From: Leisingera thetidis
GTDB taxonomy: Bacteria; Pseudomonadota; Alphaproteobacteria; Rhodobacterales; Rhodobacteraceae
DNA: 64,000 nucleotides
Assembly (NCBI RefSeq): GCF_025857195.1
Contig: NZ_CP109789.1
Span: 1 to 64,000, forward strand
Direction of reading: 5' to 3'
The notes under the pieces were generated by a model. It had not been told where the DNA came from. It saw only the letters and a program-made list of their open reading frames with translations, and ran no database searches. Position numbers and translations under genes: made by a program. The number at the start of each line of letters is the position of its first letter. Positions within the stretch are counted from its first letter, which is position 1. Below are positions 1-64,000 of this stretch, one piece after another.

Positions 1-1
1 C

Positions 2-463
2 ACCACCGCTGCGTTGCTGATGGTGGTCGGCTCGGCGCTGGTCTTCAACACCTTCCTGACGATCTCCGGCCTGACGGCCGAACTGGTCACGCTGATCAAT
101 TCGGTGAACGTGTCTCCGCTGGGCGTCATCACGGTGATCTGCGTGATCTACCTCTTGCTGGGCTGCGTGTTCGACAGCCTTGCGGCGATGATCCTGACGG
201 TGCCGGTCTTTACGCCGATTGCCGTGAGCCTGGGATATGACCCGCTGTGGTTCGGGGTTGTCGTGGTCATCGTGGTTGAGCTGGGCCTGATCACGCCGCC
301 GCTCGGGATGAATGTTTTCATCGTCAAGAACCTGGCCCCGGATGTTCCGGTCTGGCGGATTTTCGCCGGGGTCTCACCCTTTGTTCTGGCAAATATCGTC
401 GGACTGACCCTGGTGGTGCTGTTGCCCGCCATGGCCCTCTGGCTGCCGGAATTACTGAACTGA
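2..463 (+). CDS. TRAP transporter large permease (DctM), C-terminal part
   Basis: The reading frame is open from the left edge and stops at 463, so only about the last 153 residues are present. It is highly hydrophobic, with at least four membrane segments. The stretch VELGLITPPLGMNVFIV is typical of the conserved C-terminal half of DctM/DedA-like TRAP large subunits, where ITPP-G-N-F lines the transport path. The family imports carboxylates and related organic anions with an ion gradient, using a periplasmic binding protein and a small DctQ subunit; both partners must lie left of the window. The next gene starts 22 bases downstream on the same strand, so it probably belongs to the same catabolic operon. 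Confidence 0.9.
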   Translation, partial: TTAALLMVVGSALVFNTFLTISGLTAELVTLINSVNVSPLGVITVICVIYLLLGCVFDSLAAMILTVPVFTPIAVSLGYDPLWFGVVVVIVVELGLITPPLGMNVFIVKNLAPDVPVWRIFAGVSPFVLANIVGLTLVVLLPAMALWLPELLN

Positions 464-485
464 ACCAATAGCAGGAGAACTCAGC

Positions 486-1718
486 ATGGCTGGAGAATGG
501 ATCGACATTCAGGCGGCGGATGGTGGCACTTTCGGAGCCTATCTGGCACGGCCGGAAAAGGGCAGCGGCCCCGGGCTGGTGCTGCTTCAGGAAATTTTCG
601 GCGTCACCGAGGATATCCGCGCCATTGCCGACATGTATGCCGAAGAAGGCTATGTCGTGGCGGCCCCCGATGTGTTCTGGCGCGCGGAACCGCGGCTGGA
701 ATTGAGCCACGGCGGCGAGGACATGAAGCGGGCCATGGCACTGGGCCAGGGGCTCGATGATGCCCAGGCGGTGGCAGATATCGCGGATGTGGTGGCGGCG
801 CTGAAAGCGCTGGATTGCTGCAAGGGCGGTATCGGGATCATGGGGCAATGCATGGGCGGCCGGCTGGCCGTTGGTGCCGCCGTGGCCGGGCATGTGGATT
901 GTGCAGTCGCCTATTACCCGGTCGGGCTGAATCGCGTCCTGAAGGACGGCGACGACATTCCGGTGCCGGCGGTGTTCCATATCGGCGCCGAAGACCCGTT
1001 CATGGGGCAGGATGAAGTCAAGGCTCTGGCGGAGCGTTTTGCCGGCAACCACCAGATCGAGATCTATTCCTATCCCGAAGCCGGTCATGCGTTCGCCAAC
1101 CCCGGGCGCGACACCTTCATCAAGGCGCCCGCCGACATGGCCTATAGCCGCTCGCTCGCCGTCCTGCGCAAGGTGATCGGCCCCTGGTATGACCTGAACG
1201 CGCTGTGGGAGGCGCATCGCGCCTGCGAGTTCGAAACCCGCGATGCCGACGAGACCATGAAGACCATGGTGGCGGAGCCCTATGTCAACCATATTCCCAC
1301 ACTGACCGGCGGCACCGGGCAAAAGCTGCTGCGCCGGTTCTACGCCAACCATTTCATTCCCAAGAACCCGGCGGACATCAAGGGCATCCCGATTTCCCGC
1401 ACCGTTGGGGCCGACCGGGTGGTCAACGAGGTGATCCTCTGCTTCACCCACGACACGATGATGGACTGGATGCTGCCGGGCGTCGAACCGACCGGCAAAT
1501 ACGTTGAGATCCCCTTTGTCAGCGTGATCCATTTCCGCGGCGACAAGCTCTATAACGAACATATCTACTGGGACCAGGCCAGCGTCCTGGTGCAGCTGGG
1601 CCTGCTAAACCCGGAGGGGCTGCCGATCACCGGCGTGGCCACGGCCAAGAAGGTCTTTGATCCCGGCCTGCCGTCGAACGAACTGATGCCGAACTGGCCG
1701 GAGAGCACAGATGAATAG
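486..1718 (+). CDS. Dienelactone hydrolase fused to an NTF2/SnoaL-like domain
   Basis: 410 residues in two parts. Residues 1-235 are a dienelactone hydrolase-type alpha/beta hydrolase with the full family signature: E36 in QEIFG, nucleophile C122 in GQCMGG, D170 in GAEDPF and H201 in EAGHAF, matching the classical Cys-Asp-His triad. Residues 240-410 resemble the NTF2/SnoaL-like fold (PWYDLNALW, VSVIHFRGDKL, EHIYWDQASVL) seen in ester cyclases and small polyketide cyclases. The first domain would hydrolyse a lactone or cyclic ester; the partner domain's role is unknown. A strong site (AGGAG) lies ahead of the ATG. The stop overlaps the next start by 8 bases, so the two are translationally coupled. 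Confidence 0.88.
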   Translation: MAGEWIDIQAADGGTFGAYLARPEKGSGPGLVLLQEIFGVTEDIRAIADMYAEEGYVVAAPDVFWRAEPRLELSHGGEDMKRAMALGQGLDDAQAVADIADVVAALKALDCCKGGIGIMGQCMGGRLAVGAAVAGHVDCAVAYYPVGLNRVLKDGDDIPVPAVFHIGAEDPFMGQDEVKALAERFAGNHQIEIYSYPEAGHAFANPGRDTFIKAPADMAYSRSLAVLRKVIGPWYDLNALWEAHRACEFETRDADETMKTMVAEPYVNHIPTLTGGTGQKLLRRFYANHFIPKNPADIKGIPISRTVGADRVVNEVILCFTHDTMMDWMLPGVEPTGKYVEIPFVSVIHFRGDKLYNEHIYWDQASVLVQLGLLNPEGLPITGVATAKKVFDPGLPSNELMPNWPESTDE

Positions 1719-2466
1719 CGCGGGCGGCATAGCGATCCGCGATGCGGTGGTTCTGGTGACCGGCGCGGGCGGCGGTATCGGCCGGGCCCTGGTCGCGGTC
1801 CTGCTGGAGCGCGGCGCCGCCGAGGTGGTCGCCTGCGACCGCCAGGCACCGGGTTTCGACGATCCCCGTGTCACGCCGCTTGCGCTTGATATCACCGATG
1901 AGGCGGCGGTAGCGGAAGCCGCCCGGCGCCATGCCGGCCGGGTCACGATCCTGATCAATAATGCCGGGGTGAATGCCAATCCTCGGTTGTTCTCGGACAG
2001 GCTTCTGGCCGAAGCGCACAGCGAGATCGCGGTCAACTACCTTGGCACGCTGGCAATGATGCAGCATTTCGCGCCGGCCATGGTGGCACGGGGCGGCGGG
2101 CAGATCGCCAATGTGGTCAGCTTTGTCGGGCTGGTCTGCGGCCCCGGCATGGCGGGCTATTCCGCGAGCAAGGCCGCGGCCCATATGGCTACGGTCGCGG
2201 CGCGCGCCGAATTGGCCCCCCTGGGCGTCGGCGTGCTGGGCATCTATCCGCAGCTCGTCGACACCGGCATGAGTCGGCATCTCGCGCTTCCCAAGCTCAC
2301 CACCGAGGCGCTTGCGGCGATGATCGTCGAGGCCGTCGAGGCCGGGCAGGACGACCTGTTCCCCGGCCCGGCAACCGAGGCTTTTGCAACCCTGCGCCAG
2401 GACCCGGAAGGCTTTCAGGCAATGCTGATCGACCGGCTTGGCCCCGCACGGCCGCAATTCAAGTAA
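1711..2466 (+). CDS. SDR-family NAD(P)-dependent oxidoreductase
   Basis: 251 residues, the usual size of a classical short-chain dehydrogenase. It shows the nucleotide-binding TGAGGGIG (17-24), NNAG (83-86) and the catalytic set N109, S137, Y150 and K154 (YSASK). An acidic residue at the end of the second strand (ACDRQ) favours NAD over NADP, by family knowledge. It overlaps the upstream gene by 8 bases and is followed within 16 bases by the hydrolase-like gene, so it is the oxidation step of the same catabolic operon. The substrate cannot be told from sequence. Confidence 0.9.
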   Translation: MNSAGGIAIRDAVVLVTGAGGGIGRALVAVLLERGAAEVVACDRQAPGFDDPRVTPLALDITDEAAVAEAARRHAGRVTILINNAGVNANPRLFSDRLLAEAHSEIAVNYLGTLAMMQHFAPAMVARGGGQIANVVSFVGLVCGPGMAGYSASKAAAHMATVAARAELAPLGVGVLGIYPQLVDTGMSRHLALPKLTTEALAAMIVEAVEAGQDDLFPGPATEAFATLRQDPEGFQAMLIDRLGPARPQFK

Positions 2467-2481
2467 CGCAAGGACAGAACA

Positions 2482-3337
2482 ATGACATTCGAGACTCAAG
2501 TTGTGCGCGCCAACGGCAACGATTTTTCCTGCTGGCTCGAGGGCGAAGGTGACAAGGACGTCGTTTTCATCCACGGCGAGATCCACGGCAAGGCCTACTG
2601 GGAGCCGCAGATCCGCGAATTCATGAAGGATCACCGCTGCCTGGCCTATGACCGGCGCGGGCATCACGGCAGCGACAGCGCCGCTTTCGGGTTCTCGGTG
2701 GAAAACCAGACCCGCGATCTGCGCGCGCTGCTGGATCACTTCGGCATGAAGCGGCCCAAGATCGTCGCGCTGGCCTTCGGCACCACCATCTCCGCCAATT
2801 TTGCCAACCAGAACCCCGAGCGCGCCGAGTCGATGATCATCGGCGCCTGGGGCGAGCTGCATGACGCGCTGTCCTATCTCGAACGCTGGGAAGTGGCCGG
2901 CCGGCGGGCCGCCGAGGCGGTGGACCAGGGCGGAAAACAGGCGCTGGTCGAGCTGCTGCGCAAGGAAGGCGGCAAGTCGATGTTCATGGTGATCCCGCCG
3001 GAGGGCGACCCGCTGCGCGAGCCAGTCATCGACCTGATGGCCAGCCACAAGGCCGAGCACTACCGCAATGGCATGCTCGAAGTCGCCTCGTCGGTGCCGG
3101 ATCTGGTCTCCCGGTTCGAGAAGCTCGATATCCCGGTGCTGGGCATCTGCGGCGAGGATGATCCGTTCAAGGATGAACCCGAGGTCCTTGCGGCGATGAA
3201 ATCCTTCCGCGAAGGCGCCATGATCCCGGGGGGGCGGGCGGTTTGCTCATTGGCAGCAGCCCGGCGCCTTCAACGAGGTTGCCCGCCAGTTCTGGGCAAC
3301 CGCCGAACCGGCCTCTGCCCGCGGCAATCTTTCGTGA
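2482..3337 (+). pseudogene. Alpha/beta-hydrolase-like protein, frameshifted at a G7 run
   Basis: Residues 1-245 match an alpha/beta hydrolase fold (FIHGEIHG, RRGHHGSD, acid loop ICGEDDPF). After the G7 run at 3228-3234 the frame changes. With one G removed the protein ends GGRFAHWQQPGAFNEVARQF..., the expected C-terminal His loop and helix, and stops at 3335-3337. As sequenced, the frame instead runs straight into the sulfatase. The nucleophile elbow is odd: where G-x-S-x-G is expected the protein has A98-F-G-T-T102, so the catalytic serine seems to be missing although the Asp and His loops remain. It may be a lyase, a non-hydrolytic member, or inactive. Start ATG follows an AGGACAGAAC site. 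Confidence 0.8.
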
Positions 3338-3351
3338 ACAAGGTGAATCCG

Positions 3352-5022
3352 ATGCCCAACACAGTGAAAAACATACTGTTCATCATGTTCGATCAGTTGC
3401 GCTGGGATTACCTCGGCTGCACCGGGCATCCAACTTTGAAAACCCCGCATCTCGACCGGCTGGCCTCGAAAGGGATGCGGTTCACCAACGCCTATGTGCA
3501 ATCGCCGATCTGCGGCTCGTCGCGGATGAGTTTCTACACCGGACGCTATGTTCAGAGCCACGGCGCGCAGCGCAATAATTTCCCCCTGAAGGTGGGGGAA
3601 GTAACGCTCGGCGATCACCTCCGGGCGGCGGGAATGGATGCCTTCCTGATCGGCAAGACCCATATGGAGGCAGACGCCGAAGGGCTGGAACGGCTGGGGA
3701 TCCCGCCGGATTCGGTGATCGGCGCGCGGTTGTCGGAATGCGGTTTCGACGTTGTCCTGCGCGATGACGGATTGTGGACGGAGGGGCCGGACGGTCCCTA
3801 CGACACGCGCGTCTCGCCTTACAATACCTACCTGCGCAGCAAGGGATACCCGGCAGAAAACGGCTGGTCGGAAAACGCCAATGCGGTCGCGCTGGAAAAT
3901 GGCGAGGTCACCTCCGGCTGGTTCATGAAATACATCAACCGGCCGGCCAACGTGGCAGAACCCGACAGTGAGACGCCCTGGCTGACCGGGCAGGCGATCG
4001 ACTTCCTCGATCAGCCGGGGCGCGATGACCGCCCTTGGCTGTGCCATCTGAGCTATATCAAGCCGCATTGGCCCTATGTCGTCCCCGCGCCCTACAACGA
4101 GATGTTCGGGCCGGAGGATGTGGTGCCGCCGGTCCGCAGCGAGGACGAGAAGAACGATCCGCATCCGGTCTTTGCGGCCTATATGGAGACGCTGGTGGCG
4201 CGCTCCTTCTCCAGGCAGGAGGTCCGCGAAAAGGCGATCCCGTCCTATATGGCATTGATCAAGCAGGCCGATGACCAGATGGGGCGCCTGTTCACCTATC
4301 TCGAAGAGGCCGGCCGGATGGAAAACACGATGATCGTGGTCACATCCGACCACGGCGATTATCTTGGCGATCACTGGCTGGGCGAAAAGAACTTCTTCCA
4401 CGATTGTTCGGTCAAGATCCCGCTGATCATCTATGATCCGCGCCCGGAGGCCGATGCCACCCGCGGCCAGAGCTGCGACGCGCTGGTCGAAGCCATCGAC
4501 CTGACAGCGACCTTCATCGAATGCGCAGGCAAGGAGGTGCCGGACCATATCGTCGAGGGGCGGTCGTTGTGCCCGCTGCTGCATGGCGAGGCGCCCGGGG
4601 ACTGGCGCGAGGTGGTGATCAGCGAAATGGATTACTCCACCACGCAAATGGCGAAATCGCTTTCGATGCCGCATAAGGATGCGCGTCTGTTCATGGTCTT
4701 CGACGGAAGGTGGAAGCTGGTTCATGCCGAAGGCGGTCTGCCGCCGCTGCTGTTCGATCTGCATGACGACCCCGATGAACTCAAGGATCTGGGCCGCGAT
4801 CCCGCCTACGAGAGCGAAAGGCGGCGGATGTACGACCATCTGCACGCCTGGTCGCGGCGGCTGTCGCAGCGCACCGCAATCTCGGATGCGAAACTGGACG
4901 CGATGCAGGGCAAATACCCGCGCCAGGGCGTTCTGCTGGGGCTCTATGACGGCTCGGAGGTGCAGGAGGAAAATCTCTGCAAGGTTCCGGCGGTGCCGGC
5001 GCGCCAAGACACGCTGGACTAG
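3352..5022 (+). CDS. Cytoplasmic sulfatase / phosphonate monoester hydrolase family
   Basis: 556 residues from the ATG at 3352, preceded by AAGGTG. Metal ligands are visible: FDQLRWD near residue 13 and the DHGDYLGDH block near 325. The formylglycine site is C54-G-S-S-R58, followed by MSFYTGRY. The third position is Ser where the textbook modification motif is C-x-P-x-R; S in this place occurs in some bacterial relatives, but conversion to formylglycine is not certain. There is no signal peptide, so the enzyme works in the cytoplasm on an imported ester. The upstream hydrolase frame reads through into this gene only because of the G7 frameshift. The SulP gene follows 174 bases later and may handle the released sulfate. 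Confidence 0.88.
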   Translation: MPNTVKNILFIMFDQLRWDYLGCTGHPTLKTPHLDRLASKGMRFTNAYVQSPICGSSRMSFYTGRYVQSHGAQRNNFPLKVGEVTLGDHLRAAGMDAFLIGKTHMEADAEGLERLGIPPDSVIGARLSECGFDVVLRDDGLWTEGPDGPYDTRVSPYNTYLRSKGYPAENGWSENANAVALENGEVTSGWFMKYINRPANVAEPDSETPWLTGQAIDFLDQPGRDDRPWLCHLSYIKPHWPYVVPAPYNEMFGPEDVVPPVRSEDEKNDPHPVFAAYMETLVARSFSRQEVREKAIPSYMALIKQADDQMGRLFTYLEEAGRMENTMIVVTSDHGDYLGDHWLGEKNFFHDCSVKIPLIIYDPRPEADATRGQSCDALVEAIDLTATFIECAGKEVPDHIVEGRSLCPLLHGEAPGDWREVVISEMDYSTTQMAKSLSMPHKDARLFMVFDGRWKLVHAEGGLPPLLFDLHDDPDELKDLGRDPAYESERRRMYDHLHAWSRRLSQRTAISDAKLDAMQGKYPRQGVLLGLYDGSEVQEENLCKVPAVPARQDTLD

Positions 5023-5196
5023 CGGCCTCCGACCGGCGCTGTCGAATGCCGCGCTTGACCGCCTGGGGGCCGGTCTGTGCCCCCGGTACGGCCGGCCCGC
5101 CGCCACCGCGGCACTAGCGCGCGAGATGCCGGGTTGCAGACCCCAGGCCAGCTGATCCTGCAGCACGGGCTGCAACCGAACTGGAAGCGATAGAAC

Positions 5197-7014
5197 ATGA
5201 ATAAGGTGAGGTCAGGCGCATCGTCGCTCTCACAGGCGGCCATGGCGGTTGTTCCGCCATGGCTCGGCGGTGTTTCCCGCGAGGCGCTGCGCAGCGACGT
5301 TCTGGCGGGGCTGACCGGTGCGACGATCGTCCTGCCGCAGGCCGTCGCCTTTGCCGCCATCGCGGGGCTGCCTCCGGAATACGGTTTCTTCACCGCCATG
5401 GTGATGCCGGTGGTCGCGGCCTTTGCCGGATCGAGCTGGCATGCGGTCTCCGGGCCGACAACGGCCATCTCGGCGCTGGTCTTCGGCGCGCTGGCGGGCA
5501 GTCTTGAACCCTTTTCGGCCGAATTCATCCAGGTGGCGATCGCTTTGTCGCTGATGGTCGGCATTATTCAGCTGCTGCTCGGCTTTGCCAAGCTGGGGGC
5601 GCTCGTCGATTTCGTCTCGCATTCAGTCATGACTGGTTTCGTGGCTGGGGCCGCCATCCTGATCGCGCTCAGCCAGCTGCAGTATATCCTCGCGATTGAT
5701 CTGCCGCGGCCGAGCCATCTGCCGCTCTTCCTCGAGATGCTGCTGGAGCGGGCATCCGGTGTCAGCTGGCCGGCCGTTGTGGTGAGCATCGTCACGCTGG
5801 CTGCCGGGATCGGTGTCAAACGCTGGCGGCCCGGCTTGCCGAACTATCTTCTTGCCCTCGCGGCCGGGTCCGTTGTGGGTTGGGTGTTCTCGCGGAGCGG
5901 AGCAGAGATTGCCAGTATCGGGGTCATCAATGCCGCGGCCCCCCGTCCGATGCTGCCGCCGGCCGGGGCGGATCTGTTGCGGACCTACGGGTCCGCCGCC
6001 TTTGCGATTGCCCTCGTCGGACTGCTCGAGGCGCTGGCGGTGAGCCGCGCGATCGCGACGCGCTCCGGCCAGCCGATTGACGGCAATCGTGAAATCGTCG
6101 GCCAGGGCGCGTCGAATTTCATCGGCAGCTTCTTCCAGTGCTATCCCGGTTCCGCTTCGTTCACGCGGTCCGGGGTGAATTACGAGGCCGGCGCCAGGAC
6201 GCCGCTTTCGGCCATCTTCGCGGCGGGCTTCCTGTTTCTGATCCTCCAATTCGTGGCGCCCTGGTCGGTCTACGTGCCGGTGTCCGCGATGGCAGGTGTC
6301 ATTCTGCTGGTGGCCTGGCGCCTTATCGACTTTAAGGAAATCCGGCATATCGCGACGACCTCCGCGAGCGAAAGCGCAATTGCGCTCAGCACGTTCCTGG
6401 CGACACTCTTCATCGACCTCGAATTCTCGGTCTATGTCGGCGTCTTTCTGTCCTTCCTGTTCTTTGTGCGCTCATCCTCGCGGCCGACCTTCGGCATTGG
6501 CGCGCCAGATCCGAATACCGCGACACGCATGTTCAGGAATGCCGAGGAAAACGGGCTGAAGGAATGCCCGCAGCTGGTCGTCATGCGCCTGGACGGGCCG
6601 CTGTTCTTCGGCTCGGTGGAATTCGTGCGCCGCAAGTTCCGCTCTGTCGAGCGGGAGCGCCCGGACCAGAAGCACATGCTGTTTGCAATGAAAGGGGTCG
6701 GCGAGGTCGACATGCCCGGATCGGACCTGCTGATCGAGGAGGCCGGACGGCGCCACCGGCGCGGCGGCTCGTTTCACATCATGACCCGGACGCCGAAGAC
6801 GATCACCAAGCTGGCCCGCTTCAAGGTCATGCGCGCCTTGACGAAGAAACACATTCATCTGAGCAAGGGCGATGCAGTTTCGGAGATCGTGCCATTGCTG
6901 GATCCGGACATCTGCCGCACTTGCACCGCGCGGATCTTCCGGGAATGCTCCGCTCAGCCCGGCCATTCCGGCGCGAATGGATCACCGCATCAAACCGCGG
7001 GAGAAAACACCTAG
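5197..7014 (+). CDS. SulP-family sulfate permease with STAS domain
   Basis: 605 residues. Residues 25-420 hold roughly 11-12 membrane segments, beginning with the SulP signature region (DVLAGLTGATIVLPQAVAFAAIAGLPPEYGFF in two blocks). Residues 440-570 form a cytoplasmic STAS domain (VVMRLDGPLFFGSVEFV). The family moves sulfate or other anions by exchange or symport. Here, next to a cytoplasmic sulfatase, it may export excess sulfate or balance charge; that is inference. The C-terminus carries a short Cys-containing tail (CRTCTARIFRECS). The gene ends 11 bases before the left end of an IS6 element, which cuts any downstream operon members off. Confidence 0.9.
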   Translation: MNKVRSGASSLSQAAMAVVPPWLGGVSREALRSDVLAGLTGATIVLPQAVAFAAIAGLPPEYGFFTAMVMPVVAAFAGSSWHAVSGPTTAISALVFGALAGSLEPFSAEFIQVAIALSLMVGIIQLLLGFAKLGALVDFVSHSVMTGFVAGAAILIALSQLQYILAIDLPRPSHLPLFLEMLLERASGVSWPAVVVSIVTLAAGIGVKRWRPGLPNYLLALAAGSVVGWVFSRSGAEIASIGVINAAAPRPMLPPAGADLLRTYGSAAFAIALVGLLEALAVSRAIATRSGQPIDGNREIVGQGASNFIGSFFQCYPGSASFTRSGVNYEAGARTPLSAIFAAGFLFLILQFVAPWSVYVPVSAMAGVILLVAWRLIDFKEIRHIATTSASESAIALSTFLATLFIDLEFSVYVGVFLSFLFFVRSSSRPTFGIGAPDPNTATRMFRNAEENGLKECPQLVVMRLDGPLFFGSVEFVRRKFRSVERERPDQKHMLFAMKGVGEVDMPGSDLLIEEAGRRHRRGGSFHIMTRTPKTITKLARFKVMRALTKKHIHLSKGDAVSEIVPLLDPDICRTCTARIFRECSAQPGHSGANGSPHQTAGENT

Positions 7015-7025
7015 GGCAGGTGCGG

Positions 7026-7835
7026 GGGATTGCCAAGTTGTTTGGGTGTGATTGAGAAAGGCGAGACCTCGGCCCGTCAGGCGCTTATTTCGGCAGCATA
7101 GCCGTTCCAGAGGTCGAAAGCATCGGCCCTGGCGTGGCGGTACGAGACGGCGGAAAGTTGATAGCGGCGGGGACGAAAGACGGTGTTGATCTGGTCGTGG
7201 GCTGCCAGAAACCTCTGAGCTTGCTTGGGCGATTTGAACCGCCCCATCAGTTTCTCGCGTTTTCGGGTTGGCCTGTGGGATCCTTCAATCCGGTTATTCA
7301 AGCCTTTGTGCGCGCGATGATCCGCGCCCGGCGCAAGATCGCAGACCGGTCTGAAATAGCTGCGCAATTTATCCGTGATCACGACGCGGGGTTCGCCATA
7401 CCGAGCGATCAGCCTTACCAAAAACCGACTTGCCGCCTTGGCATTCCGCTGTGGCTGGACGAGAATGTCGAGGACATCCCCCTTCGCATCCACCGCCCGC
7501 CAGAGCCAGAATTTCCGGCCGTTGATCGGGATGACCACTTCGTCCAGATGCCATTTGTCGGCCGTGCCGGGGCCGGTCGCGCCGAATGCAATCGGCGAAA
7601 AAGCAGCCAAAGCGGTTGACCCATTGGCGAATGGTTTCGCGGCTGACGATTACACCGCGTTCGGCCAGAAGATCCTCGACATCCGCCGCGCTGAGGGCAA
7701 ATCGATGATAGACCCAGACCGCATATGCGACGATCTCGCGAGGAAAACGGAACCCCTTCAGGCGCGGCAGTGAGGATGGTATATTCATGCCGGTCGCTTA
7801 ACCCGATCAGAACGCCCAAACAACTTGGCAATCCC
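7026..7835 (-). mobile_element. IS6-family element (type A), 810 bp
   Basis: Ends are defined by inverted repeats: GGGATTGCCAAGTTGTTTGG at 7026 and its complement ending at 7835. The length fits the IS6/IS26 family. The 8 bases outside the two ends (AGGTGCGG left, GTCCAACA right) do not match, so there is no target duplication; this is typical after IS6-mediated deletion or recombination between copies. Its right edge abuts a solute-binding protein gene that has lost its 5' end. Remnants of the same element type occur near 43500, 47430 and probably 12010. Confidence 0.85.
7077..7788 (-). pseudogene. IS6-family transposase (type A), frameshifted
   Basis: Two overlapping frames together make one IS6 transposase. 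The N-terminal frame (from 7788) has the helix-turn-helix region LKGFRFPREIV...LLAERGVIVSRETI. The C-terminal frame (ending at 7077) has the DDE core: D in KWHLDEVV, D in VITDKLRSY, E in NNRIEGSHRPTRKREK, and the family ending RRYQLSAVSYRHARADAF. The change of frame is near 7597, where one base appears to be extra compared with the type B copies. The enzyme would catalyse replicative co-integrate transposition. As sequenced it is broken. Confidence 0.85.
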
Positions 7836-7836
7836 G

Positions 7837-8400
7837 TCCAACAAAATAAACTTGCTGGACAGTCAGAGTGATCTCTTTGCGCTGGCAGCCCTGCATATGG
7901 GCTTCCCGCAATGTTCAACGGATCGCGAGCAGCTGAAAGCGCTGAACGATATGCTGATGAGCGCTAAAGAGCACTGGACGTCTTTCAATTCGGACACCGC
8001 AAGAGAAGTGCTTGTGTCGGGTGATGTGGCCGTTGGCCAAATTACCGACGGCTTCGCCGCCAAGGCTCGTTCTGAAAAAGAAACCTTAAAATATGCTTTC
8101 CCGACGCAGGGATATGTTGTCTGGATGGACAATGTCGTTTTGCTGAAGGATGCGCCCAACCGTGAAAATGCTCTGAAATTCATGGACTTCCTGCTTGAGC
8201 CGGAAAACATTGCAGTCGTTTCCAATTATGCGCGCTATGGCACCGGCGTGTCCGAGGCCGAGGCATTCCTTGATCCCGAGCTGGCAACGCTGCCGGAAGC
8301 GAATCCGCCTGCGACCGCAGGTACACCGGTTTTTGTTGAAGCGTGCGACGAAGCAACTCAGGCTGTGTATGACCAAATTTGGACAAACCTGAAAAAATGA
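7837..8400 (+). pseudogene. Polyamine-type ABC transporter substrate-binding protein, 5'-truncated
   Basis: The reading frame continues out of the IS6 right end and encodes the last about 187 residues of a periplasmic binding protein of the PotD/PotF type. Typical features are FNSDTAREVLVSGDVAVGQITDGFAA, YAFPTQGYVVWMDNVVLLKDAPNRENALKFMDFLLEPEN and the tail YDQIWTNLKK. About half the protein, including the signal peptide and the first lobe, is missing, so it cannot function. It indicates that a polyamine-type ABC operon once extended to the left and was removed by the IS6 element. The peptidase gene follows 63 bases later and is probably an original neighbour. Confidence 0.85.
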
Positions 8401-8463
8401 GCCGGATTGCCTGCCGGGGATTACTGGTGGGCTGCTCCCCGAAACTGACAGACGAGCGAAATC

Positions 8464-9531
8464 ATGAACGTAAAACCACGTGCGCGCGATCTAGGCCTGC
8501 CGTTTAACGGTGAAACCGGCCCTTATAATGCCATCACAGATATCAAAGGTTTGAAGGTCGGGTTCACAACGCTGACGGACCAATCCCGCAATATCCGGAC
8601 CGGCGTGACGGCAATCCTGCCGCGCGGGGACGCGTCGGAACCCAAGCCGGTCTGGGCCGGTCAGTATGCCCTCAATGGCAATGGTGAGATGACCGGCACC
8701 CATTGGATCAACGATGCCGGTTACTTCGCGGGCCCCATCTGCATCACCAATACCCATTCTGTCGGTATGGCCCATCATGGGGCAACCCGCTGGATGATTG
8801 AAACCTATGAGGACTATTTCTGTAAAGAGCATGCCTCGGCCATGCCGGTTGTGGCAGAAACCTATGATGGCGTTCTGAATGACATCAATAGCCAACATGT
8901 CACCTCCGAGCATGCGATCGCCGCGCTGAACAGCGCCACATCCGGGCCGGTCGCCGAAGGTGCTGTTGGCGGCGGCAATGGCATGATCTGTTATGAGTTC
9001 AAAGGGGGCACGGGAACCGCCTCTCGGCGGATCGAAATCGGGGGCGAAACTTATACCGTGGCCGCACTCGTACAGGCCAACCATGGGATCCGGCCATGGC
9101 TCAACATCCTTGGAAAACCAGTCGGGAAAATGATGCCCGAAGACCGGATCCTCGAACAGGAAACCGGATCGATCATCGTCATACTCGCCACCGATGCTCC
9201 CTTGTCCGCCCTGTCACTGAGGCAGGTCGCCAAAAGGGCAGCTATCGGCATCGGGCGTGGGGGCAGCCCGTGGGGGAACAATTCGGGCGACATTTTCCTG
9301 GCGCTTTCCGTCGCCAACGAACAGCGCATGCCGCAGATGGAAACGGCGCTGACGACGCGCACGGAACTCAACATGGGGTTGCTTGATCCTTTTTACCTTG
9401 CAGCTGTCGAATGCGTGGAAGAATCCGTTGTGAATGCAATTGTCGCAGGAGAAGACACGCCGTCCTTCAAGCCCGAGGGGTTGGTTTGCAAGGGAATCGA
9501 CACGACCAGATTGTCAGCGCTCTTTTGTTGA
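8464..9531 (+). CDS. DmpA/P1-family self-cleaving aminopeptidase (peptidase family S58)
   Basis: 355 residues, the normal length. DmpA/BapA-type enzymes are made as one chain and cut themselves in front of a serine that becomes the N-terminal nucleophile of the beta chain. Here that junction is N273-S274 in GNNSGDIF, the same Asn-Ser form as in beta-peptidyl aminopeptidases. The conserved VTAILPRG, ITNTHSVG, GAVGGGNGM and ALVQANHG blocks are present. Members act on D- or beta-amino-acid N-termini, amides and esters. Its position after a polyamine/amino-acid-type binding protein suggests processing of an imported amide or short peptide. There is no signal peptide. Confidence 0.88.
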   Translation: MNVKPRARDLGLPFNGETGPYNAITDIKGLKVGFTTLTDQSRNIRTGVTAILPRGDASEPKPVWAGQYALNGNGEMTGTHWINDAGYFAGPICITNTHSVGMAHHGATRWMIETYEDYFCKEHASAMPVVAETYDGVLNDINSQHVTSEHAIAALNSATSGPVAEGAVGGGNGMICYEFKGGTGTASRRIEIGGETYTVAALVQANHGIRPWLNILGKPVGKMMPEDRILEQETGSIIVILATDAPLSALSLRQVAKRAAIGIGRGGSPWGNNSGDIFLALSVANEQRMPQMETALTTRTELNMGLLDPFYLAAVECVEESVVNAIVAGEDTPSFKPEGLVCKGIDTTRLSALFC

Positions 9532-9801
9532 GCACAAACTCGAACTTGTCGTGCGGAAGCACCAAGTGCAGCTCTCTGTTTGCGGGATCGTCAAGTGCGG
9601 GTTCTATTGCCGTTCGGGGTCCTGGTTCTCTACGAAGTCGGTGTTTCCGCTTCCTGATGGCGTCCGGGAGCTGACCAGCCAGAATGTCATTCGCGAAGTG
9701 AGCGTCACGCTCCTTCAGCCGCTTTGACTGGCTTGATCCGCCGCCGTCCCGAAGGACGCTGAACCCGCCCTGTCTCTTGTGGGCGGGATCTCAGTTGGTT
9801 G
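9532..9801. other. Gene-free spacer with a GC hairpin
   Basis: No supported gene. It holds an inverted repeat, CCCGCCC at 9764-9770 and GGGCGGG at 9781-9787 with a 10-base loop, not followed by a T run on the + strand. This could be part of the IS110 end region or a weak terminator for the peptidase gene. Confidence 0.4.
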
Positions 9802-10840
9802 TCAGGTGATAAGTTCCTTTCCCGGTTCAAAGACTGTCTGGTCGCGCCAGATGCACATCATGACGACAGCGAGCTTTCGGGATGCCGCCACTGCGGCTTT
9901 CTTGAAGCCCTTCCGATCTTGCAGCCTCTTGGCCCAAGCGCGCAGCTGTGATGGCTTTCTGACCTGGGTGATTAAGGTGGTGGCCGCGGAGTAGAGCAGT
10001 CTTCGCAGATCACGATCTCCGCATTTTGATATCCGGCCGGACCAGTCCATGTCTCCGGATTGGTGCCGCCGCGGCGTGAGGCCGAGAAAGGCGCCGACGT
10101 CCCTCGATCTCCGGAAACGCTCCGCATTGTCGAGGGTAGCGATAAAGGACAGCGCGACGACAGGCCCAACCCCCGGGACGGTCATGAGGCGGCGGGCAAG
10201 GCCGCTTTCGCGTGCGATGAGCCTGAGATCTTCATCCATCGCTTCCGCGGCCGCGCACAGGGTTCTGTGGATCGGAATGAACATGTCAGCCATCACGCCG
10301 AGCGCCGGGTCGGTCTGGCCTGCCCCGGCGAGTTGGTCGCGGAAGCCCTGCCGCAGGTTTGCACGGCCTACTGAACCCATGCAGACCCCGAAAACCTTCA
10401 GCACGCCTCGAACATGCGCTTCAAGGTCCTTGCGCATCCTGATCAGGCGCTCCCGTGCGCCAATGAGTACGCGAACCCGCTCCGACGCCTCGCTTCTGAT
10501 GTGAACCCGGCTGAACCAGCCGGTGCGGGCCAGATGCGCCAGCCCTTCGGCATCACCGGTATCGGACTTGTTGATCCGCCCAGACAGCGCCTTGTGCGCC
10601 AGGCGGGCATCAATGCAGATGATCGGAAGGCCGCGTTTCTCCAGCTCGCGGGTGAGCCAGATGGCCAGGATGCCACTCATGCACCACCCGCTCGGGCTTG
10701 GCGGAATGTTCGAAAATAAACGATGCAATCTCGTCCGGATCCGAACTGGTTTCGCCGCGCGCCAGCACCTCGCCATCTTCATCGACAACACAGATCGACA
10801 CGGATTTGACGGACACGTCCAGACCAACATAATGCAACAT
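9802..10840 (-). pseudogene. IS110-family transposase, frameshifted
   Basis: The chain starts at the ATG complementary to 10838-10840 (MLHYVGLDVSVKSVSICVVD) with the first RuvC-like Asp in GLDVS. The frame is lost near 10680, where comparison with the family pattern RVVHESGILAIWL suggests two bases missing. The second frame continues through IDARLAHKA, KSDTGDAEGLA and the C-terminal transposase_20 domain (LMTVPGVGPVVALSFI, FLGLTPRRHQSGD). IS110 enzymes are DEDD recombinases guided by an element-encoded RNA. As sequenced, this one is inactive. Confidence 0.85.
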
Positions 10841-11085
10841 GGTCGTTCTCCTTCACGGCTGGTTTTGCTGAGGCCGATCTTATCGGACCTCGTTCGCCCT
10901 GGGAGAGCGGCCGCCGCAAACACACCATGTCATTCGTTTCTTCAGTGTAAGCGGCAGCTCCGTCCGCATCTCGCCCATCAAACTTCCGGCATTGAAAGTC
11001 CGGTGTGTAAAAAGTGCTGAGCGTTAGATTTGGAAAGGGCTGGCAGCTGCCATCGTTGGGCCTAAAAGTCCTCAGCCATCACAGC

Positions 11086-11996
11086 GGCTCTGTCAGGTTG
11101 CTGATGTCAGGCTGAGTTTATTGGTGACGGCGAAGATCAAGCGGTCAATTCGGCGGAATAGCCGATCCACAGCGAGAACGCGTCGTACCTTGCGTGGCGG
11201 TAAGATTCTGCGGACAGACGGTTGCTGCGCGACAAACTGGATGAGATTCTATGTCGCGGCATCGGTGACGTTATCATCCTGATTGTCGCTGGCGTCTCAC
11301 TCAGATTGACGCGCAATAGACGGTGGCGCTTCGGGCGGAACAGACTGGCGGCCTGATCGTGCGCAGAAAGGAACTGCTGCGCCTGGCGCGGGGATTTGAA
11401 CCGGCCCATGATCTTCTCGCGTCTTCGGGTATGCCGGTGGGAGGCCTCGCTTCGGTTGTTCAAGCCCTTGTGCTGGCGATGCTCGATTCCGGGTGCGATC
11501 TGTGCCTTGGCTGCACCGTAGGATCGCAGTTTGTCCGTCACCAGGACACGGGGCTGGCCCCACCGTTTCATGAGTTTCCGCAAAAAACGGAGGGCTGCGG
11601 CCTTGTTGCGTCGCGACTGGATCAGGATTTCGAGCACATCGCCCTTGGCGTCTACGGCCCGCCAAAGCCAGTGGCTCCGGCCTTTGATCCGGATCACGAC
11701 TTCATCGAGATGCCATTTATCCGCCGGCGCTGAACGGTCCCGGCGGATCTTTGCGGCAAACTGATGCCCGAACCGGTTCACCCAGTCACGGATCGTCTCG
11801 TACGAAACTGAGACACCGCGTTCCGCCAACAGATCCTCAACGTCGCGCAGGCTCAGAGCGAACCGATGGTAGGCCCAAACGGCGTAACCAATCACACTCC
11901 GCGGAAACCTGAAGCCCTTGATCCGGGGCAAATCTTTGATGTTCAGCATGACAGAGAACTACCCCGCCGGTGCGGCGTCAACAACCTGACAAAGCC
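11086..11996 (-). mobile_element. IS6-family element (type B), copy 1, 911 bp
   Basis: Bounded by inverted repeats GGCTCTGTCAGGTTGCTGAT at 11086 and the complement of GGCTTTGTCAGGTTGTTGAC ending at 11996. It is about 100 bases longer than the type A element because of an internal insertion in the transposase gene. The flanking 8-mers (ATCACAGC, GTCACGGG) are not a duplication. The second copy lies inverted at 22324-23234, and the two bracket the peptide transporter/oxoprolinase module. Confidence 0.88.
11137..11949 (-). CDS. IS6-family transposase (type B, copy 1), with 34-residue insertion
   Basis: 270 residues, against about 235 for the family. It shows the N-terminal HTH (DLPRIKGFRFPRSVIGYAVW), DDE residues in KWHLDEVV, LVTDKLRSY and NNRSEASHRHTRRREK, and the family ending SAESYRHARYDAF. 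Between RPKRHRL and SAESYRHAR lies an extra 34-codon segment rich in Ser, Thr and Arg. It is exactly in frame and flanked by a 6-base repeat (AGACGG at 11216 and 11318 on the + strand). It follows the last catalytic Glu, so activity may survive. This copy is the intact one of the two and could mobilise both. Confidence 0.9.
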   Translation of the reverse strand: MLNIKDLPRIKGFRFPRSVIGYAVWAYHRFALSLRDVEDLLAERGVSVSYETIRDWVNRFGHQFAAKIRRDRSAPADKWHLDEVVIRIKGRSHWLWRAVDAKGDVLEILIQSRRNKAAALRFLRKLMKRWGQPRVLVTDKLRSYGAAKAQIAPGIEHRQHKGLNNRSEASHRHTRRREKIMGRFKSPRQAQQFLSAHDQAASLFRPKRHRLLRVNLSETPATIRMITSPMPRHRISSSLSRSNRLSAESYRHARYDAFSLWIGYSAELTA

Positions 11997-12060
11997 GTCA
12001 CGGGATTGCAATTTGTGGTCTGGCTATGCTGCCGAAAAGGCAGCTTGGAATCCAGAAGCC
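11997..12060 (+). repeat. Probable remnant of an IS6 transposase 3' end
   Basis: Directly outside the type B element, a short + strand frame reads DCNLWSGYAAEKAA, closely matching the type A transposase ending DLWNGYAAEISA. Only about 40 bases are recognisable. It suggests type B recombined into or next to an older type A copy. Confidence 0.4.
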
Positions 12061-12073
12061 TCACCCAACTGAA

Positions 12074-12910
12074 TCACGCGCCAGCAACTTTGCGATCCCC
12101 TACCGATTGCGGTACCTGTACTTCGGGCATCGCGCCAATCAGCATCCGCGCATAGTCACTTTCAGGAAAATCGAAAATTCTATCCGTGTTGCCTTCTTCC
12201 ACTAATTCACCGCGGTAAATTAGCGCTACCCGGTCGCAGAGGTAGCGCACTACCGCGAGGTCATGGCTGATGAAGAAGTAAGTCAATCCAAGCTTGTCCT
12301 GCAAATCGCAAAGCAAGTTCAGCACCTGCGCTTGCACCGAGACATCCAGTGCCGAAGTTGGTTCGTCCAGCAACAAAAGCTCTGGCCCCGAGGCGAGCGC
12401 CCGGGCGATGCAAATGCGCTGCCGCTGGCCACCGGAAAACTCATGCGGGTAGCGAGACAGGTGCTGAGGGCCGAGCCCGACAAGCGACAAGAGCTCCGCT
12501 GCCCGGTCGATCCGCTGGCGCCGGCCGAGGCCCAGTGTATCCCGGTGGATCAGCATTGGCTCGGTCACAATGTCTTGGACGGACATCCGCGGATTGAGCG
12601 ACGCATAGGGATCCTGAAACACGATCTGCACACGGGCACGCAGGCGGCGCATCTCGGCAGCCGACAGCGCCGCGAGGTCGCGGCCTTCGAATAGGATGCG
12701 CCCAGTGGTTGGGGTTTCCAGATGCAATATCGACCGCGTCAGGGTGGTCTTGCCGGAACCGCTCTCGCCGACCAGCCCGAAGCTCTCGCCCTTGCGCACC
12801 GAGAGCGAGACATTTTTTAGCGCCTGCACCTCTTTGGTGTGGCCGAAAAGGGCGCGGCGGGCGCCATAGACTTTCGAGACATTCTCGATTTTCAGGATAG
12901 GTTCAGACAT
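12074..12910 (-). CDS. Oligopeptide/dipeptide ABC transporter ATP-binding protein (DppF/OppF type)
   Basis: 278 residues with Walker A GESGSGKTT, Q-loop QDPYASLNPR, signature SGGQRQR, Walker B LLLLDEPTSALD and the switch His in FISHDLAVV. QDPYASLNPRM and the short C-terminal extension fit the DppF/OppF subunit, which pairs with the DppD-like ATPase encoded just upstream (8-base overlap of start and stop). It powers import of short peptides or modified amino acids. It is the last gene of the operon and ends about 80 bases from the IS6 copy; the right-hand end of the protein looks nearly complete. Confidence 0.92.
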   Translation of the reverse strand: MSEPILKIENVSKVYGARRALFGHTKEVQALKNVSLSVRKGESFGLVGESGSGKTTLTRSILHLETPTTGRILFEGRDLAALSAAEMRRLRARVQIVFQDPYASLNPRMSVQDIVTEPMLIHRDTLGLGRRQRIDRAAELLSLVGLGPQHLSRYPHEFSGGQRQRICIARALASGPELLLLDEPTSALDVSVQAQVLNLLCDLQDKLGLTYFFISHDLAVVRYLCDRVALIYRGELVEEGNTDRIFDFPESDYARMLIGAMPEVQVPQSVGDRKVAGA

Positions 12911-13940
12911 GCTCCAGCACCTCCTTTTCGGTCAGACGGATACAGGCCGCGTGGTGCCCGCTGCTTACCTCGACGGCCGGCGGCAGGGCCTTGGTGCAAG
13001 CCGCAACCGCGCGTGGGCAGCGCGGGGCGAAGCGGCAGCCCGGAGGCGGCGTGACAAGGTTCGGCACTGAGCCGCCCAGCCCGTTGAGCGACCCGCGCCG
13101 CGAATGCCTGGTCGGGATCGCCGCCATCAAAGCCTGGGTGTAAGGGTGGGCCGGTCTGCCGATGACTTCCGCCACCGGGCCAGATTCGACAATATTGCCG
13201 GCATACATGACCGCAACATGGGTGCAGGTCTCAGCCACCACGCCAAGATTGTGGGTGATCAGGATAACACCTATTTTGTGTTCGGCCACGGTACCTTTCA
13301 GCAGCTTGAGGATTTGCGCCTGTACCGAGACATCAAGCGCCGTCGTCGGTTCATCCGCGATCAGCAGGTCGGGCCGCCCGATCAGCGCCATAGCAATCAG
13401 CACTCGCTGGCGCATTCCGCCCGAGAACTCGTGCGGAAAATTGTCCAGCCGTTCCCGGGCATTGGGAATACCGACCCGGTCCAGCATGCTGGCCGCCAGT
13501 TCGCGCGCCGCACGGCGGCGCTCGCTGTGCCCGGCCCCGGCGGGGCAATTCAGCACCGAGGGATCATGCTGAGCCGCCGCCAGCGCGACGTCGACCAGCT
13601 GATCGCCGATCCGGTAGGCCGGGTTGAGATTGGTGGTTGGATCCTGAAAGATCATGCCGATCCGCTTGCCGCGCAGCTTCTGAACCTGCCGTAGCGGCAG
13701 TTTCAGAAGATCGCGGCCCTCGAACATGATTTCGCCGCGCATGTAGCGCGCCGGCGGTGTCGGGACCAGCTGCGAAATTGACAGGCCAGTCAAGGACTTG
13801 CCGCAGCCGGATTCACCGACCAGGCCCCAGATCTCGCCGCGGTTCACGGTCAGTTCGATGCCGTTGAGCACATGCGCCACGCCTTCGAAACTGGTCATCG
13901 ACAGATGCAGGTCTCGGATGGAAAGCAGTGAATTGTCCAT
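12903..13940 (-). CDS. Oligopeptide/dipeptide ABC transporter ATP-binding protein (DppD/OppD type)
   Basis: 345 residues from the ATG complementary to 13938-13940; upstream in-frame sequence belongs to the permease gene. Motifs: Walker A GESGCGKS, QDPTTNLNP, signature SGGMRQR, Walker B LLIADEPTTALD, ITHNLGVV. The C-terminal PPPGCRFAPRCP cluster is the Cys-containing oligopeptide/dipeptide C-terminal domain; C308, C316 and C323-like cysteines may hold an iron-sulfur cluster as reported for some members. It is separated by one base from the permease stop. Confidence 0.92.
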   Translation of the reverse strand: MDNSLLSIRDLHLSMTSFEGVAHVLNGIELTVNRGEIWGLVGESGCGKSLTGLSISQLVPTPPARYMRGEIMFEGRDLLKLPLRQVQKLRGKRIGMIFQDPTTNLNPAYRIGDQLVDVALAAAQHDPSVLNCPAGAGHSERRRAARELAASMLDRVGIPNARERLDNFPHEFSGGMRQRVLIAMALIGRPDLLIADEPTTALDVSVQAQILKLLKGTVAEHKIGVILITHNLGVVAETCTHVAVMYAGNIVESGPVAEVIGRPAHPYTQALMAAIPTRHSRRGSLNGLGGSVPNLVTPPPGCRFAPRCPRAVAACTKALPPAVEVSSGHHAACIRLTEKEVLEHV

Positions 13941-13941
13941 G

Positions 13942-14838
13942 TCAGCGCCTCGCTTTCGGGTCAAGAATGTCGCGCAGCCCGTCGCCCAGCAGGTTGAAGC
14001 CGAAGACCGCAAGGAACATCGCCATGCCCGGTGCCATCGCCGTCCACCAGTAGTCCGGCATATAGGCGCGCGACAGGGACAGCAGGGTGCCCCATTCCGG
14101 CGTCGGCGGCCGCACACCGATGCCGATAAAGCCGAGCCCAGCCACGGTTAGGATGGCAAATCCCATGTCGAGCGACATCTTGACGATGATCGGTGACACC
14201 ACATTGGGCAGAATATGCCGGAAAAGGATGCGGCCCGGCGCGGCGCCGATGGCGCGGGCCGCGGTGACATAGACCTCCTCGCGCGCGGCCAGCACCTCGC
14301 CGCGGACCAGCCGGGCGTATCCGGGCCACCACGACAGGGAAATCGCGATTACCATGTTGGTGAACCCTGGGCCAAGCGCGGCGGCGATGGCCATGGCCAG
14401 GATCAGCCCCGGGATGGTCAGCGTCAGATCTGTCAGCCGCATCAGCACCTCGTCGGTCCAGCCGCCGACAAAGCCCGCGATGCCGCCGACCAGGGTACCG
14501 ATCACGGTGCCGATCAGCACCACGCCGAACCCGGCGAACACCGAAACCGTTGTCCCCGCCATCACCAGCGACAGCACATCCTGGCCCAGTTCGTTGGTTC
14601 CAAAGGGGTGCGCAGCCGAAGGCGGCTGGAACCGCTGTGCGGTGTCGACACCGCCAGCAACATGTTCGGGAAACGGTGCCAGTGCGGTGCCGAAGAGGGT
14701 AAAGAACAGCACCACTGCTACCATGGCCGCGCCCAGCATCGACAGTTTGGACTGGCGGAACCGGAACAGCGCCCGGCGCCAGCGGTCATTGCCGGCAGGC
14801 AGAGCGTCGGCGGAGGGGGTTTGATCAGTCACGGTCAT
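13942..14838 (-). CDS. Peptide ABC transporter permease (DppC type)
   Basis: 298 residues, about six membrane segments, with the cytoplasmic coupling EAA-type loop (AARAIGAAPGRILFRHILPNVVSPIIV). The N-terminal segment DRWRRALFRFRQSKLSMLGAAM is the usual DppC leader. Overlaps the DppB gene by 4 bases, so the permeases are made together. Confidence 0.92.
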   Translation of the reverse strand: MTVTDQTPSADALPAGNDRWRRALFRFRQSKLSMLGAAMVAVVLFFTLFGTALAPFPEHVAGGVDTAQRFQPPSAAHPFGTNELGQDVLSLVMAGTTVSVFAGFGVVLIGTVIGTLVGGIAGFVGGWTDEVLMRLTDLTLTIPGLILAMAIAAALGPGFTNMVIAISLSWWPGYARLVRGEVLAAREEVYVTAARAIGAAPGRILFRHILPNVVSPIIVKMSLDMGFAILTVAGLGFIGIGVRPPTPEWGTLLSLSRAYMPDYWWTAMAPGMAMFLAVFGFNLLGDGLRDILDPKARR

Positions 14839-15842
14839 GAGTATCGCACCTTCGGATTGATGACCCCGTACAGAAGGTCAATGATAAGGTTGGCTGCGAC
14901 GAACAGCAGCCCGATCACCAGCGCCACGCCGATCACCGGCATCATGTCCTGGGAAATGATCGCCTTGGTCGCGTAGAGGCCGAGACCGGGCCAGTCGAAC
15001 ACGGTCTCCACCAGAACGGTGCCGCCGAGGAGCCAGCCAAAGTAAAGGCCGATGACGGTCAGCGTTGCCGAAACCGCGTTACGGGCGACATATTTCAGAA
15101 TGATCTTGTTTCTCGGCAAGCCCAGGGCACGGGCGGTCATCACGTAGTCCTGACCCATCACTTCGATCGTCGAGGCGCGCATCATCCGCATGATTGTGGC
15201 CAGCGGCGACAGCGACATGGCGATTGCCGGCATGGCAAGGTGGCGCAGCGCAGTGCCGAACGTTTCCAGGTCGCCTGCGATCAGGGAATCGATTGTCAGA
15301 AAGCCGGTAACGGACGGCGGCGGAATCACGATGACCGGCAGGCGCCCCCCGAGCGGCAGCCACATCAGCCACATCGCAAAGCAGAGTTGAAGCAGTAGTC
15401 CGAGGAAAAACCGCGGCAGCGAGATGGCGCCGATGGCGAGCACCTGAGAGACGTAATCGGGCCAGCGGTTGCGCCAGACCGCCGTCACCAGCCCCAACGG
15501 AATGCCGATGAGCACCGCAAACAGCATGGCGGCAATTACCAGTTCCAGTGTCGCGGGCAGATAGGCTGCAATATCCGCGGCAACCGGGCGCCGAGTCAGC
15601 AGCGACGTCCCTAAATCACCTTGCAACAATCCGGCGGCGTAATTGGCGTATTGCACCCAGACCGGCTTATCGAGGCCGAATTCCCGGGCCAGGGCCTCAA
15701 TTTCCTCCGGGGTCGCATTCGGCCCGGCGGCAAGACCGACCGGGTCGCCGGGCAGCAGCCGGGCGATGGCGAACATGACCACTGTCAACCCGATCAGCAC
15801 CGGGATCAACATCACGCATCGCCTGACAATGAAATAGAGCAT
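14835..15842 (-). CDS. Peptide ABC transporter permease (DppB type)
   Basis: 335 residues from the ATG complementary to 15840-15842 (MLYFIVRRCVMLIPVLIGLTVV), preceded by GAAAGG. It has six predicted membrane segments, the family block RLLPGDPVGLAAGPNATPEEI and the coupling loop TARALGLPRNKIILKYVARNA. It forms the translocation channel with the DppC subunit. Confidence 0.92.
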   Translation of the reverse strand: MLYFIVRRCVMLIPVLIGLTVVMFAIARLLPGDPVGLAAGPNATPEEIEALAREFGLDKPVWVQYANYAAGLLQGDLGTSLLTRRPVAADIAAYLPATLELVIAAMLFAVLIGIPLGLVTAVWRNRWPDYVSQVLAIGAISLPRFFLGLLLQLCFAMWLMWLPLGGRLPVIVIPPPSVTGFLTIDSLIAGDLETFGTALRHLAMPAIAMSLSPLATIMRMMRASTIEVMGQDYVMTARALGLPRNKIILKYVARNAVSATLTVIGLYFGWLLGGTVLVETVFDWPGLGLYATKAIISQDMMPVIGVALVIGLLFVAANLIIDLLYGVINPKVRYS

Positions 15843-15903
15843 CGCTTTAGCCTTTCGTTCAAGGTGGGCCAGGCACGGGGAGAAGATGCCTGGCCCGAGG
15901 GGC

Positions 15904-17482
15904 TCAGCCGATTGATAGCGGCCAGGCCTCAACTGCGTTGGAAGCGACTGGCGTGAACTCGTAATTCTCAACGCTGTCGCGCAGTCCGATTTTGCGCAAT
16001 TCCAGCACACCGAAGATGTCGGGCGCATCCTCGATCACCTTACGTTGGAACTCGCCGTAGATCCCGGCCCGCTTCGCGGGGTCGATTTCGGCCCGCCCGG
16101 CCTCGATCAGCGCGTCCACCTCAGGGTTGTTGTAGACCGCGTTCTGCCAGCCGCCGTTTCGCGAGGAGTGATATGCGGCAAAGGCGATATTGTCGGGATC
16201 GCCGTAATTCGCCGTCTGGTAGACCGGAAAGAAATCCGGGAAGGTCTCGGGCGAGGCGCAGGCCGCCACCATGTCGGGCCATTTCAGTGGCTGGATCTCC
16301 AGATCGATACCGAGTTGCTTGAGGCTGTCGAGCATGATCAGCGACCAGCGGCGCTGCTGTTCCAGCCCCGAGACATGCACCATCCTGAGCGAGAAACCTC
16401 CCTCGGGCCGGTCCGTTTTGGCCATGTATTCCCGCGCCTTGTCCAGATCCATGCGCGGCACGTCAAGCGCCGGGTCATGGCCCAGAATACCGGTGGGCAG
16501 CGGCCCGGTCATCAGCTCGGCAAAGCCGGCCGAGTCTCGGATCGCTTCATAGTTCACCGCATGCGAGATCGCTTTGCGCAGGTTGATGTCCTGCAGCGGG
16601 CCGTGTTCGGTGTTCATCTTGATCGAAAATGTACGGTATTCCGGCTCGATTACCCGCACCACGCCCGGCGCGCCTTCCAGCGACTCCATGTCTTCGCTGG
16701 TCAGATCGACGGCCACATGCGCCTCGCCGCGCTGCAGCATGAGCCGTTGGGTCGCGGTCTCGCGCACGATCTGCCAGATCACCCCGTCGAGATTGCCGCC
16801 CCCCGCCTGCCAGGCCTCCTCGGCCCGCGCCAGGTGGTAAAGCGTGCCGACCTGAGAACGGGCGACCTGGAACGGGCCGGATCCGGCAGTATTTGCGAGC
16901 AGCCAGCTCTGCCCCATATCCTCGCCCAGGTTGGCCTCGACGGCCGATTTCTCGACGATGAAGATCCACGGCAGGACCTGCAGGAAGGCTGCGAACGGTT
17001 TGGCCAGGCTGAATTCCACCGTCTGCGCATCCGGCGCAGAGATGCCCTCAGGAGTGACGATTCCGCGGATCATCCAGGAATTGCCCTTGGCCAACTCCAA
17101 TGCGCGCTTGAAGGAATAGATAACGTCCTCCGGGGTGACCGGGCTGCCGCTGTGGAACCGGGCAGATGGATTGATCGCGAAGCGGTATGTCATCCCGTCC
17201 TCGCTGACGCTCCAGCTCTCGGCCAGCGCCGGAACAGGTTCGGGCGGGCTGCCGGTTACCCGCACCAACGGATCATACACATTGCGCATAAAGAAGGATG
17301 CGGAATAGCCAGTGGCGGTGTGGGGGGTCAAAGTTCGGAATATCCTGGCCGGATGCAATCACCAGAATATTGCGGCCGGACTGAGCAAACAGCCGGCCCG
17401 GCAGGGTCGCGCTGGCGAGGCCTGCGCCGGCCATCGCCAGCAGGCTGCGGCGGTTCATCTTAAGGTGGGAAGACGTTGCCAT
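15904..17482 (-). pseudogene. Peptide ABC transporter substrate-binding protein, frameshifted at a C6 run
   Basis: The chain starts at 17482 with an unusual leader: MNRRSLLAMAGAGLASATLPGR is a twin-arginine-like signal (RRSLL) and so may be exported folded. The first frame ends NFDPPHRHW; with one C removed from the run at 17322-17327 it reads NFDPHTATGYSASFFMRNVYDPL and continues to 15904. The rest is a typical family 5 binding protein (SWSVSEDGMTYRFAINPSARFHSGSPVTPEDVIYSFKR). It is first in the operon and supplies substrate to the permeases. The frameshift may be a sequencing error. Confidence 0.85.
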
Positions 17483-17561
17483 CTTGTCTCTCCTTGCTGG
17501 ATCAATTTTTTTGTATTTTTGTCCTGCGACGCGCCTGCGCCGCAGGATCAGTGCAGCGGGC

Positions 17562-20500
17562 TTATGCCCATGCGGTGGTCGGCTGTGGTTCGGCCTCGGA
17601 CCCGGCCGGCACTGCTTGGCCGCGGTAGAACTGGTTCGCGTGCTCCGGCGTCACGAAGCCAAGCTCCAGATCGCGGGCTACCGCCGCCGGATCGCGCTCC
17701 TGCGGGTTGCCGAAACCGGCACCACCGCCAAGCACCAGCTCGACGATCTCGCTGGTGTTGTGCAGCGACACCAGCGCCCCGGTGCCGCAGTCGCGCAGCA
17801 GATGGCCGTCGGCGCTGTGCACCAGGCCGCGCGCGCCGCCGCCGGCATGGCCCCCGAACAGGCCGGGGATCGGGTTGTCTACGCCTTCCGGATAAACCGA
17901 CACCAGCATTTCCAGCCCGTCATCGTCGCGCTTGCGGAACCGCACCACCTGACCAACACCACCGCGGCACTTGCCGGCGCCGCCGCTGTCGGCGAGGAAG
18001 GATTTCTCGAGCACCAGCACCGGCACCCGGCTTTCCATCAGCTCGATCGAAGTGTTCGCCGCCGAGGTCGGCCAGAGCAGCGAGGAATGGCCGTCTTTGC
18101 GGCCGGACCCGCCTTGCCCGCCGCCGCAGAACAGCATGTCGGAATAGAACTGGCCGTCGCCATCCTGACCATAGATATTGGCCGCCACCGCAAGCCCGGT
18201 GAAAGACTGCACCATGTCCGGCGCGGCTTTGGACAGCGCGGCAAAGATGTTCGGCGCCAGGTACCAGCCGGTCCGGGTGCGCAAGTTCACAGCCGCCGGA
18301 TAGGTCGGGTTCAGGATAGACCCTTCCGGCGCCTTGACCTCGAACGGGCGGTAGCAGCCGGCATTGCCGCGCACCGCGGGCGTCAGCATGCATTTCAGCG
18401 GATAGGTCGCATGCGCCGCGGTGTAGTTCAGGGTCGAGTTCAGCCCGCCCTGCGGCAGCTGCGGCGGCGCGCCGTCGAAATCGACGGTGATGGCATCGCC
18501 CTTGACCTCGACCAGCACCGGATAGGTGATCTTCTCGCCTAGAGGGTTGTTGGTGATGGTCGAACGGTACTGCCCGTCCGGCATCGCCCGGATCGCATCG
18601 CGCATCGCCTTTTCCGACAGGCCCTGGCAGACTTCGGCCAGCGCGCCCAGATCATGCATGCCGTAGTCTCGCATGAAAGCGTCCAGCCGCTCGGTGCCCA
18701 GTTTGTTGGCGGCGACGAAGGAATAGATGTCGCCCAGCACCTGCTCGCCGTTGCGCACGTTCTGCTGGATCAGGCCGATCAGCGTCTCGTTGGCGACGCC
18801 TGCGTCGAACAGCTTCATCGGCGGGATCTGCAGGCCTTCCTCATAGATCTCGCGGGCATGCAGCGAGTCCTTGGTTCCGCCGATGTCAGAGACATGGCCG
18901 ACAGTGCCCATCAGCCCGACTAGGCGGCCGTCGCGGAACGCCGGGGTGACGATGGCAATGTCGAACAGATGCCCGGCGCAGAGCCACGGATCGTTGGTGA
19001 TCAGCACGTCGCCGGGTTTCAGCGTCTCGGCCGGGAACTCCTTAAGCAGCGCCTTGACCGCACGTGGCAGCGTCAGGTTGAACACCGGCATCGCCCGCGG
19101 GCTGTGCGCCAGGGTTTCGCCATTGGGGTCAAGCAGTTCGCAGGCAAAATCCTGGGCCTCGGCAATCACCAGCGAAAACGCGGTGCGGCACACCGTCAGC
19201 CACATTTCCTCGGCCACGTTGACCAGCCGCGACCACATGATTTCCAGCCCGATGGGATCGGCCTCGATCCGGGCAACCGCTTCGGCGCGCGACATTTCCG
19301 GGGTCACCAGCGCCTCGGCCGGCTGGATCGCGCCCAGCTTGACGCAAAGGTTCAGGCCCTCGTCAATCACCACGCTGTCCGACGGGCCGACCACCGTGGT
19401 CGACTCGCGCTCCTCGATGATCGCCGGGCCGTCGATCTCGTCGCCCGGGCGCAGGGCATAGCGGTCGTAGACCGCGGTGGAGAATTCGCCCTCCTCATAC
19501 CAGCACTGCCGGTGCCCCTTGATCCGCTCGGCAGCATCGGCCCCGCCGGCTGCGCCGGTCAGCGCCGGCTTCGGCGTCGGCCCGGCCACCCGGACGCGGA
19601 AATTCACCGCCTCGAACCGGGCGCCTTCGAAGGGCGCGGCGTAGCGGGCGGAATAGGCTTTCACAAAGGCCTCGCGGATTGCCTCCAGGTCGCCTTCGCC
19701 GATCTCGCCGGCGGGCAGCGGCACCGAGATGTCGTGCATCTGCCCCACCAGCCGCATGTCGGCACTTCGCTCGATGACCGCCCCGTCACGGCCGGTCCCG
19801 GCCCGTTCCAGATGGCCAAGCCCGTCCTGCTCCAGTTCATGCAGGACCTTGTTCACGGTTTCGGCGTCGAAACCGGGCGCCAGTTCCACCCGCAGCGAGC
19901 GCACGTCCTCGAAAGACAGCGGCGCGGCAAGGAAACCAAGGGCAGACGCCGCGCCGGAGGCCGGCGGGATCAGCACCGACTGCACGCCCATGACGCGCGC
20001 CACGTTCACCGCATGGGCCGGACCAGCGCCGCCGAAGCCAACCATGGCATAATCGCGCGGATCCTTTCCGCGTTCGACCAGATGCACCCGGGCGGCGGCG
20101 GCCATGCTTTCGACCACCACCTTGTGAATGCCAAGCGCGGCTTCCTCGACACCCAAGCCCAGGGGATCGGCAACGCGCTTCATCGCCTCGCGCGCGGCGC
20201 CGAGGTCCAGCTTCATGCGCCCGCCCAAGAAAAAGCCCGGATCATAGTAGCCCAGCACCAGATTGGCGTCGGTTACCGTGGGTTCTTGGCCGCCAAGGCC
20301 ATAGCAGGCCGGACCCGGATCAGAACTCGCGGAATGCGGTCCGACCTTCAGCAGGCCCACCTCGTCGATGACAGCGATGGAGCCGCCGCCGGCTCCGATC
20401 TCGATCATTTCGATCACCGGCGCTTTGATCGGCAGGCCGGAGCCCTTGGTAAAGCGATGGACCCGCGCCGCCTCCATCATCGGGGCGACCTCGGCGCGGC

Positions 20501-21416
20501 CATCCTCGATCATGCAGGCTTTGGCGGTGGTGCCGCCCATATCAAAGGAGATAACGTCTTTCAGCCCGGCCCCTTCGGCAAAGAGCGCGGTGGCCAGGCC
20601 GCCGCCCGCCGGGCCGCTTTCCAGCAGCCGGATCGGGAAATCGCGCGCGGTCTCGACCGAGACCAGCCCGCCGGCCGAGTGCATCAACCGCAGCGGCCCG
20701 GCAAATCCGCTGGTCCGCAGGGCGGTTTCCAGCTTGGTCAGGTAACGGTGCATCAGCGGCTGCACAAAGGCATTGGCGCAGGTGGTCACCGCGCGCTGGT
20801 ATTCGCCCATCTCGGCCACCACGCCGCTGGAGACAGAGACCGACAGACCGGGGCAGGTTTCGCGGATGATCTCCGCGGCCCGGCGCTCGTGCTCGGGGTT
20901 GGCATAGGCATGCATGAACACCACGGCCACCGCCTCGCAGCCCTGCGCGGCCAGCGCCTTTGCGGCGCGGCGCACGGCATCCTCGTCCAGCGCGGTGACA
21001 ACCTCGCCCGCGGCGGTGATGCGTTCTTCGACTTCCATCCGCAGATCGCGGCTGACCATCGGATCGGGAAAGGCCACGAACAGGTCGTAGATGTCATAAC
21101 GCTGCTCGGTGCCCATCTCGAGGATGTCGCGGAAGCCATGCGTGGTGATCAGCCCCACCGGGGCGCCCTTGCGCTCGATCACCGCGTTGGTCACCAGCGT
21201 CGTGCCATGCACGATTTCAGACACATCCCCATGGGAAATGTCCTGCATTGCCAGTAGTTCCTCTAGCCCCTTCAGCGCGGCCTCGGATGGGTCCTGCGGT
21301 GTAGTCAATCGCTTGTGCAGCGTGACCGAGGCATTTTCCCCGTCGTAGAGAACGAAGTCGGTGAAGGTGCCGCCGATATCAAAACCGACGCGCCAGCGCG
21401 ATGCGGAGTTGGCCAT
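17562..21416 (-). CDS. Fused hydantoinase/5-oxoprolinase (HyuA-HyuB)
   Basis: 1284 residues. Residues 1-690 are the HyuA-type ATPase half: FDIGGTFTDFVL phosphate-binding loop near residue 11, EIVHGTTLVTNAVIERKGA, and DMGGTTAKACMIEDG near 295. Residues 710-1284 are the HyuB half (EIMWSRLVNVAEEMWLTVCRTAFS, NDPWLCAGHL, GGGQGGSGRKDG). The order and length match ATP-dependent 5-oxoprolinase, which opens 5-oxoproline (pyroglutamate) to glutamate; bacterial relatives also open N-methylhydantoins or caprolactam. Bacteria mostly have two separate genes, so the fusion is notable. It follows the peptide transporter, suggesting that cyclised glutamyl compounds are imported and opened. Confidence 0.9.
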   Translation of the reverse strand: MANSASRWRVGFDIGGTFTDFVLYDGENASVTLHKRLTTPQDPSEAALKGLEELLAMQDISHGDVSEIVHGTTLVTNAVIERKGAPVGLITTHGFRDILEMGTEQRYDIYDLFVAFPDPMVSRDLRMEVEERITAAGEVVTALDEDAVRRAAKALAAQGCEAVAVVFMHAYANPEHERRAAEIIRETCPGLSVSVSSGVVAEMGEYQRAVTTCANAFVQPLMHRYLTKLETALRTSGFAGPLRLMHSAGGLVSVETARDFPIRLLESGPAGGGLATALFAEGAGLKDVISFDMGGTTAKACMIEDGRAEVAPMMEAARVHRFTKGSGLPIKAPVIEMIEIGAGGGSIAVIDEVGLLKVGPHSASSDPGPACYGLGGQEPTVTDANLVLGYYDPGFFLGGRMKLDLGAAREAMKRVADPLGLGVEEAALGIHKVVVESMAAAARVHLVERGKDPRDYAMVGFGGAGPAHAVNVARVMGVQSVLIPPASGAASALGFLAAPLSFEDVRSLRVELAPGFDAETVNKVLHELEQDGLGHLERAGTGRDGAVIERSADMRLVGQMHDISVPLPAGEIGEGDLEAIREAFVKAYSARYAAPFEGARFEAVNFRVRVAGPTPKPALTGAAGGADAAERIKGHRQCWYEEGEFSTAVYDRYALRPGDEIDGPAIIEERESTTVVGPSDSVVIDEGLNLCVKLGAIQPAEALVTPEMSRAEAVARIEADPIGLEIMWSRLVNVAEEMWLTVCRTAFSLVIAEAQDFACELLDPNGETLAHSPRAMPVFNLTLPRAVKALLKEFPAETLKPGDVLITNDPWLCAGHLFDIAIVTPAFRDGRLVGLMGTVGHVSDIGGTKDSLHAREIYEEGLQIPPMKLFDAGVANETLIGLIQQNVRNGEQVLGDIYSFVAANKLGTERLDAFMRDYGMHDLGALAEVCQGLSEKAMRDAIRAMPDGQYRSTITNNPLGEKITYPVLVEVKGDAITVDFDGAPPQLPQGGLNSTLNYTAAHATYPLKCMLTPAVRGNAGCYRPFEVKAPEGSILNPTYPAAVNLRTRTGWYLAPNIFAALSKAAPDMVQSFTGLAVAANIYGQDGDGQFYSDMLFCGGGQGGSGRKDGHSSLLWPTSAANTSIELMESRVPVLVLEKSFLADSGGAGKCRGGVGQVVRFRKRDDDGLEMLVSVYPEGVDNPIPGLFGGHAGGGARGLVHSADGHLLRDCGTGALVSLHNTSEIVELVLGGGAGFGNPQERDPAAVARDLELGFVTPEHANQFYRGQAVPAGSEAEPQPTTAWA

Positions 21417-21431
21417 GGAGATCAGTCCTTT

Positions 21432-22172
21432 CTATGGGATTTGGGGGACGACAAAACCTTTGTCGCCAAGGTCACGGGCTACGCGGGTTGCGCCAGACGC
21501 AAGCGCCGCCAGCATTTCATTGCGGCCGTCCGTGTCGATCACCGCATGCGGGTAAACGATGCACAGGCTGACGGCCTCGTCCGTCGCCGGATCGCGCAAG
21601 GCGATCGCAATGGCGTCGACACCGGGCGTGGCCTCCTGTTCAGAATAGGCAAATCCGTGGCTGCGGACCTCGCCGAGCTTTGCTATGAGCGCGTCCAGGT
21701 CCGGATCATCGCGGTACATCTCGCAGATCTCTTCATCGCCGAGCCGCGCCAGCAGCGAGCGTCCGGTGGCCGAACTCTTGGCCTGCAGCCGGCGGCCAAC
21801 GGCACCGACAACCCGCAGCACGTTGCTGCCGGAGAAATCAGCTACCCCCGTCACCTCTTGGCCCTCGCGCAGGGAGATATAACCGGTGTGGCCAAAGGTG
21901 CGCGACACTTCAGCAACCACGTCGCTGGCCCGCCCGATCAGGCTGGAGGATTGGCGGAATGCGGCGGCGAGATCGAGCATCAGCTTGCCGGGGCGGTGCC
22001 TTCGGGTGCCGCCAACGGTTTCCAGCATCCCGGCATCGCGCATCGACTTCAGCAAGCGGGACGCATTTGCTTTCGGCATGTCCAGCCGCTCGGACACCTC
22101 GGTGACGGTAACATCAGCGCATCCCGAGCCGAAAAGCCGCAAAACACTAGACGCGTTCTGGAGAATGGTCAT
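21432..22172 (-). CDS. IclR-family transcriptional regulator
   Basis: 246 residues. N-terminal winged helix-turn-helix (VTVTEVSERLDMPKANASRLLKSMRDAGML, residues 22-52) and a C-terminal IclR effector domain (KSSATGRSLLARL, EVRSHGFAYSEQEATPGVDAIAIAL). First gene of the leftward operon, 15 bases before the oxoprolinase gene. Members sense small catabolic effectors and repress or activate adjacent genes, so it probably controls the transporter and oxoprolinase. Its upstream region is limited by the IS6 copy at 22324. Confidence 0.9.
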   Translation of the reverse strand: MTILQNASSVLRLFGSGCADVTVTEVSERLDMPKANASRLLKSMRDAGMLETVGGTRRHRPGKLMLDLAAAFRQSSSLIGRASDVVAEVSRTFGHTGYISLREGQEVTGVADFSGSNVLRVVGAVGRRLQAKSSATGRSLLARLGDEEICEMYRDDPDLDALIAKLGEVRSHGFAYSEQEATPGVDAIAIALRDPATDEAVSLCIVYPHAVIDTDGRNEMLAALASGATRVARDLGDKGFVVPQIP

Positions 22173-22323
22173 TCCTCAGCCTTGTTCCATTTAACGCAAC
22201 TCTAATTCCATTTTCTGCAACTTCTTCACTGGAGGTGATTCTGTCAACAAAAAACGCCTGAAGGGCAGTATGGGACTCGTTCAAGGACAAGGGCGTGGGT
22301 GTTGGCGTGGTAACTTCAAAGAC

Positions 22324-23234
22324 GGCTTTGTCAGGTTGTTGACGCCGCACCGGCGGGGTAGTTCTCTGTCATGCTGAACATCAAAGATTTGCCCCGGATC
22401 AAGGGCTTCAGGTTTCCGCGGAGTGTGATTGGTTACGCCGTTTGGGCCTACCATCGGTTCGCTCTGAGCCTGCGCGACGTTGAGGATCTGTTGGCGGAAC
22501 GCGGTGTCTCAGTTTCGTACGAGACGATCCGTGACTGGGTGAACCGGTTCGGGCATCAGTTTGCCGCAAAGATCCGCCGGGACCGTTCAGCGCCGGCGGA
22601 TAAATGGCATCTCGATGAAGTCGTGATCCGGATCAAAGGCCGGAGCCACTGGCTTTGGCGGGCCGTAGACGCCAAGGGCGATGTGCTCGAAATCCTGATC
22701 CAGTCGCGACGCAACAAGGCCGCAGCCCTCCGTTTTTTGCGGAAACTCATGAAACGGTGGGGCCAGCCCCGTGTCCTGGTGACGGACAAACTGCGATCCT
22801 ACGGTGCAGCCAAGGCACAGATCGCACCGGAATCGAGCATCGCCAGCACAAGGGCTTGAACAACCGAAGCGAGGCCTCCCACCGGCATACCCGAAGACGC
22901 GAGAAGATCATGGGCCGGTTCAAATCCCCGCGCCAGGCGCAGCAGTTCCTTTCTGCGCACGATCAGGCCGCCAGTCTGTTCCGCCCGAAGCGCCACCGTC
23001 TATTGCGCGTCAATCTGAGTGAGACGCCAGCGACAATCAGGATGATAACGTCACCGATGCCGCGACATAGAATCTCATCCAGTTTGTCGCGCAGCAACCG
23101 TCTGTCCGCAGAATCTTACCGCCACGCAAGGTACGACGCGTTCTCGCTGTGGATCGGCTATTCCGCCGAATTGACCGCTTGATCTTCGCCGTCACCAATA
23201 AACTCAGCCTGACATCAGCAACCTGATAAAGCCG
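22324..23234 (+). mobile_element. IS6-family element (type B), copy 2, 911-bp class
   Basis: Inverted relative to copy 1. Ends: GGCTTTGTCAGGTTGTTGAC at 22324 and the complement of GGCTTTATCAGGTTGCTGAT ending at 23234. Flanking 8-mers (TCAAAGAC, GCATGAGG) do not match each other or those of copy 1. The sequence is nearly identical to copy 1, including the 102-base insertion (repeat CCGTCT at 22996 and 23098), so the copies are recent duplicates. Confidence 0.88.
22371..23182 (+). pseudogene. IS6-family transposase (type B, copy 2), one-base deletion
   Basis: Identical in plan to copy 1 until near 22830. There, copy 1 has three C in GCACCCGGAATCG (KAQIAPGIEHRQHKG), while this copy has two and shifts frame to APESSIASTRA, then stops at 22859. 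The remaining frame resumes the normal protein down to 23182. It would be inactive unless the missing base is an error. Confidence 0.88.
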
Positions 23235-23326
23235 CATGAGGATGTGCCGATAGACGACCGCGACCGTTTGAGCGTCAACGGGCGAAAGTGCGGCCGGGAC
23301 CACTGGAGGCATTGAAAATGCCGATA

Positions 23327-23352
23327 TTAGCTAATATATACATTTTAGCTAA
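23327..23352. promoter_or_regulatory. Twin TTAGCTAA operator of the toxin-antitoxin pair
   Basis: The 8-base palindrome TTAGCTAA occurs at 23327-23334 and 23345-23352, 18 bases centre to centre, in an AT-rich island inside GC-rich DNA. It lies just ahead of the antitoxin start at 23372. Phd/YefM antitoxins usually bind such paired short palindromes to repress their own operon. Function inferred from placement. Confidence 0.6.
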
Positions 23353-23371
23353 TGCCGACTTGGAGGATGGT

Positions 23372-23614
23372 ATGAAAGAGTTTTCTTCAACGGACCTTGC
23401 GAACAAGACTGGTGATGTGCTTGCAGCCGCAGCGCAATCCCCGGTGTCAATTGCGAGGCACGGAAAACCGCGTTTTGTAGTTCTGAGCGCGGAGGTATTC
23501 GACCTGCTGAAACGTGAGAAGTCCACCCGTCGCGCCGTTCACGTATCGGATCTGGATGATGAAGGAGCAAGTTCACTTGTTGCAGCGTTGACCGAAAGCA
23601 TCGAAAGTGACTGA
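23372..23614 (+). CDS. Phd/YefM-family antitoxin
   Basis: 80 residues from the ATG at 23372, chosen because GGAGG lies 5 bases upstream; an earlier in-frame ATG would run through the operator palindromes. The sequence MKEFSSTDLANKTGDVLAAAAQSPVSIARHGKPRFVVLSAEVFDLL is the Phd/YefM DNA-binding fold (strand-helix-strand with HGKPRFVVLS). The C-terminal 25 residues would wrap the toxin. Overlaps the next gene by 8 bases, as is usual for such pairs. Confidence 0.85.
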   Translation: MKEFSSTDLANKTGDVLAAAAQSPVSIARHGKPRFVVLSAEVFDLLKREKSTRRAVHVSDLDDEGASSLVAALTESIESD

Positions 23615-24032
23615 TCCGGACAGATCCCCCCAATTAGGGGATGTATGGCAATACCCTTACCTTTGGAGCCGGGAAGACCGGCGCGGTGAGACAGAGGGTC
23701 GAAAGCCTCGTCCATCGGTTGTTACCTTGCTGTTGAAGACCGGTTCAGGAGGCACGAGAGTGCTTTTTTTGCCCATTACCTCGCAGCCGCCAGGCGGAAA
23801 TCGTTATGCAGTCGAAATTCCCGAAATGGAGAAACGGCGGGCGGGTTTGGACGCAGACATATCCCTCTGGATCATTGCCGATGAGTATAACGAAGATCTG
23901 TGCGGGGAATCCTACTATATCGAGCCCAACGGAAAAATCGGCAGCTTCAGTAAGTCATTCGTAAAGCAAGTCCAGGGCGTCATGATCCAGGCCATCCAAG
24001 CACAACGCTCAAGGAAAGTGAGCAGATCTTAA
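23607..24032 (+). CDS. PemK/MazF-like toxin candidate
   Basis: 141 residues from a GTG overlapping the antitoxin stop. LGDVWQYPYLWSREDRRGETEGRKPRPSVVTLLL followed by VLFLPITSQPP resembles the MazF/PemK fold, where G-D-V-W opens the first strand and K-x-RP-x-V precedes the conserved loop. MazF-type toxins are ribosome-independent mRNA interferases. Pairing with a Phd-type rather than a MazE/PemI antitoxin would be a mixed module. The assignment rests on pattern similarity and position. Confidence 0.6.
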   Translation: MTDPDRSPQLGDVWQYPYLWSREDRRGETEGRKPRPSVVTLLLKTGSGGTRVLFLPITSQPPGGNRYAVEIPEMEKRRAGLDADISLWIIADEYNEDLCGESYYIEPNGKIGSFSKSFVKQVQGVMIQAIQAQRSRKVSRS

Positions 24033-24106
24033 GCGTGCCCGTCGTCAGAGATTTTGGGCCATCAGGCGGCTTGACCGCTGACTGGCTAGGAAAGGAGTAG
24101 GGGACT

Positions 24107-24505
24107 ATGAAATACCTAGTTGTAGCATCTTTCCTTTTCTCAATATCTCCGGCGGTTGCTGCGCCGGTCCAGAGTAGCAACATATTCATGATCGACGGAG
24201 ATACCGCCGACATCGAGGGCGAGCGCTTCAGGCTAGTCGGGTACGATACACCAGAGACCTACAAACCCAAGTGCGGCTACGAGAAGGCGCTAGGCGCTGA
24301 GGCAACACAGCGTGTCCGTCAGCTGGTCCGGGAGGCTGGGCTTGTCGACCTGGTTATTCTCCCCGGCCGTGACAAGTACGATAGAGGCTTGGCGCGTCTC
24401 TATGTCCACGGCAGCGACATTGGCGAGATCCTGATTTCCGAAGGGCTGGCGCGTCCCTATGGGGGGAGGGCGCAGATCAAGCTGGTGCCGTTGAGTAGTC
24501 ACTAG
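24107..24505 (+). CDS. Secreted thermonuclease-like (SNase) protein
   Basis: 132 residues with a signal peptide (MKYLVVASFLFSISPAVAAP, cut after about residue 19). The mature part has the staphylococcal-nuclease core: VIDGDTADI-like D-G-D-T near residue 30, RLVGYDTPET with catalytic Arg and Asp, YDRGLARLYV with a second Arg, and SEGLARPYGG. The last few residues (AQIKLVPLSSH) do not look like the usual ending and may reflect an old truncation. It would degrade nucleic acids in the periplasm or outside. GGAAAGGAG precedes the start. Confidence 0.85.
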   Translation: MKYLVVASFLFSISPAVAAPVQSSNIFMIDGDTADIEGERFRLVGYDTPETYKPKCGYEKALGAEATQRVRQLVREAGLVDLVILPGRDKYDRGLARLYVHGSDIGEILISEGLARPYGGRAQIKLVPLSSH

Positions 24506-24685
24506 GTCAAAAACATCTCGCTCGTTCCCTTTGGTTGGGATATCCGCCGTCCAGTCGATTGAACACAACAAGGAAAAATTTATGTCGTGTCCGCAAATCG
24601 TGTTGGGGGTGAGATAACAATTCACGCCACACACTTCGGTTGCGGAGAAATCAGCCAATATCTATGCATGACATGATGGCGAAAG

Positions 24686-26070
24686 CAGCTATGGCTGAAT
24701 CTGGTGTTTGGGCGGTTTGAAAGCTGGCGGTGCATCTGGTTGGTTTGATGTCGCCAAACAAACCACCAACCATCGAGGACGCACCACCATGAATGACGCT
24801 ACCATCATCGAATTTGCCGGTCGAGACACCGTGTCGGACCCGCTGACGGATCTTCTGCGCAAGGGCGCGCGGGAGCTTCTGCAAACGGCGGTCGAGGCGG
24901 AGCTGGACGCTTTTCCTGGCCGAATTTGCGAAACACCGCACCCCGGAGGGCCGGGCCGCGGTTGTTCGGAACGGACACCACCCCGAACGCGCCGTGCAGA
25001 CCGGGATCGGCCCGGTCACGGTGCAGATCCCGAAGGTGCGCTCGAAGACGGGCGCGCCTGTGGCGTTCCGCTCGGCGCTGGTCCCGCCTACGTCCGCAAG
25101 GCGAAGTCGATCGAGGCGGCGCTGCCCTGGCTGTACCTCAAGGGCATCTCTACGGGCGAGATGGGCGCAGCACTCAAGGCGCTCCTGGGCCCGGACGCGA
25201 CCGGCTTCTCGGCCAAGACAGTGGCGCGGCTGAAGGCGCAATGGGCGGAGGAGTACGACGCCTGGCGCAAGGCCGATCTTGGCCGTGATGAATGGGTCTA
25301 TGTCTGGGCCGACGGGATCTACAGCGGCTTGCGCGGCACAGATGACCGGCTCTGCGCCCTGGTCGTGATCGGCGTCAATGCGCGCGGCGAGAAGCATTTC
25401 CTGGCCATCGAGGACGGCGTGCGGGAAAGCACCCAAAGCTGGCGCGAGGTCCTGCTGGGGCTCAAAAAGCCGCGGCCTCAACGCTCCGAAACTGGCGGTC
25501 GGCGACGGGGCCATGGGATTTTGGGCGGCTCTTGAGGAAGTCTATCCCTCCACCCGGCAACAGCGCTGCTGGGTGCATAAGACGGGCAACGTTCTGAACT
25601 ATCTGCCAAAGCGCAGTCAGCCCAAGGCAAAGAAGGCGCTGCACGACATCTGGCAGGCCGAGACCCGTGAAGATGCCCGCAAGGAGTTTGACTTGTTCGT
25701 CGGCACCTACGAAGCGAAATACCCCAAGGCGGTCGAATGCCTGGTCAAGGACCGCGACGAACTGCTGACCTTCTACGACTTCCCCGCCCAGCACTGGCAG
25801 AGCATCAGGACGTCAAATCCCATCGAGAGCGCGTTCGCCACCATCCGCCACCGCACGAAACGCACCAAGGGATGCCTGAGCCGGGACGGGATGCTCCACA
25901 TGATGTTCAAGCTCGGCCAATGCGCTGAGAAAAGCTGGCGCAAGCTGCGCGGCTTCGCTCATCTCGCAGACGTCATCGAAGGCGTCGATTTCATCAACGG
26001 CATCAAGCCATCAACACAAGATCAGGCCGCCGCTTGATGACCGCCCAAACACCAGATTTGACAATAGCTC
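24686..26070 (+). mobile_element. IS256-family element, copy A, 1385 bp
   Basis: Inserted inside the IS1595 element with a perfect 9-base target duplication TGGCGAAAG (24677-24685 and 26071-26079). Ends: CAGCTATGGCTGAATCTGGT on the left and, read inward, GAGCTATTGTCAAATCTGGT on the right. Copy B at 32596-33981 is almost identical. Confidence 0.93.
24789..26037 (+). pseudogene. IS256-family transposase (copy A), three indels
   Basis: The expected 414-residue protein starts MNDATIIEFAGRDTVSDPLTDLL and has the mutator-type DDE core (VWADGIYSGLR, VGDGAMGFWAALEEV, TSNPIESAFATIRHRT). Compared with copy B it has T4 instead of T3 at 24911-24914, one T missing at about 25089 (which restores frame), and A5 instead of A4 at 25464-25468. 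So residues of about 43-100 are out of frame and the chain ends early after LLGLKKPRPQ. The rest of the gene continues intact to 26037. Confidence 0.9.
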
Positions 26071-26139
26071 TGGCGAAAGTCGTAAGCACTGCAAGCTTGC
26101 AGAACGCAAACTGTATCACTATGTTATAGAGAGGCGAAG

Positions 26140-26521
26140 TTGAGAGCATTCAAGGGCAAGGTGTTTTCCCGATGGGCCAAGAAGGAGAGCATTGACGATA
26201 AAGATCTCTGCACAGCGGCCAAGGAGGCCTTTGCCGGAAAGGTTGATGGTGATCTCGGGAGTCATCTGTTCAAGAAGCGCGTGGCAAGGAAAGGTGGCGG
26301 AAAATCAGGGGGGATATCGCACCATTCTTGGTTTCAGAAAGACAAACTCCGATCGGATTTTCTTCCTTTATGGATATCCCAAGAACGCCCGGTCGAACAT
26401 CAACTCGAAGGAACACAAGGCCTTGGCGATGCTTGCCGCGGATTTGATTAAGACAACTGACGAACAAGTCGAAGCCCTGAAGGCCAAAGGAACGATCGCA
26501 GAACTGGAGTGTAAGAAATGA
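26140..26521 (+). pseudogene. higB: HigB/RelE-family toxin, frameshifted at a G6 run
   Basis: Starts at a TTG behind AGAGGCGAAG. The first frame gives MRAFKGKVFSRWAKKESI...FKKRVARKGGGKSGG; the G6 run at 26308-26313 then shifts it. With one G removed it continues YRTILGFRKTNSDRIFFLYGYPKNARSNI and ends at 26521, a full-length HigB2/RelE-type toxin (PF06296-like) of about 126 residues. These cut mRNA on the ribosome. The stop overlaps the antitoxin start (ATGA), with toxin first, the HigBA order. If the frameshift is real, only the antitoxin is functional. Confidence 0.82.
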
Positions 26522-26820
26522 GCGACATTCTCGATATCGCACACGACATGGCGAAAGATCTGCATGAGGTCGGCGCCATGGACGACATCACCATGCGGGT
26601 GATGGATGAGCTGTGCTTGCCTGAACCACGGACCTTTGCTGCGAAGGACATCAAGGCCATCCGCAAGAAAACCCGGATGAGTCAGGCCGTTTTTGCTGCT
26701 TTTCTCAACGTTGGCAGCAACACAATCGCCCAGTGGGAGCAAGGAAACCGCTCTCCGAGCGGGCCTTCCGTGCGCCTTTTGGATGTGATCGACCGAAAGG
26801 GCATCGAGGCTATCACCTGA
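26518..26820 (+). CDS. higA: HigA/NadS-type XRE-family antitoxin
   Basis: 100 residues with a C-terminal helix-turn-helix (IRKKTRMSQAVFAAFLNVGSNTIAQWEQGNRSPSGPSVRLLDVI, residues 50-93). This matches HigA-like antitoxins of the toxin-first operons. It overlaps the toxin gene by 4 bases. It ends 4 bases before the stop of the convergent IS1595 transposase, showing that the pair sits inside that element as a passenger. Confidence 0.88.
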   Translation: MSDILDIAHDMAKDLHEVGAMDDITMRVMDELCLPEPRTFAAKDIKAIRKKTRMSQAVFAAFLNVGSNTIAQWEQGNRSPSGPSVRLLDVIDRKGIEAIT

Positions 26821-26824
26821 CCTC

Positions 26825-27814
26825 TCACGCCCACCGAAATGCTTCCAATGGCGAAATGAGCGACTGACGGGCGATAAACCAATCCACATACCCTGGCAGA
26901 TACTTGGACGCCGGCCCTTTGAATTGCCGGATAAAATCCTCGTATCTCGAATGGAGAGAGTTGATGTTCTGGATGTGGTGCGAGGCCGTCGCCCGCGCCT
27001 TGCCCTTGGCGCCACCAACCACGAAATGCTCCAATCCCTTCACCTGGGCAAAATGGCCATACGCACGCAATGCGTCGCTGCACAGGACCGCATCGGCCGG
27101 GATCACAGGATCCAGAGCCTTCTGGATCGTCGCATTGGCTCGGTCGGCGATCCGCTGGGCCCTCTTGGCCCCGCCACGATCGACCACCGTCAGGATCGGC
27201 AACTGCCATTGGCTGAGGCCCCTCTGCATCTTCACGCCCAGCTTGTTGTATTCATACCAGCGAAGGCGCGGAGGCTTCGGGCTGTTGAGCGGGTCTCGCT
27301 TGTATCTCACCCACTCGCGGGAACCCTTCCGGGATTCCTTCTGGTAGGTCTCATCTACTTCGACGATGCCGGAAAATTGATCGTCGGATGAATCACTTAG
27401 CCCCTGCATGATGATCAGACGCCAGCGCCAGATTGTGTGCTTATCGAGGCCCAGGCGATTGGCCAATTGCCGAATGGAAGAAGGTGCGCGAATGCCCAGC
27501 ATGTCCCGGATCACTTCGAGAAAAAGATCCGGCCGATGGAAGTGCCTGATCTTGGAAGTCGTCCTACCACAGAAGGTCTTCTGACACCCCAAACAGCGGT
27601 ATCGTTGAACCTTGGTTCGAGTCCGTCCCCATTTCTGGCGACGGTCGTCGCCGCAATGCGGGCACTTGTGTTCTTGTTCTGTTCGTGATTCAATCTCAGA
27701 CAGGGCTTCGGTTTTTCTCCGAACATCCCTAATCTTTGTTCTGGCGTCCTCGATCTGCGCCGGGTTCAAGTCATGAAACCGCTCGAGGAATTGCCGAAAG
27801 TCGTGTGCCTGCAC
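26825..27814 (-). CDS. IS1595-family (ISXO2-like) transposase
   Basis: About 330 residues if the GTG complementary to 27812-27814 is the start (VQAHDFRQFLERFHDLN); the frame is open further upstream but that part lies across the element end. A zinc ribbon (CPHCGDDRRQKWG...YRCLGCQKTF) is followed by an HTH (SSIRQLANRLGLDKHTIWRWR) and an ISXO2-like DDE domain with D/E in GIVEVDETY, D in LTVVDRGG, D in CSDALRAYGHF and N/H in HHIQNINSLHS. The motif set identifies the IS1595 family. Confidence 0.88.
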   Translation of the reverse strand: MQAHDFRQFLERFHDLNPAQIEDARTKIRDVRRKTEALSEIESRTEQEHKCPHCGDDRRQKWGRTRTKVQRYRCLGCQKTFCGRTTSKIRHFHRPDLFLEVIRDMLGIRAPSSIRQLANRLGLDKHTIWRWRLIIMQGLSDSSDDQFSGIVEVDETYQKESRKGSREWVRYKRDPLNSPKPPRLRWYEYNKLGVKMQRGLSQWQLPILTVVDRGGAKRAQRIADRANATIQKALDPVIPADAVLCSDALRAYGHFAQVKGLEHFVVGGAKGKARATASHHIQNINSLHSRYEDFIRQFKGPASKYLPGYVDWFIARQSLISPLEAFRWA

Positions 27815-27917
27815 GATCCGCTCCGCTGTTTTTTTAGGAGCTATATTGGCCAATTGTGAAAATCCGAAGGCTACACGGAAATTTTCCCAACACGATTTGC
27901 GGACACGGCAAAAATTT

Positions 27918-28226
27918 ATGGATCTGAAAGCGATGTCTTCCACGGAGCTAAGGCAGCTCGAAACCGATGTGCAAGCCGCCATCCAGGTTCGGGAGAAGGA
28001 GGACCTGAAGGCAGCTTTTCGGGCGGCGGAAACTGCAGTTGCTGAGTTTGGGTTCACGCTTGAAGAGGTTTGGTCCAAGATTGGAAACCGACCCAAACCT
28101 AAGTCACCGCCCAAGTATCGGAACCCTGAGAACCCAAGCCAATCCTGGACGGGCAGGGGGCGCAAACCCCAATGGATTGTCGAAGCTATAAGAAACGGGC
28201 GCGACATTTCCGAATTAGAAGTGTGA
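27918..28226 (+). CDS. H-NS/HvrA-family nucleoid protein, cut off from its ribosome binding site
   Basis: 102 residues: MDLKAMSSTELRQLETDVQAAIQVREKEDL forms the coiled oligomerisation region and SQSWTGRGRKPQWIVEAI the C-terminal AT-hook-like DNA-binding motif of H-NS proteins. The start ATG lies within the IS1595 target duplication. The matching upstream half, with AAGGA at 24570-24574, is 3.3 kb away on the other side of the element. Next to the start now is only CACGGCAAAAATTT, so translation should be weak. The stop codon TGA is the first three bases of the IS3 end, so the last residues may also be altered. Confidence 0.85.
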   Translation: MDLKAMSSTELRQLETDVQAAIQVREKEDLKAAFRAAETAVAEFGFTLEEVWSKIGNRPKPKSPPKYRNPENPSQSWTGRGRKPQWIVEAIRNGRDISELEV

Positions 28227-28262
28227 GCTACTCCCCGATCGTTGGACAGGATCTGGCGTAAT

Positions 28263-29150
28263 TTAAGCTACTCTCTGCCGCTGCTGACCAGGTTGGGTTT
28301 CGTCTTTTCTCAGCCAATAGACCATGGCAGGAGGCTTGCCGCCAAGGGCGGAATGTGGGCGTTTTCGATTATAGAACTCGATCCATCTGCCGACGCCTGC
28401 CTTCGCCTCTGATCCAGTCTCCCAAGCGTGCAAGTAGACGCACTCGTATTTCAGGCTGCGCCAGAGCCGTTCGACAAAGATATTGTCGAGGAACCGGCCT
28501 TTGCCATCCATCGAGATGCGCACACCGGATCGCCGCAGCCTGTCCGTCCAGGCGAAGGACGTGAACTGGCTGCCCTGATCTGTATTCATGATCTCGGGCG
28601 GGCCGAACTTGTGGATGGCCTCGTTCAGCGCCTCGACACAGAAGTCCGCTTCCAGCGTGTTCGAGATGCGCCAGGCCAGCACCTTGCGGGTGTGCCAGTC
28701 AATGATCGCCACCAGATACAGGAACCCCTTGCGCATTGGCAGATAGGTGATGTCTGCCGCCCAGACCTGGTTCGGGCGCCCCACCCGCAGACCACGCAGC
28801 AGATAGGGGTAGGTCTTGTGTCCCTTCGCTGCCTTGCTGGTGTTGGGCTTCTGGTAGATCGGCATGAGCCCCATCACCCTCATTAGCCGCCTGATCCGCT
28901 TTTCGTTCACCAAATGACCCTCATTGCGCAGATGCCAAGTCATCTGCCGCACACCGAAGAACGGCGTTTCCAGGAACTGTTCGTCGATCCGACGCATCAG
29001 CATCAGGTTCAGAGCCGTCTCGCCTTTGGGTTGATAATAGAACGACGACCGCGGGATCGACAGCAGCTTGCACTGCTTGCCAATGGGCAGATTGGCATTG
29101 GCAGGCTCGATCATTTTCCGCCTCACTTGCCGATCCACGGTTTGAGCTTT
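28263..29150 (-). pseudogene. IS3-family transposase orfB, 5'-truncated
   Basis: Recognisable from VDRQVRRKMIEPANANLPIGKQCKLLSIPRSSFYY to the end. It has the HTH_21 region, rve integrase core with D in VWAADITY, D in IMNTDQGSQF and E in IFVERLWRSLKYE, and the C-terminal FYNRKRPHSALGGKPPA. The sequence upstream of about 29150 belongs to the inserted IS110 flank, so the natural N-terminus and the orfA-orfB shift site are lost. Confidence 0.85.
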
Positions 29151-29228
29151 CGTGACAAAAGATCCTATGAGGGCGGAACGCTCTGTTTGGGTAGCTTGGC
29201 CGCATCTACTTTTGCGGGAGACCAATTC

Positions 29229-30341
29229 ATGGACCATGACCATACTATCGAACCGAAGACATTTGTCGCGATTGAACTGAGCAAGCGCAGCTGGGTTATC
29301 GGTGTCGCCAAGCCTGATCGAGACAAGCCTTCCATTTATCGCCTGACTGGTGGCGATGCGTCGGGTTTGCTCGCCCGACTACGACGAACTTCAAGCGCCG
29401 AGAATATGGTCCTCTGTTTCGAGGCTGGCCATGACGGGTTCTGGTTGGCGCGGTTTCTACAGGCAAAAGGTTATGATGTCCGGATCCTTGATCCGGCAAG
29501 TCTGCAGGTCAATCGCCGGGCCAGGCGGGTCAAGACGGATCGCATTGACGCTTTGGCGATGCTTCGCGCATTGGCCGCTGTTTACCGGGGGGAAAGACAC
29601 GTCTGTGCGCAGGTTCGTGTCTTGACCGTCGAGGAAGAGGACGCCCGGCGGTCGCATCGCGAGCGCGATAGGCTCATTCACGAGAGAACGGCCCACGTGA
29701 ACCGTATCAAGGGTCTCCTGTTTGCCCAAGGCATTCGGGATGTGGAGCCACGATTGCGCCGGACGCGCATAGATTTCAATGAATTCAGAACGGCGGAAGG
29801 GCACCCGTTACCACCGCGGCTACGTGCCGAACTTGAAAGAGAATACGCGCGACTGGTCATGGTCGAGGACCAACTGCGTCTGGTGGAGAAAGAGCGAGAC
29901 ACAGCTGACTCGCAGTCGCCTGCCGTCGAGCAGAAACGGCTCGATCTCTGTCGGCTGCAAGGTATTGGCGGAGCGGCCTCTGCTATTCTTGCTCGAGAGA
30001 TTTTTGCCCGATCATTCTCGTCGCGGCGGCACCTCGCATCGTATCTGGGCCTGACGCCGAGCGCCTATGACAGCGGCACCGTGACCAAGTGCCAAGGCAT
30101 CTCCAAGGCGGGTAATTCCTGGGCGCGACGCATTCTGATCGAGATCGCATGGCTGTGGCTGAAGTATCAGCCGCAAACGACCTTGGCGCGCTGGTACACT
30201 CAGCGGACGCAGGGCCAGGGAGCGCGTATCCGCAGGATCATGCTGATCGCTTTGGCGCGTAAATTGGCCATCGCCTTGTGGCGGTACGTGGAAACCGGCG
30301 TCTTGCCGGAGGGCACAAGACTGTCGGCCAAGGCAACCTAA
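29229..30341 (+). CDS. IS110-family transposase
   Basis: 370 residues from the ATG at 29229 behind GGGAGA. N-terminal RuvC-like DEDD domain: the first acidic residue is Glu, in FVAIELSKRSWVIG, where most relatives have Asp; then CFEAGHDGFWLAR, LDPASLQVNRRARRVKTDRIDA. The C-terminal transposase_20 region is complete (LCRLQGIGGAASAILAREIF, SYLGLTPSAYDSGTVTKCQGISKAGN). It sits inside the IS3 element. The gene looks intact. Confidence 0.88.
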   Translation: MDHDHTIEPKTFVAIELSKRSWVIGVAKPDRDKPSIYRLTGGDASGLLARLRRTSSAENMVLCFEAGHDGFWLARFLQAKGYDVRILDPASLQVNRRARRVKTDRIDALAMLRALAAVYRGERHVCAQVRVLTVEEEDARRSHRERDRLIHERTAHVNRIKGLLFAQGIRDVEPRLRRTRIDFNEFRTAEGHPLPPRLRAELEREYARLVMVEDQLRLVEKERDTADSQSPAVEQKRLDLCRLQGIGGAASAILAREIFARSFSSRRHLASYLGLTPSAYDSGTVTKCQGISKAGNSWARRILIEIAWLWLKYQPQTTLARWYTQRTQGQGARIRRIMLIALARKLAIALWRYVETGVLPEGTRLSAKAT

Positions 30342-30640
30342 CGAACTCCAGAGCTTCAGGTCTCCGGCCAGAGACCTGAGGGCGGGATGACGGGCGTCGT
30401 GTCAACGATTGGCGCTACTGTTGAGCGCCGGCAAAAAAGTGTGAACCCGTCCCCGATCCGTTCGTGTGAATGCAAGATTGTGGTCAGCCGTCATGGAGCT
30501 ACCGGATATAAGTTGATGCGGGCGACCCCGCATGATCTTCACACAGCAATCGATCCGCCCGGTGCCGAGACATGGAAACGCTGCGAAACATCGCAGCGAC
30601 AGGTAACTGTGCGCCTGTTGACAAACATCTCCTCATATAA
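30342..30640. other. Non-coding tail of the IS110 element
   Basis: No supported gene. It follows the transposase stop and ends where IS3 orfA sequence begins again. IS110-group elements encode a structured guide (bridge/seek) RNA next to the transposase gene, on either the 5' or 3' side depending on subgroup, and this stretch is a candidate place. No structure was computed. Confidence 0.35.
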
Positions 30641-30895
30641 ATCGTTGGCAACGGCCAGCTCCCCAATCTTAGCGTGCAGCTCTTTGACCTGCTCTTCGTC
30701 AATCTCCGGGGTTTTCTTGCCGCCACGCTCGAACACGCCGGACGCGCCCTCCAGGAGCGCCCGCTTCCAGCTGTGGATCATCGTCGGATGAACGCCAAAT
30801 TGGCTTGCCAGCTCTGCAACAGTCCGCTCGCCCTTCAAAGCCTCAAGCGCGACCTTGGCCTTGAACTCAGGCGAATGGTTCTTCCGTTTCGACAT
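30640..30895 (-). pseudogene. IS3-family orfA fragment
   Basis: MSKRKNHSPEFKAKVALEALKGERTVAELASQFGVHPTMIHSWKRALLEGA is the HTH_8 domain of IS3 orfA proteins. It continues to VKELHAKIGELAVAND, where relatives go on F-L-x-R-K-L-K; here the sequence changes to LYEEMFVNRRT, which marks the junction with inserted DNA. Confidence 0.8.
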
Positions 30896-30975
30896 CTCTG
30901 ATCTCCTCTGCGTCGAAGATCAACAGACAGCAATTCGTAGCTTACGTCAGTGTCCGAAATTCAGGGGGTAGCTCA

Positions 30976-32272
30976 GAGGACTATCCGATAGTTGGCGGCA
31001 AAGCTTCTGATCTCTTCCCGTGGCCAGCGGTCAAAGACAACGCCAATGTCTTTGGAGCCCGGGCGGTCGCAATTCCTGGCCAAGTTGCCGGTATGGCTCA
31101 AGCGCATAAAAATTTTGGTACGCGCCCGTGGGCCGAATTGCTTGGCCCTGCGATTGAAGAAGCGAGAGCCGGCTTGGTGGTGGACTGGTATTGCCAGTTG
31201 GTTTTGGCGAGTGCAGCTAAAGACTTGGCCGGTTACCCTGCGTCGAAAAAAGATGTTTCTGGACCGGGATGGGTACCCCTTGGCGTCGGCTTGGACCGCT
31301 TTGGGTCAAAATCGCTGCGACCAATCCGCCCTAGCCATCAGCCTGGAAAGGATCGCACGGGAGGGCGCAGGCGCGTTCTATGCGGGGCCAATGGCTGAAG
31401 CGATGGTCGATGACCTGCAGGCCGCAGGCGGGCGCCATACCTCCGATGACTTTTCAAATTACTTCGCAAAGACCGTCCCGGCATCGGAGATCCGGTACCG
31501 TAACCACCGGGTCTTTAGCACTCCCGAAATGTCGGCGGGGCCGACTTTGGAACGAGTATTTGATTTGCTGTCCAATTGGCAACCCGAGGGCCAGAAACCA
31601 GATGCGGGTGCTTATGCCGCTTACAACCGCACCATTCGCCAGGCCAATGCTGAACGGTTTGAGAGCATGGGCGATATCGAACATGAGCCTTCGCCTAGTT
31701 GCACAACCCATTTCAATGTTGTGGATTCCGAAGGGACCATGGTCGCGGTGACCCAGACATTGTTGTCGATTTTTGGCTCGCGCATGGTACTGCCGGAAAC
31801 CGGCATTCTGATGAACAACGGTATTATGTGGTTTGATCCGGAACCTGGAAAGCCGAATTCACTGGGTGCGGGCAAGCGCTGTCTGGCCAACATGTGCCCA
31901 ACCCTGCTGCAGCGTGAAGACGGTGCGCAATTTGCATTGGGTGCCGCAGGGGGCAGAAAGATCATGCCCTCTGTCGCACAGTTGGCCTCTCTCTTGCTGG
32001 ACTACGGCTTTGACGCCGAAACAGCCATCCATCAGCCGCGGATTGACGTCAGCCTAGCAGACGTGACCATTGCCGATGATAGTTTTTCTAAAGAAATCCA
32101 AGCCGGATTGGAGAAAGAAATTTCTCCGATCACTTATGCTCCTCGCACGACTTACCCGTTCAATTTTGCCTGTCCCTCGATTGTTTCCAGAGAAGGTTCC
32201 GTCAACGCGGCCGTGACAGAGGTCATGTCTCCTTGGGCGGAAGCCGTCTCTGCAGATGATCAACTGACATGA
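30976..32272 (+). pseudogene. ggt: Gamma-glutamyltranspeptidase, 5'-truncated and frameshifted
   Basis: The frame opens directly at the IS3 end (EDYPIVGGKASDLFPWPAVKDNANVFGARAVAIPGQVAGM), so the signal peptide and first 60 or so residues are gone. An A6 run at 31246-31251 shifts frame; with five A it reads GYPASKKMFLDRDGYPLASAW and continues to the end. The autocleavage and catalytic threonine lies in SCTTHFNVVD, and the oxyanion GG in ALGAAGGRKIMPS is present. GGT splits gamma-glutamyl bonds such as that of glutathione. The gene cannot make a normal exported enzyme here. Confidence 0.85.
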
Positions 32273-32595
32273 ATGCATTCGTCACTGAGTGGGCGTGGGC
32301 TTGGCTCTTATGATGCGCTAAAACCATTTTGTTTGGCTTCGTCTACCGAGTTGGTTCTTGCTCTCCAAGCGTGAGGATTGGGTGTTGTGCCGGCCGCTGC
32401 TTCAACGCTACGGCGCAAAGCCTCCTTCCGTAACTGCAAGCTATTCAAGCGAATGGGCCGTTCTCTGCCGTTGAGGACGGCCCTAAGTCAGGTATTCAGA
32501 TTGACCTTGGATGCACGGTGGCAAAGCGTCCAGCTATGCGGGGGAAGGAAACACTATGCAGCCGGTTAAAGGAATTGCACTGAAGCTGTGTTCGG

Positions 32596-33981
32596 CAGCT
32601 ATGGCTGAATCTGGTGTTTGGGCGGTTTGAAAGCTGGCGGTGCATCTGGTTGGTTTGATGTCGCCAAACAAACCACCAACCATCGAGGACGCACCACCAT
32701 GAATGACGCTACCATCATCGAATTTGCCGGTCGAGACACCGTGTCGGACCCGCTGACGGATCTTCTGCGCAAGGGCGCGCGGGAGCTTCTGCAAACGGCG
32801 GTCGAGGCGGAGCTGGACGCTTTCCTGGCCGAATTTGCGAAACACCGCACCCCGGAGGGCCGGGCCGCGGTTGTTCGGAACGGACACCACCCCGAACGCG
32901 CCGTGCAGACCGGGATCGGCCCGGTCACGGTGCAGATCCCGAAGGTGCGCTCGAAGACGGGCGCGCCTGTGGCGTTCCGCTCGGCGCTGGTCCCGCCTTA
33001 CGTCCGCAAGGCGAAGTCGATCGAGGCGGCGCTGCCCTTGGCTGTACCTCAAGGGCATCTCTACGGGCGAGATGGGCGCAGCACTCAAGGCGCTCCTGGG
33101 CCCGGACGCGACCGGCTTCTCGGCCAAGACAGTGGCGCGGCTGAAGGCGCAATGGGCGGAGGAGTACGACGCCTGGCGCAAGGCCGATCTTGGCCGTGAT
33201 GAATGGGTCTATGTCTGGGCCGACGGGATCTACAGCGGCTTGCGCGGCACAGATGACCGGCTCTGCGCCCTGGTCGTGATCGGCGTCAATGCGCGCGGCG
33301 AGAAGCATTTCCTGGCCATCGAGGACGGCGTGCGGGAAAGCACCCAAAGCTGGCGCGAGGTCCTGCTGGGGCTCAAAAGCCGCGGCCTCAACGCTCCGAA
33401 ACTGGCGGTCGGCGACGGGGCCATGGGATTTTGGGCGGCTCTTGAGGAAGTCTATCCCTCCACCCGGCAACAGCGCTGCTGGGTGCATAAGACGGGCAAC
33501 GTTCTGAACTATCTGCCAAAGCGCAGTCAGCCCAAGGCAAAGAAGGCGCTGCACGACATCTGGCAGGCCGAGACCCGTGAAGATGCCCGCAAGGAGTTTG
33601 ACTTGTTCGTCGGCACCTACGAAGCGAAATACCCCAAGGCGGTCGAATGCCTGGTCAAGGACCGCGACGAACTGCTGACCTTCTACGACTTCCCCCGCCC
33701 AGCACTGGCAGAGCATCAGGACGTCAAATCCCATCGAGAGCGCGTTCGCCACCATCCGCCACCGCACGAAACGCACCAAGGGATGCCTGAGCCGGGACGG
33801 GATGCTCCACATGATGTTCAAGCTCGGCCAATGCGCTGAGAAAAGCTGGCGCAAGCTGCGCGGCTTCGCTCATCTCGCAGACGTCATCGAAGGCGTCGAT
33901 TTCATCAACGGCATCAAGCCATCAACACAAGATCAGGCCGCCGCTTGATGACCGCCCAAACACCAGATTTGACAATAGCTC
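32596..33981 (+). mobile_element. IS256-family element, copy B, 1386 bp
   Basis: Bounded by the same ends as copy A, with its own perfect 9-base duplication TGTGTTCGG at 32587-32595 and 33982-33990. It interrupts the EamA gene. Confidence 0.93.
32699..33947 (+). pseudogene. IS256-family transposase (copy B), two indels
   Basis: Begins in frame (DAFLAEFAKHRTPEGRAAVVRNGHHPERAVQTGIGPVTVQIPKV, ...VPPYVRKAKSIEAALP). One extra T at 33038-33039 shifts it (LPLAVPQGHLYG instead of LPWLYLKGISTG), and one extra C in the run at 33692-33696 shifts it again (YDFPRPALAEHQ instead of YDFPAQHWQSIR). At each of these places copy A has the intact reading, so the two copies together define a functional ancestor. 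Confidence 0.9.
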
Positions 33982-34874
33982 TGTGTTCGGTGCTGTTGTT
34001 CATAGTCATGTCATCGCTGATCAAGGCTGCAGCACCACATGTTCCGCCTGGACAGGCAGTATTTTTCCGCTCTCTGTTTGCTATTCCAGTGATCTTTACA
34101 TGGCTGGCACTGCGGGGTGATCTTTCCACGGGGCTTAAGGTTCAATCGAGGCTGTCACATTTCTGGCGTGGTTTCGTTGGGACCGGCGCGATGGGGCTGG
34201 GGTTCGCTGGACTCGGCTTTCTGCCACTGCCAGAAGTGACTGCAATCGGATATGCAGCACCGCTATTGGTCGTAATTTTCGCAGCGATGTTCTTAGGCGA
34301 GCCGGTCGGTGTCTTTCGTTTGACAACGGTCGGATTGGGTTTGGCGGGTGTTTTGGTGATTCTCGCTCCACGGCTCACGTTTCTGACAGGCGAGACCGTC
34401 CAGACAACAGAAGCTGTGGGTGCCATTCTGGTGCTGATGGGAGCGGTCTGCGCCGCATTGGCCCAAATTTATGTGCGCAAACTGGTGCAAACAGAACAGA
34501 CTTCGGCCATCGTGTTCTACTTTTCTCTAACCTCGACGGGATTGTCCTTGCTGACCTTGCCCTTCGGCTGGGTGGTCCCGGATGAGCGGGAGATTGCTCT
34601 GTTGGTTGCTGCAGGACTTCTCGGGGGGACGGGGCAGATTTTCCTGACCTCCGCCTATCGTTTTGCCGGGGCATCCGTCGTAGCTCCCTTCGATTATGCC
34701 TCGATATTGTTCGCGCTGCTCATTGGGTATTTCGTTTTTTCCGAGGTGCCAACGAGCCAGATGCTGATGGGGTCCACTATCGTGATTGCCGCAGGGGTAT
34801 TGATCATTTTGCGGGAAAGCCGGTTGGGCCTGAAACGCTCAAAAGCCCGCTCGGGCATGACACCACAAGGGTAA

Positions 34875-35008
34875 GATTTTAGGGATTGCATTTTGAGTCG
34901 AACGGCTAGCTATCCGAACACTGTGGTATCCGCTAGGACCTGCCGCACGGCTGGCGGGTGTTTTGGGCGTGCGTTTACCTGCTCAGGGCGGTCTCGGTTC
35001 GCGGATCG
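34875..35008. other. Short spacer between the EamA gene and an IS256 element
   Basis: No gene seen. It ends with the target duplication GCGGATCG (35001-35008) of the neighbouring IS256-type element. Confidence 0.5.
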
Positions 35009-35167
35009 AGCAGTGTCCCAACGGTTGGTGTAACTCCCGCCGGTAGCGCGGGCTGAGCGGAGCCTTTGGGTAGCGAAGCGAGGCCCGCGCGGGCCGCTTG
35101 GCGGCCACGGTTGTTCTTCGGCTAAGGTTTGGTTTGCCGACCTGACCTATGACCGAGGAGATCAACC

Positions 35168-36168
35168 ATGACCAAGGACAGCCTATCAGAGACAGCGGCC
35201 TTGCGCGCGCTTTTGTCTGAGACATCTGACACCAACCTGCTTGCCGAGATGCTCGGGTTCGTCGCCGACCGTCTCATGGCGCTGGATGTCGATCGGCTCT
35301 GCGGCGCCGGGGCGCACGAACGCAGCGTCGAACGGGTGAACCGGCGCAACGGATACCGCTCCAGAGCCTGGGAGACGCGCGCCGGGACGGTCGACGTGAA
35401 GATCCCGAAGCTGCGCAAGGGCAGCTATTTTCCCGAGTTCCTTGAGCCGCGCCGGGCGGCGGAAAAGGCGATGACGGCGGTCATTCAGGAGGCCTATGTC
35501 CAAGGCCTGTCGACGCGCTCGGTGGACGACTTGGTCAAGGCGATGGGCATGACCGGGGTGTCGAAGAGCCAAGTCAGCCGCCTGTGCGGCGAGATCGACG
35601 AACGGGTTGATGCGTTCCTGACCCGTCCGCTGGAAGGCGAATGGCCCTACCTGTGGCTCGACGCCACCTACATCAAGGTGCGTCGCTCTGGCCGGATCGT
35701 CAGCGTCGCGGCCATAGTGGCTGTCGCTGTCAACCTGGACGGCCGCCGCGAAGTTCTGGGCATCGCCGTCCAGCCCAGCGAGGCGGAGGTCTTCTGGGAC
35801 GAATTCCTGCGTTCTCTCGCCGATCGAGGCCTGCGCGGAACCCGTCTGATCATCGCCGACGACCACAAGGGGCTGAAGGCCGCCGCGGCCAAGGTGCTCG
35901 GTGCCACCGTTCAGCGCTGCCGCGTCCATTTCATGCGAAATGCGCTGGCCTGCGTCGGCAAGAAGGACCGCCCGATCGTCACCGCCGCGCTCAAAACCGC
36001 CTTCGACCAGGACACGCTCACGGCATCGAAAGAGCACTGGGCCAAATTGACCGACGCGTTCGAACCGCGCCATTCCAAGCTCGCCGAGCTGATGCGCCGC
36101 GCCGAGGACGACGTCTTGGCCTACAAGAGCTTCCCCAAGGAACACTGGGCGAAAATCCACAGCACGGA
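35168..36168 (+). pseudogene. IS256-family transposase, N-terminal part, interrupted
   Basis: MTKDSLSETAALRALLSETSDTNLLAEML... through RNGYRSRAWETRAGTVDVKIPKLRKGSYFPEF, LWLDATYIKV (first Asp), IIADDHKGLKAA (second Asp) and YKSFPKEHWAKIHST, where the protein would go on N-P-I/L-E-R. At that point IS110 DNA begins. It differs clearly from the copies A/B transposase (mutator-type but another lineage). The C-terminal part resumes at 37749. Confidence 0.88.
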
Positions 36169-36200
36169 TGAGATCGACAAGACTTTTCCGCCGGAATCCT

Positions 36201-37514
36201 CTATTCTTCGGCAGTGCGGTCGACCTCGGGGCGAAGCGTGGCGTGCCGGCTGGAAGCGTCACCGGGCAGCCTATTCAGTCCCTGCCGGTTTGAGGCGGCC
36301 GCACACCCTCTGCCCTTTCCTGGAGGACGCGTCCGCCACGCGGCAACGAAGTGCTCATAGCTCTTTTCCGCATGCTCGGCGATCTTGGCTTCCTGATGGC
36401 GCAGCTCCTTTACGTTGTATGCATAGCTCGAGCCGCGCCTGTTGCCTTTCTTCTGCGGCAACCCAGCCGCCAGTTCCATGGCGCGGCGCTTGTGGGCGAC
36501 CAGGCTGGGCCTGGCCCAGCGGTAATCCTCGCCCTTCGTCAGCATGTGCCAGCAAAGGGTCGCAAGCTTGCGCGCCACGGCAACGGCGGCGATCTGATGA
36601 CCACGACGCGCGCGGATACGGATGAAGAAGGCGCGCAACGGACCCGGCGCTTTCGCCGCGGCCCAGGCCGCCTCGACCAGCATGGCGCGGGCATGGCTGC
36701 GACCGGCCTTGCTGATCCGGCCATGGTGGGCAGGCCCCAGACCGGATTGGCGCACACGCGGGTTCAGCCCGAAATAGCTCACCAGTTTCTGCGGCGACTT
36801 GAACCGCTCGATGCTGCCGATCGCCGCCATCAGCCCCGCGGCGACCGCCAGATTGACCCCGGTGATTGTCAGGAGGCGCTGAATTTCTTCGTCGTCCAAG
36901 GAGTCCTCGGCGATGTCGCGGTCGAGTTGGGCAAGGTCTTCTCCGAGCCGGTCAAGCTCGCGGATATGACGCGCGATGGCGGCGCGTTCGTCCTCCGGCA
37001 CCGGCTGGCGGGTCAGCCAGTCGCGGCCGCGCGTGTTGAAGAGATCGGCATGCGGGCATTTCGGGATCAGATGCGCGTGCAGGATGGCATGCACCTCGTT
37101 CTTGATCCGGGTCCGGTGCCGGACAACCTGATAGCGGCGCGCCACCAGTCTGCGCATCCGTTCCGTCGCCGCATCCGGGGTCCAGATTTCCGGCAGGTAG
37201 CCGGCCGCATGCAGGCTGGACAGCGTGCCGGCGTCGACCTTGTCGGTCTTCACATGGGCATGGGCGATCGCCTTGACCTGAAGCGGATTGGCAATCACCA
37301 CCCGTTTCACATGGGGCGATAGAACCCGGGACACCGCCATGCAGTTTCCGGTCGCCTCGATCACCACCTCGTCCGTCTTCTTCAGTTGCCGGCCGAAGCC
37401 CTCCAGGGCCGTGCGTGTCATCTCGACCCGGCCTTCGTGCCGGGTCAGACCATTCTCCCAGATAACCACCTCCCCAAAGGTGCGGTGGATATCGATGCCG
37501 ATCACGCGTCGCAT
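36201..37514 (-). CDS. IS110-family transposase (nested in IS256)
   Basis: 437 residues from the ATG complementary to 37512-37514 (MRRVIGIDIHRTFGEVVIWENG); upstream in-frame codons lack a site. DEDD motifs: GIDIH, VVIEATGNCMAV, VKTDKVDAGTL. Transposase_20 domain: LLTITGVNLAVAAGLMAAIG, VSYFGLNPRVRQSG. The C-terminus runs about 90 residues beyond LCWHMLTKGEDYRW with a basic tail, longer than most IS110 proteins. It looks intact and targets a conserved site within another transposase gene. Confidence 0.88.
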   Translation of the reverse strand: MRRVIGIDIHRTFGEVVIWENGLTRHEGRVEMTRTALEGFGRQLKKTDEVVIEATGNCMAVSRVLSPHVKRVVIANPLQVKAIAHAHVKTDKVDAGTLSSLHAAGYLPEIWTPDAATERMRRLVARRYQVVRHRTRIKNEVHAILHAHLIPKCPHADLFNTRGRDWLTRQPVPEDERAAIARHIRELDRLGEDLAQLDRDIAEDSLDDEEIQRLLTITGVNLAVAAGLMAAIGSIERFKSPQKLVSYFGLNPRVRQSGLGPAHHGRISKAGRSHARAMLVEAAWAAAKAPGPLRAFFIRIRARRGHQIAAVAVARKLATLCWHMLTKGEDYRWARPSLVAHKRRAMELAAGLPQKKGNRRGSSYAYNVKELRHQEAKIAEHAEKSYEHFVAAWRTRPPGKGRGCAAASNRQGLNRLPGDASSRHATLRPEVDRTAEE

Positions 37515-37748
37515 GCGTGCCTCCCTTGCCAGTGACAAAAAGCGGGAGCGGCGGGCGACACGACAACTACGGATTCGCGCTCTCGGCGCAACCGGGCGAG
37601 TCGCAGAGGCGGCCAGCTACTAACTCGAGCTCTCGGCTCATGCTGTAAGAACGGCCTGCCCGCACCTTCGTGCTCCCAGTGCCTCTGTCCCGGATGCTCG
37701 CAGCATACACCCTGATCCGAGAATCGGGGCCGAACATCGGCACCAGGA

Positions 37749-37978
37749 TCTTCATACCGGTTACCAACCCAATCGAACGCCTGAATAAGGAGATCAAGCG
37801 CCGGACCAACGTGGTCGGAATCTTTCCCAACGAGGCCGCGGTCACGCGCCTGGTTGGCGCACTGATGCTGGAGCAAAACGATGAGTGGGCGATCACGCGG
37901 CGCTACATGACACTGGAAACCGTCGCTGCCATTTGCGACACTACACCCATGGACCCGGCGACTATCGCCGCCCTGTAA
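37749..37978 (+). pseudogene. IS256-family transposase, C-terminal part
   Basis: NPIERLNKEIKRRTNVVGIFPNEAAVTRLVGALMLEQNDEWAITRRYMTLETVAAI is the invariant IS256 C-terminus, with the catalytic Glu in NPIERLN. It joins directly to the part ending KIHST at 36168. Confidence 0.88.
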
Positions 37979-38041
37979 CTGCGGCCAAGCCAAGGCCGAG
38001 GAGCAAAGTTACACCATTTCCCGGGACACTATCGCGGATCG

Positions 38042-38286
38042 CGGATGGTCTAGTACTATGGACACCCTCTGTCATTTAGCCATCTATTGGTTCCCCTTTT
38101 GTTGGGCCTGACTGCTGCCGGGTGCCATGCTTCTGTCCGGGCTCGGCGTAGGAGCCGTCCCATGATACGGTCGGAACACGCAGGGTCGGTCTATCTCCGA
38201 AGCGGCATTGCGTTGCCACGGCGTCCAGCGACCTGTTCCTATCCATCGTCCCCGGCCCGCTAGGGAACCTCTCGGTATTCTAGATT
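38042..38286. other. Gene-free spacer
   Basis: Between the IS256 right end and an IS110 remnant. I see no gene, tRNA or repeat in it. Confidence 0.4.
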
Positions 38287-38660
38287 TCAGGCGCGGGAGG
38301 GAAACGGGTTAAACAGGGCTTCGTCGATCCACAGGCGATGCAGGAGCACGCCGATCTTGCGCGCTCGAGCTGTTTTGGCACGCTTTGCGCCTCTGCGGCG
38401 GGCGATGCTCGCAACCCAGCTCTTGAGAGCCGAGGACGCCTTTACTCGCGTCATCATTAAATGGGCAGCCTCAAAGAGCGCGACACGTACGCCCGGATCG
38501 CCTGCCCGGCTGATCGCGCCAGGCTGATCTGTCTCCCCCGATTGATATCGCCTCGACGTGAGACCGAAGCAGGGACCGATCTTTCGCGAAAACCGAAAAC
38601 CGCCCTGGCTCATCCACGGCTGCGCGGAAGGTCATGGCGATGTCTGCCGGTGTCATCTGA
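38287..38660 (-). pseudogene. IS110-family transposase C-terminal remnant
   Basis: FRFSRKIGPCFGLTSRRYQSGETDQPGAISRAGDPGVRVALFEAAHLMMTRV is the transposase_20 C-terminus, with a degraded middle (RYQSGETDQPG). Immediately upstream, another frame reads ADIAMTFRAAVDEPGRF, the preceding part, so the fragment is frameshifted as well as truncated. The IS5 element at about 38703 cuts it off. Confidence 0.75.
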
Positions 38661-38702
38661 ACCTTCCGGATACAATTGGCGAAATGGGTGCCAAACGACC
38701 GC

Positions 38703-39768
38703 GTTGCACGAATAGCGCTCGGGCCGCATTTGCCCCTTTCCCCGGTTCGTTATGCGACACGCTCACAGGCTGCACGACCGAGACGGGTCCTGCGGTTGAG
38801 GGCATTGACAGCGATGCGGGCTTCGGTTGTCTGGGTCTCCATGTTGCGGCTGCGCAGTTCCGGTCCGATGACCTGTTTGTAGCGCCCGATCTGGGCTTCG
38901 CCGCGCGATCTCTGACCATAACCGGTGGCCCTCTGCCATGCCATTCGGCCAGTTTCGGTTATCATGTCGAGATGGGCGTTGCGTGCCTGGCAATCTCCGG
39001 GAACGGCGTTCTTCGGCGGCGGAATGATCAACTCGACATCCGGACCAAACGCGTGCCGGATTGTCGCGGCGGTTGGCACACCATCATAAGCTCCGTCTCC
39101 GATGAAACGGCGCACCGGACCGGATGCCTCGGCAAGAAGGTCGGGCAGAGCGCCGGTGTCCCCGACATGCTGGGGTGCCAGGCAGGACGCCACAAACTCG
39201 CCGCTCTCCGGATCGAAGCCGATATGCAGTTTGCGCCATATCTTGCGGGCCTTCGGCAGCCCGTGCTTCTCCCGCACCCACTCGCGGCCACCGTGGACAC
39301 GCAGCCCTGTGCTGTCCACAACCAGCGCGATCGGACCACTGGCTGTCCGGGTGTCGGGTGCGATCTGAAGCGATGGCGCACGTCGGCAAAGCGTCGAAAA
39401 ATCCGGCACGGGGAGGTCCGTCTGCATGAGCCGCAGCAGACTGTGGACAAAGCCCTTCGTTTGGCGAAGCGGCAAGCCGAACACGGCGCGCAGAGTCAAG
39501 CAGGTCTCGATCGCCAGATCAGAATACCGTTGTTGACCACCGCGCTTGCCAGAGCGCACTGCGCACCACCGAGACACCGCGTCTTCGCTGAACCAGACCG
39601 TTACGTCACCACGCTGGCGGAGCACCTCGTTGTATTCGGCCCAGTTCGTCACACGGTACTTTGCCTTCGCAAACTTACCCCGCCGCGACGCGTTGAATTT
39701 GAAAGGCATCCCAGCATCCCGCAGTCAAATCGAAGGACCAGCTACGCATCGGAAACGATTTGTGCAAC
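38703..39768 (-). mobile_element. IS5-family element
   Basis: Approximate ends: GTTGCACGAAT at 38703 and its near-complement ATTTGTGCAAC ending 39768, a terminal motif typical of IS5-family members. It carries one transposase gene and separates IS110 debris from an IS21 element. A few more bases on each side may belong to it. Confidence 0.65.
38750..39709 (-). CDS. IS5-family transposase
   Basis: 319 residues, apparently intact. N-terminal DUF4096-like region (NWAEYNEVLRQRGDVTVWFSEDAV), then the DDE_Tnp_1 core: VVDSTGLRVHGGREW (first Asp), FIGDGAYDG (second Asp) and ...GYGQRSRGEAQIGRYKQVIG with the catalytic Glu in R-GEAQIGRYK. The ending VNALNRRTRLGRA is typical of the IS903/IS427-like groups. 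Confidence 0.9.
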   Translation of the reverse strand: MPFKFNASRRGKFAKAKYRVTNWAEYNEVLRQRGDVTVWFSEDAVSRWCAVRSGKRGGQQRYSDLAIETCLTLRAVFGLPLRQTKGFVHSLLRLMQTDLPVPDFSTLCRRAPSLQIAPDTRTASGPIALVVDSTGLRVHGGREWVREKHGLPKARKIWRKLHIGFDPESGEFVASCLAPQHVGDTGALPDLLAEASGPVRRFIGDGAYDGVPTAATIRHAFGPDVELIIPPPKNAVPGDCQARNAHLDMITETGRMAWQRATGYGQRSRGEAQIGRYKQVIGPELRSRNMETQTTEARIAVNALNRRTRLGRAACERVA

Positions 39769-39774
39769 ACGCTC

Positions 39775-41241
39775 ATGACCGACCGTCTTCAATACAGCCA
39801 GCGCATTGCGGCCGCCCGGGCAGGGTTCAGCGAACGTACTGCCCGCCGCATAGATGCCGATCCGCGGCCTCCGTCACAGCGCAAATCCGCCCGGGGCCGC
39901 ACCGTGTCCGATCCGCTCGAGGCGGTGTGGGAGCCAGTGCTGCTCCCTATCCTCGAACGTGATCCTGCCGTTCAAGCGGTGACGCTCCTGCGCCATTTGC
40001 AGATGATCGACCCGGATGCGTTTCCCGATGACCGGGTCCGCCGGACCCTGGAACGCCGCGTTCGCGACTGGCGCGCCCTGCACGGGCCCGAGCGCGACGT
40101 GATTTTCAGGCAGACGCCCGAGCCGGGCCGCATGGCGCTGTCGGATTTCACCGACGCCCGCGAACTGCGAGTGACTGTCGCGGGCCATCCGTTGCAGCAT
40201 CGGCTGTTCCACTTTGTGCTGGCCTACAGCGGCTGGGAGCATGCAGCCGTGGTGCTGGGCGGGGAAAGCTTTACAGCACTGGCCGAGAACCTCCAGAACG
40301 CGCTCTGGACCCTGGGCGGCGTGACGCACGAACATCGCACAGACAGCCTTTCAGCCGCTTGCCGCAATCTCGATGCGGATGCCGCTGCTGATGTCACCAA
40401 ACGCTATGAAGCTTTCTGCGCCCACTATGGCATGATCGCGAGCCGCAACAATCCTGGCGAGGCGCATGAGAACGGCGCGGTCGAAGCCCACAACAACCAC
40501 CTCAAAACTGCTCTGGATCAGGCCCTGATCCTGCGCGGCTCCCGGGACTTCACCGAGATCGCCGCCTGGCGCCGTTTTGTCGACGAACTCGTCGCCCGCC
40601 GCAACCGGCGGCGCGAGGCTGCCGTGTGCACCGAGATGGCAGAGCTGCGGCCGCTGCCCGCACGTCGCACCACCGATTTCACTGAAGTGGTCGCGCGCGT
40701 CACGAAGACGGGCGGCTTCCTCGTTCACAGCGTCTTCTATTCCGCCCCCTCCCAGCTCATCGGCAAGCGCCTGCGCATCCATGTCTACGACGACCGGATC
40801 GAAGCTTTCCTCGGGGCCACCCATGTCGTCAGCCACCCCCGGCAGCGCGGCCGCAGTGACGGCGTGCGTGTCCATTGCGTCAACTATCGCCATGTTATCC
40901 AAGCGCTGCGCCGCAAGCCGCAGGCACTTGCCGGGTCGGTCTACCGCGAGGGGCTCTTCCCCAGATCGGAGTATGCCGAGGCCTGGGCCGCGCTTTCCGC
41001 AGCATTGCCCCGCAAAGACGCCTGCCGCCGGATGGTCGATCTGCTCTGGCTCGCCCATGACGAAGGATGTGAGGCTGGTCTCGCCGCGCTGATTGCCAAA
41101 ACCCTCGCGCAAGGCAATCTCCCGGAGGCCCGCACCCTGAAACAGCGCCTGGTGCCGCGCCGGCGCGCGCTGCCGGAGGATCCGCCTGTGCAACTCACTG
41201 ACCTGGCCAGCTTTGACGCGCTGCTGGAGGGCCGCGCATGA
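39775..41241 (+). CDS. istA: IS21-family transposase IstA, possibly missing its first residues
   Basis: 488 residues from ATG 39775. The HTH region (SQRIAAARAGFSERTARRIDADP) starts almost at once; many relatives have about 10-20 more residues, so the adjacent IS5 insertion may have removed the natural start. The rve core is visible: ALSDFTDARELRV (Asp), THEHRTDSLSAAC (Asp) and NPGEAHENGAVEAHNNHLK (Glu). The C-terminus is complete (LTDLASFDALLEGRA). It overlaps istB by 4 bases. Confidence 0.88.
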   Translation: MTDRLQYSQRIAAARAGFSERTARRIDADPRPPSQRKSARGRTVSDPLEAVWEPVLLPILERDPAVQAVTLLRHLQMIDPDAFPDDRVRRTLERRVRDWRALHGPERDVIFRQTPEPGRMALSDFTDARELRVTVAGHPLQHRLFHFVLAYSGWEHAAVVLGGESFTALAENLQNALWTLGGVTHEHRTDSLSAACRNLDADAAADVTKRYEAFCAHYGMIASRNNPGEAHENGAVEAHNNHLKTALDQALILRGSRDFTEIAAWRRFVDELVARRNRRREAAVCTEMAELRPLPARRTTDFTEVVARVTKTGGFLVHSVFYSAPSQLIGKRLRIHVYDDRIEAFLGATHVVSHPRQRGRSDGVRVHCVNYRHVIQALRRKPQALAGSVYREGLFPRSEYAEAWAALSAALPRKDACRRMVDLLWLAHDEGCEAGLAALIAKTLAQGNLPEARTLKQRLVPRRRALPEDPPVQLTDLASFDALLEGRA

Positions 41242-41990
41242 CCGCTCCCATTGCTCCGTGCCCCGTTGATGTCCATGCCTTGCCTGCCATGCTCACCGCA
41301 TTGCGCCTCCCCAGCTTCCTGCGCCATTGGCCGGCGCTGGCCGGGCGCGCCGATACCGAAGGCTGGCCCGCCGCACGCTTCCTCGCGGCCCTTGCTGAAA
41401 TTGAGATCGCCGAAGGCGATGCCCGCCGCATCCAGCGCCACCTTCAGCAATCCCGGCTGCCCGGCGGGAAGACCCTCGCCATGCTCGACTTCAAGGCCCT
41501 TCCGGGCGTGCCCCCGCGCGCGCATCGAGGCACTGGCGGCAGGAGACTGGGTGGAAACCGGCGCCAATCTCATTGCCATCGGCAACTCGGGCACTGGCAA
41601 AACCCAGGTATCGATAGCGCACCGGGTCTGATGCCACCGGGAAGTCGATGTGGAACTGCCTCGACGACATAACCTATGCGCAGAAAGATCAGGCCGAGAG
41701 CTCTGTCCTCTTCGAACTCATCGCCCGGCGGTATGAAACCAGAAGCCTCGCGATCGCCGCCAACCAGCCCTTCAGCGCCTGGGACCGCATCTTCCCCGAC
41801 CGGGCCGTTACCGTCGCTGCAATCGACAGGCTCGTCCATCACGCCACCATCCTCGAGATGAATGGCGAAAAGCTATCGCCGCCTCGCTGCCGCAAGCCGG
41901 CGAACCACTGAGGTTGTCGCCGGAACGACAACCTCCAGCGACAACATCGAGCAAACAAAATCGGAAAACGCCAAGGAGGAAAACGCCGAC
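41238..41990 (+). pseudogene. istB: IS21-family helper ATPase IstB, frameshifted and internally deleted
   Basis: Reads MTAPIAPCPVDVHALPAMLTALRLPSFLRHW... to DFKALPGV. Then a C5 run at 41511-41515 shifts frame; with four C it continues ARIEALAAGDWVETGANLIAIGNSGTGKT, the Walker A. After that about 40 codons (Walker B and surroundings) are replaced by a short unrelated join; the C-terminal part resumes at DDITYAQKDQAESSVLFELIARRYE. A4 at 41868-41871 shifts frame a second time before the tail YRRLAAASRRTTEVV, which ends at 41990. It cannot be active. Confidence 0.82.
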
Positions 41991-42030
41991 TAACCGACCA
42001 GATCGCAGCGGTCAAAACCGGCCACCGAGG

Positions 42031-42439
42031 TTGTCGGTCGCGGCCAAGGAGGTTGACGCCCTACACCTTGAAGAGGTTCTTGCTGAACGGGGCGTGGATG
42101 CCGATCACGCGACGCTGAACCGATGGGTGGTACAATACGCGCTGCGGATCGCCGCCGAAATCCAGAAAAGGAAATCACCGGCTGGCCGATCCTGGCGCAT
42201 GGTTGAGACCTATATCAAGGTGAAGGGCCGGTGGTGTTACCTGTACGGAGCTGTCGACAAACATGGGAAACACTGGATTTCATGCTATCCGAGAGCCGCG
42301 ACGGCCTTCTTCGCCCAATCAATCGGAACCAACGGCTGGCCCGACAAGGTGGTGATCGACAAGAGCGGTGCGAATCTGGCCGGTCTGCGCATAAGCGCGT
42401 CAACGACCACCCGGGGCTTTCTCACATCCTTGAATTGAG
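42031..42439 (+). pseudogene. IS6-family transposase remnant (third lineage)
   Basis: LEEVLAERGVDADHATLNRWVVQYALRIAAEIQKRK and WRMVETYIKVKGRWCYLYGAVDKHG match the N-terminal and DDE start of the IS6 group resembling IS6100/IS26; the first catalytic Asp (usually WRMDETY) is replaced by Val. Frames then alternate (LDFMLSESRDG in one, FFAQSIGTNGWPDKVVIDKSGANLAGL in another) and the C-terminal half is missing. Confidence 0.75.
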
Positions 42440-42471
42440 AATGCGGGCTTTGTTGCCTTGGGAGAAGCATT

Positions 42472-42939
42472 GTGACCATTGCCAAGATAACCCATCTGTC
42501 TGCGGGCAGTGACTTCCGATCGCTATTCGAGCGCTCCGCTGTGGAGACCGGCTTCCTTCTCACTGTTGAGGACCGGTTCGGCATTGAGCGCCTGCTTCAC
42601 CGTCGCGGAACCAAGAATGCGCCCAATCCCCCACTTCTGAATGGGCTCCTGCGCCACAAGCTGCGGATCTCTCGCGGCGCTCCTTGGCCGGCCCCGCCGG
42701 AGCTCGTCGTGGATGGATGCCATGTCACCTACATGATCAGCGGCGAGGGCACGCGCTCAGGTTTGCTGTCCATGGGCCCGGCGCCTGTCCCGGGACGGAT
42801 TCTCATTGCATCTCTGCTCGGTGCCACCCTAGACGGCATGCGAATGCTGCAGAAGGTACCACTCCTGCGGGACGGCGGTCAGATCGAGACTATCGTAGTT
42901 GTGGATGTAAGCCCGGCACCGGACCACGACGCGGCCTGA
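42472..42939 (+). CDS. GreA/GreB C-terminal-domain (Rnk-like) protein
   Basis: 155 residues from a GTG preceded by GGGAGAAGCA. Residues 75-150 (LVVDGCHVTYMISGEGTRSGLLSMGPAPVPGRILIASLLGATLDGMRMLQKVPL... IETIVVVDV) follow the GreA/GreB C-terminal FKBP-like pattern of Rnk, where V-x-Y, G-x-I-x-x-x-S/T-x-L-G-x-A-L-x-G are conserved. Rnk-like proteins bind RNA polymerase near its secondary channel. The N-terminal 70 residues are unlike the Gre coiled coil. The assignment is by pattern only and moderate; the gene is flanked by IS remnants. Confidence 0.5.
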   Translation: MTIAKITHLSAGSDFRSLFERSAVETGFLLTVEDRFGIERLLHRRGTKNAPNPPLLNGLLRHKLRISRGAPWPAPPELVVDGCHVTYMISGEGTRSGLLSMGPAPVPGRILIASLLGATLDGMRMLQKVPLLRDGGQIETIVVVDVSPAPDHDAA

Positions 42940-43120
42940 TGTCCGAACCCGCCCCTAGCGTGGCGGAAATGGAGGCGGCCGGGGTCGAACGGACCTGAAA
43001 CACCAATGAGCAGCATGCTGCCCAGTACTCCTGCAGCGGGCGTTGACCGGATCCGGCCAGGTTGGCTACGCTTCAGGAGCGAGTCCGTCTTTCGGCTCGC
43101 TCAGACTGCAGGAGGCAAAC

Positions 43121-43438
43121 ATGCACCCCGACCTTCAGTTGCGACGTTCCGTTCTTGTGAGAGCGAGCCTGCGTTTCGAGAAAGCCGAGGCCGACTGGCG
43201 CGCCGCAGTTATAAAAGCATCCGAACTCGTTCCGCAGGCTCATCGGCACAGCTATTGGAGCATCGGCCACCCTGGCTCCCGCATCCGCGAACTGTACAAT
43301 CGTCGCGACAAGGCTCTGAACCTGCTTACTGTAGCCTTGCTGAAGTTTGAAAGCGCTCGTCACCGGCTGCGTGAACGGCAGGCAGGCCGAGGGCCTCGCG
43401 CAGTTCTGTTATTGGCTCGAAAAGCTAATAGCTTCTGA
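43121..43438 (+). CDS. Small conserved-looking protein of unknown function
   Basis: 105 residues from ATG 43121, chosen because AGGAGG lies 6 bases upstream. Arg-rich and mainly helical by appearance (LVRASLRFEKAEADWRAAVIKASELVP, RIRELYNRRDKALNLLTVALLKFESARHRLRER), suggesting a helical hairpin or coiled coil. I do not recognise it. The strong ribosome binding site supports that it is a real gene. Followed at once by an IS6 remnant that may have altered its end (LLLARKANSF). Confidence 0.5.
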   Translation: MHPDLQLRRSVLVRASLRFEKAEADWRAAVIKASELVPQAHRHSYWSIGHPGSRIRELYNRRDKALNLLTVALLKFESARHRLRERQAGRGPRAVLLLARKANSF

Positions 43439-43440
43439 CC

Positions 43441-43727
43441 GGTAATGCAACGGACCCCTTCTGGGGCATCTGCTTGGGCCGTTGCGCCAGAAAACCGCAA
43501 ACGGGCAGCCCCGCCCGTACGCCGTTGGGCTGACGGTCCGGGCACGAAAATCCGAAGATGGGCGCGGCTTTCGTCCTCGCAGCTATCAACTTTCCGCCGT
43601 TTTGTACCACCACGCCAAGGCCGATGCTTTCGGTCTCTGGAACGGCTATGCTGCCGAAACGAGCGCATGACAGGCCGAGGTCTCGACCTTCTCAATCACG
43701 CCCAAACAACTCGGCACTCCCTCAGAG
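43441..43727 (+). pseudogene. IS6-family (type A) remnant, 3' end
   Basis: GFRPRSYQLSAVLYHHAKADAFGLWNGYAAETSA corresponds to the last 34 residues of the type A transposase (FRPRRYQLSAVSYRHARADAFDLWNGYAAEISA). The terminal repeat follows (AATCACGCCCAAACAACTCG near 43694), matching the type A end at 7026 with a few changes. Everything upstream of the C-terminus is missing. Confidence 0.8.
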
Positions 43728-43940
43728 AGTTAATTCGTCGTTCGGCATGATCGTGGAAATCGAAGATTTGAGAACGATTTGGGTCTGTTCCGCCCGCTGC
43801 AGAGCGAGAGAATAGCGATCGTGGCGCACCACATGGCCCTGCAGTCTGACACCATTGACCAAGAAAACTGTCGCCGGCACCTTCTGTAACTCAAGCGCAG
43901 TCAGGAAGCCGTCCTGCAGCGCATTTGTCTTCTCCGCCAT
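43722..43940 (-). CDS. hfq: Divergent Hfq-like RNA chaperone
   Basis: 72 residues from the ATG complementary to 43938-43940, with GGAGAG about 7 bases upstream; an ATG six codons earlier lacks a site. Sm1 motif: LQDGFLTALELQKVPATVFLVNGVRLQGHV, closely Hfq-like with Q at the position of Q8. The Sm2 block, normally YKHAISTIMP, is LKSSISTIMP: the Y and H that hold sRNA U-tails on the proximal face are replaced by L and S, and the rim arginines are absent. So it is probably a second, accessory Hfq with altered RNA binding. It overlaps the end of the IS6 remnant by a few bases. Confidence 0.82.
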   Translation of the reverse strand: MAEKTNALQDGFLTALELQKVPATVFLVNGVRLQGHVVRHDRYSLALQRAEQTQIVLKSSISTIMPNDELTL

Positions 43941-44005
43941 CGCAGGCTCTCCGATCACTTCGTGTACCGAACATGCCTACATCGCAAGCGGAAGGCAAAT
44001 GGGTG

Positions 44006-44128
44006 ATGTCATTTGTGGACAGCCCCTGTTTTGCAAGAGTTTTCTTAAGGATTGAGATCTTATTGCTAGCGGTCATTTGTCCGCTGGCCTTGATGAAGTC
44101 CGCTGACCGGATCCCTATCACGTTAACG
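44006..44128 (+). pseudogene. Possible small membrane protein, truncated by IS110
   Basis: From ATG 44006 (GGAAGG nearby) the frame reads MSFVDSPCFARVFLRIEILLLAVICPLALMKSADRIPI with one membrane segment, then enters the IS110 element at about 44117. The native C-terminus is unknown. Weak support. Confidence 0.25.
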
Positions 44129-45344
44129 GGCTATGGCGCCCTGACAACACCACGGGGTGTTCCGGTTGCGGCTGCATTGATCATCATCACGCCGATTGCT
44201 CTTGCATCCTTGTTTGCGACAACTTGCTTGCCGCACGAAGTTTATGCAGTGCGGTAAGTTTCTCCTTTTGCCAGAATGGCCCAAGCGATCCTGGCGGTCT
44301 TGTTGGCCAATGCAACGCTGACCAACCGTGGTGGTTTGCTCTCCAGCAGGTGACGCACCCATTCTCCAGTTCGTGTTTGTGCTTGGATCGCTCGTCTGAG
44401 AACAGCCGTTGCGCCAATGACAAGAAGCTTGCGCAAATAAGCGTCCCCCATCTTCGTTATGCGTCCCAATCTTTCCTTGCCGCCCGATGAGTTTTGTCGT
44501 GGCACCAGACCAAGCCAGGCCGCGAACTGGCGGGCGGATCGGAAGAGGGCCGGATCACCAACAGTCGCTGCCAAGGCCGTTGCGGTGAGCACTCCGACCC
44601 CCGGTATTGTAGCCAACCTCTGGCTGGCCTCGCTCTGCCGGTGCCAGGTCCGTATCTCTCGATCGAGCCGAGAAATCTCATCTTCCAGGCCATCCATCTG
44701 ACGGATCAGGCTTCGCAGGGCAGATTGGGCGACCTCGGGGACGCTGCAACTGTCATCCTGCAGATGGATGAGGAGTTCGCGTATCTTGTGCGGCCCGCGC
44801 GCGGCGACGATGCCAAACTCTGCCAGATGGGCACGAAGCGCATTGATCAGCATCGTGCGTTGTCGCACCAGAAGATCCCGCGCACGATGCAGCATCAGAA
44901 CCGCCTGTTGATCGGTACTCTTGATCGCGACGAAATGCATATTCGGTCGATTGACGGCTTCACATATCGCCTCGGCATCCGCCATGTCGTTTTTCTGACG
45001 CTTCACATAAGGTTTGACGTAAGCTGGCGGGACCAGACGCACATCGTGGCCCAGAGCTGAAATCTCACGTCCCCAGTGATGCCCGGTCGCGCAGGCCTCC
45101 ATGCCAATCAGGCAGGGACTGAGTTCAGTGAGAACATCAATCAAGGCGCGACGCCGGACTTTCTTTCTGAGAAGGACGTTCCCATCTGCATCGACTCCGT
45201 GAAGTTGAAAGACAGACTTGGCAATATCGATCCCCAATGTTGTAATCTGCATGTGGATGGCTCCCTTTTCTGTTGGGTTCAACAACTCCAACATGGCACA
45301 TTGCGATGCCGCTGCGTGGGGCTGTCCACACCATCACGTTAACG
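44117..45344 (-). mobile_element. IS110-family element flanked by a 12-base direct repeat
   Basis: ATCACGTTAACG is found at 44117-44128 and 45333-45344, enclosing the transposase gene and about 1.2 kb. IS110-group insertions leave short repeats of the recombination core rather than staggered-cut duplications, so this probably marks the ends. Confidence 0.65.
44242..45252 (-). CDS. IS110-family transposase
   Basis: 336 residues from the ATG complementary to 45250-45252, behind GGGAG; complete. DEDD motifs: LGIDIAKSVFQLHG, CLIGMEACATGHHWGRE, KNDMADAEAICEA. Transposase_20 domain: LATIPGVGVLTATALAATVG, AAWLGLVPRQNSSGGKERLGRITKMGD. It is closely of the common IS110/IS1111 type with GIDIAK start and VPRQ-S-G-K. 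Apparently functional. Confidence 0.92.
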   Translation of the reverse strand: MQITTLGIDIAKSVFQLHGVDADGNVLLRKKVRRRALIDVLTELSPCLIGMEACATGHHWGREISALGHDVRLVPPAYVKPYVKRQKNDMADAEAICEAVNRPNMHFVAIKSTDQQAVLMLHRARDLLVRQRTMLINALRAHLAEFGIVAARGPHKIRELLIHLQDDSCSVPEVAQSALRSLIRQMDGLEDEISRLDREIRTWHRQSEASQRLATIPGVGVLTATALAATVGDPALFRSARQFAAWLGLVPRQNSSGGKERLGRITKMGDAYLRKLLVIGATAVLRRAIQAQTRTGEWVRHLLESKPPRLVSVALANKTARIAWAILAKGETYRTA

Positions 45345-45555
45345 AGGTGTTGTTGAGAAATGGCCCCTGGGGTTGTGGATTTCAGGCTATGCTCGCAGCG
45401 GCGCTTCAGGTGTCGAAAGCTTCGAGGCGATGAAATCGAATGGTAAGGGCGTTGCGGCGGCTGGCAGGAACGGAGAAATGGTTTCGGATGGCGGAGTGAA
45501 CGGTAATGAAGCGCTGCAGGCTGCCGGGAGATCGGAAGCCATCACAATCCGGTTC
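45345..45555. other. Gene-free spacer right of the IS110 element
   Basis: No gene seen; only short frames without homology. Confidence 0.35.
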
Positions 45556-45699
45556 TCAAAACCTTCGCAGAACGCCTTCGATCCGCTGGAAAACCGCACA
45601 AAGTCATCATCACTGCGGTCGCCCGAAAGCTGGTTGCAATCGCAAACGCACTCGTCAAAGCGCGTCAGAAATGGTCCCCTCAGGTCACCTGAGAAATGC
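45556..45699 (+). pseudogene. IS110-family transposase C-terminal remnant
   Basis: One frame reads RLRSAGKPHKVIITAVARKLVAIANALVKARQKW, the characteristic last helix region of IS110/IS116 transposases. Nothing upstream matches, so it is a fragment. Confidence 0.7.
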
Positions 45700-45712
45700 A
45701 GTTGTTAGGGAA

Positions 45713-45782
45713 TTACGCTGTAGCGTAATTTTTATATTTTTACGTTGTAGCGTAATTTTGTTTGATTTACGCTACAGCGTAA
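45713..45782. promoter_or_regulatory. Three phased hipBA operator palindromes
   Basis: Near-identical 16-base palindromes TTACGCTGTAGCGTAA (45713-45728), TTACGTTGTAGCGTAA (45740-45755) and TTACGCTACAGCGTAA (45767-45782). Their centres are exactly 27 bases apart, in AT-rich spacer DNA just ahead of hipB at 45795. HipB dimers bind such palindromes cooperatively and repress hipBA. The promoter probably lies among them. Confidence 0.85.
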
Positions 45783-45794
45783 AAGGGCCGCGTC

Positions 45795-46040
45795 ATGGAT
45801 CTCACAGCACGAACAGCCTCACAAATTGGCGAGGCACTCCGCAGGTCGCGCAAGGCGCGCGGCTGGACACAGAGCGATATCAGCGCACGCACCAATTTGC
45901 GTGTCGCGACTATTTCATCGCTCGAGAATGGCGATTCAGGAACCAAACTGGCCACAGTGCTGACCGTTATGGCTGCCCTCGGGCTTGAGTTCCAGTTAGT
46001 TGAACGTGGCGGCTCGGTTGAAATTGAGGATATCTTCTGA
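45795..46040 (+). CDS. hipB: HipB antitoxin, XRE-family regulator
   Basis: 81 residues. HTH: IGEALRRSRKARGWTQSDISARTNLRVATISSLENGDSGTKLATVLTVMAALGLEFQL, residues 10-67, the HipB pattern. It neutralises HipA and represses the operon through the three palindromes upstream. Stop and the hipA start share bases (TGATG), so the two are coupled. Confidence 0.92.
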   Translation: MDLTARTASQIGEALRRSRKARGWTQSDISARTNLRVATISSLENGDSGTKLATVLTVMAALGLEFQLVERGGSVEIEDIF

Positions 46041-47323
46041 TGGCGAAACGCGGGCGCGGCGGCGTGATGCAGGTGCTTCTGAACGGGCGGCAGGTTGGTG
46101 CCCTGCGTCTCGCGGGTTCTGGCGCGATCAGTTTTGCCTATGATCCGGAATGGCTGGCCTCGGAACATGCCATGCCAATCTCGCTTTCCCTGCCTTTGCG
46201 CGAGGAGGCGCACCAAGGCGGGCCCGTCATCGCGTATCTGGAAAATCTGCTTCCGGACAATCAGGCAATCCGGGAGCGCGTCGCCGTGCGGGTTCGCGCG
46301 GGCGGCACTGACGCGTGGCACATGCTGGAGAAGATCGGGCGCGACTGCGTAGGGGCGCTGCAGTTCGCCGCGGGCGAGGTCTCCGGGACGGGTGCACTTG
46401 AAGGCGAGCCCGTCACGGAAGCGCAAATTGCCGGCATGCTGCGCAACCTGGCGAGCGCTCCTCTGGGGCTTGAGGAAGAGGATGACTTTCGTATTTCCAT
46501 AGCCGGTGCGCAGGAGAAAACCGCGCTGCTCCACCATGAGGGCGATTGGATCCGGCCCTCGGGCATGACCCCCACGACCCATATCCTAAAGACTCAGCTC
46601 GGTGTGCTCCCAGCAGGCATTGATCTCTCCGACAGCGTCGAGAACGAATTCTTCTGCATGAGCTTTTGCCGCGCCATGGGCATGGATGTGGCTGAGGTCG
46701 AAATCATGGACTTCGAGGATGTTCGAAGCCTTGTGGTGACGCGGTTTGACAGGCGCTGGACCAGGGGCGGCCGGTTGATCCGCCTCCCGCAGGAAGACTT
46801 CTGCCAGGCGCTCTCCGTGCCGCCCAGCCAGAAATATCAAATGGATGGCGGGCCGGGAATCGCGGAGGGGATTGGGCTGCTGACCGGAAGCGACGATCCG
46901 GAGGCTGATCAGCGCGCATTTTTCCGCGCACAGGTCCTGTTTTGGCTCTTAGGGGCGACGGACGGGCATGCCAAGAATTTCAGCATCGCGCTGCACCCTG
47001 GCGGTTTCCGCATGACGCCGCTCTATGATGTGTTGAGTGCGCAGAAGGCCGTTGACGATGGACAGATCCGCCAGAACCGGATGCGCCTCGCCATGGCCGT
47101 GGACGGGCACTACCGGATCAATGAGGTTGTGCCGCGGCATTTCCTGCAGGCTGCCAAGGCGGCGGGGTATGGGCTTGCGCTCGCTGAAGAAGTTCTGTCG
47201 GAAATCGTTCTGCAGCTTGAGCCGGACTTGGAAAATACCGTGGGCAACCTGCCAGCTGGGTTTCCCCAACTTTTGTCGGAAGCGATTGCCTATGGCATCC
47301 GAAGACGGGCGAGCGCGCTTTAG
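46040..47323 (+). CDS. hipA: HipA-family serine/threonine kinase toxin
   Basis: 427 residues. N-terminal HipA_N region (VLLNGRQVGALRLAGSGAISFAYDPEWL, PISLSLPLREE, AYLENLLPDN). Kinase core: FRISIAGAQEKTALL (nucleotide loop), ILKTQ-type Lys, VTRFDRRW, catalytic block LLGATDGHAKNFSI with Asp and Asn, and metal Asp in MTPLYDVLS. HipA phosphorylates glutamyl-tRNA synthetase in E. coli and causes dormancy. All key residues seem present, so it is probably active. Confidence 0.92.
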   Translation: MAKRGRGGVMQVLLNGRQVGALRLAGSGAISFAYDPEWLASEHAMPISLSLPLREEAHQGGPVIAYLENLLPDNQAIRERVAVRVRAGGTDAWHMLEKIGRDCVGALQFAAGEVSGTGALEGEPVTEAQIAGMLRNLASAPLGLEEEDDFRISIAGAQEKTALLHHEGDWIRPSGMTPTTHILKTQLGVLPAGIDLSDSVENEFFCMSFCRAMGMDVAEVEIMDFEDVRSLVVTRFDRRWTRGGRLIRLPQEDFCQALSVPPSQKYQMDGGPGIAEGIGLLTGSDDPEADQRAFFRAQVLFWLLGATDGHAKNFSIALHPGGFRMTPLYDVLSAQKAVDDGQIRQNRMRLAMAVDGHYRINEVVPRHFLQAAKAAGYGLALAEEVLSEIVLQLEPDLENTVGNLPAGFPQLLSEAIAYGIRRRASAL

Positions 47324-47349
47324 GGGATTGGGGCAAGCCTTAATGTGAC

Positions 47350-47530
47350 AGTGGGGCATGGCCAAATTGATCCTCTTTACAATCTCGGGCAGCGCTCTGG
47401 CGTGATTATTCCGACCTCAATGCTGCGCCTGAAAGGTTTTCGTTTTCTCCGCGAATTCGTCGACCAAGCAGTATGGGCATGTCAGCGGTTCGCTCTCAGC
47501 ACATGTGGCGGCCAGACCGGTTTCTGGAGA
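47350..47530 (+). pseudogene. IS6-family (type A-like) remnant, 5' end
   Basis: MLRLKGFRFLREFVDQAVWACQRFALSTC matches the N-terminus of the IS6 type A transposase (LPRLKGFRFPREIVAYAVWVYHRFALSAA); then the frame breaks off. With the 3' remnant at 43441-43727 it brackets the Hfq-HipBA segment, in the same orientation. Confidence 0.7.
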
Positions 47531-47789
47531 GAGTAAAAGCTGGAAAAGCCGCAAGATATCTTTCTGACAGCGGTTGTCTTGGAACGGGTTGATGCGGCGC
47601 ATCACAAACCCCAGGATCAGAGAAAAGAACGCTCATGCCGCCTGTCATCCGAGACCTGCCACTCATTCCAGGTTACGCCGAAATACGAGCACAAGCTGAG
47701 ACTCGTGCAGAGCTTCATGAATGTTGCGCTAGAGGCGGGAACCGGTCCGGGCTGCCCGGTATGGTGCCCGGCTCCGGCTCGGACGTTTT
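47531..47789. other. Gene-free spacer
   Basis: Between the IS6 remnant and the TRAP permease stop. No gene recognised. Confidence 0.35.
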
Positions 47790-49574
47790 TCAGATCCAGA
47801 GCCCGGAGAATGTGACCGCAAGCCCAAGCCCGCAGAGCCCCAGTGTGGTAAACAGGCGCTGTGAGCCGATCAGTCCTGCGGAGACCAGCGACAGCCCCAC
47901 ACCCATGCGCAGCAGCGCAAACAGGGCGTTCAGCGGATCCTCAGCCAAGGTCAGGATCGCAGGATTGGCTACCATCCCCAGCGGGATCAGGTAGAGCCCG
48001 ACACCGAGCGACATCGCGGTGAGCGCCACCTTCAGCCAGCTCTCCCCGATCATCCCTGCGGCGATGAACACGGCGCCGCAAACCGGCGGCGTGATGGTCG
48101 AAAGCAGTGCGAACCAGAACACGAAAAGATGCGCCTGCAAGGGCTCTAGCCCGAGCTGCGTGAGCGCAGGCCCCGCGACCGAGACGCAGATCACGTATGC
48201 TGCAGTGGTCGGAACCTCCATGCCCAGCACAAGGCAGGCGATGGCGGTGAGAAACAGCGACGGCCATAGCATCCCACCTGAACCTTGGATGATCAGCGAG
48301 GTGATCTTCACCCCCAGCCCTGTGATCGACAGCACCCCGATGATGATCGAGGCGCAGAGGATGATAGCGGCAATCATCGACACCTGTCGCGCCCCGTTCA
48401 ACATCGCCGAAACGGCGCGGTCGCGGATCTGGTGCGGGCGGAAGGACATTTCGGCATTGAACAGCAGTAGCACCGCCCCTGCGAGCACCGAAAGCGCTGC
48501 GGCATATTCCGGCGTGAACCCGGCCCCGAACATGGCCCACAAGAGCACGCTGAAAGGCACTAGGAAGAACAGCGAAGTGACAATCACGTCGCGCCGCTCC
48601 GGCCGGTCCTCGGGAGGGACGCCGCGCAGGTCGAAGCGGCGGTTGTAGGCGTTGATGCCGACCCAGACCGCTAGGAAATAGAGCAGCGCGGGCAGTACCG
48701 CCGCCGCCATGATCGAGGTGTAGGGCACCCCGGTCAACTCTACCATCACGAAGGCGCCCGCGCCCATCAGCGGCGGCATGATCTGGCCGCCGGAGGAGGC
48801 CACTGCCTCGACCGCTGCCGCCAGCCGCTTAGGGTAGCCCAGGCGGGTCATCGCTGGCATGGTGACCGCGCCGGTGGAGGCGACATTGGCGGAGGCCGAG
48901 CCGGAGATCGAGCCGAACAACGCCGAGGACAGCACCGAAACCTTCGCCGCGCCGCCCTTCAGCCGCCCCGCGGCGGCGCCTGCCACGTTCATGAAGCCCT
49001 GGCCCGCCTCGCCCGCATTCAGCACCGCGCCGAAGATTACGAAGATTGATACCACGCCGACCGAGACCCCGGTGAGCGATCCCCAGATGCCGCCTTCGGC
49101 TATGGTGAGGGTACCGAGGAAGCTTTCGAGCGGGGTGCCGGAGTGGCCGAACTCGCCCGGGATGTGCTGGCCGAACAGCCCGTAGAGCAGCGCTAGCGCC
49201 GCCACCACCGGCAGCGGCCAGCCGATCGCCCGCCGCGCGGTTTCCAGCACCACCGCCAGCAGCACCACCGCGATCACCACCTGGCCGCGGCCTTCGAGGA
49301 AGCCGTACTGGTCGCCCAGGGCATCGGCGTTGAGCGCCACCCAGATGGCCGCGGCGCAGCCTAGGGCCGCCAGCACGATCCCCGAGGCCAGGCGACCGCG
49401 CTCCTGCACGCCGAAGACTAGCGCGAATGGCAGGATAAAGGCCATGTGCAGCGGGCGGCTGACCAGGTTGGGCACGATGCCGGCAAACACCAGGGCAAGG
49501 TGATAGGCAACCAGGCCTGCGGCCAGCAGCAGCCAGAAGCCGGCCGCAAGGCGGCTTTGCGGAAGTTGGGTCAT
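47790..49574 (-). CDS. TAXI-type TRAP transporter fused permease (4TM+12TM)
   Basis: 594 residues, very hydrophobic, about 16 membrane segments. The first about 140 residues stand for the DctQ part and the rest for DctM (GSLTGVSVGVVSIFVIFGAVLNAGEAGQGFMNVAGAAAGRLKGG, SGSASANVASTGAVTMPAMTRLGYP, GMEVPTTAAYVICVSVAGPAL, STITPPVCGAVFIAAGMIGESWL). Such fused permeases work with TAXI-family binding proteins, encoded just upstream. Substrates of characterised systems include glutamate and other acids. Confidence 0.92.
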   Translation of the reverse strand: MTQLPQSRLAAGFWLLLAAGLVAYHLALVFAGIVPNLVSRPLHMAFILPFALVFGVQERGRLASGIVLAALGCAAAIWVALNADALGDQYGFLEGRGQVVIAVVLLAVVLETARRAIGWPLPVVAALALLYGLFGQHIPGEFGHSGTPLESFLGTLTIAEGGIWGSLTGVSVGVVSIFVIFGAVLNAGEAGQGFMNVAGAAAGRLKGGAAKVSVLSSALFGSISGSASANVASTGAVTMPAMTRLGYPKRLAAAVEAVASSGGQIMPPLMGAGAFVMVELTGVPYTSIMAAAVLPALLYFLAVWVGINAYNRRFDLRGVPPEDRPERRDVIVTSLFFLVPFSVLLWAMFGAGFTPEYAAALSVLAGAVLLLFNAEMSFRPHQIRDRAVSAMLNGARQVSMIAAIILCASIIIGVLSITGLGVKITSLIIQGSGGMLWPSLFLTAIACLVLGMEVPTTAAYVICVSVAGPALTQLGLEPLQAHLFVFWFALLSTITPPVCGAVFIAAGMIGESWLKVALTAMSLGVGLYLIPLGMVANPAILTLAEDPLNALFALLRMGVGLSLVSAGLIGSQRLFTTLGLCGLGLAVTFSGLWI

Positions 49575-49637
49575 CAGGGGAGGGCCTTCGGAGAGGGAAG
49601 CGGCGCGCCCCGGGGGACGCGCCGCCCTTGTGGTCTA

Positions 49638-50597
49638 TCAGTTCTGCGCGGCGGGTAGGGTGATGCCTGCTTCCTCGTAGTAGCGCACGGCGCCCGGATG
49701 CAGCGGGGTGGTGATATGCACCATCAGATCGGCGGTCACCCCATTCCACCAGGCCGAGGTGTCGGCCATTTTGGCCTTCTGCTCCCAGTAGGTGCGTGTC
49801 AGCTGGTAGGCGGTTTCCTCATCCATCTTGGTGGTGGTGAACGCCGCCACCGGCAGCGAAGTCGTCACCACGTCCTGATCCTGGCCCGCGTAGGTGCCTG
49901 CCGGGATCACCAGCTCGGTGCGCTTGGTCTCGGCCACCTGCTCGGGGCTTAGCGACAACAGCGTCACCGGAGTCGAGGCGGCGGCTTCCACCACGTTCGG
50001 CGCCGGGAAGGAGCCCGCGGTAACAAAGGCGCCGATCTGGCCGTTCTTCAGCGCGGCCACCGCGTTGGATAGCTCGGCGTCGGCGATCGTCACCTTGTCC
50101 GCCAGGCCGAACAGGTTCAGGTATTTCTCCCCCTCGGTCGCGCCGAAGGAACCCTTGCCGAGCAGCACAGTCTTGCCTGCCAGGTCATCCAGCGTGCCGG
50201 TGCCGCCTTCGCCGGCCATCACGAAATGCATGGTCAGAGAAGGGATCGGGAACAGTGCTCGGATTTCATCGAATTGTGGCGCGGACTTGCCCTCAAAAGG
50301 GCCTTTGCCCTGCTGGGCGAGACCTACCAGTGCTGGGGGAGTGGTGAAGACGTAATCACCGCCGCGGGCGCGCACTTCCATCACGTTCTGGGTCGAGCCC
50401 TGGCTTTCCTCGATGGTAACGATGATGCCGCCATCGGTGCCGGTCTTCATCGCCTCGGCCAGCTCCACCCCCATCTGGTAGTAAGAGGAGCCGCTCTTGG
50501 CGGATTTATAGGTCACCCGCGTTTCCGCCTGGACTGGCCCAGCCAGCAGCACGCCGGCTGCCATCATGGCGCCCATACGTTTCAGAAATTTCGTCAT
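49638..50597 (-). CDS. TAXI-family TRAP transporter binding protein
   Basis: 319 residues from the ATG complementary to 50595-50597 (AGGAACC in front). Signal peptide MTKFLKRMGAMMAAGVLLAGPVQAE. Mature protein: SGSSYYQMGVELAEAMK, ESQGSTQNVMEVRARGGDYVFT, GKGSFGATEGEKYLNLFGL, PLHPGAVRYYEEAGI, all TAXI-type. It captures the substrate in the periplasm and passes it to the fused permease 63 bases downstream. Confidence 0.9.
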   Translation of the reverse strand: MTKFLKRMGAMMAAGVLLAGPVQAETRVTYKSAKSGSSYYQMGVELAEAMKTGTDGGIIVTIEESQGSTQNVMEVRARGGDYVFTTPPALVGLAQQGKGPFEGKSAPQFDEIRALFPIPSLTMHFVMAGEGGTGTLDDLAGKTVLLGKGSFGATEGEKYLNLFGLADKVTIADAELSNAVAALKNGQIGAFVTAGSFPAPNVVEAAASTPVTLLSLSPEQVAETKRTELVIPAGTYAGQDQDVVTTSLPVAAFTTTKMDEETAYQLTRTYWEQKAKMADTSAWWNGVTADLMVHITTPLHPGAVRYYEEAGITLPAAQN

Positions 50598-50984
50598 AAG
50601 TGGTTCCTCCGTCCCAGAGCATGAATAGTCCGATAGTTCAACATTTCCGCTGCGCCAGACCGACCGTGGCGACACGCGTTTGAATAAGCTGGAGAGAACG
50701 CCTTACCCGTGCCGCTGTCAACTGGAAGAGCAAGGGCCGTGATGAGTTGCGGCCAATCATTTGCAAACACCAGACTGACCGGATCGGGAACAGCCAAGTG
50801 GCGCCCAAGCGCCTAACCTGCCCAAAGCGCGGGCATCGCCCACAATAGCTCCCTCGCACGGCAACCACCGGGACGGGCTCCCTGCAACGAGGCCCTTCTA
50901 TGGTGTGGCGCGCATCTTTCCAGCTACACAACTGACCACGACGGCATTGGCTTGTCAGGCCGTTCCAAATGCTGGCGACTGCCC
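50598..50984. other. Gene-free spacer between two TRAP operons
   Basis: No gene recognised. It must carry the promoter of the TAXI operon and the end of the DctM gene's transcript; no clear signal was seen. Confidence 0.4.
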
Positions 50985-52283
50985 CTAGTAGACGCCAATC
51001 AGCCGCGGCAGGAACAGCGACAACGCAGGCAGGAAAGTCACCGCCAGCATCACCGGCAGCGCCACCCAGAATATCATCATAAGCGCCGGCGCCACCGCCC
51101 GGTGGATGGAAACCTTTCCGGTGCGGCAGGCCATATACAGGATCGGCGCAACCGGCGGGCTGTTGGCGCCGATCACCACTGAACAGGCGACAATGGTACC
51201 GAAATGCACCGGATCCACGTCATTGGCCAGCATCAGCGGAAGGAACAGCGGTGCGATCACCACGGTGACCGAAAGATCATCCATGATCATGCCGACAAAG
51301 ATCAGGAAGGCGTTGACCAGCAACAGGATCAGAATCCGGTTGTCTGTCAGCCCGGTAACAAACTCGGTCAGCTCCTGCGGCACACCCTCTGCCACCATTA
51401 CACGCCCGATCATAAACGAGAACAGCAGAATGAAGATGATCGTGCCGGTAGTCTCGCCCGCCGAAATCAGACTATCGCGCAGACGTCCAAAGGTTAGATC
51501 CCGATAGACGAAGAACCCGATCAGCATTGCCGTGACACAGGCCACCGCCGCTGCCTCTGTCGGAGTGAAAACCCCTCCATAAATGCCTCCCAAGATGATC
51601 AGCGGCATCGCCAGCGCGGGCAGCGCCTTGTAGGTGATGCTGAAGCCGCTCTCCTGAGTGACCTCTGCGGGTGGCGGCAGGTCCTCGCGCGCTGCAAGAA
51701 ACTTGCCTGCCATGATCTTGTTGAACAGGATCAGCCCGATCATCAGCAAAAGCCCAGGCACCACGGAGGCTGCAAACAGCGCGGTGATCGACTGGCGAGT
51801 GACCACGCCGAACAGGATCATGGTGATCGACGGCGGAATCAGGATGCCCAGCAGCGAAGACAGGCCAAGCAGCGCCGAGGTGTAGCCGCGCGGATAGCCG
51901 CGATCAGCCAGCGGCCCGATCATGATAGTGCCGATCGAAGCCACCGCAGCGGTTGCGGTTCCGGAGATCGCGCCAAAGATGCCCGAAGACAGGACCAGCG
52001 CCGCGCCAAGCCCGCCCTTGCGGCCTTTGACCATCAGTTCCATAAAGCTGATCAGGCGGCGGGCAACGCCGCCGGACTGCATAAGGTAACCCGCCAGCAC
52101 AAACAACGGCAAGGCCAGCAGGATGACTGAATCCAGTGACCGGAACCCCTGAAGCAACAGGGTCAGCGTCGATACGTCATAGGCCCAGACAAGGTACATC
52201 AACACGCCGGCGAAGCACCAGGCAACCGGCACGCCGAACACCATCAGACCCAGCAGGATGAGAATTGCCCAGATCGGCTCCAT
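50985..52283 (-). CDS. TRAP transporter large permease DctM
   Basis: 432 residues, about 12 membrane segments. Family blocks: FGVPVAWCFAGVLMY, SGIFGAISGTATAAVASIGTIMIGPLADRGYPRGYTSALLGLSSLLGILIPPS, and GMIMDDLSVTVVIAPLFLPLM, GANSPPVAPILYMAC. Forms the channel of a DctPQM transporter; the gene for the small subunit ends 3 bases upstream. Confidence 0.93.
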   Translation of the reverse strand: MEPIWAILILLGLMVFGVPVAWCFAGVLMYLVWAYDVSTLTLLLQGFRSLDSVILLALPLFVLAGYLMQSGGVARRLISFMELMVKGRKGGLGAALVLSSGIFGAISGTATAAVASIGTIMIGPLADRGYPRGYTSALLGLSSLLGILIPPSITMILFGVVTRQSITALFAASVVPGLLLMIGLILFNKIMAGKFLAAREDLPPPAEVTQESGFSITYKALPALAMPLIILGGIYGGVFTPTEAAAVACVTAMLIGFFVYRDLTFGRLRDSLISAGETTGTIIFILLFSFMIGRVMVAEGVPQELTEFVTGLTDNRILILLLVNAFLIFVGMIMDDLSVTVVIAPLFLPLMLANDVDPVHFGTIVACSVVIGANSPPVAPILYMACRTGKVSIHRAVAPALMMIFWVALPVMLAVTFLPALSLFLPRLIGVY

Positions 52284-52286
52284 GGC

Positions 52287-52796
52287 TCAGGTCTCCCTGT
52301 TGGCAGTGAACAGTTTCAGAATGCCGACCACGACATCGCGCAGCGCATATAATGTGGCCGCCGCCGCGGCAAACACGATGGCGCCCTGTCCCGCCAGTAG
52401 AGGAATGCCCAGACCCGGGGTGGTCTGCGGCCGCCGGAAGGACCAGCCCAGCATGTCGCGCGCCAGCGACAGAAAGAACAAACCCAGCACCAGCACAATT
52501 ACCGCCACCAACAGTTCATGAAGCGCCTGCAGGCGCGGTGCGGAAATCGCCTGCGCGGTGAAATCAACCACGATGTGCTCCTTGTTCCGGGACGCCAGCA
52601 CGGCGCCGGTCATGTAGAGCCAGATCGCGCAGAGGGTGGACAGCTCCAGCAGCCCGACGACGGACCATCCGAACACGAAGCGGGACAGGATCAGAAAGGT
52701 GATGAGCCCGATGATGGCGGCGGTGCTGACGATGATGGCCGCAGCCATCAGGCCTGCAAGCCCGCGGTCCAGAAAATGAAGCAGATTAAGCAGCAT
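52287..52796 (-). CDS. TRAP transporter small permease DctQ
   Basis: 169 residues with four membrane segments (LMAAAIIVSTAAIIGLITFLIL, LSTLCAIWLYMTGAVLASRNKEHIVVDF, LLVAVIVLVLGLFFLSL, GQGAIVFAAAAATLYAL). The R-N-K-E-H-I-x-V-D motif is typical of DctQ. Partner of the DctM gene downstream. Confidence 0.92.
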   Translation of the reverse strand: MLLNLLHFLDRGLAGLMAAAIIVSTAAIIGLITFLILSRFVFGWSVVGLLELSTLCAIWLYMTGAVLASRNKEHIVVDFTAQAISAPRLQALHELLVAVIVLVLGLFFLSLARDMLGWSFRRPQTTPGLGIPLLAGQGAIVFAAAAATLYALRDVVVGILKLFTANRET

Positions 52797-52873
52797 GAGA
52801 ATTCCAGCCTTGCAAACAAGCCGACGGGCAGCTTGCAGGCTGCCCGTCGGAGAGGTCTGTGCCTCTGGTCAGA

Positions 52874-53854
52874 TCATTTGGCGTGTTCACGCATTTTGCT
52901 GAGGATCTCCGGTCCGAGATCCGCTTCCAGCTGGGGCCAGACTTCGGCGCGGACTTTCTCGACCATCGGGCGCAGCTGCTCGTCGGTCAGCTCGAAATAC
53001 TCCATGCCGGACTCGACGGCCTTGCGGACGTACTTCTCATCCTCGGCACGGGCGGTCTCGAAACGTTCCTGCATGACGGTGATTGCGCTGTCGCGGACCA
53101 GATCCTGATGCTCCTGAGACAGCCCTTCCATGCTCATGGCGTTGGCGATCAGGCTGCCGGTGACAAAGACGTGCTTGGTGCGGACGTAGTAATCCAGAAC
53201 ATCGCGGAAGTATTCGTAATCCCAGTAGATCACATTGCCCGCATCGCCATCGACCACACCAGTCTGGATTGAGGTGAAAACCTCCGACCAGTCGATCGCC
53301 GCGGTCTGATAACCCATCGCTTGAAGGGTCTGCGGCATCGGGAAGAAGGGCGGAGTACGGACCTTCATGCCGTCGGCGCTCTCAAGGTCTAGCGCATAGC
53401 CACCGCGCGTGGCAACGCCAGCGAACCCTTCCGGCCAAGCCCCGTAGTAGCGGATACCCAAGCCCTCAAAGGCTTCGTTCAGAGTCTCATTGGCCCAGCC
53501 GCCGGGCTTGTAGGCGTCAAACGCCTCCTCCCAGGATGTCACCATATAGGGGGTGTAAAGCAGGCCGATGCGCTTGTCGTAGGAAGTCGAAGGCCAGCTC
53601 AGAAGCATGTCCACTTCACCAGCAACAAACAGATCGAACAGCTCAAGCTGGCCACCCAGCTGGTTCTGGTAGAAGACCCGGACGTCGATCTCACCGCCGG
53701 AGCCCTCCTCGATCAGCTCAGCCCAGCGTTTCAATGCATTGCCTGAAGGCGATCCTTCGGCGCCCGAGTCAGTTGCGAACTTCAGCGTCGTGCCCGCAGC
53801 CGCCTGCGTTGCGAGCAGGGCAATCGCCGCTGCACTTTTCAAAATCCAGTTCAT
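52874..53854 (-). CDS. TRAP transporter binding protein DctP
   Basis: 326 residues from the ATG complementary to 53852-53854, chosen because AGGAGGT lies 7 bases upstream. Signal peptide MNWILKSAAAIALLATQAAAG. Typical DctP: LKRWAELIEEGSGGEIDVRVFYQNQLGGQLELFDLFVAGEVDMLLSWP, GMKVRTPPFFPMPQTLQAMG with the substrate-binding Arg, VVDGDAGNVIYWDYEYFRD. The acid bound is unknown. Divergent from the TetR-family gene. Confidence 0.92.
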   Translation of the reverse strand: MNWILKSAAAIALLATQAAAGTTLKFATDSGAEGSPSGNALKRWAELIEEGSGGEIDVRVFYQNQLGGQLELFDLFVAGEVDMLLSWPSTSYDKRIGLLYTPYMVTSWEEAFDAYKPGGWANETLNEAFEGLGIRYYGAWPEGFAGVATRGGYALDLESADGMKVRTPPFFPMPQTLQAMGYQTAAIDWSEVFTSIQTGVVDGDAGNVIYWDYEYFRDVLDYYVRTKHVFVTGSLIANAMSMEGLSQEHQDLVRDSAITVMQERFETARAEDEKYVRKAVESGMEYFELTDEQLRPMVEKVRAEVWPQLEADLGPEILSKMREHAK

Positions 53855-53902
53855 GAACATCACCTCCTCCGTTTGATGCCACATGCGGTTGCCCGCAAAC
53901 AT

Positions 53903-53940
53903 AACAGTCGTTACGTAAGGCGGATTGTTGCGTTGCGCCG
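53903..53940. promoter_or_regulatory. Possible TetR-family operator between dctP and its regulator
   Basis: The divergent spacer holds TTACGTAA (53911-53918), a perfect palindrome inside AACAGTCGTTACGTAAGG. Its place between the divergent genes suggests an operator for the adjacent TetR-type protein. Inference only. Confidence 0.35.
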
Positions 53941-53955
53941 ATATAAATTGTCAAC

Positions 53956-54633
53956 ATGGAAAGCAAAAATGCCGCAGGGAGAAATGCCGGGTTGATGGAC
54001 ACAACAAACAAAACAGACCGCAAGGACACGCCTCTGGATAAGGCAGATTGGATTGCGGCTGCCCGGAGAATTCTGGTGAGCGAGGGGATCTCCGGCCTCA
54101 GCCTGCGCCGCCTGGCAGCTGAGCTGGATGCGACAACCGGAGCCTTCTACTGGCTGTTCTCCAACCTCGACGAGCTCCTGGAGGCGCTGCGCGAAGATTG
54201 GGAAATTGCAAATTCTGCCGCTTTCACCCGTGTATTTGACGACCCGAACCGCGATTGCCGCCGGAAATATCTCGGGTACGTGCGGGTTTTGCTTAGCGAA
54301 ACTGACTACGACCCGAAATACGACAATGCGATCCGCGATTGGGCCCATTCCTGCCCGGCAACGGCAGAGGTGCTGAAAAAGGTCGACACCCGCCGGATAG
54401 GTCAGTTGGAAGAAATGTTCAATGACTTCGGATTTCAGGGCCGCGCTGCCCGGGTGAGGGCTTTGACGACCTATTTCCACCAGAGCGGATATTACCGGAT
54501 GGGCGTCACCGAATCGCTGGAGGAGCGGCTGGCGAATGTTCCGTACTATGCGGAAATCCTGATGAGCGCCGATCTTCTGCCACCGGATCTTGGGGCAGAA
54601 GAGATCAAGCGGTTGATTTTCGAATCCGATTGA
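53956..54633 (+). CDS. TetR-family transcriptional regulator
   Basis: 225 residues. HTH residues 30-75: WIAAARRILVSEGISGLSLRRLAAELDATTGAFYWLFSNLDELLEAL. The C-terminal ligand domain (RKYLGYVRVLLSETDYDPKYDNAIRDWAHSCPATAEVLKKVDTRRIGQL) resembles a family often placed beside TRAP or catabolic genes. It is divergent from dctP, which it probably regulates. Confidence 0.9.
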   Translation: MESKNAAGRNAGLMDTTNKTDRKDTPLDKADWIAAARRILVSEGISGLSLRRLAAELDATTGAFYWLFSNLDELLEALREDWEIANSAAFTRVFDDPNRDCRRKYLGYVRVLLSETDYDPKYDNAIRDWAHSCPATAEVLKKVDTRRIGQLEEMFNDFGFQGRAARVRALTTYFHQSGYYRMGVTESLEERLANVPYYAEILMSADLLPPDLGAEEIKRLIFESD

Positions 54634-55462
54634 CGGGCAAAGCCGTACGGCCTCCCCGTCACACATTACTCGGGAAGCTGCACGCAAGCCTTCTGGCCGG
54701 CGGCAAACAAAGGTCGGTCCGAGTGTCGAAATCCGATCAAGCGGACTGGACTTGCATGGGTTATATGGAGAGTATTTAGGGCGCTTCGCGGGCCCTGTGC
54801 TCGAAGGCATTGAGTGCAACCCACTCACTTTCCCGCGCGGCGAAGTTCCAGCCTCTTTGGGAGGAAGGCGGAACAGAGGCACGGACTTCTTTGAATCTCG
54901 GCCGTCTCTTTCAAGCTGAAGCTTCTGGAGCTGGACCAATCACCGGCAGGTGCCGCCAAAGGAGCCAAGAGCTTCACCGGGAGGGCCGAAAGAACAGTCA
55001 GGGCTTGGAGGGAAGTTGAGGCGCTTTGCGCCGCTCCATAAGCGGGCTTCTGGCTCAGCCCTGCCTGCTAGTTCGGGTAAGTAGCGCCCAATTCGGCCCT
55101 TGGTCCTCATAGAGGATCCACACAATGACGCAGCAAGCTGCCGGAGCGCGTTTTCATATGTCCGGCCACATGACCCAGTATGCCAATGAAAACAGTTCCG
55201 AAATGTGGATAGCCGAGTGGCTGGTTACTTCCTGAAGTCGCTGACCTCAGGAAAATTTCTAGCGCAGACAGGGTCAATATGCCAGCCCCTGCGATGGCCC
55301 ACACTTTCTCATAGTAGATCCCGCGTCCTGGCCCTTATGCGTCGATGACAAAGCCAATCAATACTATCATTCACAAACGACGCTGCAAACTTCCTTGCAA
55401 AGCCACCGCTGCTAACTCTAAACCAAACTGCCGAAACCCGTTGACGAATAGAGAAGCGGCTA
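54634..55462. other. 829-base stretch without a recognised gene
   Basis: Only short frames without similarity I can name, and no tRNA-like cloverleaf or IS end seen. It separates the TRAP operon from the LuxR-type regulator and may be decayed DNA. Confidence 0.4.
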
Positions 55463-56248
55463 TCAACAGCTACGTGTCGCAATTTTTGATAGAACGGGCA
55501 TCATCAATGAAAATAGTTCTGCTTGAGAAGAAATCTTGCATTTGCGATACAGCTGCTTGCGAAAAACTTTAACGGTTTGTTCGCTGATCTCCAGGCGCAG
55601 ACTTATCGAAACGGATGAATGCCCTCTTAGGATAAGCAGGGCTACTTGGGCTTGGCGCGGTGTCAACGAGATTCCCAGGTCCAGTTCCAGCCGTTCCTGA
55701 AAAGCATCCGGCTCTGACTGCTCACGGTCTCTGAAGTTCGACCGCAGGTTCGCCCAGTGTTGTTCGCTTGCGGCGCGAAGAACCGGCACAAGCAGGCGGG
55801 CTCTTTCAATTTCGCGTTTTGAGAAACGCTGGCCGGACGCGGCATCACGGCCCACGCTTAGATGGACGGAAACGTTTGGTGCCGGGTAGGCTACGTAAAC
55901 CAGCTCATCCACAACGGTCGTGCGCCGGTAGTAAGCCGAATAATACTCAGTACGTTTGAATTGGTCCGGTGCGATCTGGTTCAGTGTATACAGTCCGGCA
56001 GGTGCCGCGTCGGTGTGCAAGGCATAAAAAGGGTCGAGCAGATAGGTGCCAAGCACGTAGTCGGTTTCCAGTCTCTCATGAACCAGCCTGACGGTCGCGC
56101 GGCTGTGGAGGATGCGTGGACGTCGATCTCCTGGGTAGATGAGGACGGTTTCATTGTCGATGTCGAGGAAACATCTCACATACTGAAAAATCGACTTTTC
56201 GAAGCCTTCCTTATGCAGGTGGGAAATCATCTGTCCGAGGCTTTCCAT
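55463..56248 (-). CDS. LuxR-type regulator with C-terminal HTH
   Basis: 261 residues from the ATG complementary to 56246-56248 (MESLGQMISHLHKEGF); a TTG eight codons earlier, behind AAGGGGG, is an alternative start. Residues 200-255 form the LuxR/GerE HTH (LGISLTPRQAQVALLILRGHSSVSISLRLEISEQTVKVFRKQLYRKCKISSQAELFSLM). The N-terminal 180 residues are a sensor region without acyl-homoserine-lactone signature residues that I could see. It is divergent from the aminotransferase operon and probably activates it. Confidence 0.85.
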   Translation of the reverse strand: MESLGQMISHLHKEGFEKSIFQYVRCFLDIDNETVLIYPGDRRPRILHSRATVRLVHERLETDYVLGTYLLDPFYALHTDAAPAGLYTLNQIAPDQFKRTEYYSAYYRRTTVVDELVYVAYPAPNVSVHLSVGRDAASGQRFSKREIERARLLVPVLRAASEQHWANLRSNFRDREQSEPDAFQERLELDLGISLTPRQAQVALLILRGHSSVSISLRLEISEQTVKVFRKQLYRKCKISSQAELFSLMMPVLSKIATRSC

Positions 56249-56275
56249 TTCTGCCTGTGGTTGTTGCAGCAAGAT

Positions 56276-56339
56276 ACCCCCTTGGGGTTATACCCCTTCA
56301 ACGGTGCATGCGTACTCTAAATCGCAGATTCAAGGGGTA
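56276..56339. promoter_or_regulatory. C-run/G-run palindromes between luxR-type gene and operon
   Basis: ACCCCCTTGGGGT (56276-56288) is a palindrome; next to it TACCCCTT (56291-56298) and its inverse AAGGGGTA (56332-56339). A similar site, ACCCTCGGGGGGGT, lies at 63485-63498 ahead of the PotA-type gene. They may be binding sites of the LuxR-type protein. Inference from repetition and place. Confidence 0.4.
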
Positions 56340-56404
56340 CAAGGATTTCGGGGCTTCCCCGACGCGCGGCCCCCCGAAATTGCCGATGCAGGAGGGTCAT
56401 TACC

Positions 56405-57763
56405 ATGCAACTCGATACAACCACCGACGCAGTGCTGAACGCGGACAACCATCTCATTCAGTCCTTCACTGATCTCGACGCGCTGAAGCAGAACAACGCG
56501 CGTACGATCATTCAGCGCGCCAAAGGAGCTCTGGTTTATGACAATGAAGGCCGCGAGCTGATCGACGGTATAGCCGGTCTCTGGTGCGTCAATGTCGGAC
56601 ATGGTCGGCGCGAACTGATCGACGCTGTCACCAAGCAGCTGGAGGAGCTGGATTACTACTCGACCTTTTACAATTTCACTCATCCGGCGGCCGCCATTCT
56701 CGCCGAGAAAATTACCAGCCTGGCGCCCGGCAACCTGAATAACGTCTACTTCGCGAATTCGGGCTCAGCGGCGAACGACACCGCCGTGCGCATCCTGCAC
56801 CACTACCATGCCCGGCGCGGGAAACCGAACAAGCGGCTCGTGCTCAGCCGGGTCGGCGGGTACCACGGGTCGACTTATCTGGCCATGGCAATGACCACAC
56901 CGGCCTATTCCGAGGGATGGACCAGCGCCACGGATCTTGTGCATCATCTGCGCTCTCCGCATTACTGGCGCGAGGGTGACGGGATGACTGAGGCGGAATT
57001 CCTTGATGACCTTATGCGGGATCTGGAACAGAGCATCGCGCGGATCGGGCCTGATAATATCGCCGCCTTTATCGCGGAGCCGATCATGGGCGCCGGCGGC
57101 GTTATCGTGGCGCCGGAAGGTTACCACAAGCGCGCGCTAGAGATCTGCAAGGCGCATGACATCAAATACATCTCCGATGAGGTCGTCACGGCCTTCGGGC
57201 GGCTGGGACACTTCTTCGCGTCCAAGGAAGTCTTTGGCATCGAACCGGACATCATCACCTCTGCCAAAGGCATGACCTCGGGCTACCAGCCGCTGTCGGC
57301 CACGATCATTTCAGACGAGATTCTGGACGTGATTTCGGCTCCTGGCGAACGGTTCCTGCACGGGTTCACTTATTCCGGCCACCCTGCCGCCGCGGCTGTC
57401 GGTATTGCCAACATAGAACTGATGCAGCGCGAGGGGCTGCCCGAGCAGGTCCGTACCACCGGCAAGATTTTCGAGAAAGCGATGAAGGGCCTGGTCAATA
57501 TCGACATTGTCGGCGAGGTGCGAGGAAGTCACTTCATGATCGGCATCGAATTTGTTCAAGACAAGCAGAGCAAGAAGCCGTTCGACGAGTCGGTGGAGAT
57601 CGGCTCCAGAATTGCGGCTGCAGCACAGGAGCGGGGACTCATTGTCCGCCCACTTGGCAGCAGCCTGATTTTGTCCCCGACACTGGTGATGACACCGGTG
57701 CTGATCGAGAAGACTGAGGCGATCCTCCGGGAAAGCATTGAGACCGTTGTGAGCGAGCTCTAG
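56405..57763 (+). CDS. Class III (omega-amino acid/amine:pyruvate-type) aminotransferase
   Basis: 452 residues. PLP-binding features: NSGSAANDTAVR (phosphate loop, 118-129), YHGSTYLAMA, D258 in YISDEVVTAFGR contacting the ring nitrogen, and K288 in TSAKGMTSGY as the Schiff-base lysine. LWCVNVGHGR near residue 59 and the length match omega-transaminases acting on beta-alanine, GABA, taurine, putrescine or similar amines with pyruvate. AGGAGGG precedes the start. First gene of the operon running to 63461; it removes the amino group of the imported substrate. Confidence 0.92.
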   Translation: MQLDTTTDAVLNADNHLIQSFTDLDALKQNNARTIIQRAKGALVYDNEGRELIDGIAGLWCVNVGHGRRELIDAVTKQLEELDYYSTFYNFTHPAAAILAEKITSLAPGNLNNVYFANSGSAANDTAVRILHHYHARRGKPNKRLVLSRVGGYHGSTYLAMAMTTPAYSEGWTSATDLVHHLRSPHYWREGDGMTEAEFLDDLMRDLEQSIARIGPDNIAAFIAEPIMGAGGVIVAPEGYHKRALEICKAHDIKYISDEVVTAFGRLGHFFASKEVFGIEPDIITSAKGMTSGYQPLSATIISDEILDVISAPGERFLHGFTYSGHPAAAAVGIANIELMQREGLPEQVRTTGKIFEKAMKGLVNIDIVGEVRGSHFMIGIEFVQDKQSKKPFDESVEIGSRIAAAAQERGLIVRPLGSSLILSPTLVMTPVLIEKTEAILRESIETVVSEL

Positions 57764-57805
57764 GGCCTCACCATTTTCCCTTCGAATTCGTACGAGAGAA
57801 AAAGA

Positions 57806-58801
57806 ATGCATGACACATTCAAAGCCTACGTGATCGAAAAGCATGAAGACGGCCGGTCGCAATCCTCCTCTTGGCGCGAAATGCGCAGTTTGGATCTCAT
57901 GGAAGGCGATGTGACGGTTCGCGTCCGCAGCACGACCATGAACTACAAGGATGCATTGGCTGTTACCGGAAAAAGCCCAGTGGTCCGCCGTTTTCCAATG
58001 ATCCCCGGCATCGACTTTGCTGGTGAGGTCATCGCCTCTGCTAGCCCAGATTTTGCTGCTGGTGACCAGGTCATCCTGAACGGGTGGGGAGTCGGCGAAA
58101 CTCATATGGGCGGCTATTCGGAGATCGCTCGGGTTCGCTCCGACTGGCTGTTGCACAAGCCCGATGGCCTGAGTTGCACCCAGTGCATGGCCATCGGCAC
58201 CGCCGGCTATACCGCTGCGTTGTGCGTGTTGCGGCTGCAGGAGCATGGTTCTACCCCGGACGAGGGTCCAGTTCTGGTCACCGGTGCGTCGGGCGGTGTC
58301 GGCTCATTTGCGATAGCGCTACTGTCGGCGCTCGGCTTCGACGTCATCGCGTCCACAGGCAAAATGTCGGAGGAGGCTTATCTGAAGGGGCTAGGCGCTG
58401 GCACTATCGTGGACCGCGCCGAACTTTCGGAAAAGGGCCGCCCTCTGGGCAAGGAACGGTTCGCCGCAGCCGTCGACTCGGTCGGGGGCCAGACGCTGGC
58501 AAATGTTCTTGCGTCGGTGAAGTACGGTGGCATTGCCGCGGCCTGCGGGTTGGCACAGAGCTATAATCTGCCGGCTACCGTCATGCCGTTCATCCTGCGG
58601 AACGTCACGCTGGCAGGTGTCGATTCCGTAATGGCCAGCAAGGATCAGCGCAAGGCAGCTTGGCAGCTGCTGACCGATCATCTCGACCTCGATCATCTCG
58701 CCTCAATCTCGCGGAAAATCTCGCGAGAGGAGATCGAAGACGCTGCTTCCGCAATGCTCGATGGCAAACTTCGCGGACGGGTGGTCATCGACATGAGCTG
58801 A
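57806..58801 (+). CDS. YhdH/AcuI-family quinone/acrylyl-CoA reductase-like MDR protein
   Basis: 331 residues. Medium-chain reductase without zinc ligands: STTMNYKDALAVTGKSPVVRRFPMIPGIDFAGEV, VGETHMGGYSEIARV, nucleotide fold VLVTGASGGVGSFAIALLSALGF. The pattern is that of YhdH/AcuI, the NADPH-dependent acrylyl-CoA reductase of DMSP and 3-hydroxypropionate metabolism. In this operon, with an acyl-CoA ligase and a crotonase, it would reduce a short enoyl-CoA. That role is inferred. Confidence 0.9.
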   Translation: MHDTFKAYVIEKHEDGRSQSSSWREMRSLDLMEGDVTVRVRSTTMNYKDALAVTGKSPVVRRFPMIPGIDFAGEVIASASPDFAAGDQVILNGWGVGETHMGGYSEIARVRSDWLLHKPDGLSCTQCMAIGTAGYTAALCVLRLQEHGSTPDEGPVLVTGASGGVGSFAIALLSALGFDVIASTGKMSEEAYLKGLGAGTIVDRAELSEKGRPLGKERFAAAVDSVGGQTLANVLASVKYGGIAAACGLAQSYNLPATVMPFILRNVTLAGVDSVMASKDQRKAAWQLLTDHLDLDHLASISRKISREEIEDAASAMLDGKLRGRVVIDMS

Positions 58802-58891
58802 AGTTGGTCGTGAGGATGTCCGACACCTGAACTAGCCGCGCGTTCGCGAAGGCCTGAAATAATTACCAGTAGTAAAAAATGGAGAAACTCA

Positions 58892-59431
58892 ATGAACGGT
58901 ATCGATCTCAAAGCGCTCGGCGAGGCGAGAACAGCGGTGGCGGCAAACCGCCCTGAAGGGATCACCACCTACAGGCTGGCGATGACCTGGATGGGCGGCG
59001 TTAAGATGAAGGCCGAAACCACCGGCATGCAAATCGGGTCGCAGAAGATCGACCGCGAATTCAGCTGGATTGTTGACGAACCGAACGAGCTTTTGGGCGA
59101 GGCGAGTGCGCCGACCCCGCAGGAATTCCTCATGTCCGGCGTCGGCGCGTGCATCATGGTCGGCTTCGTGGTTAACGCGGCGGCTAAGGGCATTGAGCTG
59201 CGGTCGCTGAAGCTGAACATGTCGGGCAGCCTCGACCTTGCCGGTTTCATGAACATTGGCGATGACGCCCAAGTCAAGATGCAGGGGCTCGACTACCAGA
59301 TCGAAGTCGATTGCGACGGCAATGAATCGGACTTGGAAGAGGTCGCCAAGGCCGCGGTGGAATTCAGCCCGAACGCGATGACCGTCAAGAATGGGATCCC
59401 GATCAACGGTGCCCTGAAAATCATCGCCTGA
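58892..59431 (+). CDS. OsmC-family protein with one cysteine replaced
   Basis: 179 residues. OsmC/Ohr fold: WIVDEPNELLGEASAPTPQEFLMSGVGACIMVGFVVNAAAKGIEL contains the peroxidatic-type Cys. The second conserved Cys, normally in H-C-P-V, seems replaced: EFSPNAMTV. So a disulfide peroxidase cycle is unlikely; a thiol-dependent or binding role in the pathway is possible. Third gene of the operon, 90 bases after the reductase. Confidence 0.85.
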   Translation: MNGIDLKALGEARTAVAANRPEGITTYRLAMTWMGGVKMKAETTGMQIGSQKIDREFSWIVDEPNELLGEASAPTPQEFLMSGVGACIMVGFVVNAAAKGIELRSLKLNMSGSLDLAGFMNIGDDAQVKMQGLDYQIEVDCDGNESDLEEVAKAAVEFSPNAMTVKNGIPINGALKIIA

Positions 59432-59489
59432 ACGTGACCGGACCCGTCCGGCCGTCGCGGTCAGACGGGTTCTAACCTAGGAAAATGAG

Positions 59490-61184
59490 ATGGGCATTCA
59501 AAGCACAATGCAGCACGGGAACCTGGGCGTCGCGCAACTCTTGCGACAGGCGCTGAAGTACGGTTGCAACGCCGAGCTGACATATGAGAGCGAAGGTGGA
59601 AGACACCGGACGACGGTGCGGGATACCGCAGTCCGGGCCGCGCGGCTCGGGGCCGGTTTAGCCGCGCGCGGGGTCGGTCCGGGTGCGGTTGTCGCCACGC
59701 TATGCAATGCAGAGGTCGAACATTTCGAAGCCTATCTCGGTGTGCCGGCGCGCGGCATGGTCCTGCATCCCTTGAATGTCCGCATGCACGACGGTGACCT
59801 CGCGGAAGACGTTCGCGAGATCGGTGACAGTGTTCTGATCGTAAGCCGTGGCTATCTAGAGCGGTACGAGCAACTTGCCCCGATGCTGGCAGGCAGTCAG
59901 GTGCGTCTTGTCCTGATTACCGGAAAGGGACCGGTCGCTCCCGCCAAAGGCCTACCAGTCGAAACCATGTCCTACGAAGAATTCCTGGCGGATGTACCCA
60001 TGCCGGCAGCAGATGCGCTGACGGACCCCGAGGAGACGTCTGCGGCGACGATCTGTCAAACCGGAGGTACGACTGGCCGGCCAAAGACCGTTGTTTATTC
60101 GCACCGGTCGGTCTGGCTGCAGGCCCTGAGCCTAACCAGCGCCAACTCTCTGGGCCTGTCGCGCCGTGATACCTTGCTACCGGCGGTGCCGTTCTTTCAT
60201 GTGAACGGTTGGGGCTTGCCATACGCCGCCGTCATGGCTGGCACCAGCCTCGTGCTGCCGGGGTCGGATTTCAGCGCTGCCGCGCTCGACACCTTGATCG
60301 AGGACTATGGCGTGACCATCGCTGCTGGCGTTCCGACCATCTGGACTGACCTGTTGCGGCTGCGCGATACGTCCGGGGCCGCGCGATTCAGGTCCCTCTC
60401 CAGGTTAGCGACGGGAGGGGCGATCATCCCGGACTCTCTTGTTGCCGGCATGACTGAGAGGCAGATCGAAATCATTCAGGCATGGGGGATGACGGAGACT
60501 TCCTCCATGTCGGTTCTGGGGCGCGTGCGCCGTCACACGGCTGATACCGGTGCAAAAAGCCAGCCCCCCGTCGGCTATCCCATGCCCGGGCTGGAACTGC
60601 GCGTCGTAACCGCCGATGGCGCAGCTGTGGAACCAGGCAACGGACAAGCGGGGGAAATTCAGATCCGCGGCGCCTGCGTGGCGCGATGCTACCACGGGAT
60701 CGAGGCCGCAGAGGCATTTGACGGAGAATGGCTGAAAACCGGCGATATCGGAACCATCGACAGGCTTGGGCGCCTGACCCTGACCGACCGGCTGAAGGAC
60801 GCGATCAAGTCCGGTGGCGAGTGGATCGCGGCCCCGGTGCTCGAAAATGCCCTACGCAACCTAACCGGTATTCTCGACGCTGCCGTGATCGCGATGCCGG
60901 ATGAGCGTTTCCAAGAACGGCCGCTTGCGGTCGTGGTCTGCAAAAGCGGCGCATCGCCGGATATTGCTGCCTGCCGAAAAGGATTGCGGGAGCTGGTGCC
61001 CTCTTGGTGGGTACCTGACTGCTGGGCTGTGGTGCCGTCAATACCTCTTACGGGGCTAGGCAAACCGGACAAGGCCGTTTTGCGCCGGCTGCACGAAACG
61101 GGCGCGCTGAATATTCAGCGCGCATCCTCTGAAACCTTGCCGACTCAAATCAACGAACAACCGGAGACGACACATGAAAACTGA
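59490..61184 (+). CDS. AMP-dependent acyl-CoA synthetase
   Basis: 564 residues. Adenylation motifs: CQTGGTTGRPKTVVYSH (A3), PFFHVNGWGLPY, WGMTETSSM (A5), EWLKTGDIGTIDRLGRLTLTDRLKDAIKSGGEWIA (A7-A8) and the catalytic Lys region LTGLGKPDKAVLR (A10). Closest in style to medium-chain or DmdB-like ligases that activate an acid with ATP and CoA. It would activate the acid made by the aminotransferase and dehydrogenase. It overlaps the crotonase gene by 11 bases. Confidence 0.92.
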   Translation: MGIQSTMQHGNLGVAQLLRQALKYGCNAELTYESEGGRHRTTVRDTAVRAARLGAGLAARGVGPGAVVATLCNAEVEHFEAYLGVPARGMVLHPLNVRMHDGDLAEDVREIGDSVLIVSRGYLERYEQLAPMLAGSQVRLVLITGKGPVAPAKGLPVETMSYEEFLADVPMPAADALTDPEETSAATICQTGGTTGRPKTVVYSHRSVWLQALSLTSANSLGLSRRDTLLPAVPFFHVNGWGLPYAAVMAGTSLVLPGSDFSAAALDTLIEDYGVTIAAGVPTIWTDLLRLRDTSGAARFRSLSRLATGGAIIPDSLVAGMTERQIEIIQAWGMTETSSMSVLGRVRRHTADTGAKSQPPVGYPMPGLELRVVTADGAAVEPGNGQAGEIQIRGACVARCYHGIEAAEAFDGEWLKTGDIGTIDRLGRLTLTDRLKDAIKSGGEWIAAPVLENALRNLTGILDAAVIAMPDERFQERPLAVVVCKSGASPDIAACRKGLRELVPSWWVPDCWAVVPSIPLTGLGKPDKAVLRRLHETGALNIQRASSETLPTQINEQPETTHEN

Positions 61185-62004
61185 TGTTTCACAAGACGAT
61201 ATCCTGCTGAGAGAAGTCCGCGACGGCATCGGCTGGATCACGCTTAACCGCCCGAAGAAGATCAACGCCCTCTCTGCCGAACTGGTCGCCGCAGCGCGCG
61301 CCCAAGTTGAGGCATTCGAAAAAGACGATGCGGTGAAAGTTATCGTAATCACTGGTGCCAACGGAAATTTCTCGGTCGGCTATGATATCGCTCAAGAGGT
61401 CGAGATGGGCCTGTCCCGGCCGGAGGATTGGCACGCGGGGCTGACCAACAATGTCGGACTGTCGATGGCGGTCTGGTCCTCGACCAAACCGACGATCGGG
61501 GCAGTAGACGGCTGGTGCCTGGCGGGCGCCTGCGAGTTGGCCATGGCCTGTGACATGATCATTGCAACCGACCGCGCGAAATTCGGTGAGCCGGAAATTC
61601 GCTTCGGCTCGGGCCCCGTCACTCTTCTTATGCCCTTCGTCCTCGGCCAGAAAAAGACGATGGAACTGCTTTTGACCGGCGACACGATCGAAGCTGCCGA
61701 GGCCGAGCGCGTGGGTATGATCAACCGCGTCGTTGCACTGGGTGAGCTTGAGGAAGTGGTTCAGAAACTGGCACAGAAGATCGCGCTGACACCGATGGTG
61801 ACTTTGCGTCTGACCAAGACGGCGCTGACCCGCGCCTACGAGGCGATGGGGCTGCGCAATGCGGTAAACGTCAATCTCGACTTGGCGGCAACGCTCAATG
61901 CCGCGGAAGCTCCGGAAAAAGCGCAGTTCGTGGAACTGGTCCGCTCCGAGGGACTGCGCAAGGCACTGGACTACCGCGACAAGCGCTATGGTGCGCTGAC
62001 TTAA
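61174..62004 (+). CDS. Enoyl-CoA hydratase/isomerase (crotonase) family
   Basis: 276 residues. Oxyanion hole segments: NGNFSVGYDIAQE (residues 63-75) and VDGWCLAGACELAMACD (111-127). Both hydratase glutamates appear conserved: E141 in GEPEIRFG and E164 in KTMELLLTG, so water addition or removal is likely. It would hydrate or form the enoyl-CoA between the ligase and the reductase. Confidence 0.92.
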   Translation: MKTDVSQDDILLREVRDGIGWITLNRPKKINALSAELVAAARAQVEAFEKDDAVKVIVITGANGNFSVGYDIAQEVEMGLSRPEDWHAGLTNNVGLSMAVWSSTKPTIGAVDGWCLAGACELAMACDMIIATDRAKFGEPEIRFGSGPVTLLMPFVLGQKKTMELLLTGDTIEAAEAERVGMINRVVALGELEEVVQKLAQKIALTPMVTLRLTKTALTRAYEAMGLRNAVNVNLDLAATLNAAEAPEKAQFVELVRSEGLRKALDYRDKRYGALT

Positions 62005-62033
62005 TGCTGAATAGCAGCGGGAGGACGAGACCA

Positions 62034-63461
62034 ATGCATGCGAAGAAGTTCTATATCGATGGGGCTTGGGTTGCGCCGAGAACAAACGCAACATTGCCGG
62101 TAATCAACCCAGCCACCGAAGAGCCGTTCGCCGAGATTGCCATGGGCGGGGCTGAGGATGTCGAGGCCGCGGTCAGCGCTGCGCGCAGGGCGTTTCCCCG
62201 CCTTTGCGGCGACGTCGGTGGCCGAACGGCGTGCATTGCTGGAACGTATCATTGCCGAATACGAGCGCCGCAGCGACGATCTGGCGGCGGCGATGTCGCA
62301 GGAGATGGGCGCGCCGATTGAGTTTGCGAAGGCACCTCAGGCGCTGATGGGCACGTTGCATTTCAAGCAGATGCTGAAGACGATGGACGGCTATGAGTGG
62401 GTGCATGACCGAGCGGGTACGCGGGTGATGCGCGAACCCGTAGGGGTTGTTGCGATGATCACCCCATGGAACTGGCCGATGAACCAGATCGCTTGCAAGG
62501 TCGCTCCGGCGATTGCTGCGGGCTGCACAATGGTGCTGAAGCCAAGCGAGGTTTCACCACTATCGGGCCTGATCTTTGCCGAGATTATGGATGCTGCCGG
62601 CACGCCGAAAGGTGTCTTCAACCTAATCAATGGTGACGGACCGGAGGTAGGTGCGCCGCTCTCTGCGCATCCCGAGGTTGACATGGTCAGCTTTACCGGG
62701 TCCACGCGCGGCCGGTGTACTCGTGGCCCAAGCAGCCGCACCGACAATTAAGCGGGTCCATCAGGAACTGGGTGGAAAATCAGCCAACATCCTGTTGCCG
62801 GACGCGGATTTCCCCGACCGCTGTCTCCGAAGGGGTCGCCGCCTGTTTCGGAAATTCCGGTCAGTCATGCAACGCGCCCACCCGCATGTTCATTCCGCAG
62901 GCCCGGCGCGACGAGGTCGCCGACCTGGCTATCGCTGCGGCCCGAAACTTCATCGTCGGTTCGCCCGACGATCCGGATACAAACCTCGGACCTGTGGTCA
63001 GCGACGTGCAGTTCAACAAGATCCAGTCACTGATTGAAACCGGGATATCCGATGGTGCAACCCTGCTCTTTGGCGGTCCAGGCCGACCCGAAGGTCTTAA
63101 CTGTGGCTACTACGTGCGTCCGACCGTCTTTGCCGATGTAACCCCGCAGATGACCATCGCGCGCGAGGAAATCTTCGGCCCTGTCCTGTCGATCCTGACT
63201 TACGAGACGGAAGAGGAGGCCATCGAGATGGCCAACGATACTCCCTACGGTCTGGCCGGTTATGTACAATCGGCAGATCTCGACAGCGCGCGGCGTGTCG
63301 CCGAGCAACTGCGTGCCGGAACGATCTATCTAAACTACCCAGATTGGGACAGTGCAGCGCCTTTCGGGGGCTACAAGCAGTCCGGCAACGGTCGTGAATA
63401 TGCCGATTTCGCTCTTGATGATTTCACAGAAATCAAAGGCATCGTGGGGTGGACGGCCTGA
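62034..63461 (+). pseudogene. Aldehyde dehydrogenase, three +1 frameshifts
   Basis: The full protein can be traced through three frames from MHAKKFYIDGAWVAPRTNATLPVINPATEEPF to FTEIKGIVGWTA, about 474 residues. Extra bases: a C in C4 at 62196-62199 (RRAFP|AFAATSVAERRALL), a G at 62710-62711 (SFTGSTR|AGVLVAQAA), and a C in C4 at 62812-62815 (PDADFP|TAVSEGVAACFG). All key residues remain: TPWNWP, E in QELGGKS and the catalytic Cys in GNSGQSCNAPTR. It would oxidise the aldehyde left by the aminotransferase. All three breaks are of the same kind, so it is probably intact in reality. Confidence 0.88.
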
Positions 63462-63589
63462 GGCGTGGATTGCGCTCTAGTATGACCCTCGGGGGGGTAT
63501 TCCGGCAGGGATTGAGCAGATGATAATCTGATCACAGCAGACCGGTCACTCTAAAGAAATCAGTAGGAACCGGTTCGAAGGGGAGAAAA
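63462..63589. promoter_or_regulatory. Promoter region of the PotA-type gene
   Basis: Contains ACCCTCGGGGGGGT (63485-63498), similar to the palindrome ahead of the LuxR-type gene, and GGGGAGAAAA right before the start codon. Confidence 0.35.
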
Positions 63590-64000
63590 ATGAACACAGA
63601 CGCACAAATTGCTATCGATGTCCGCGACTCGGTGAAACGCTGCGGCGAACCCATTGCAATAAGCGAAAGAAGCACTGACATGCCAATTGCAATTGATGTT
63701 CGCGACGCGGTGAAACGCTACGGCAATTTCACCGCTTTGAAGAAAATTTCCCTTTCGATCAAAGATAACGAGTTCTTCACGCTGCTTGGTCCGTCTGGCT
63801 GCGGCAAGACCACGCTCTTGCGAATGATCGCAGGTTTCGAAGAGGTCACAGAAGGAGAGATCTACCTTTTCGGAGACGAGATCGACAACTTGCCACCCGA
63901 CAAACGTCCGGTGAACACCGTGTTCCAGAACTATGCCTTGTTTCCGCATATGAGCGTTCTGGACAACGTCTGTTTCGGGCTGGAAATGCGAGGCGTCTCG
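63590..64000 (+). CDS. potA: PotA-type polyamine ABC transporter ATPase, N-terminal part
   Basis: 137 codons to the window edge. Walker [11 protein letters not shown]-loop [18 protein letters not shown], both typical of the spermidine/putrescine-type (PotA) ATPases. The start at 63590 has GGGGAGA ahead. The first 30 residues are unusual: [13 protein letters not shown] (63608-63646) is repeated 26 codons later as [13 protein letters not shown] (63686-63724), the second being the normal strand. The ATG at 63680 would give the standard length. It probably feeds the catabolic operon upstream with an amine. Confidence 0.88.

Follow-up and report, generated by a model that had tools for sequence, protein, structure and literature searches.

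Between positions 24583 and 27910 of the 64,000-nucleotide stretch of DNA analysed here (the window) lies what is very probably a transporter insertion sequence of the IS1595 family, in which one transposase gene and passenger genes share a single pair of ends; here the passenger is a HigBA2-like toxin-antitoxin pair. At the level of sequence, the region from the transposase stop codon to the last few dozen bases clearly differs wholesale between relatives in this Rhodobacteraceae lineage, and by the same comparison the window-type pair is one of many cargoes in the lineage's slot. Because many relatives hold other genes there, this looks like a lineage of gene shuttles within an already known type of element. 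It is a compact and tractable case of an insertion sequence turning into a transposon that carries genes, and its close relatives are distinguished chiefly by their cargo. At 1.9 kb, it is also a natural system for asking whether an addiction module aids the transposon or the replicon only. Without a search for ends, the two genes would look like an ordinary toxin-antitoxin pair beside an insertion sequence. The features are:

24575..24582, no strand: target duplication AAAATTTA, left copy, 8 bp
24583-27910: IS1595-family transposon, from its ends and the flanking 8-bp repeat
24583..24607, + strand: terminal inverted repeat TGTCGTGTCCGCAAATCGTGTTGGG, the right end in transposase orientation
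24677..24685: IS256 target duplication TGGCGAAAG, left copy (uninterrupted sequence visible in the related element L003)
24686..26070, + strand: IS256-family insertion, transposase frame-shifted in the assembly
26071..26079: IS256 target duplication TGGCGAAAG, right copy
26114..26137, + strand: 24-base stretch before the toxin start, candidate promoter/ribosome-binding region
26140..26521, + strand: toxin gene, RelE-type (PF06296), HigB-2-like, in two overlapping frames (26140-26451 and 26192-26521)
26518..26820, + strand: antitoxin gene, XRE-type HTH, HigA-2/MqsA-like, 100 aa
26825..27814, stop codon included, - strand: IS1595-family transposase, 329 aa, GTG start
27886..27910, - strand: terminal inverted repeat TGCCGTGTCCGCAAATCGTGTTGGG, the left end in transposase orientation
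27911..27918: 8-bp target duplication, right copy, its last base being the A of the hns-like start codon
27918..28226, + strand: hns-like gene (PF00816), coding frame intact

The IS1595 family is characterized by short terminal inverted repeats and an 8-bp target duplication. As the original prediction held, the ends of the window element match as an inverted repeat (24 of 25 bases), but the target repeat, first put at 10 bases, is the 8-bp duplication AAAATTTA; the longer repeat is only apparent and results from chance identity to bases of the element ends. The boundaries are fixed by the duplications of three related elements, L003 (ATAATTTT), L004 (TTATTATT) and L050 (AAACATTA), and of 31 related elements, counting that of the window, 26 have an exact 8-bp repeat in their best register. 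Ends were picked by maximising the combined end and duplication match, so where one element is weak its duplication score does not count as independent support. Around the window transposase the next best ends and repeats reached 18 of 25 and 6 of 8, and chance is no serious rival for the ends and repeats of the window element, which is present as a single copy within its own genome.

The element sits ahead of the start codon of the hns-like gene and separates it from the ribosome-binding site, an AAGGA-like sequence that is left on the far side. By inserting before this start codon, the IS1595 element would have duplicated 8 bp. A higBA pair free of IS1595 ends was looked for at the same site in relatives; two homologous sites in a genome of the same genus (L115 and L118, genome G014) hold neither the element nor higBA, so the original prediction was not refuted.

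Members of the IS256 family have a Mutator-type transposase and an 8-9-bp duplication. The copy in the window is flanked by the 9-bp duplication TGGCGAAAG, and its C-terminal frame matched NF033543 (166.2 bits, cut-off 150) and PF00872 (104.7 bits, cut-off 21), bearing out the proposal of an IS256 nested within IS1595 with a duplication of its own. The proposed order of events (hns-like gene, IS1595, later IS256) gained support from the uninterrupted form at L003 and the empty homologous sites; the IS256 copy would have inserted later, in the passenger half. The window genome carries 11 near-identical IS256 copies, eight of which differ at 8 of 1389 columns, seven of these being indel columns in short single-base runs. 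Because of these indels, the broken frames of both the toxin and the IS256 transposase could realistically be assembly errors.

The IS1595 transposase, described beforehand as ISXO2-like, scored above the cut-offs of NF033547 (142.9 bits, cut-off 75) and PF12762 (36.4 bits, cut-off 27), and the N-terminal zinc-binding domain of IS1/IS1595 transposases was recognized by NF050000 (34.9 bits, cut-off 28). Residues C64, C67, C87 and C90 are present in at least 26 of 27 aligned rows, the alignment covering those elements in which the transposase matched in a single unbroken stretch. The gene is convergent with the antitoxin gene and, as claimed, their stop codons are separated by 4 bases (26821-26824).

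In HigBA-type pairs the toxin gene comes first, and a RelE-superfamily toxin is combined with an XRE-type HTH antitoxin. At L003 the toxin gene likewise precedes the antitoxin gene; the toxin is one intact 126-aa frame matching PF06296 (136 bits), and the antitoxin matched PF01381 (29.5 bits, cut-off 23). The L003 toxin hit no NCBIfam family at E up to 0.1, no family was found for the toxin in PADLOC, and the antitoxin stayed below the NCBIfam cut-offs of TIGR03830 (44.2, cut-off 61.8) and NadS (32.4, cut-off 60). With no NCBIfam match over cut-off, the pair is named HigBA-like rather than HigBA proper. The closest solved relatives are HigB-2/HigA-2 of Vibrio cholerae (PDB 5ja8, 5ja9 and 5jaa), and the match of the pair to these structures is weak and partial (toxin E 1.4e-4, antitoxin E 1.3e-7). 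The window pair resembles them in having the toxin gene first, and its toxin differs from HigB-2 in falling in Pfam PF06296. Both genes of the predicted HigB/HigA pair do lie between the ends of the element, but no single open frame spans the toxin gene in the assembly, and each of its two frames matches a different part of PF06296. The break falls in a homopolymer run and is possibly an assembly error; with the frame broken as assembled, the window copy may yield no working pair. Positions 26114..26137 are identical in the window, L003 and L050, though L003 and L050 are 75% identical overall, and this conservation points to a probable promoter/ribosome-binding region; a sigma-70 consensus scan of the region before the toxin gave no promoter match. 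The passenger would be a HigBA2-like type II pair with an upstream region of its own.

The uninterrupted 1.93-kb form that had been sought exists in Roseovarius gahaiensis (L003) as a 1932-bp element, 99% identical to that of the window, at another site with a different duplication and with an open toxin gene. L050 is full-length, 75% identical, collinear over the whole element and equipped with the same pair, and occupies a third site with a third duplication. The window-type pair and the element are consequently found together in three genera, each time at a different site and with a different duplication; as in transporter insertion sequences, passenger genes unrelated to transposition move with the ends. 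Between L003 and L050, dN and dS were 0.18 and 2.0 for the toxin and 0.05 and 2.1 for the antitoxin (a dS near 2 being close to saturation), and 0.19 and 1.1 for the transposase. Estimated in this way, the window-type pair has evidently accumulated few amino-acid relative to silent changes. A different toxin-antitoxin pair (PF05973 and PF13744) occupies the same slot in L004 from Aliiroseovarius (transposase identity 87%). L003 and L004 are 84% identical up to base 1042 of L003, whose transposase stop is at 1085, and beyond that share the last 24 bp only. In the tree, the window and L003 were grouped with support of 100/99, joined by L004 (99/98) and then by L050 (95/93), which places L004 among the carriers of the window-type pair.

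Altogether 48 loci were examined, and 31 held end-bounded elements. The other 17, located at contig ends or representing decayed or broken copies, gave no confident ends; L138, with 17/25 ends and an 8/8 duplication, was counted among them. At L051, a second pair of ends stands immediately outside the element. Genome searches took relatives at E 1e-60 or stronger. A relative was present in 40 plasmid records, four of which were taken (L071 alone of these gave ends); for the remaining 36, identity was about 25-33% in nearly all cases. A plasmid DNA search returned three partial matches, within the transposase, a class-level genome search matched in the window's own genome only (1 of 385), and a scan of viral contigs (43 stretches) contained no relative.

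Extra DNA of 437-2411 bp was found in 21 of the 31 elements, and ten had almost none, nine of these ending 35-43 bp past the transposase stop and L089 at 119 bp. Window-type higBA is common to the window, L003 and L050, and the other resolved elements hold other genes or none; it is thus not always included, which had been a question of the original prediction, and given L004 and the sister clades, the idea that higBA is a constant component of the lineage was rejected. In a sister clade of 11 elements, no cargo match over 60 bp was seen in any of the 55 pairs, and right-end homology spanned 19-59 bp. Cargo families in a Pfam scan included DUF4440, glyoxalase-like, cupin and ArsR-type regulator proteins as well as family-less proteins, and further labels were assigned by eye. 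The left cargo junctions vary in position, the earliest lying inside the part encoding the transposase C-terminus and the latest about 50 bp beyond the stop, which disfavours site-specific cassette insertion into the slot; from this variation we infer illegitimate or composite exchange. With up to 5 mismatches to an element's own right-end core allowed, none of the 31 elements showed a leftover internal right end as a trace of composite origin, and no intermediate of cargo capture was encountered.

The transposase would act on the end pair and move whatever stands between, and cargo may be swapped close to the transposase stop and the right end, through illegitimate or composite events. Tentatively, we propose a one-slot shuttle, in which the transposase and left end would remain linked, the rest up to the right 20-60 bp would be repeatedly exchanged, toxin-antitoxin pairs would have been gained at least twice as self-maintenance cargo, and transposase-less units would be moved in trans. 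Such cargo might favour cells or replicons retaining the element, and a stabilising effect of the pair on the element or its replicon is plausible. A search for RepC matched contigs C2, C6 and C7 but not C3 (233,856 bp), on which the window lies.

It is conceivable, though somewhat doubtful, that the pair is instead a neutral hitch-hiker, a randomly captured gene set of no benefit to the element. The high diversity of cargo and the broken toxin frame of the window fit such a view, whereas the low dN/dS of both pair genes between L003 and L050 and the presence of two different pairs within one small clade argue against it. We consider it unlikely that this IS1595 lineage has kept the pair as an integral module because it works with transposition. 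The pair has remained with the transposase across 25% divergence (window, L003 and L050), L004, nested among them, again has a toxin-antitoxin pair, albeit another, and PMC7157771 offers a Tn3-family precedent. However, only 4 of the 21 cargo-bearing elements contain such a pair, and 10 of 31 elements are nearly or entirely free of cargo, although five of those come from one genome and differ from one another at no more than 3 bases. Spread therefore does not require the pair. That an IS1595 element and an unrelated higBA merely adjoin between fortuitous repeats is scarcely credible. In its favour, there are relatives of the toxin that lack such ends, as a degenerate end pattern matched nothing within 1-1.5 kb on each side (less at contig ends) at eight of nine non-window toxin loci. 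Against it, element and pair are flanked by target duplications at each of three separate sites, while the element is missing from two homologous sites, and chance repeats are rejected by L003, L050 and these empty sites.

Transporter insertion sequences (tIS) of the IS1595 family were reportedly described by Siguier et al. in 2009. As described in PMC3129680, they combine an IS1595-type transposase, short inverted ends and at least one passenger gene unrelated to transposition. The window element shares the transposase type, the short ends and a passenger between them, and differs in that the passenger is a toxin-antitoxin pair and varies between the lineage's close relatives; among the matches listed, neither an IS1595 tIS with a toxin-antitoxin passenger nor one whose passenger varies among close relatives was found described. 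According to PMC7157771, Tn3-family transposons can carry type II toxin-antitoxin pairs, proposed to be kept through working with transposition, and the PF05973 and PF13744 combination of L004 is listed for some of them. The present lineage differs from these in its transposase family, its element size of 1.9-2.2 kb, the absence of a resolvase gene among the ORFs seen and the position of the pair, which lies past the transposase stop here and next to a res site in the Tn3 family. No Tn3 TnpA or resolvase was present among the ORFs scanned between the ends (IS1595 transposase, pair and IS256 transposase), and the 1932-bp form leaves no room for TnpA. Comparable to minimal insertion cassettes or MITEs are two related units without an intact transposase, L165 (551 bp, one 107-aa ORF, duplication 7/8) and L164 (1347 bp, a transposase remnant, duplication 7/8), whereas the window element has a transposase of its own.

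The IS1595-family element with a HigBA-like toxin-antitoxin pair as passenger is real, and the anatomy given in the original prediction was largely right. Its main features in the window are as follows.

24583–27910: IS1595-family element of 3328 bp; its 25-bp ends agree at 24 positions, and the target duplication AAAATTTA lies on both sides
24686–26070: nested IS256, with its own duplication TGGCGAAAG
26140–26521, plus strand: RelE-type toxin gene (PF06296)
26518–26820, plus strand: HTH antitoxin gene

The target duplication is 8 bp, as set by copies elsewhere: L003 in Roseovarius gahaiensis (ATAATTTT), L004 in Aliiroseovarius sp. S1123 (TTATTATT), and L050, an element with the same pair at a third site (AAACATTA). 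The 10-base repeat first proposed had gained its extra bases through chance matches to the element's own ends. The IS1595-family transposase lies on the minus strand (NF033547, 142.9 bits) and most likely starts at a GTG preceded by GGAG, giving 329 aa, since the window's longer TTG frame is absent from L003 and L004. Transposase and pair converge as predicted, with 4 bases separating the stop codons of transposase and antitoxin.

Comparison of copies indicates that the element and its pair move as a whole. L003, the uninterrupted form that the prediction had proposed looking for, is 99% identical to the window apart from IS256 and occupies a different site; L050 (genome G432) is 75% identical across the full length at its third site. 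The three genomes represent three genera of one family. Between L003 and L050, dN and dS were 0.18 and 2.0 for the toxin, 0.05 and 2.1 for the antitoxin, and 0.19 and 1.1 for the transposase. In both cargo genes the low dN/dS ratio points to selection, with dS near saturation; we can only infer the role of the pair within the element. A second case of cargo travelling with its element is provided by L058 and L069, which have one cargo in common at two sites and are 94% identical over their length.

When family genomes were searched with a transposase alignment (E at most 1e-60), 21 of 394 contained relatives; so did 18 of 390 order genomes (overlapping sets), 7 of 84 from the genus of G675, which is presumably the L003 genome, and, at class level, 1 of 385, which was the window's own. 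Ends with a target duplication were present at 31 of the 48 loci examined (17/27, 6/10 and 8/11); the 8-bp repeat was exact in its best register in 26 of these and matched at 6 or 7 positions in the remainder. The slot between the transposase stop and the right end (left and right in transposase orientation) measured 437–2411 bp in 21 elements, the window's figure including IS256, 35–43 bp in nine, and 119 bp in L089. Toxin-antitoxin pairs of two kinds occurred in 4 of the 21 cargo-bearing elements. Other cargo comprised DUF4440, glyoxalase-like, cupin and ArsR-type regulator proteins by Pfam scan, and MFS, GST, LysR, NUDIX, GNAT and SRPBCC proteins by eye. Among the 10 cargo proteins scanned, a set that left out L082–L084, L130 and L131, three matched no family at E 0.01, and a fourth had below-cut-off matches only; the 437 bp of cargo in L090 held no convincing gene. 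A cargo-free member has been recently active in genome G1087, because its five 1151-bp copies (L132–L136) differ at no more than 3 of 1151 bases; the 8-bp duplication is exact in four and 7/8 in one. A cargo-free element of the same length in Pseudorhodobacter turbinis (L071) is 91% identical to the G1087 element.

Cargo in this slot is interchangeable. The L004 transposase is 87% identical to the window's, and L004 groups with the window and L003, leaving L050 outside (support 99/98). That higBA is always included, as the prediction had asked, does not hold: the L004 slot contains a different pair, PF05973 with PF13744, on the transposase strand, whereas the window pair is on the opposite strand. 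L004 and L003 match up to base 1042 of L003, which is 43 bases short of the transposase stop, and then only in the last 24 bases. The simplest history is that one pair took the place of another along the L004 line. A clade of 11 elements (support 100/100, inner order unresolved) gives 55 pairwise comparisons: in every one, the elements are alike from the left end as far as the region of the transposase stop and alike again in the final 19–59 bp, and in none does a cargo match exceed 60 bp. Several right ends in the clade have ~20 further bases in common inside the terminal repeat, so these appear to derive from a single ancestral right end and not to be random look-alikes. Because left junctions of cargo vary among elements, integration by a site-specific system is disfavoured. 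In 18 of 20 cargo-bearing elements (the window being excluded owing to IS256), the cargo had a lower G+C than the transposase.

Toxin relatives (E at most 1e-15) were found in 10 of 394 family genomes, including the window's own. One of the nine other loci (L092, the L050 element) had both ends; in the remaining eight, a degenerate pattern detected no ends in the stretch around the toxin. The pair thus belongs to a larger reservoir open to capture, given these relatives without ends and the 516 relatives in the protein collection at E 1e-3. Non-autonomous relatives also seem to exist. The end pattern (20 bases, three free positions) matched in 9 of 248 family genomes, and two of nine regions inspected, from five of those genomes, were bounded by ends with a 7/8 duplication:

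L165 (G136), 8450–9000: 551 bp, a single 107-aa ORF, without transposase
L164 (G232), 2765–4111: 1347 bp, a transposase remnant and a 237-aa ORF

The other seven had no pair of ends. In L051, a further element, a second pair of ends begins just beyond the right duplication.

Toxin-antitoxin pairs are described in Tn3-family transposons, with transposon stabilisation suggested, in PMC7157771, the main text of which lacks the word IS1595. Passages of PMC3942029, PMC10214660, PMC6209633 and PMC10132070 mention no toxin-antitoxin cargo inside an IS1595 element, and none was recognised in titles and abstract openings among the matches listed, ISfinder and most subscription papers being outside this scope. 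The IS1595 family and passengers within it are already known; new to us are a passenger of the toxin-antitoxin type and the turnover of slot contents.

Interruption by IS256 is borne out by the flanking duplication and by L003, which has the same stretch without it. From IS256 to the toxin start 69 bp remain, including one copy of the duplication. Within them, the 24 bases at 26114–26137 are identical in the window, L003 and L050 despite 75% overall identity between L003 and L050, from which we infer that a promoter and ribosome-binding site probably lie here; a sigma-70 consensus scan found no promoter. In the window the toxin is split over two overlapping frames, each matching a separate part of PF06296, and in L003 a single frame of 126 aa encodes it (136 bits). 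Eight of the 11 IS256 copies in the window's genome (L103–L110) were aligned and showed 8 differences in 1389 columns: one substitution and 7 indel columns, all in short single-base runs. This suggests homopolymer errors in the assembly, and we therefore do not claim that the toxin is dead in the cell. Gene breaks in this assembly should be read with care, given that such indels make up nearly all differences among IS256 copies. Copy L106 is without a matching duplication, suggesting that a rearrangement took place. The near-identical copies at 24686–26070 and 32596–33982, in the same orientation, have higBA, the hns-like gene and the IS1595 transposase between them and might in principle behave as a compound transposon.

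The HigBA identity first assigned stands in part. HigB-2 and HigA-2 are the nearest solved proteins to toxin and antitoxin, with weak E-values; the toxin matched no NCBIfam toxin family, and the antitoxin scored under the cut-offs of the MqsA and NadS families. HigBA-like is a fair label; HigBA proper goes beyond the evidence.

The proposed order of events (hns-like gene, then IS1595, then IS256) was upheld. The element parts AAGGA-like ribosome-binding bases from the hns-like start codon. At two homologous, perhaps not orthologous, sites in G014, of the same genus (L115 and L118), an hns-like gene follows a nuclease gene; the spacing is similar to that of the window flanks, and identity to these where they match is 67–75%. 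Both sites lack the element, and nothing end-like was present there when up to 5 mismatches were allowed. Five further genomes of the genus had hns-like matches, none of which aligned to the left flank. A second toxin-antitoxin-like pair (23288–24032) lies to the left of the element at a distance of a few hundred bases, beside a staphylococcal-nuclease-like gene; it consists of a Phd/YefM antitoxin (PF02604) with an overlapping 141-aa ORF without family match. Further IS-like genes crowd the element at 22371–22859 and 28263–30895, by eye IS6-, IS3- and IS110-type transposases.
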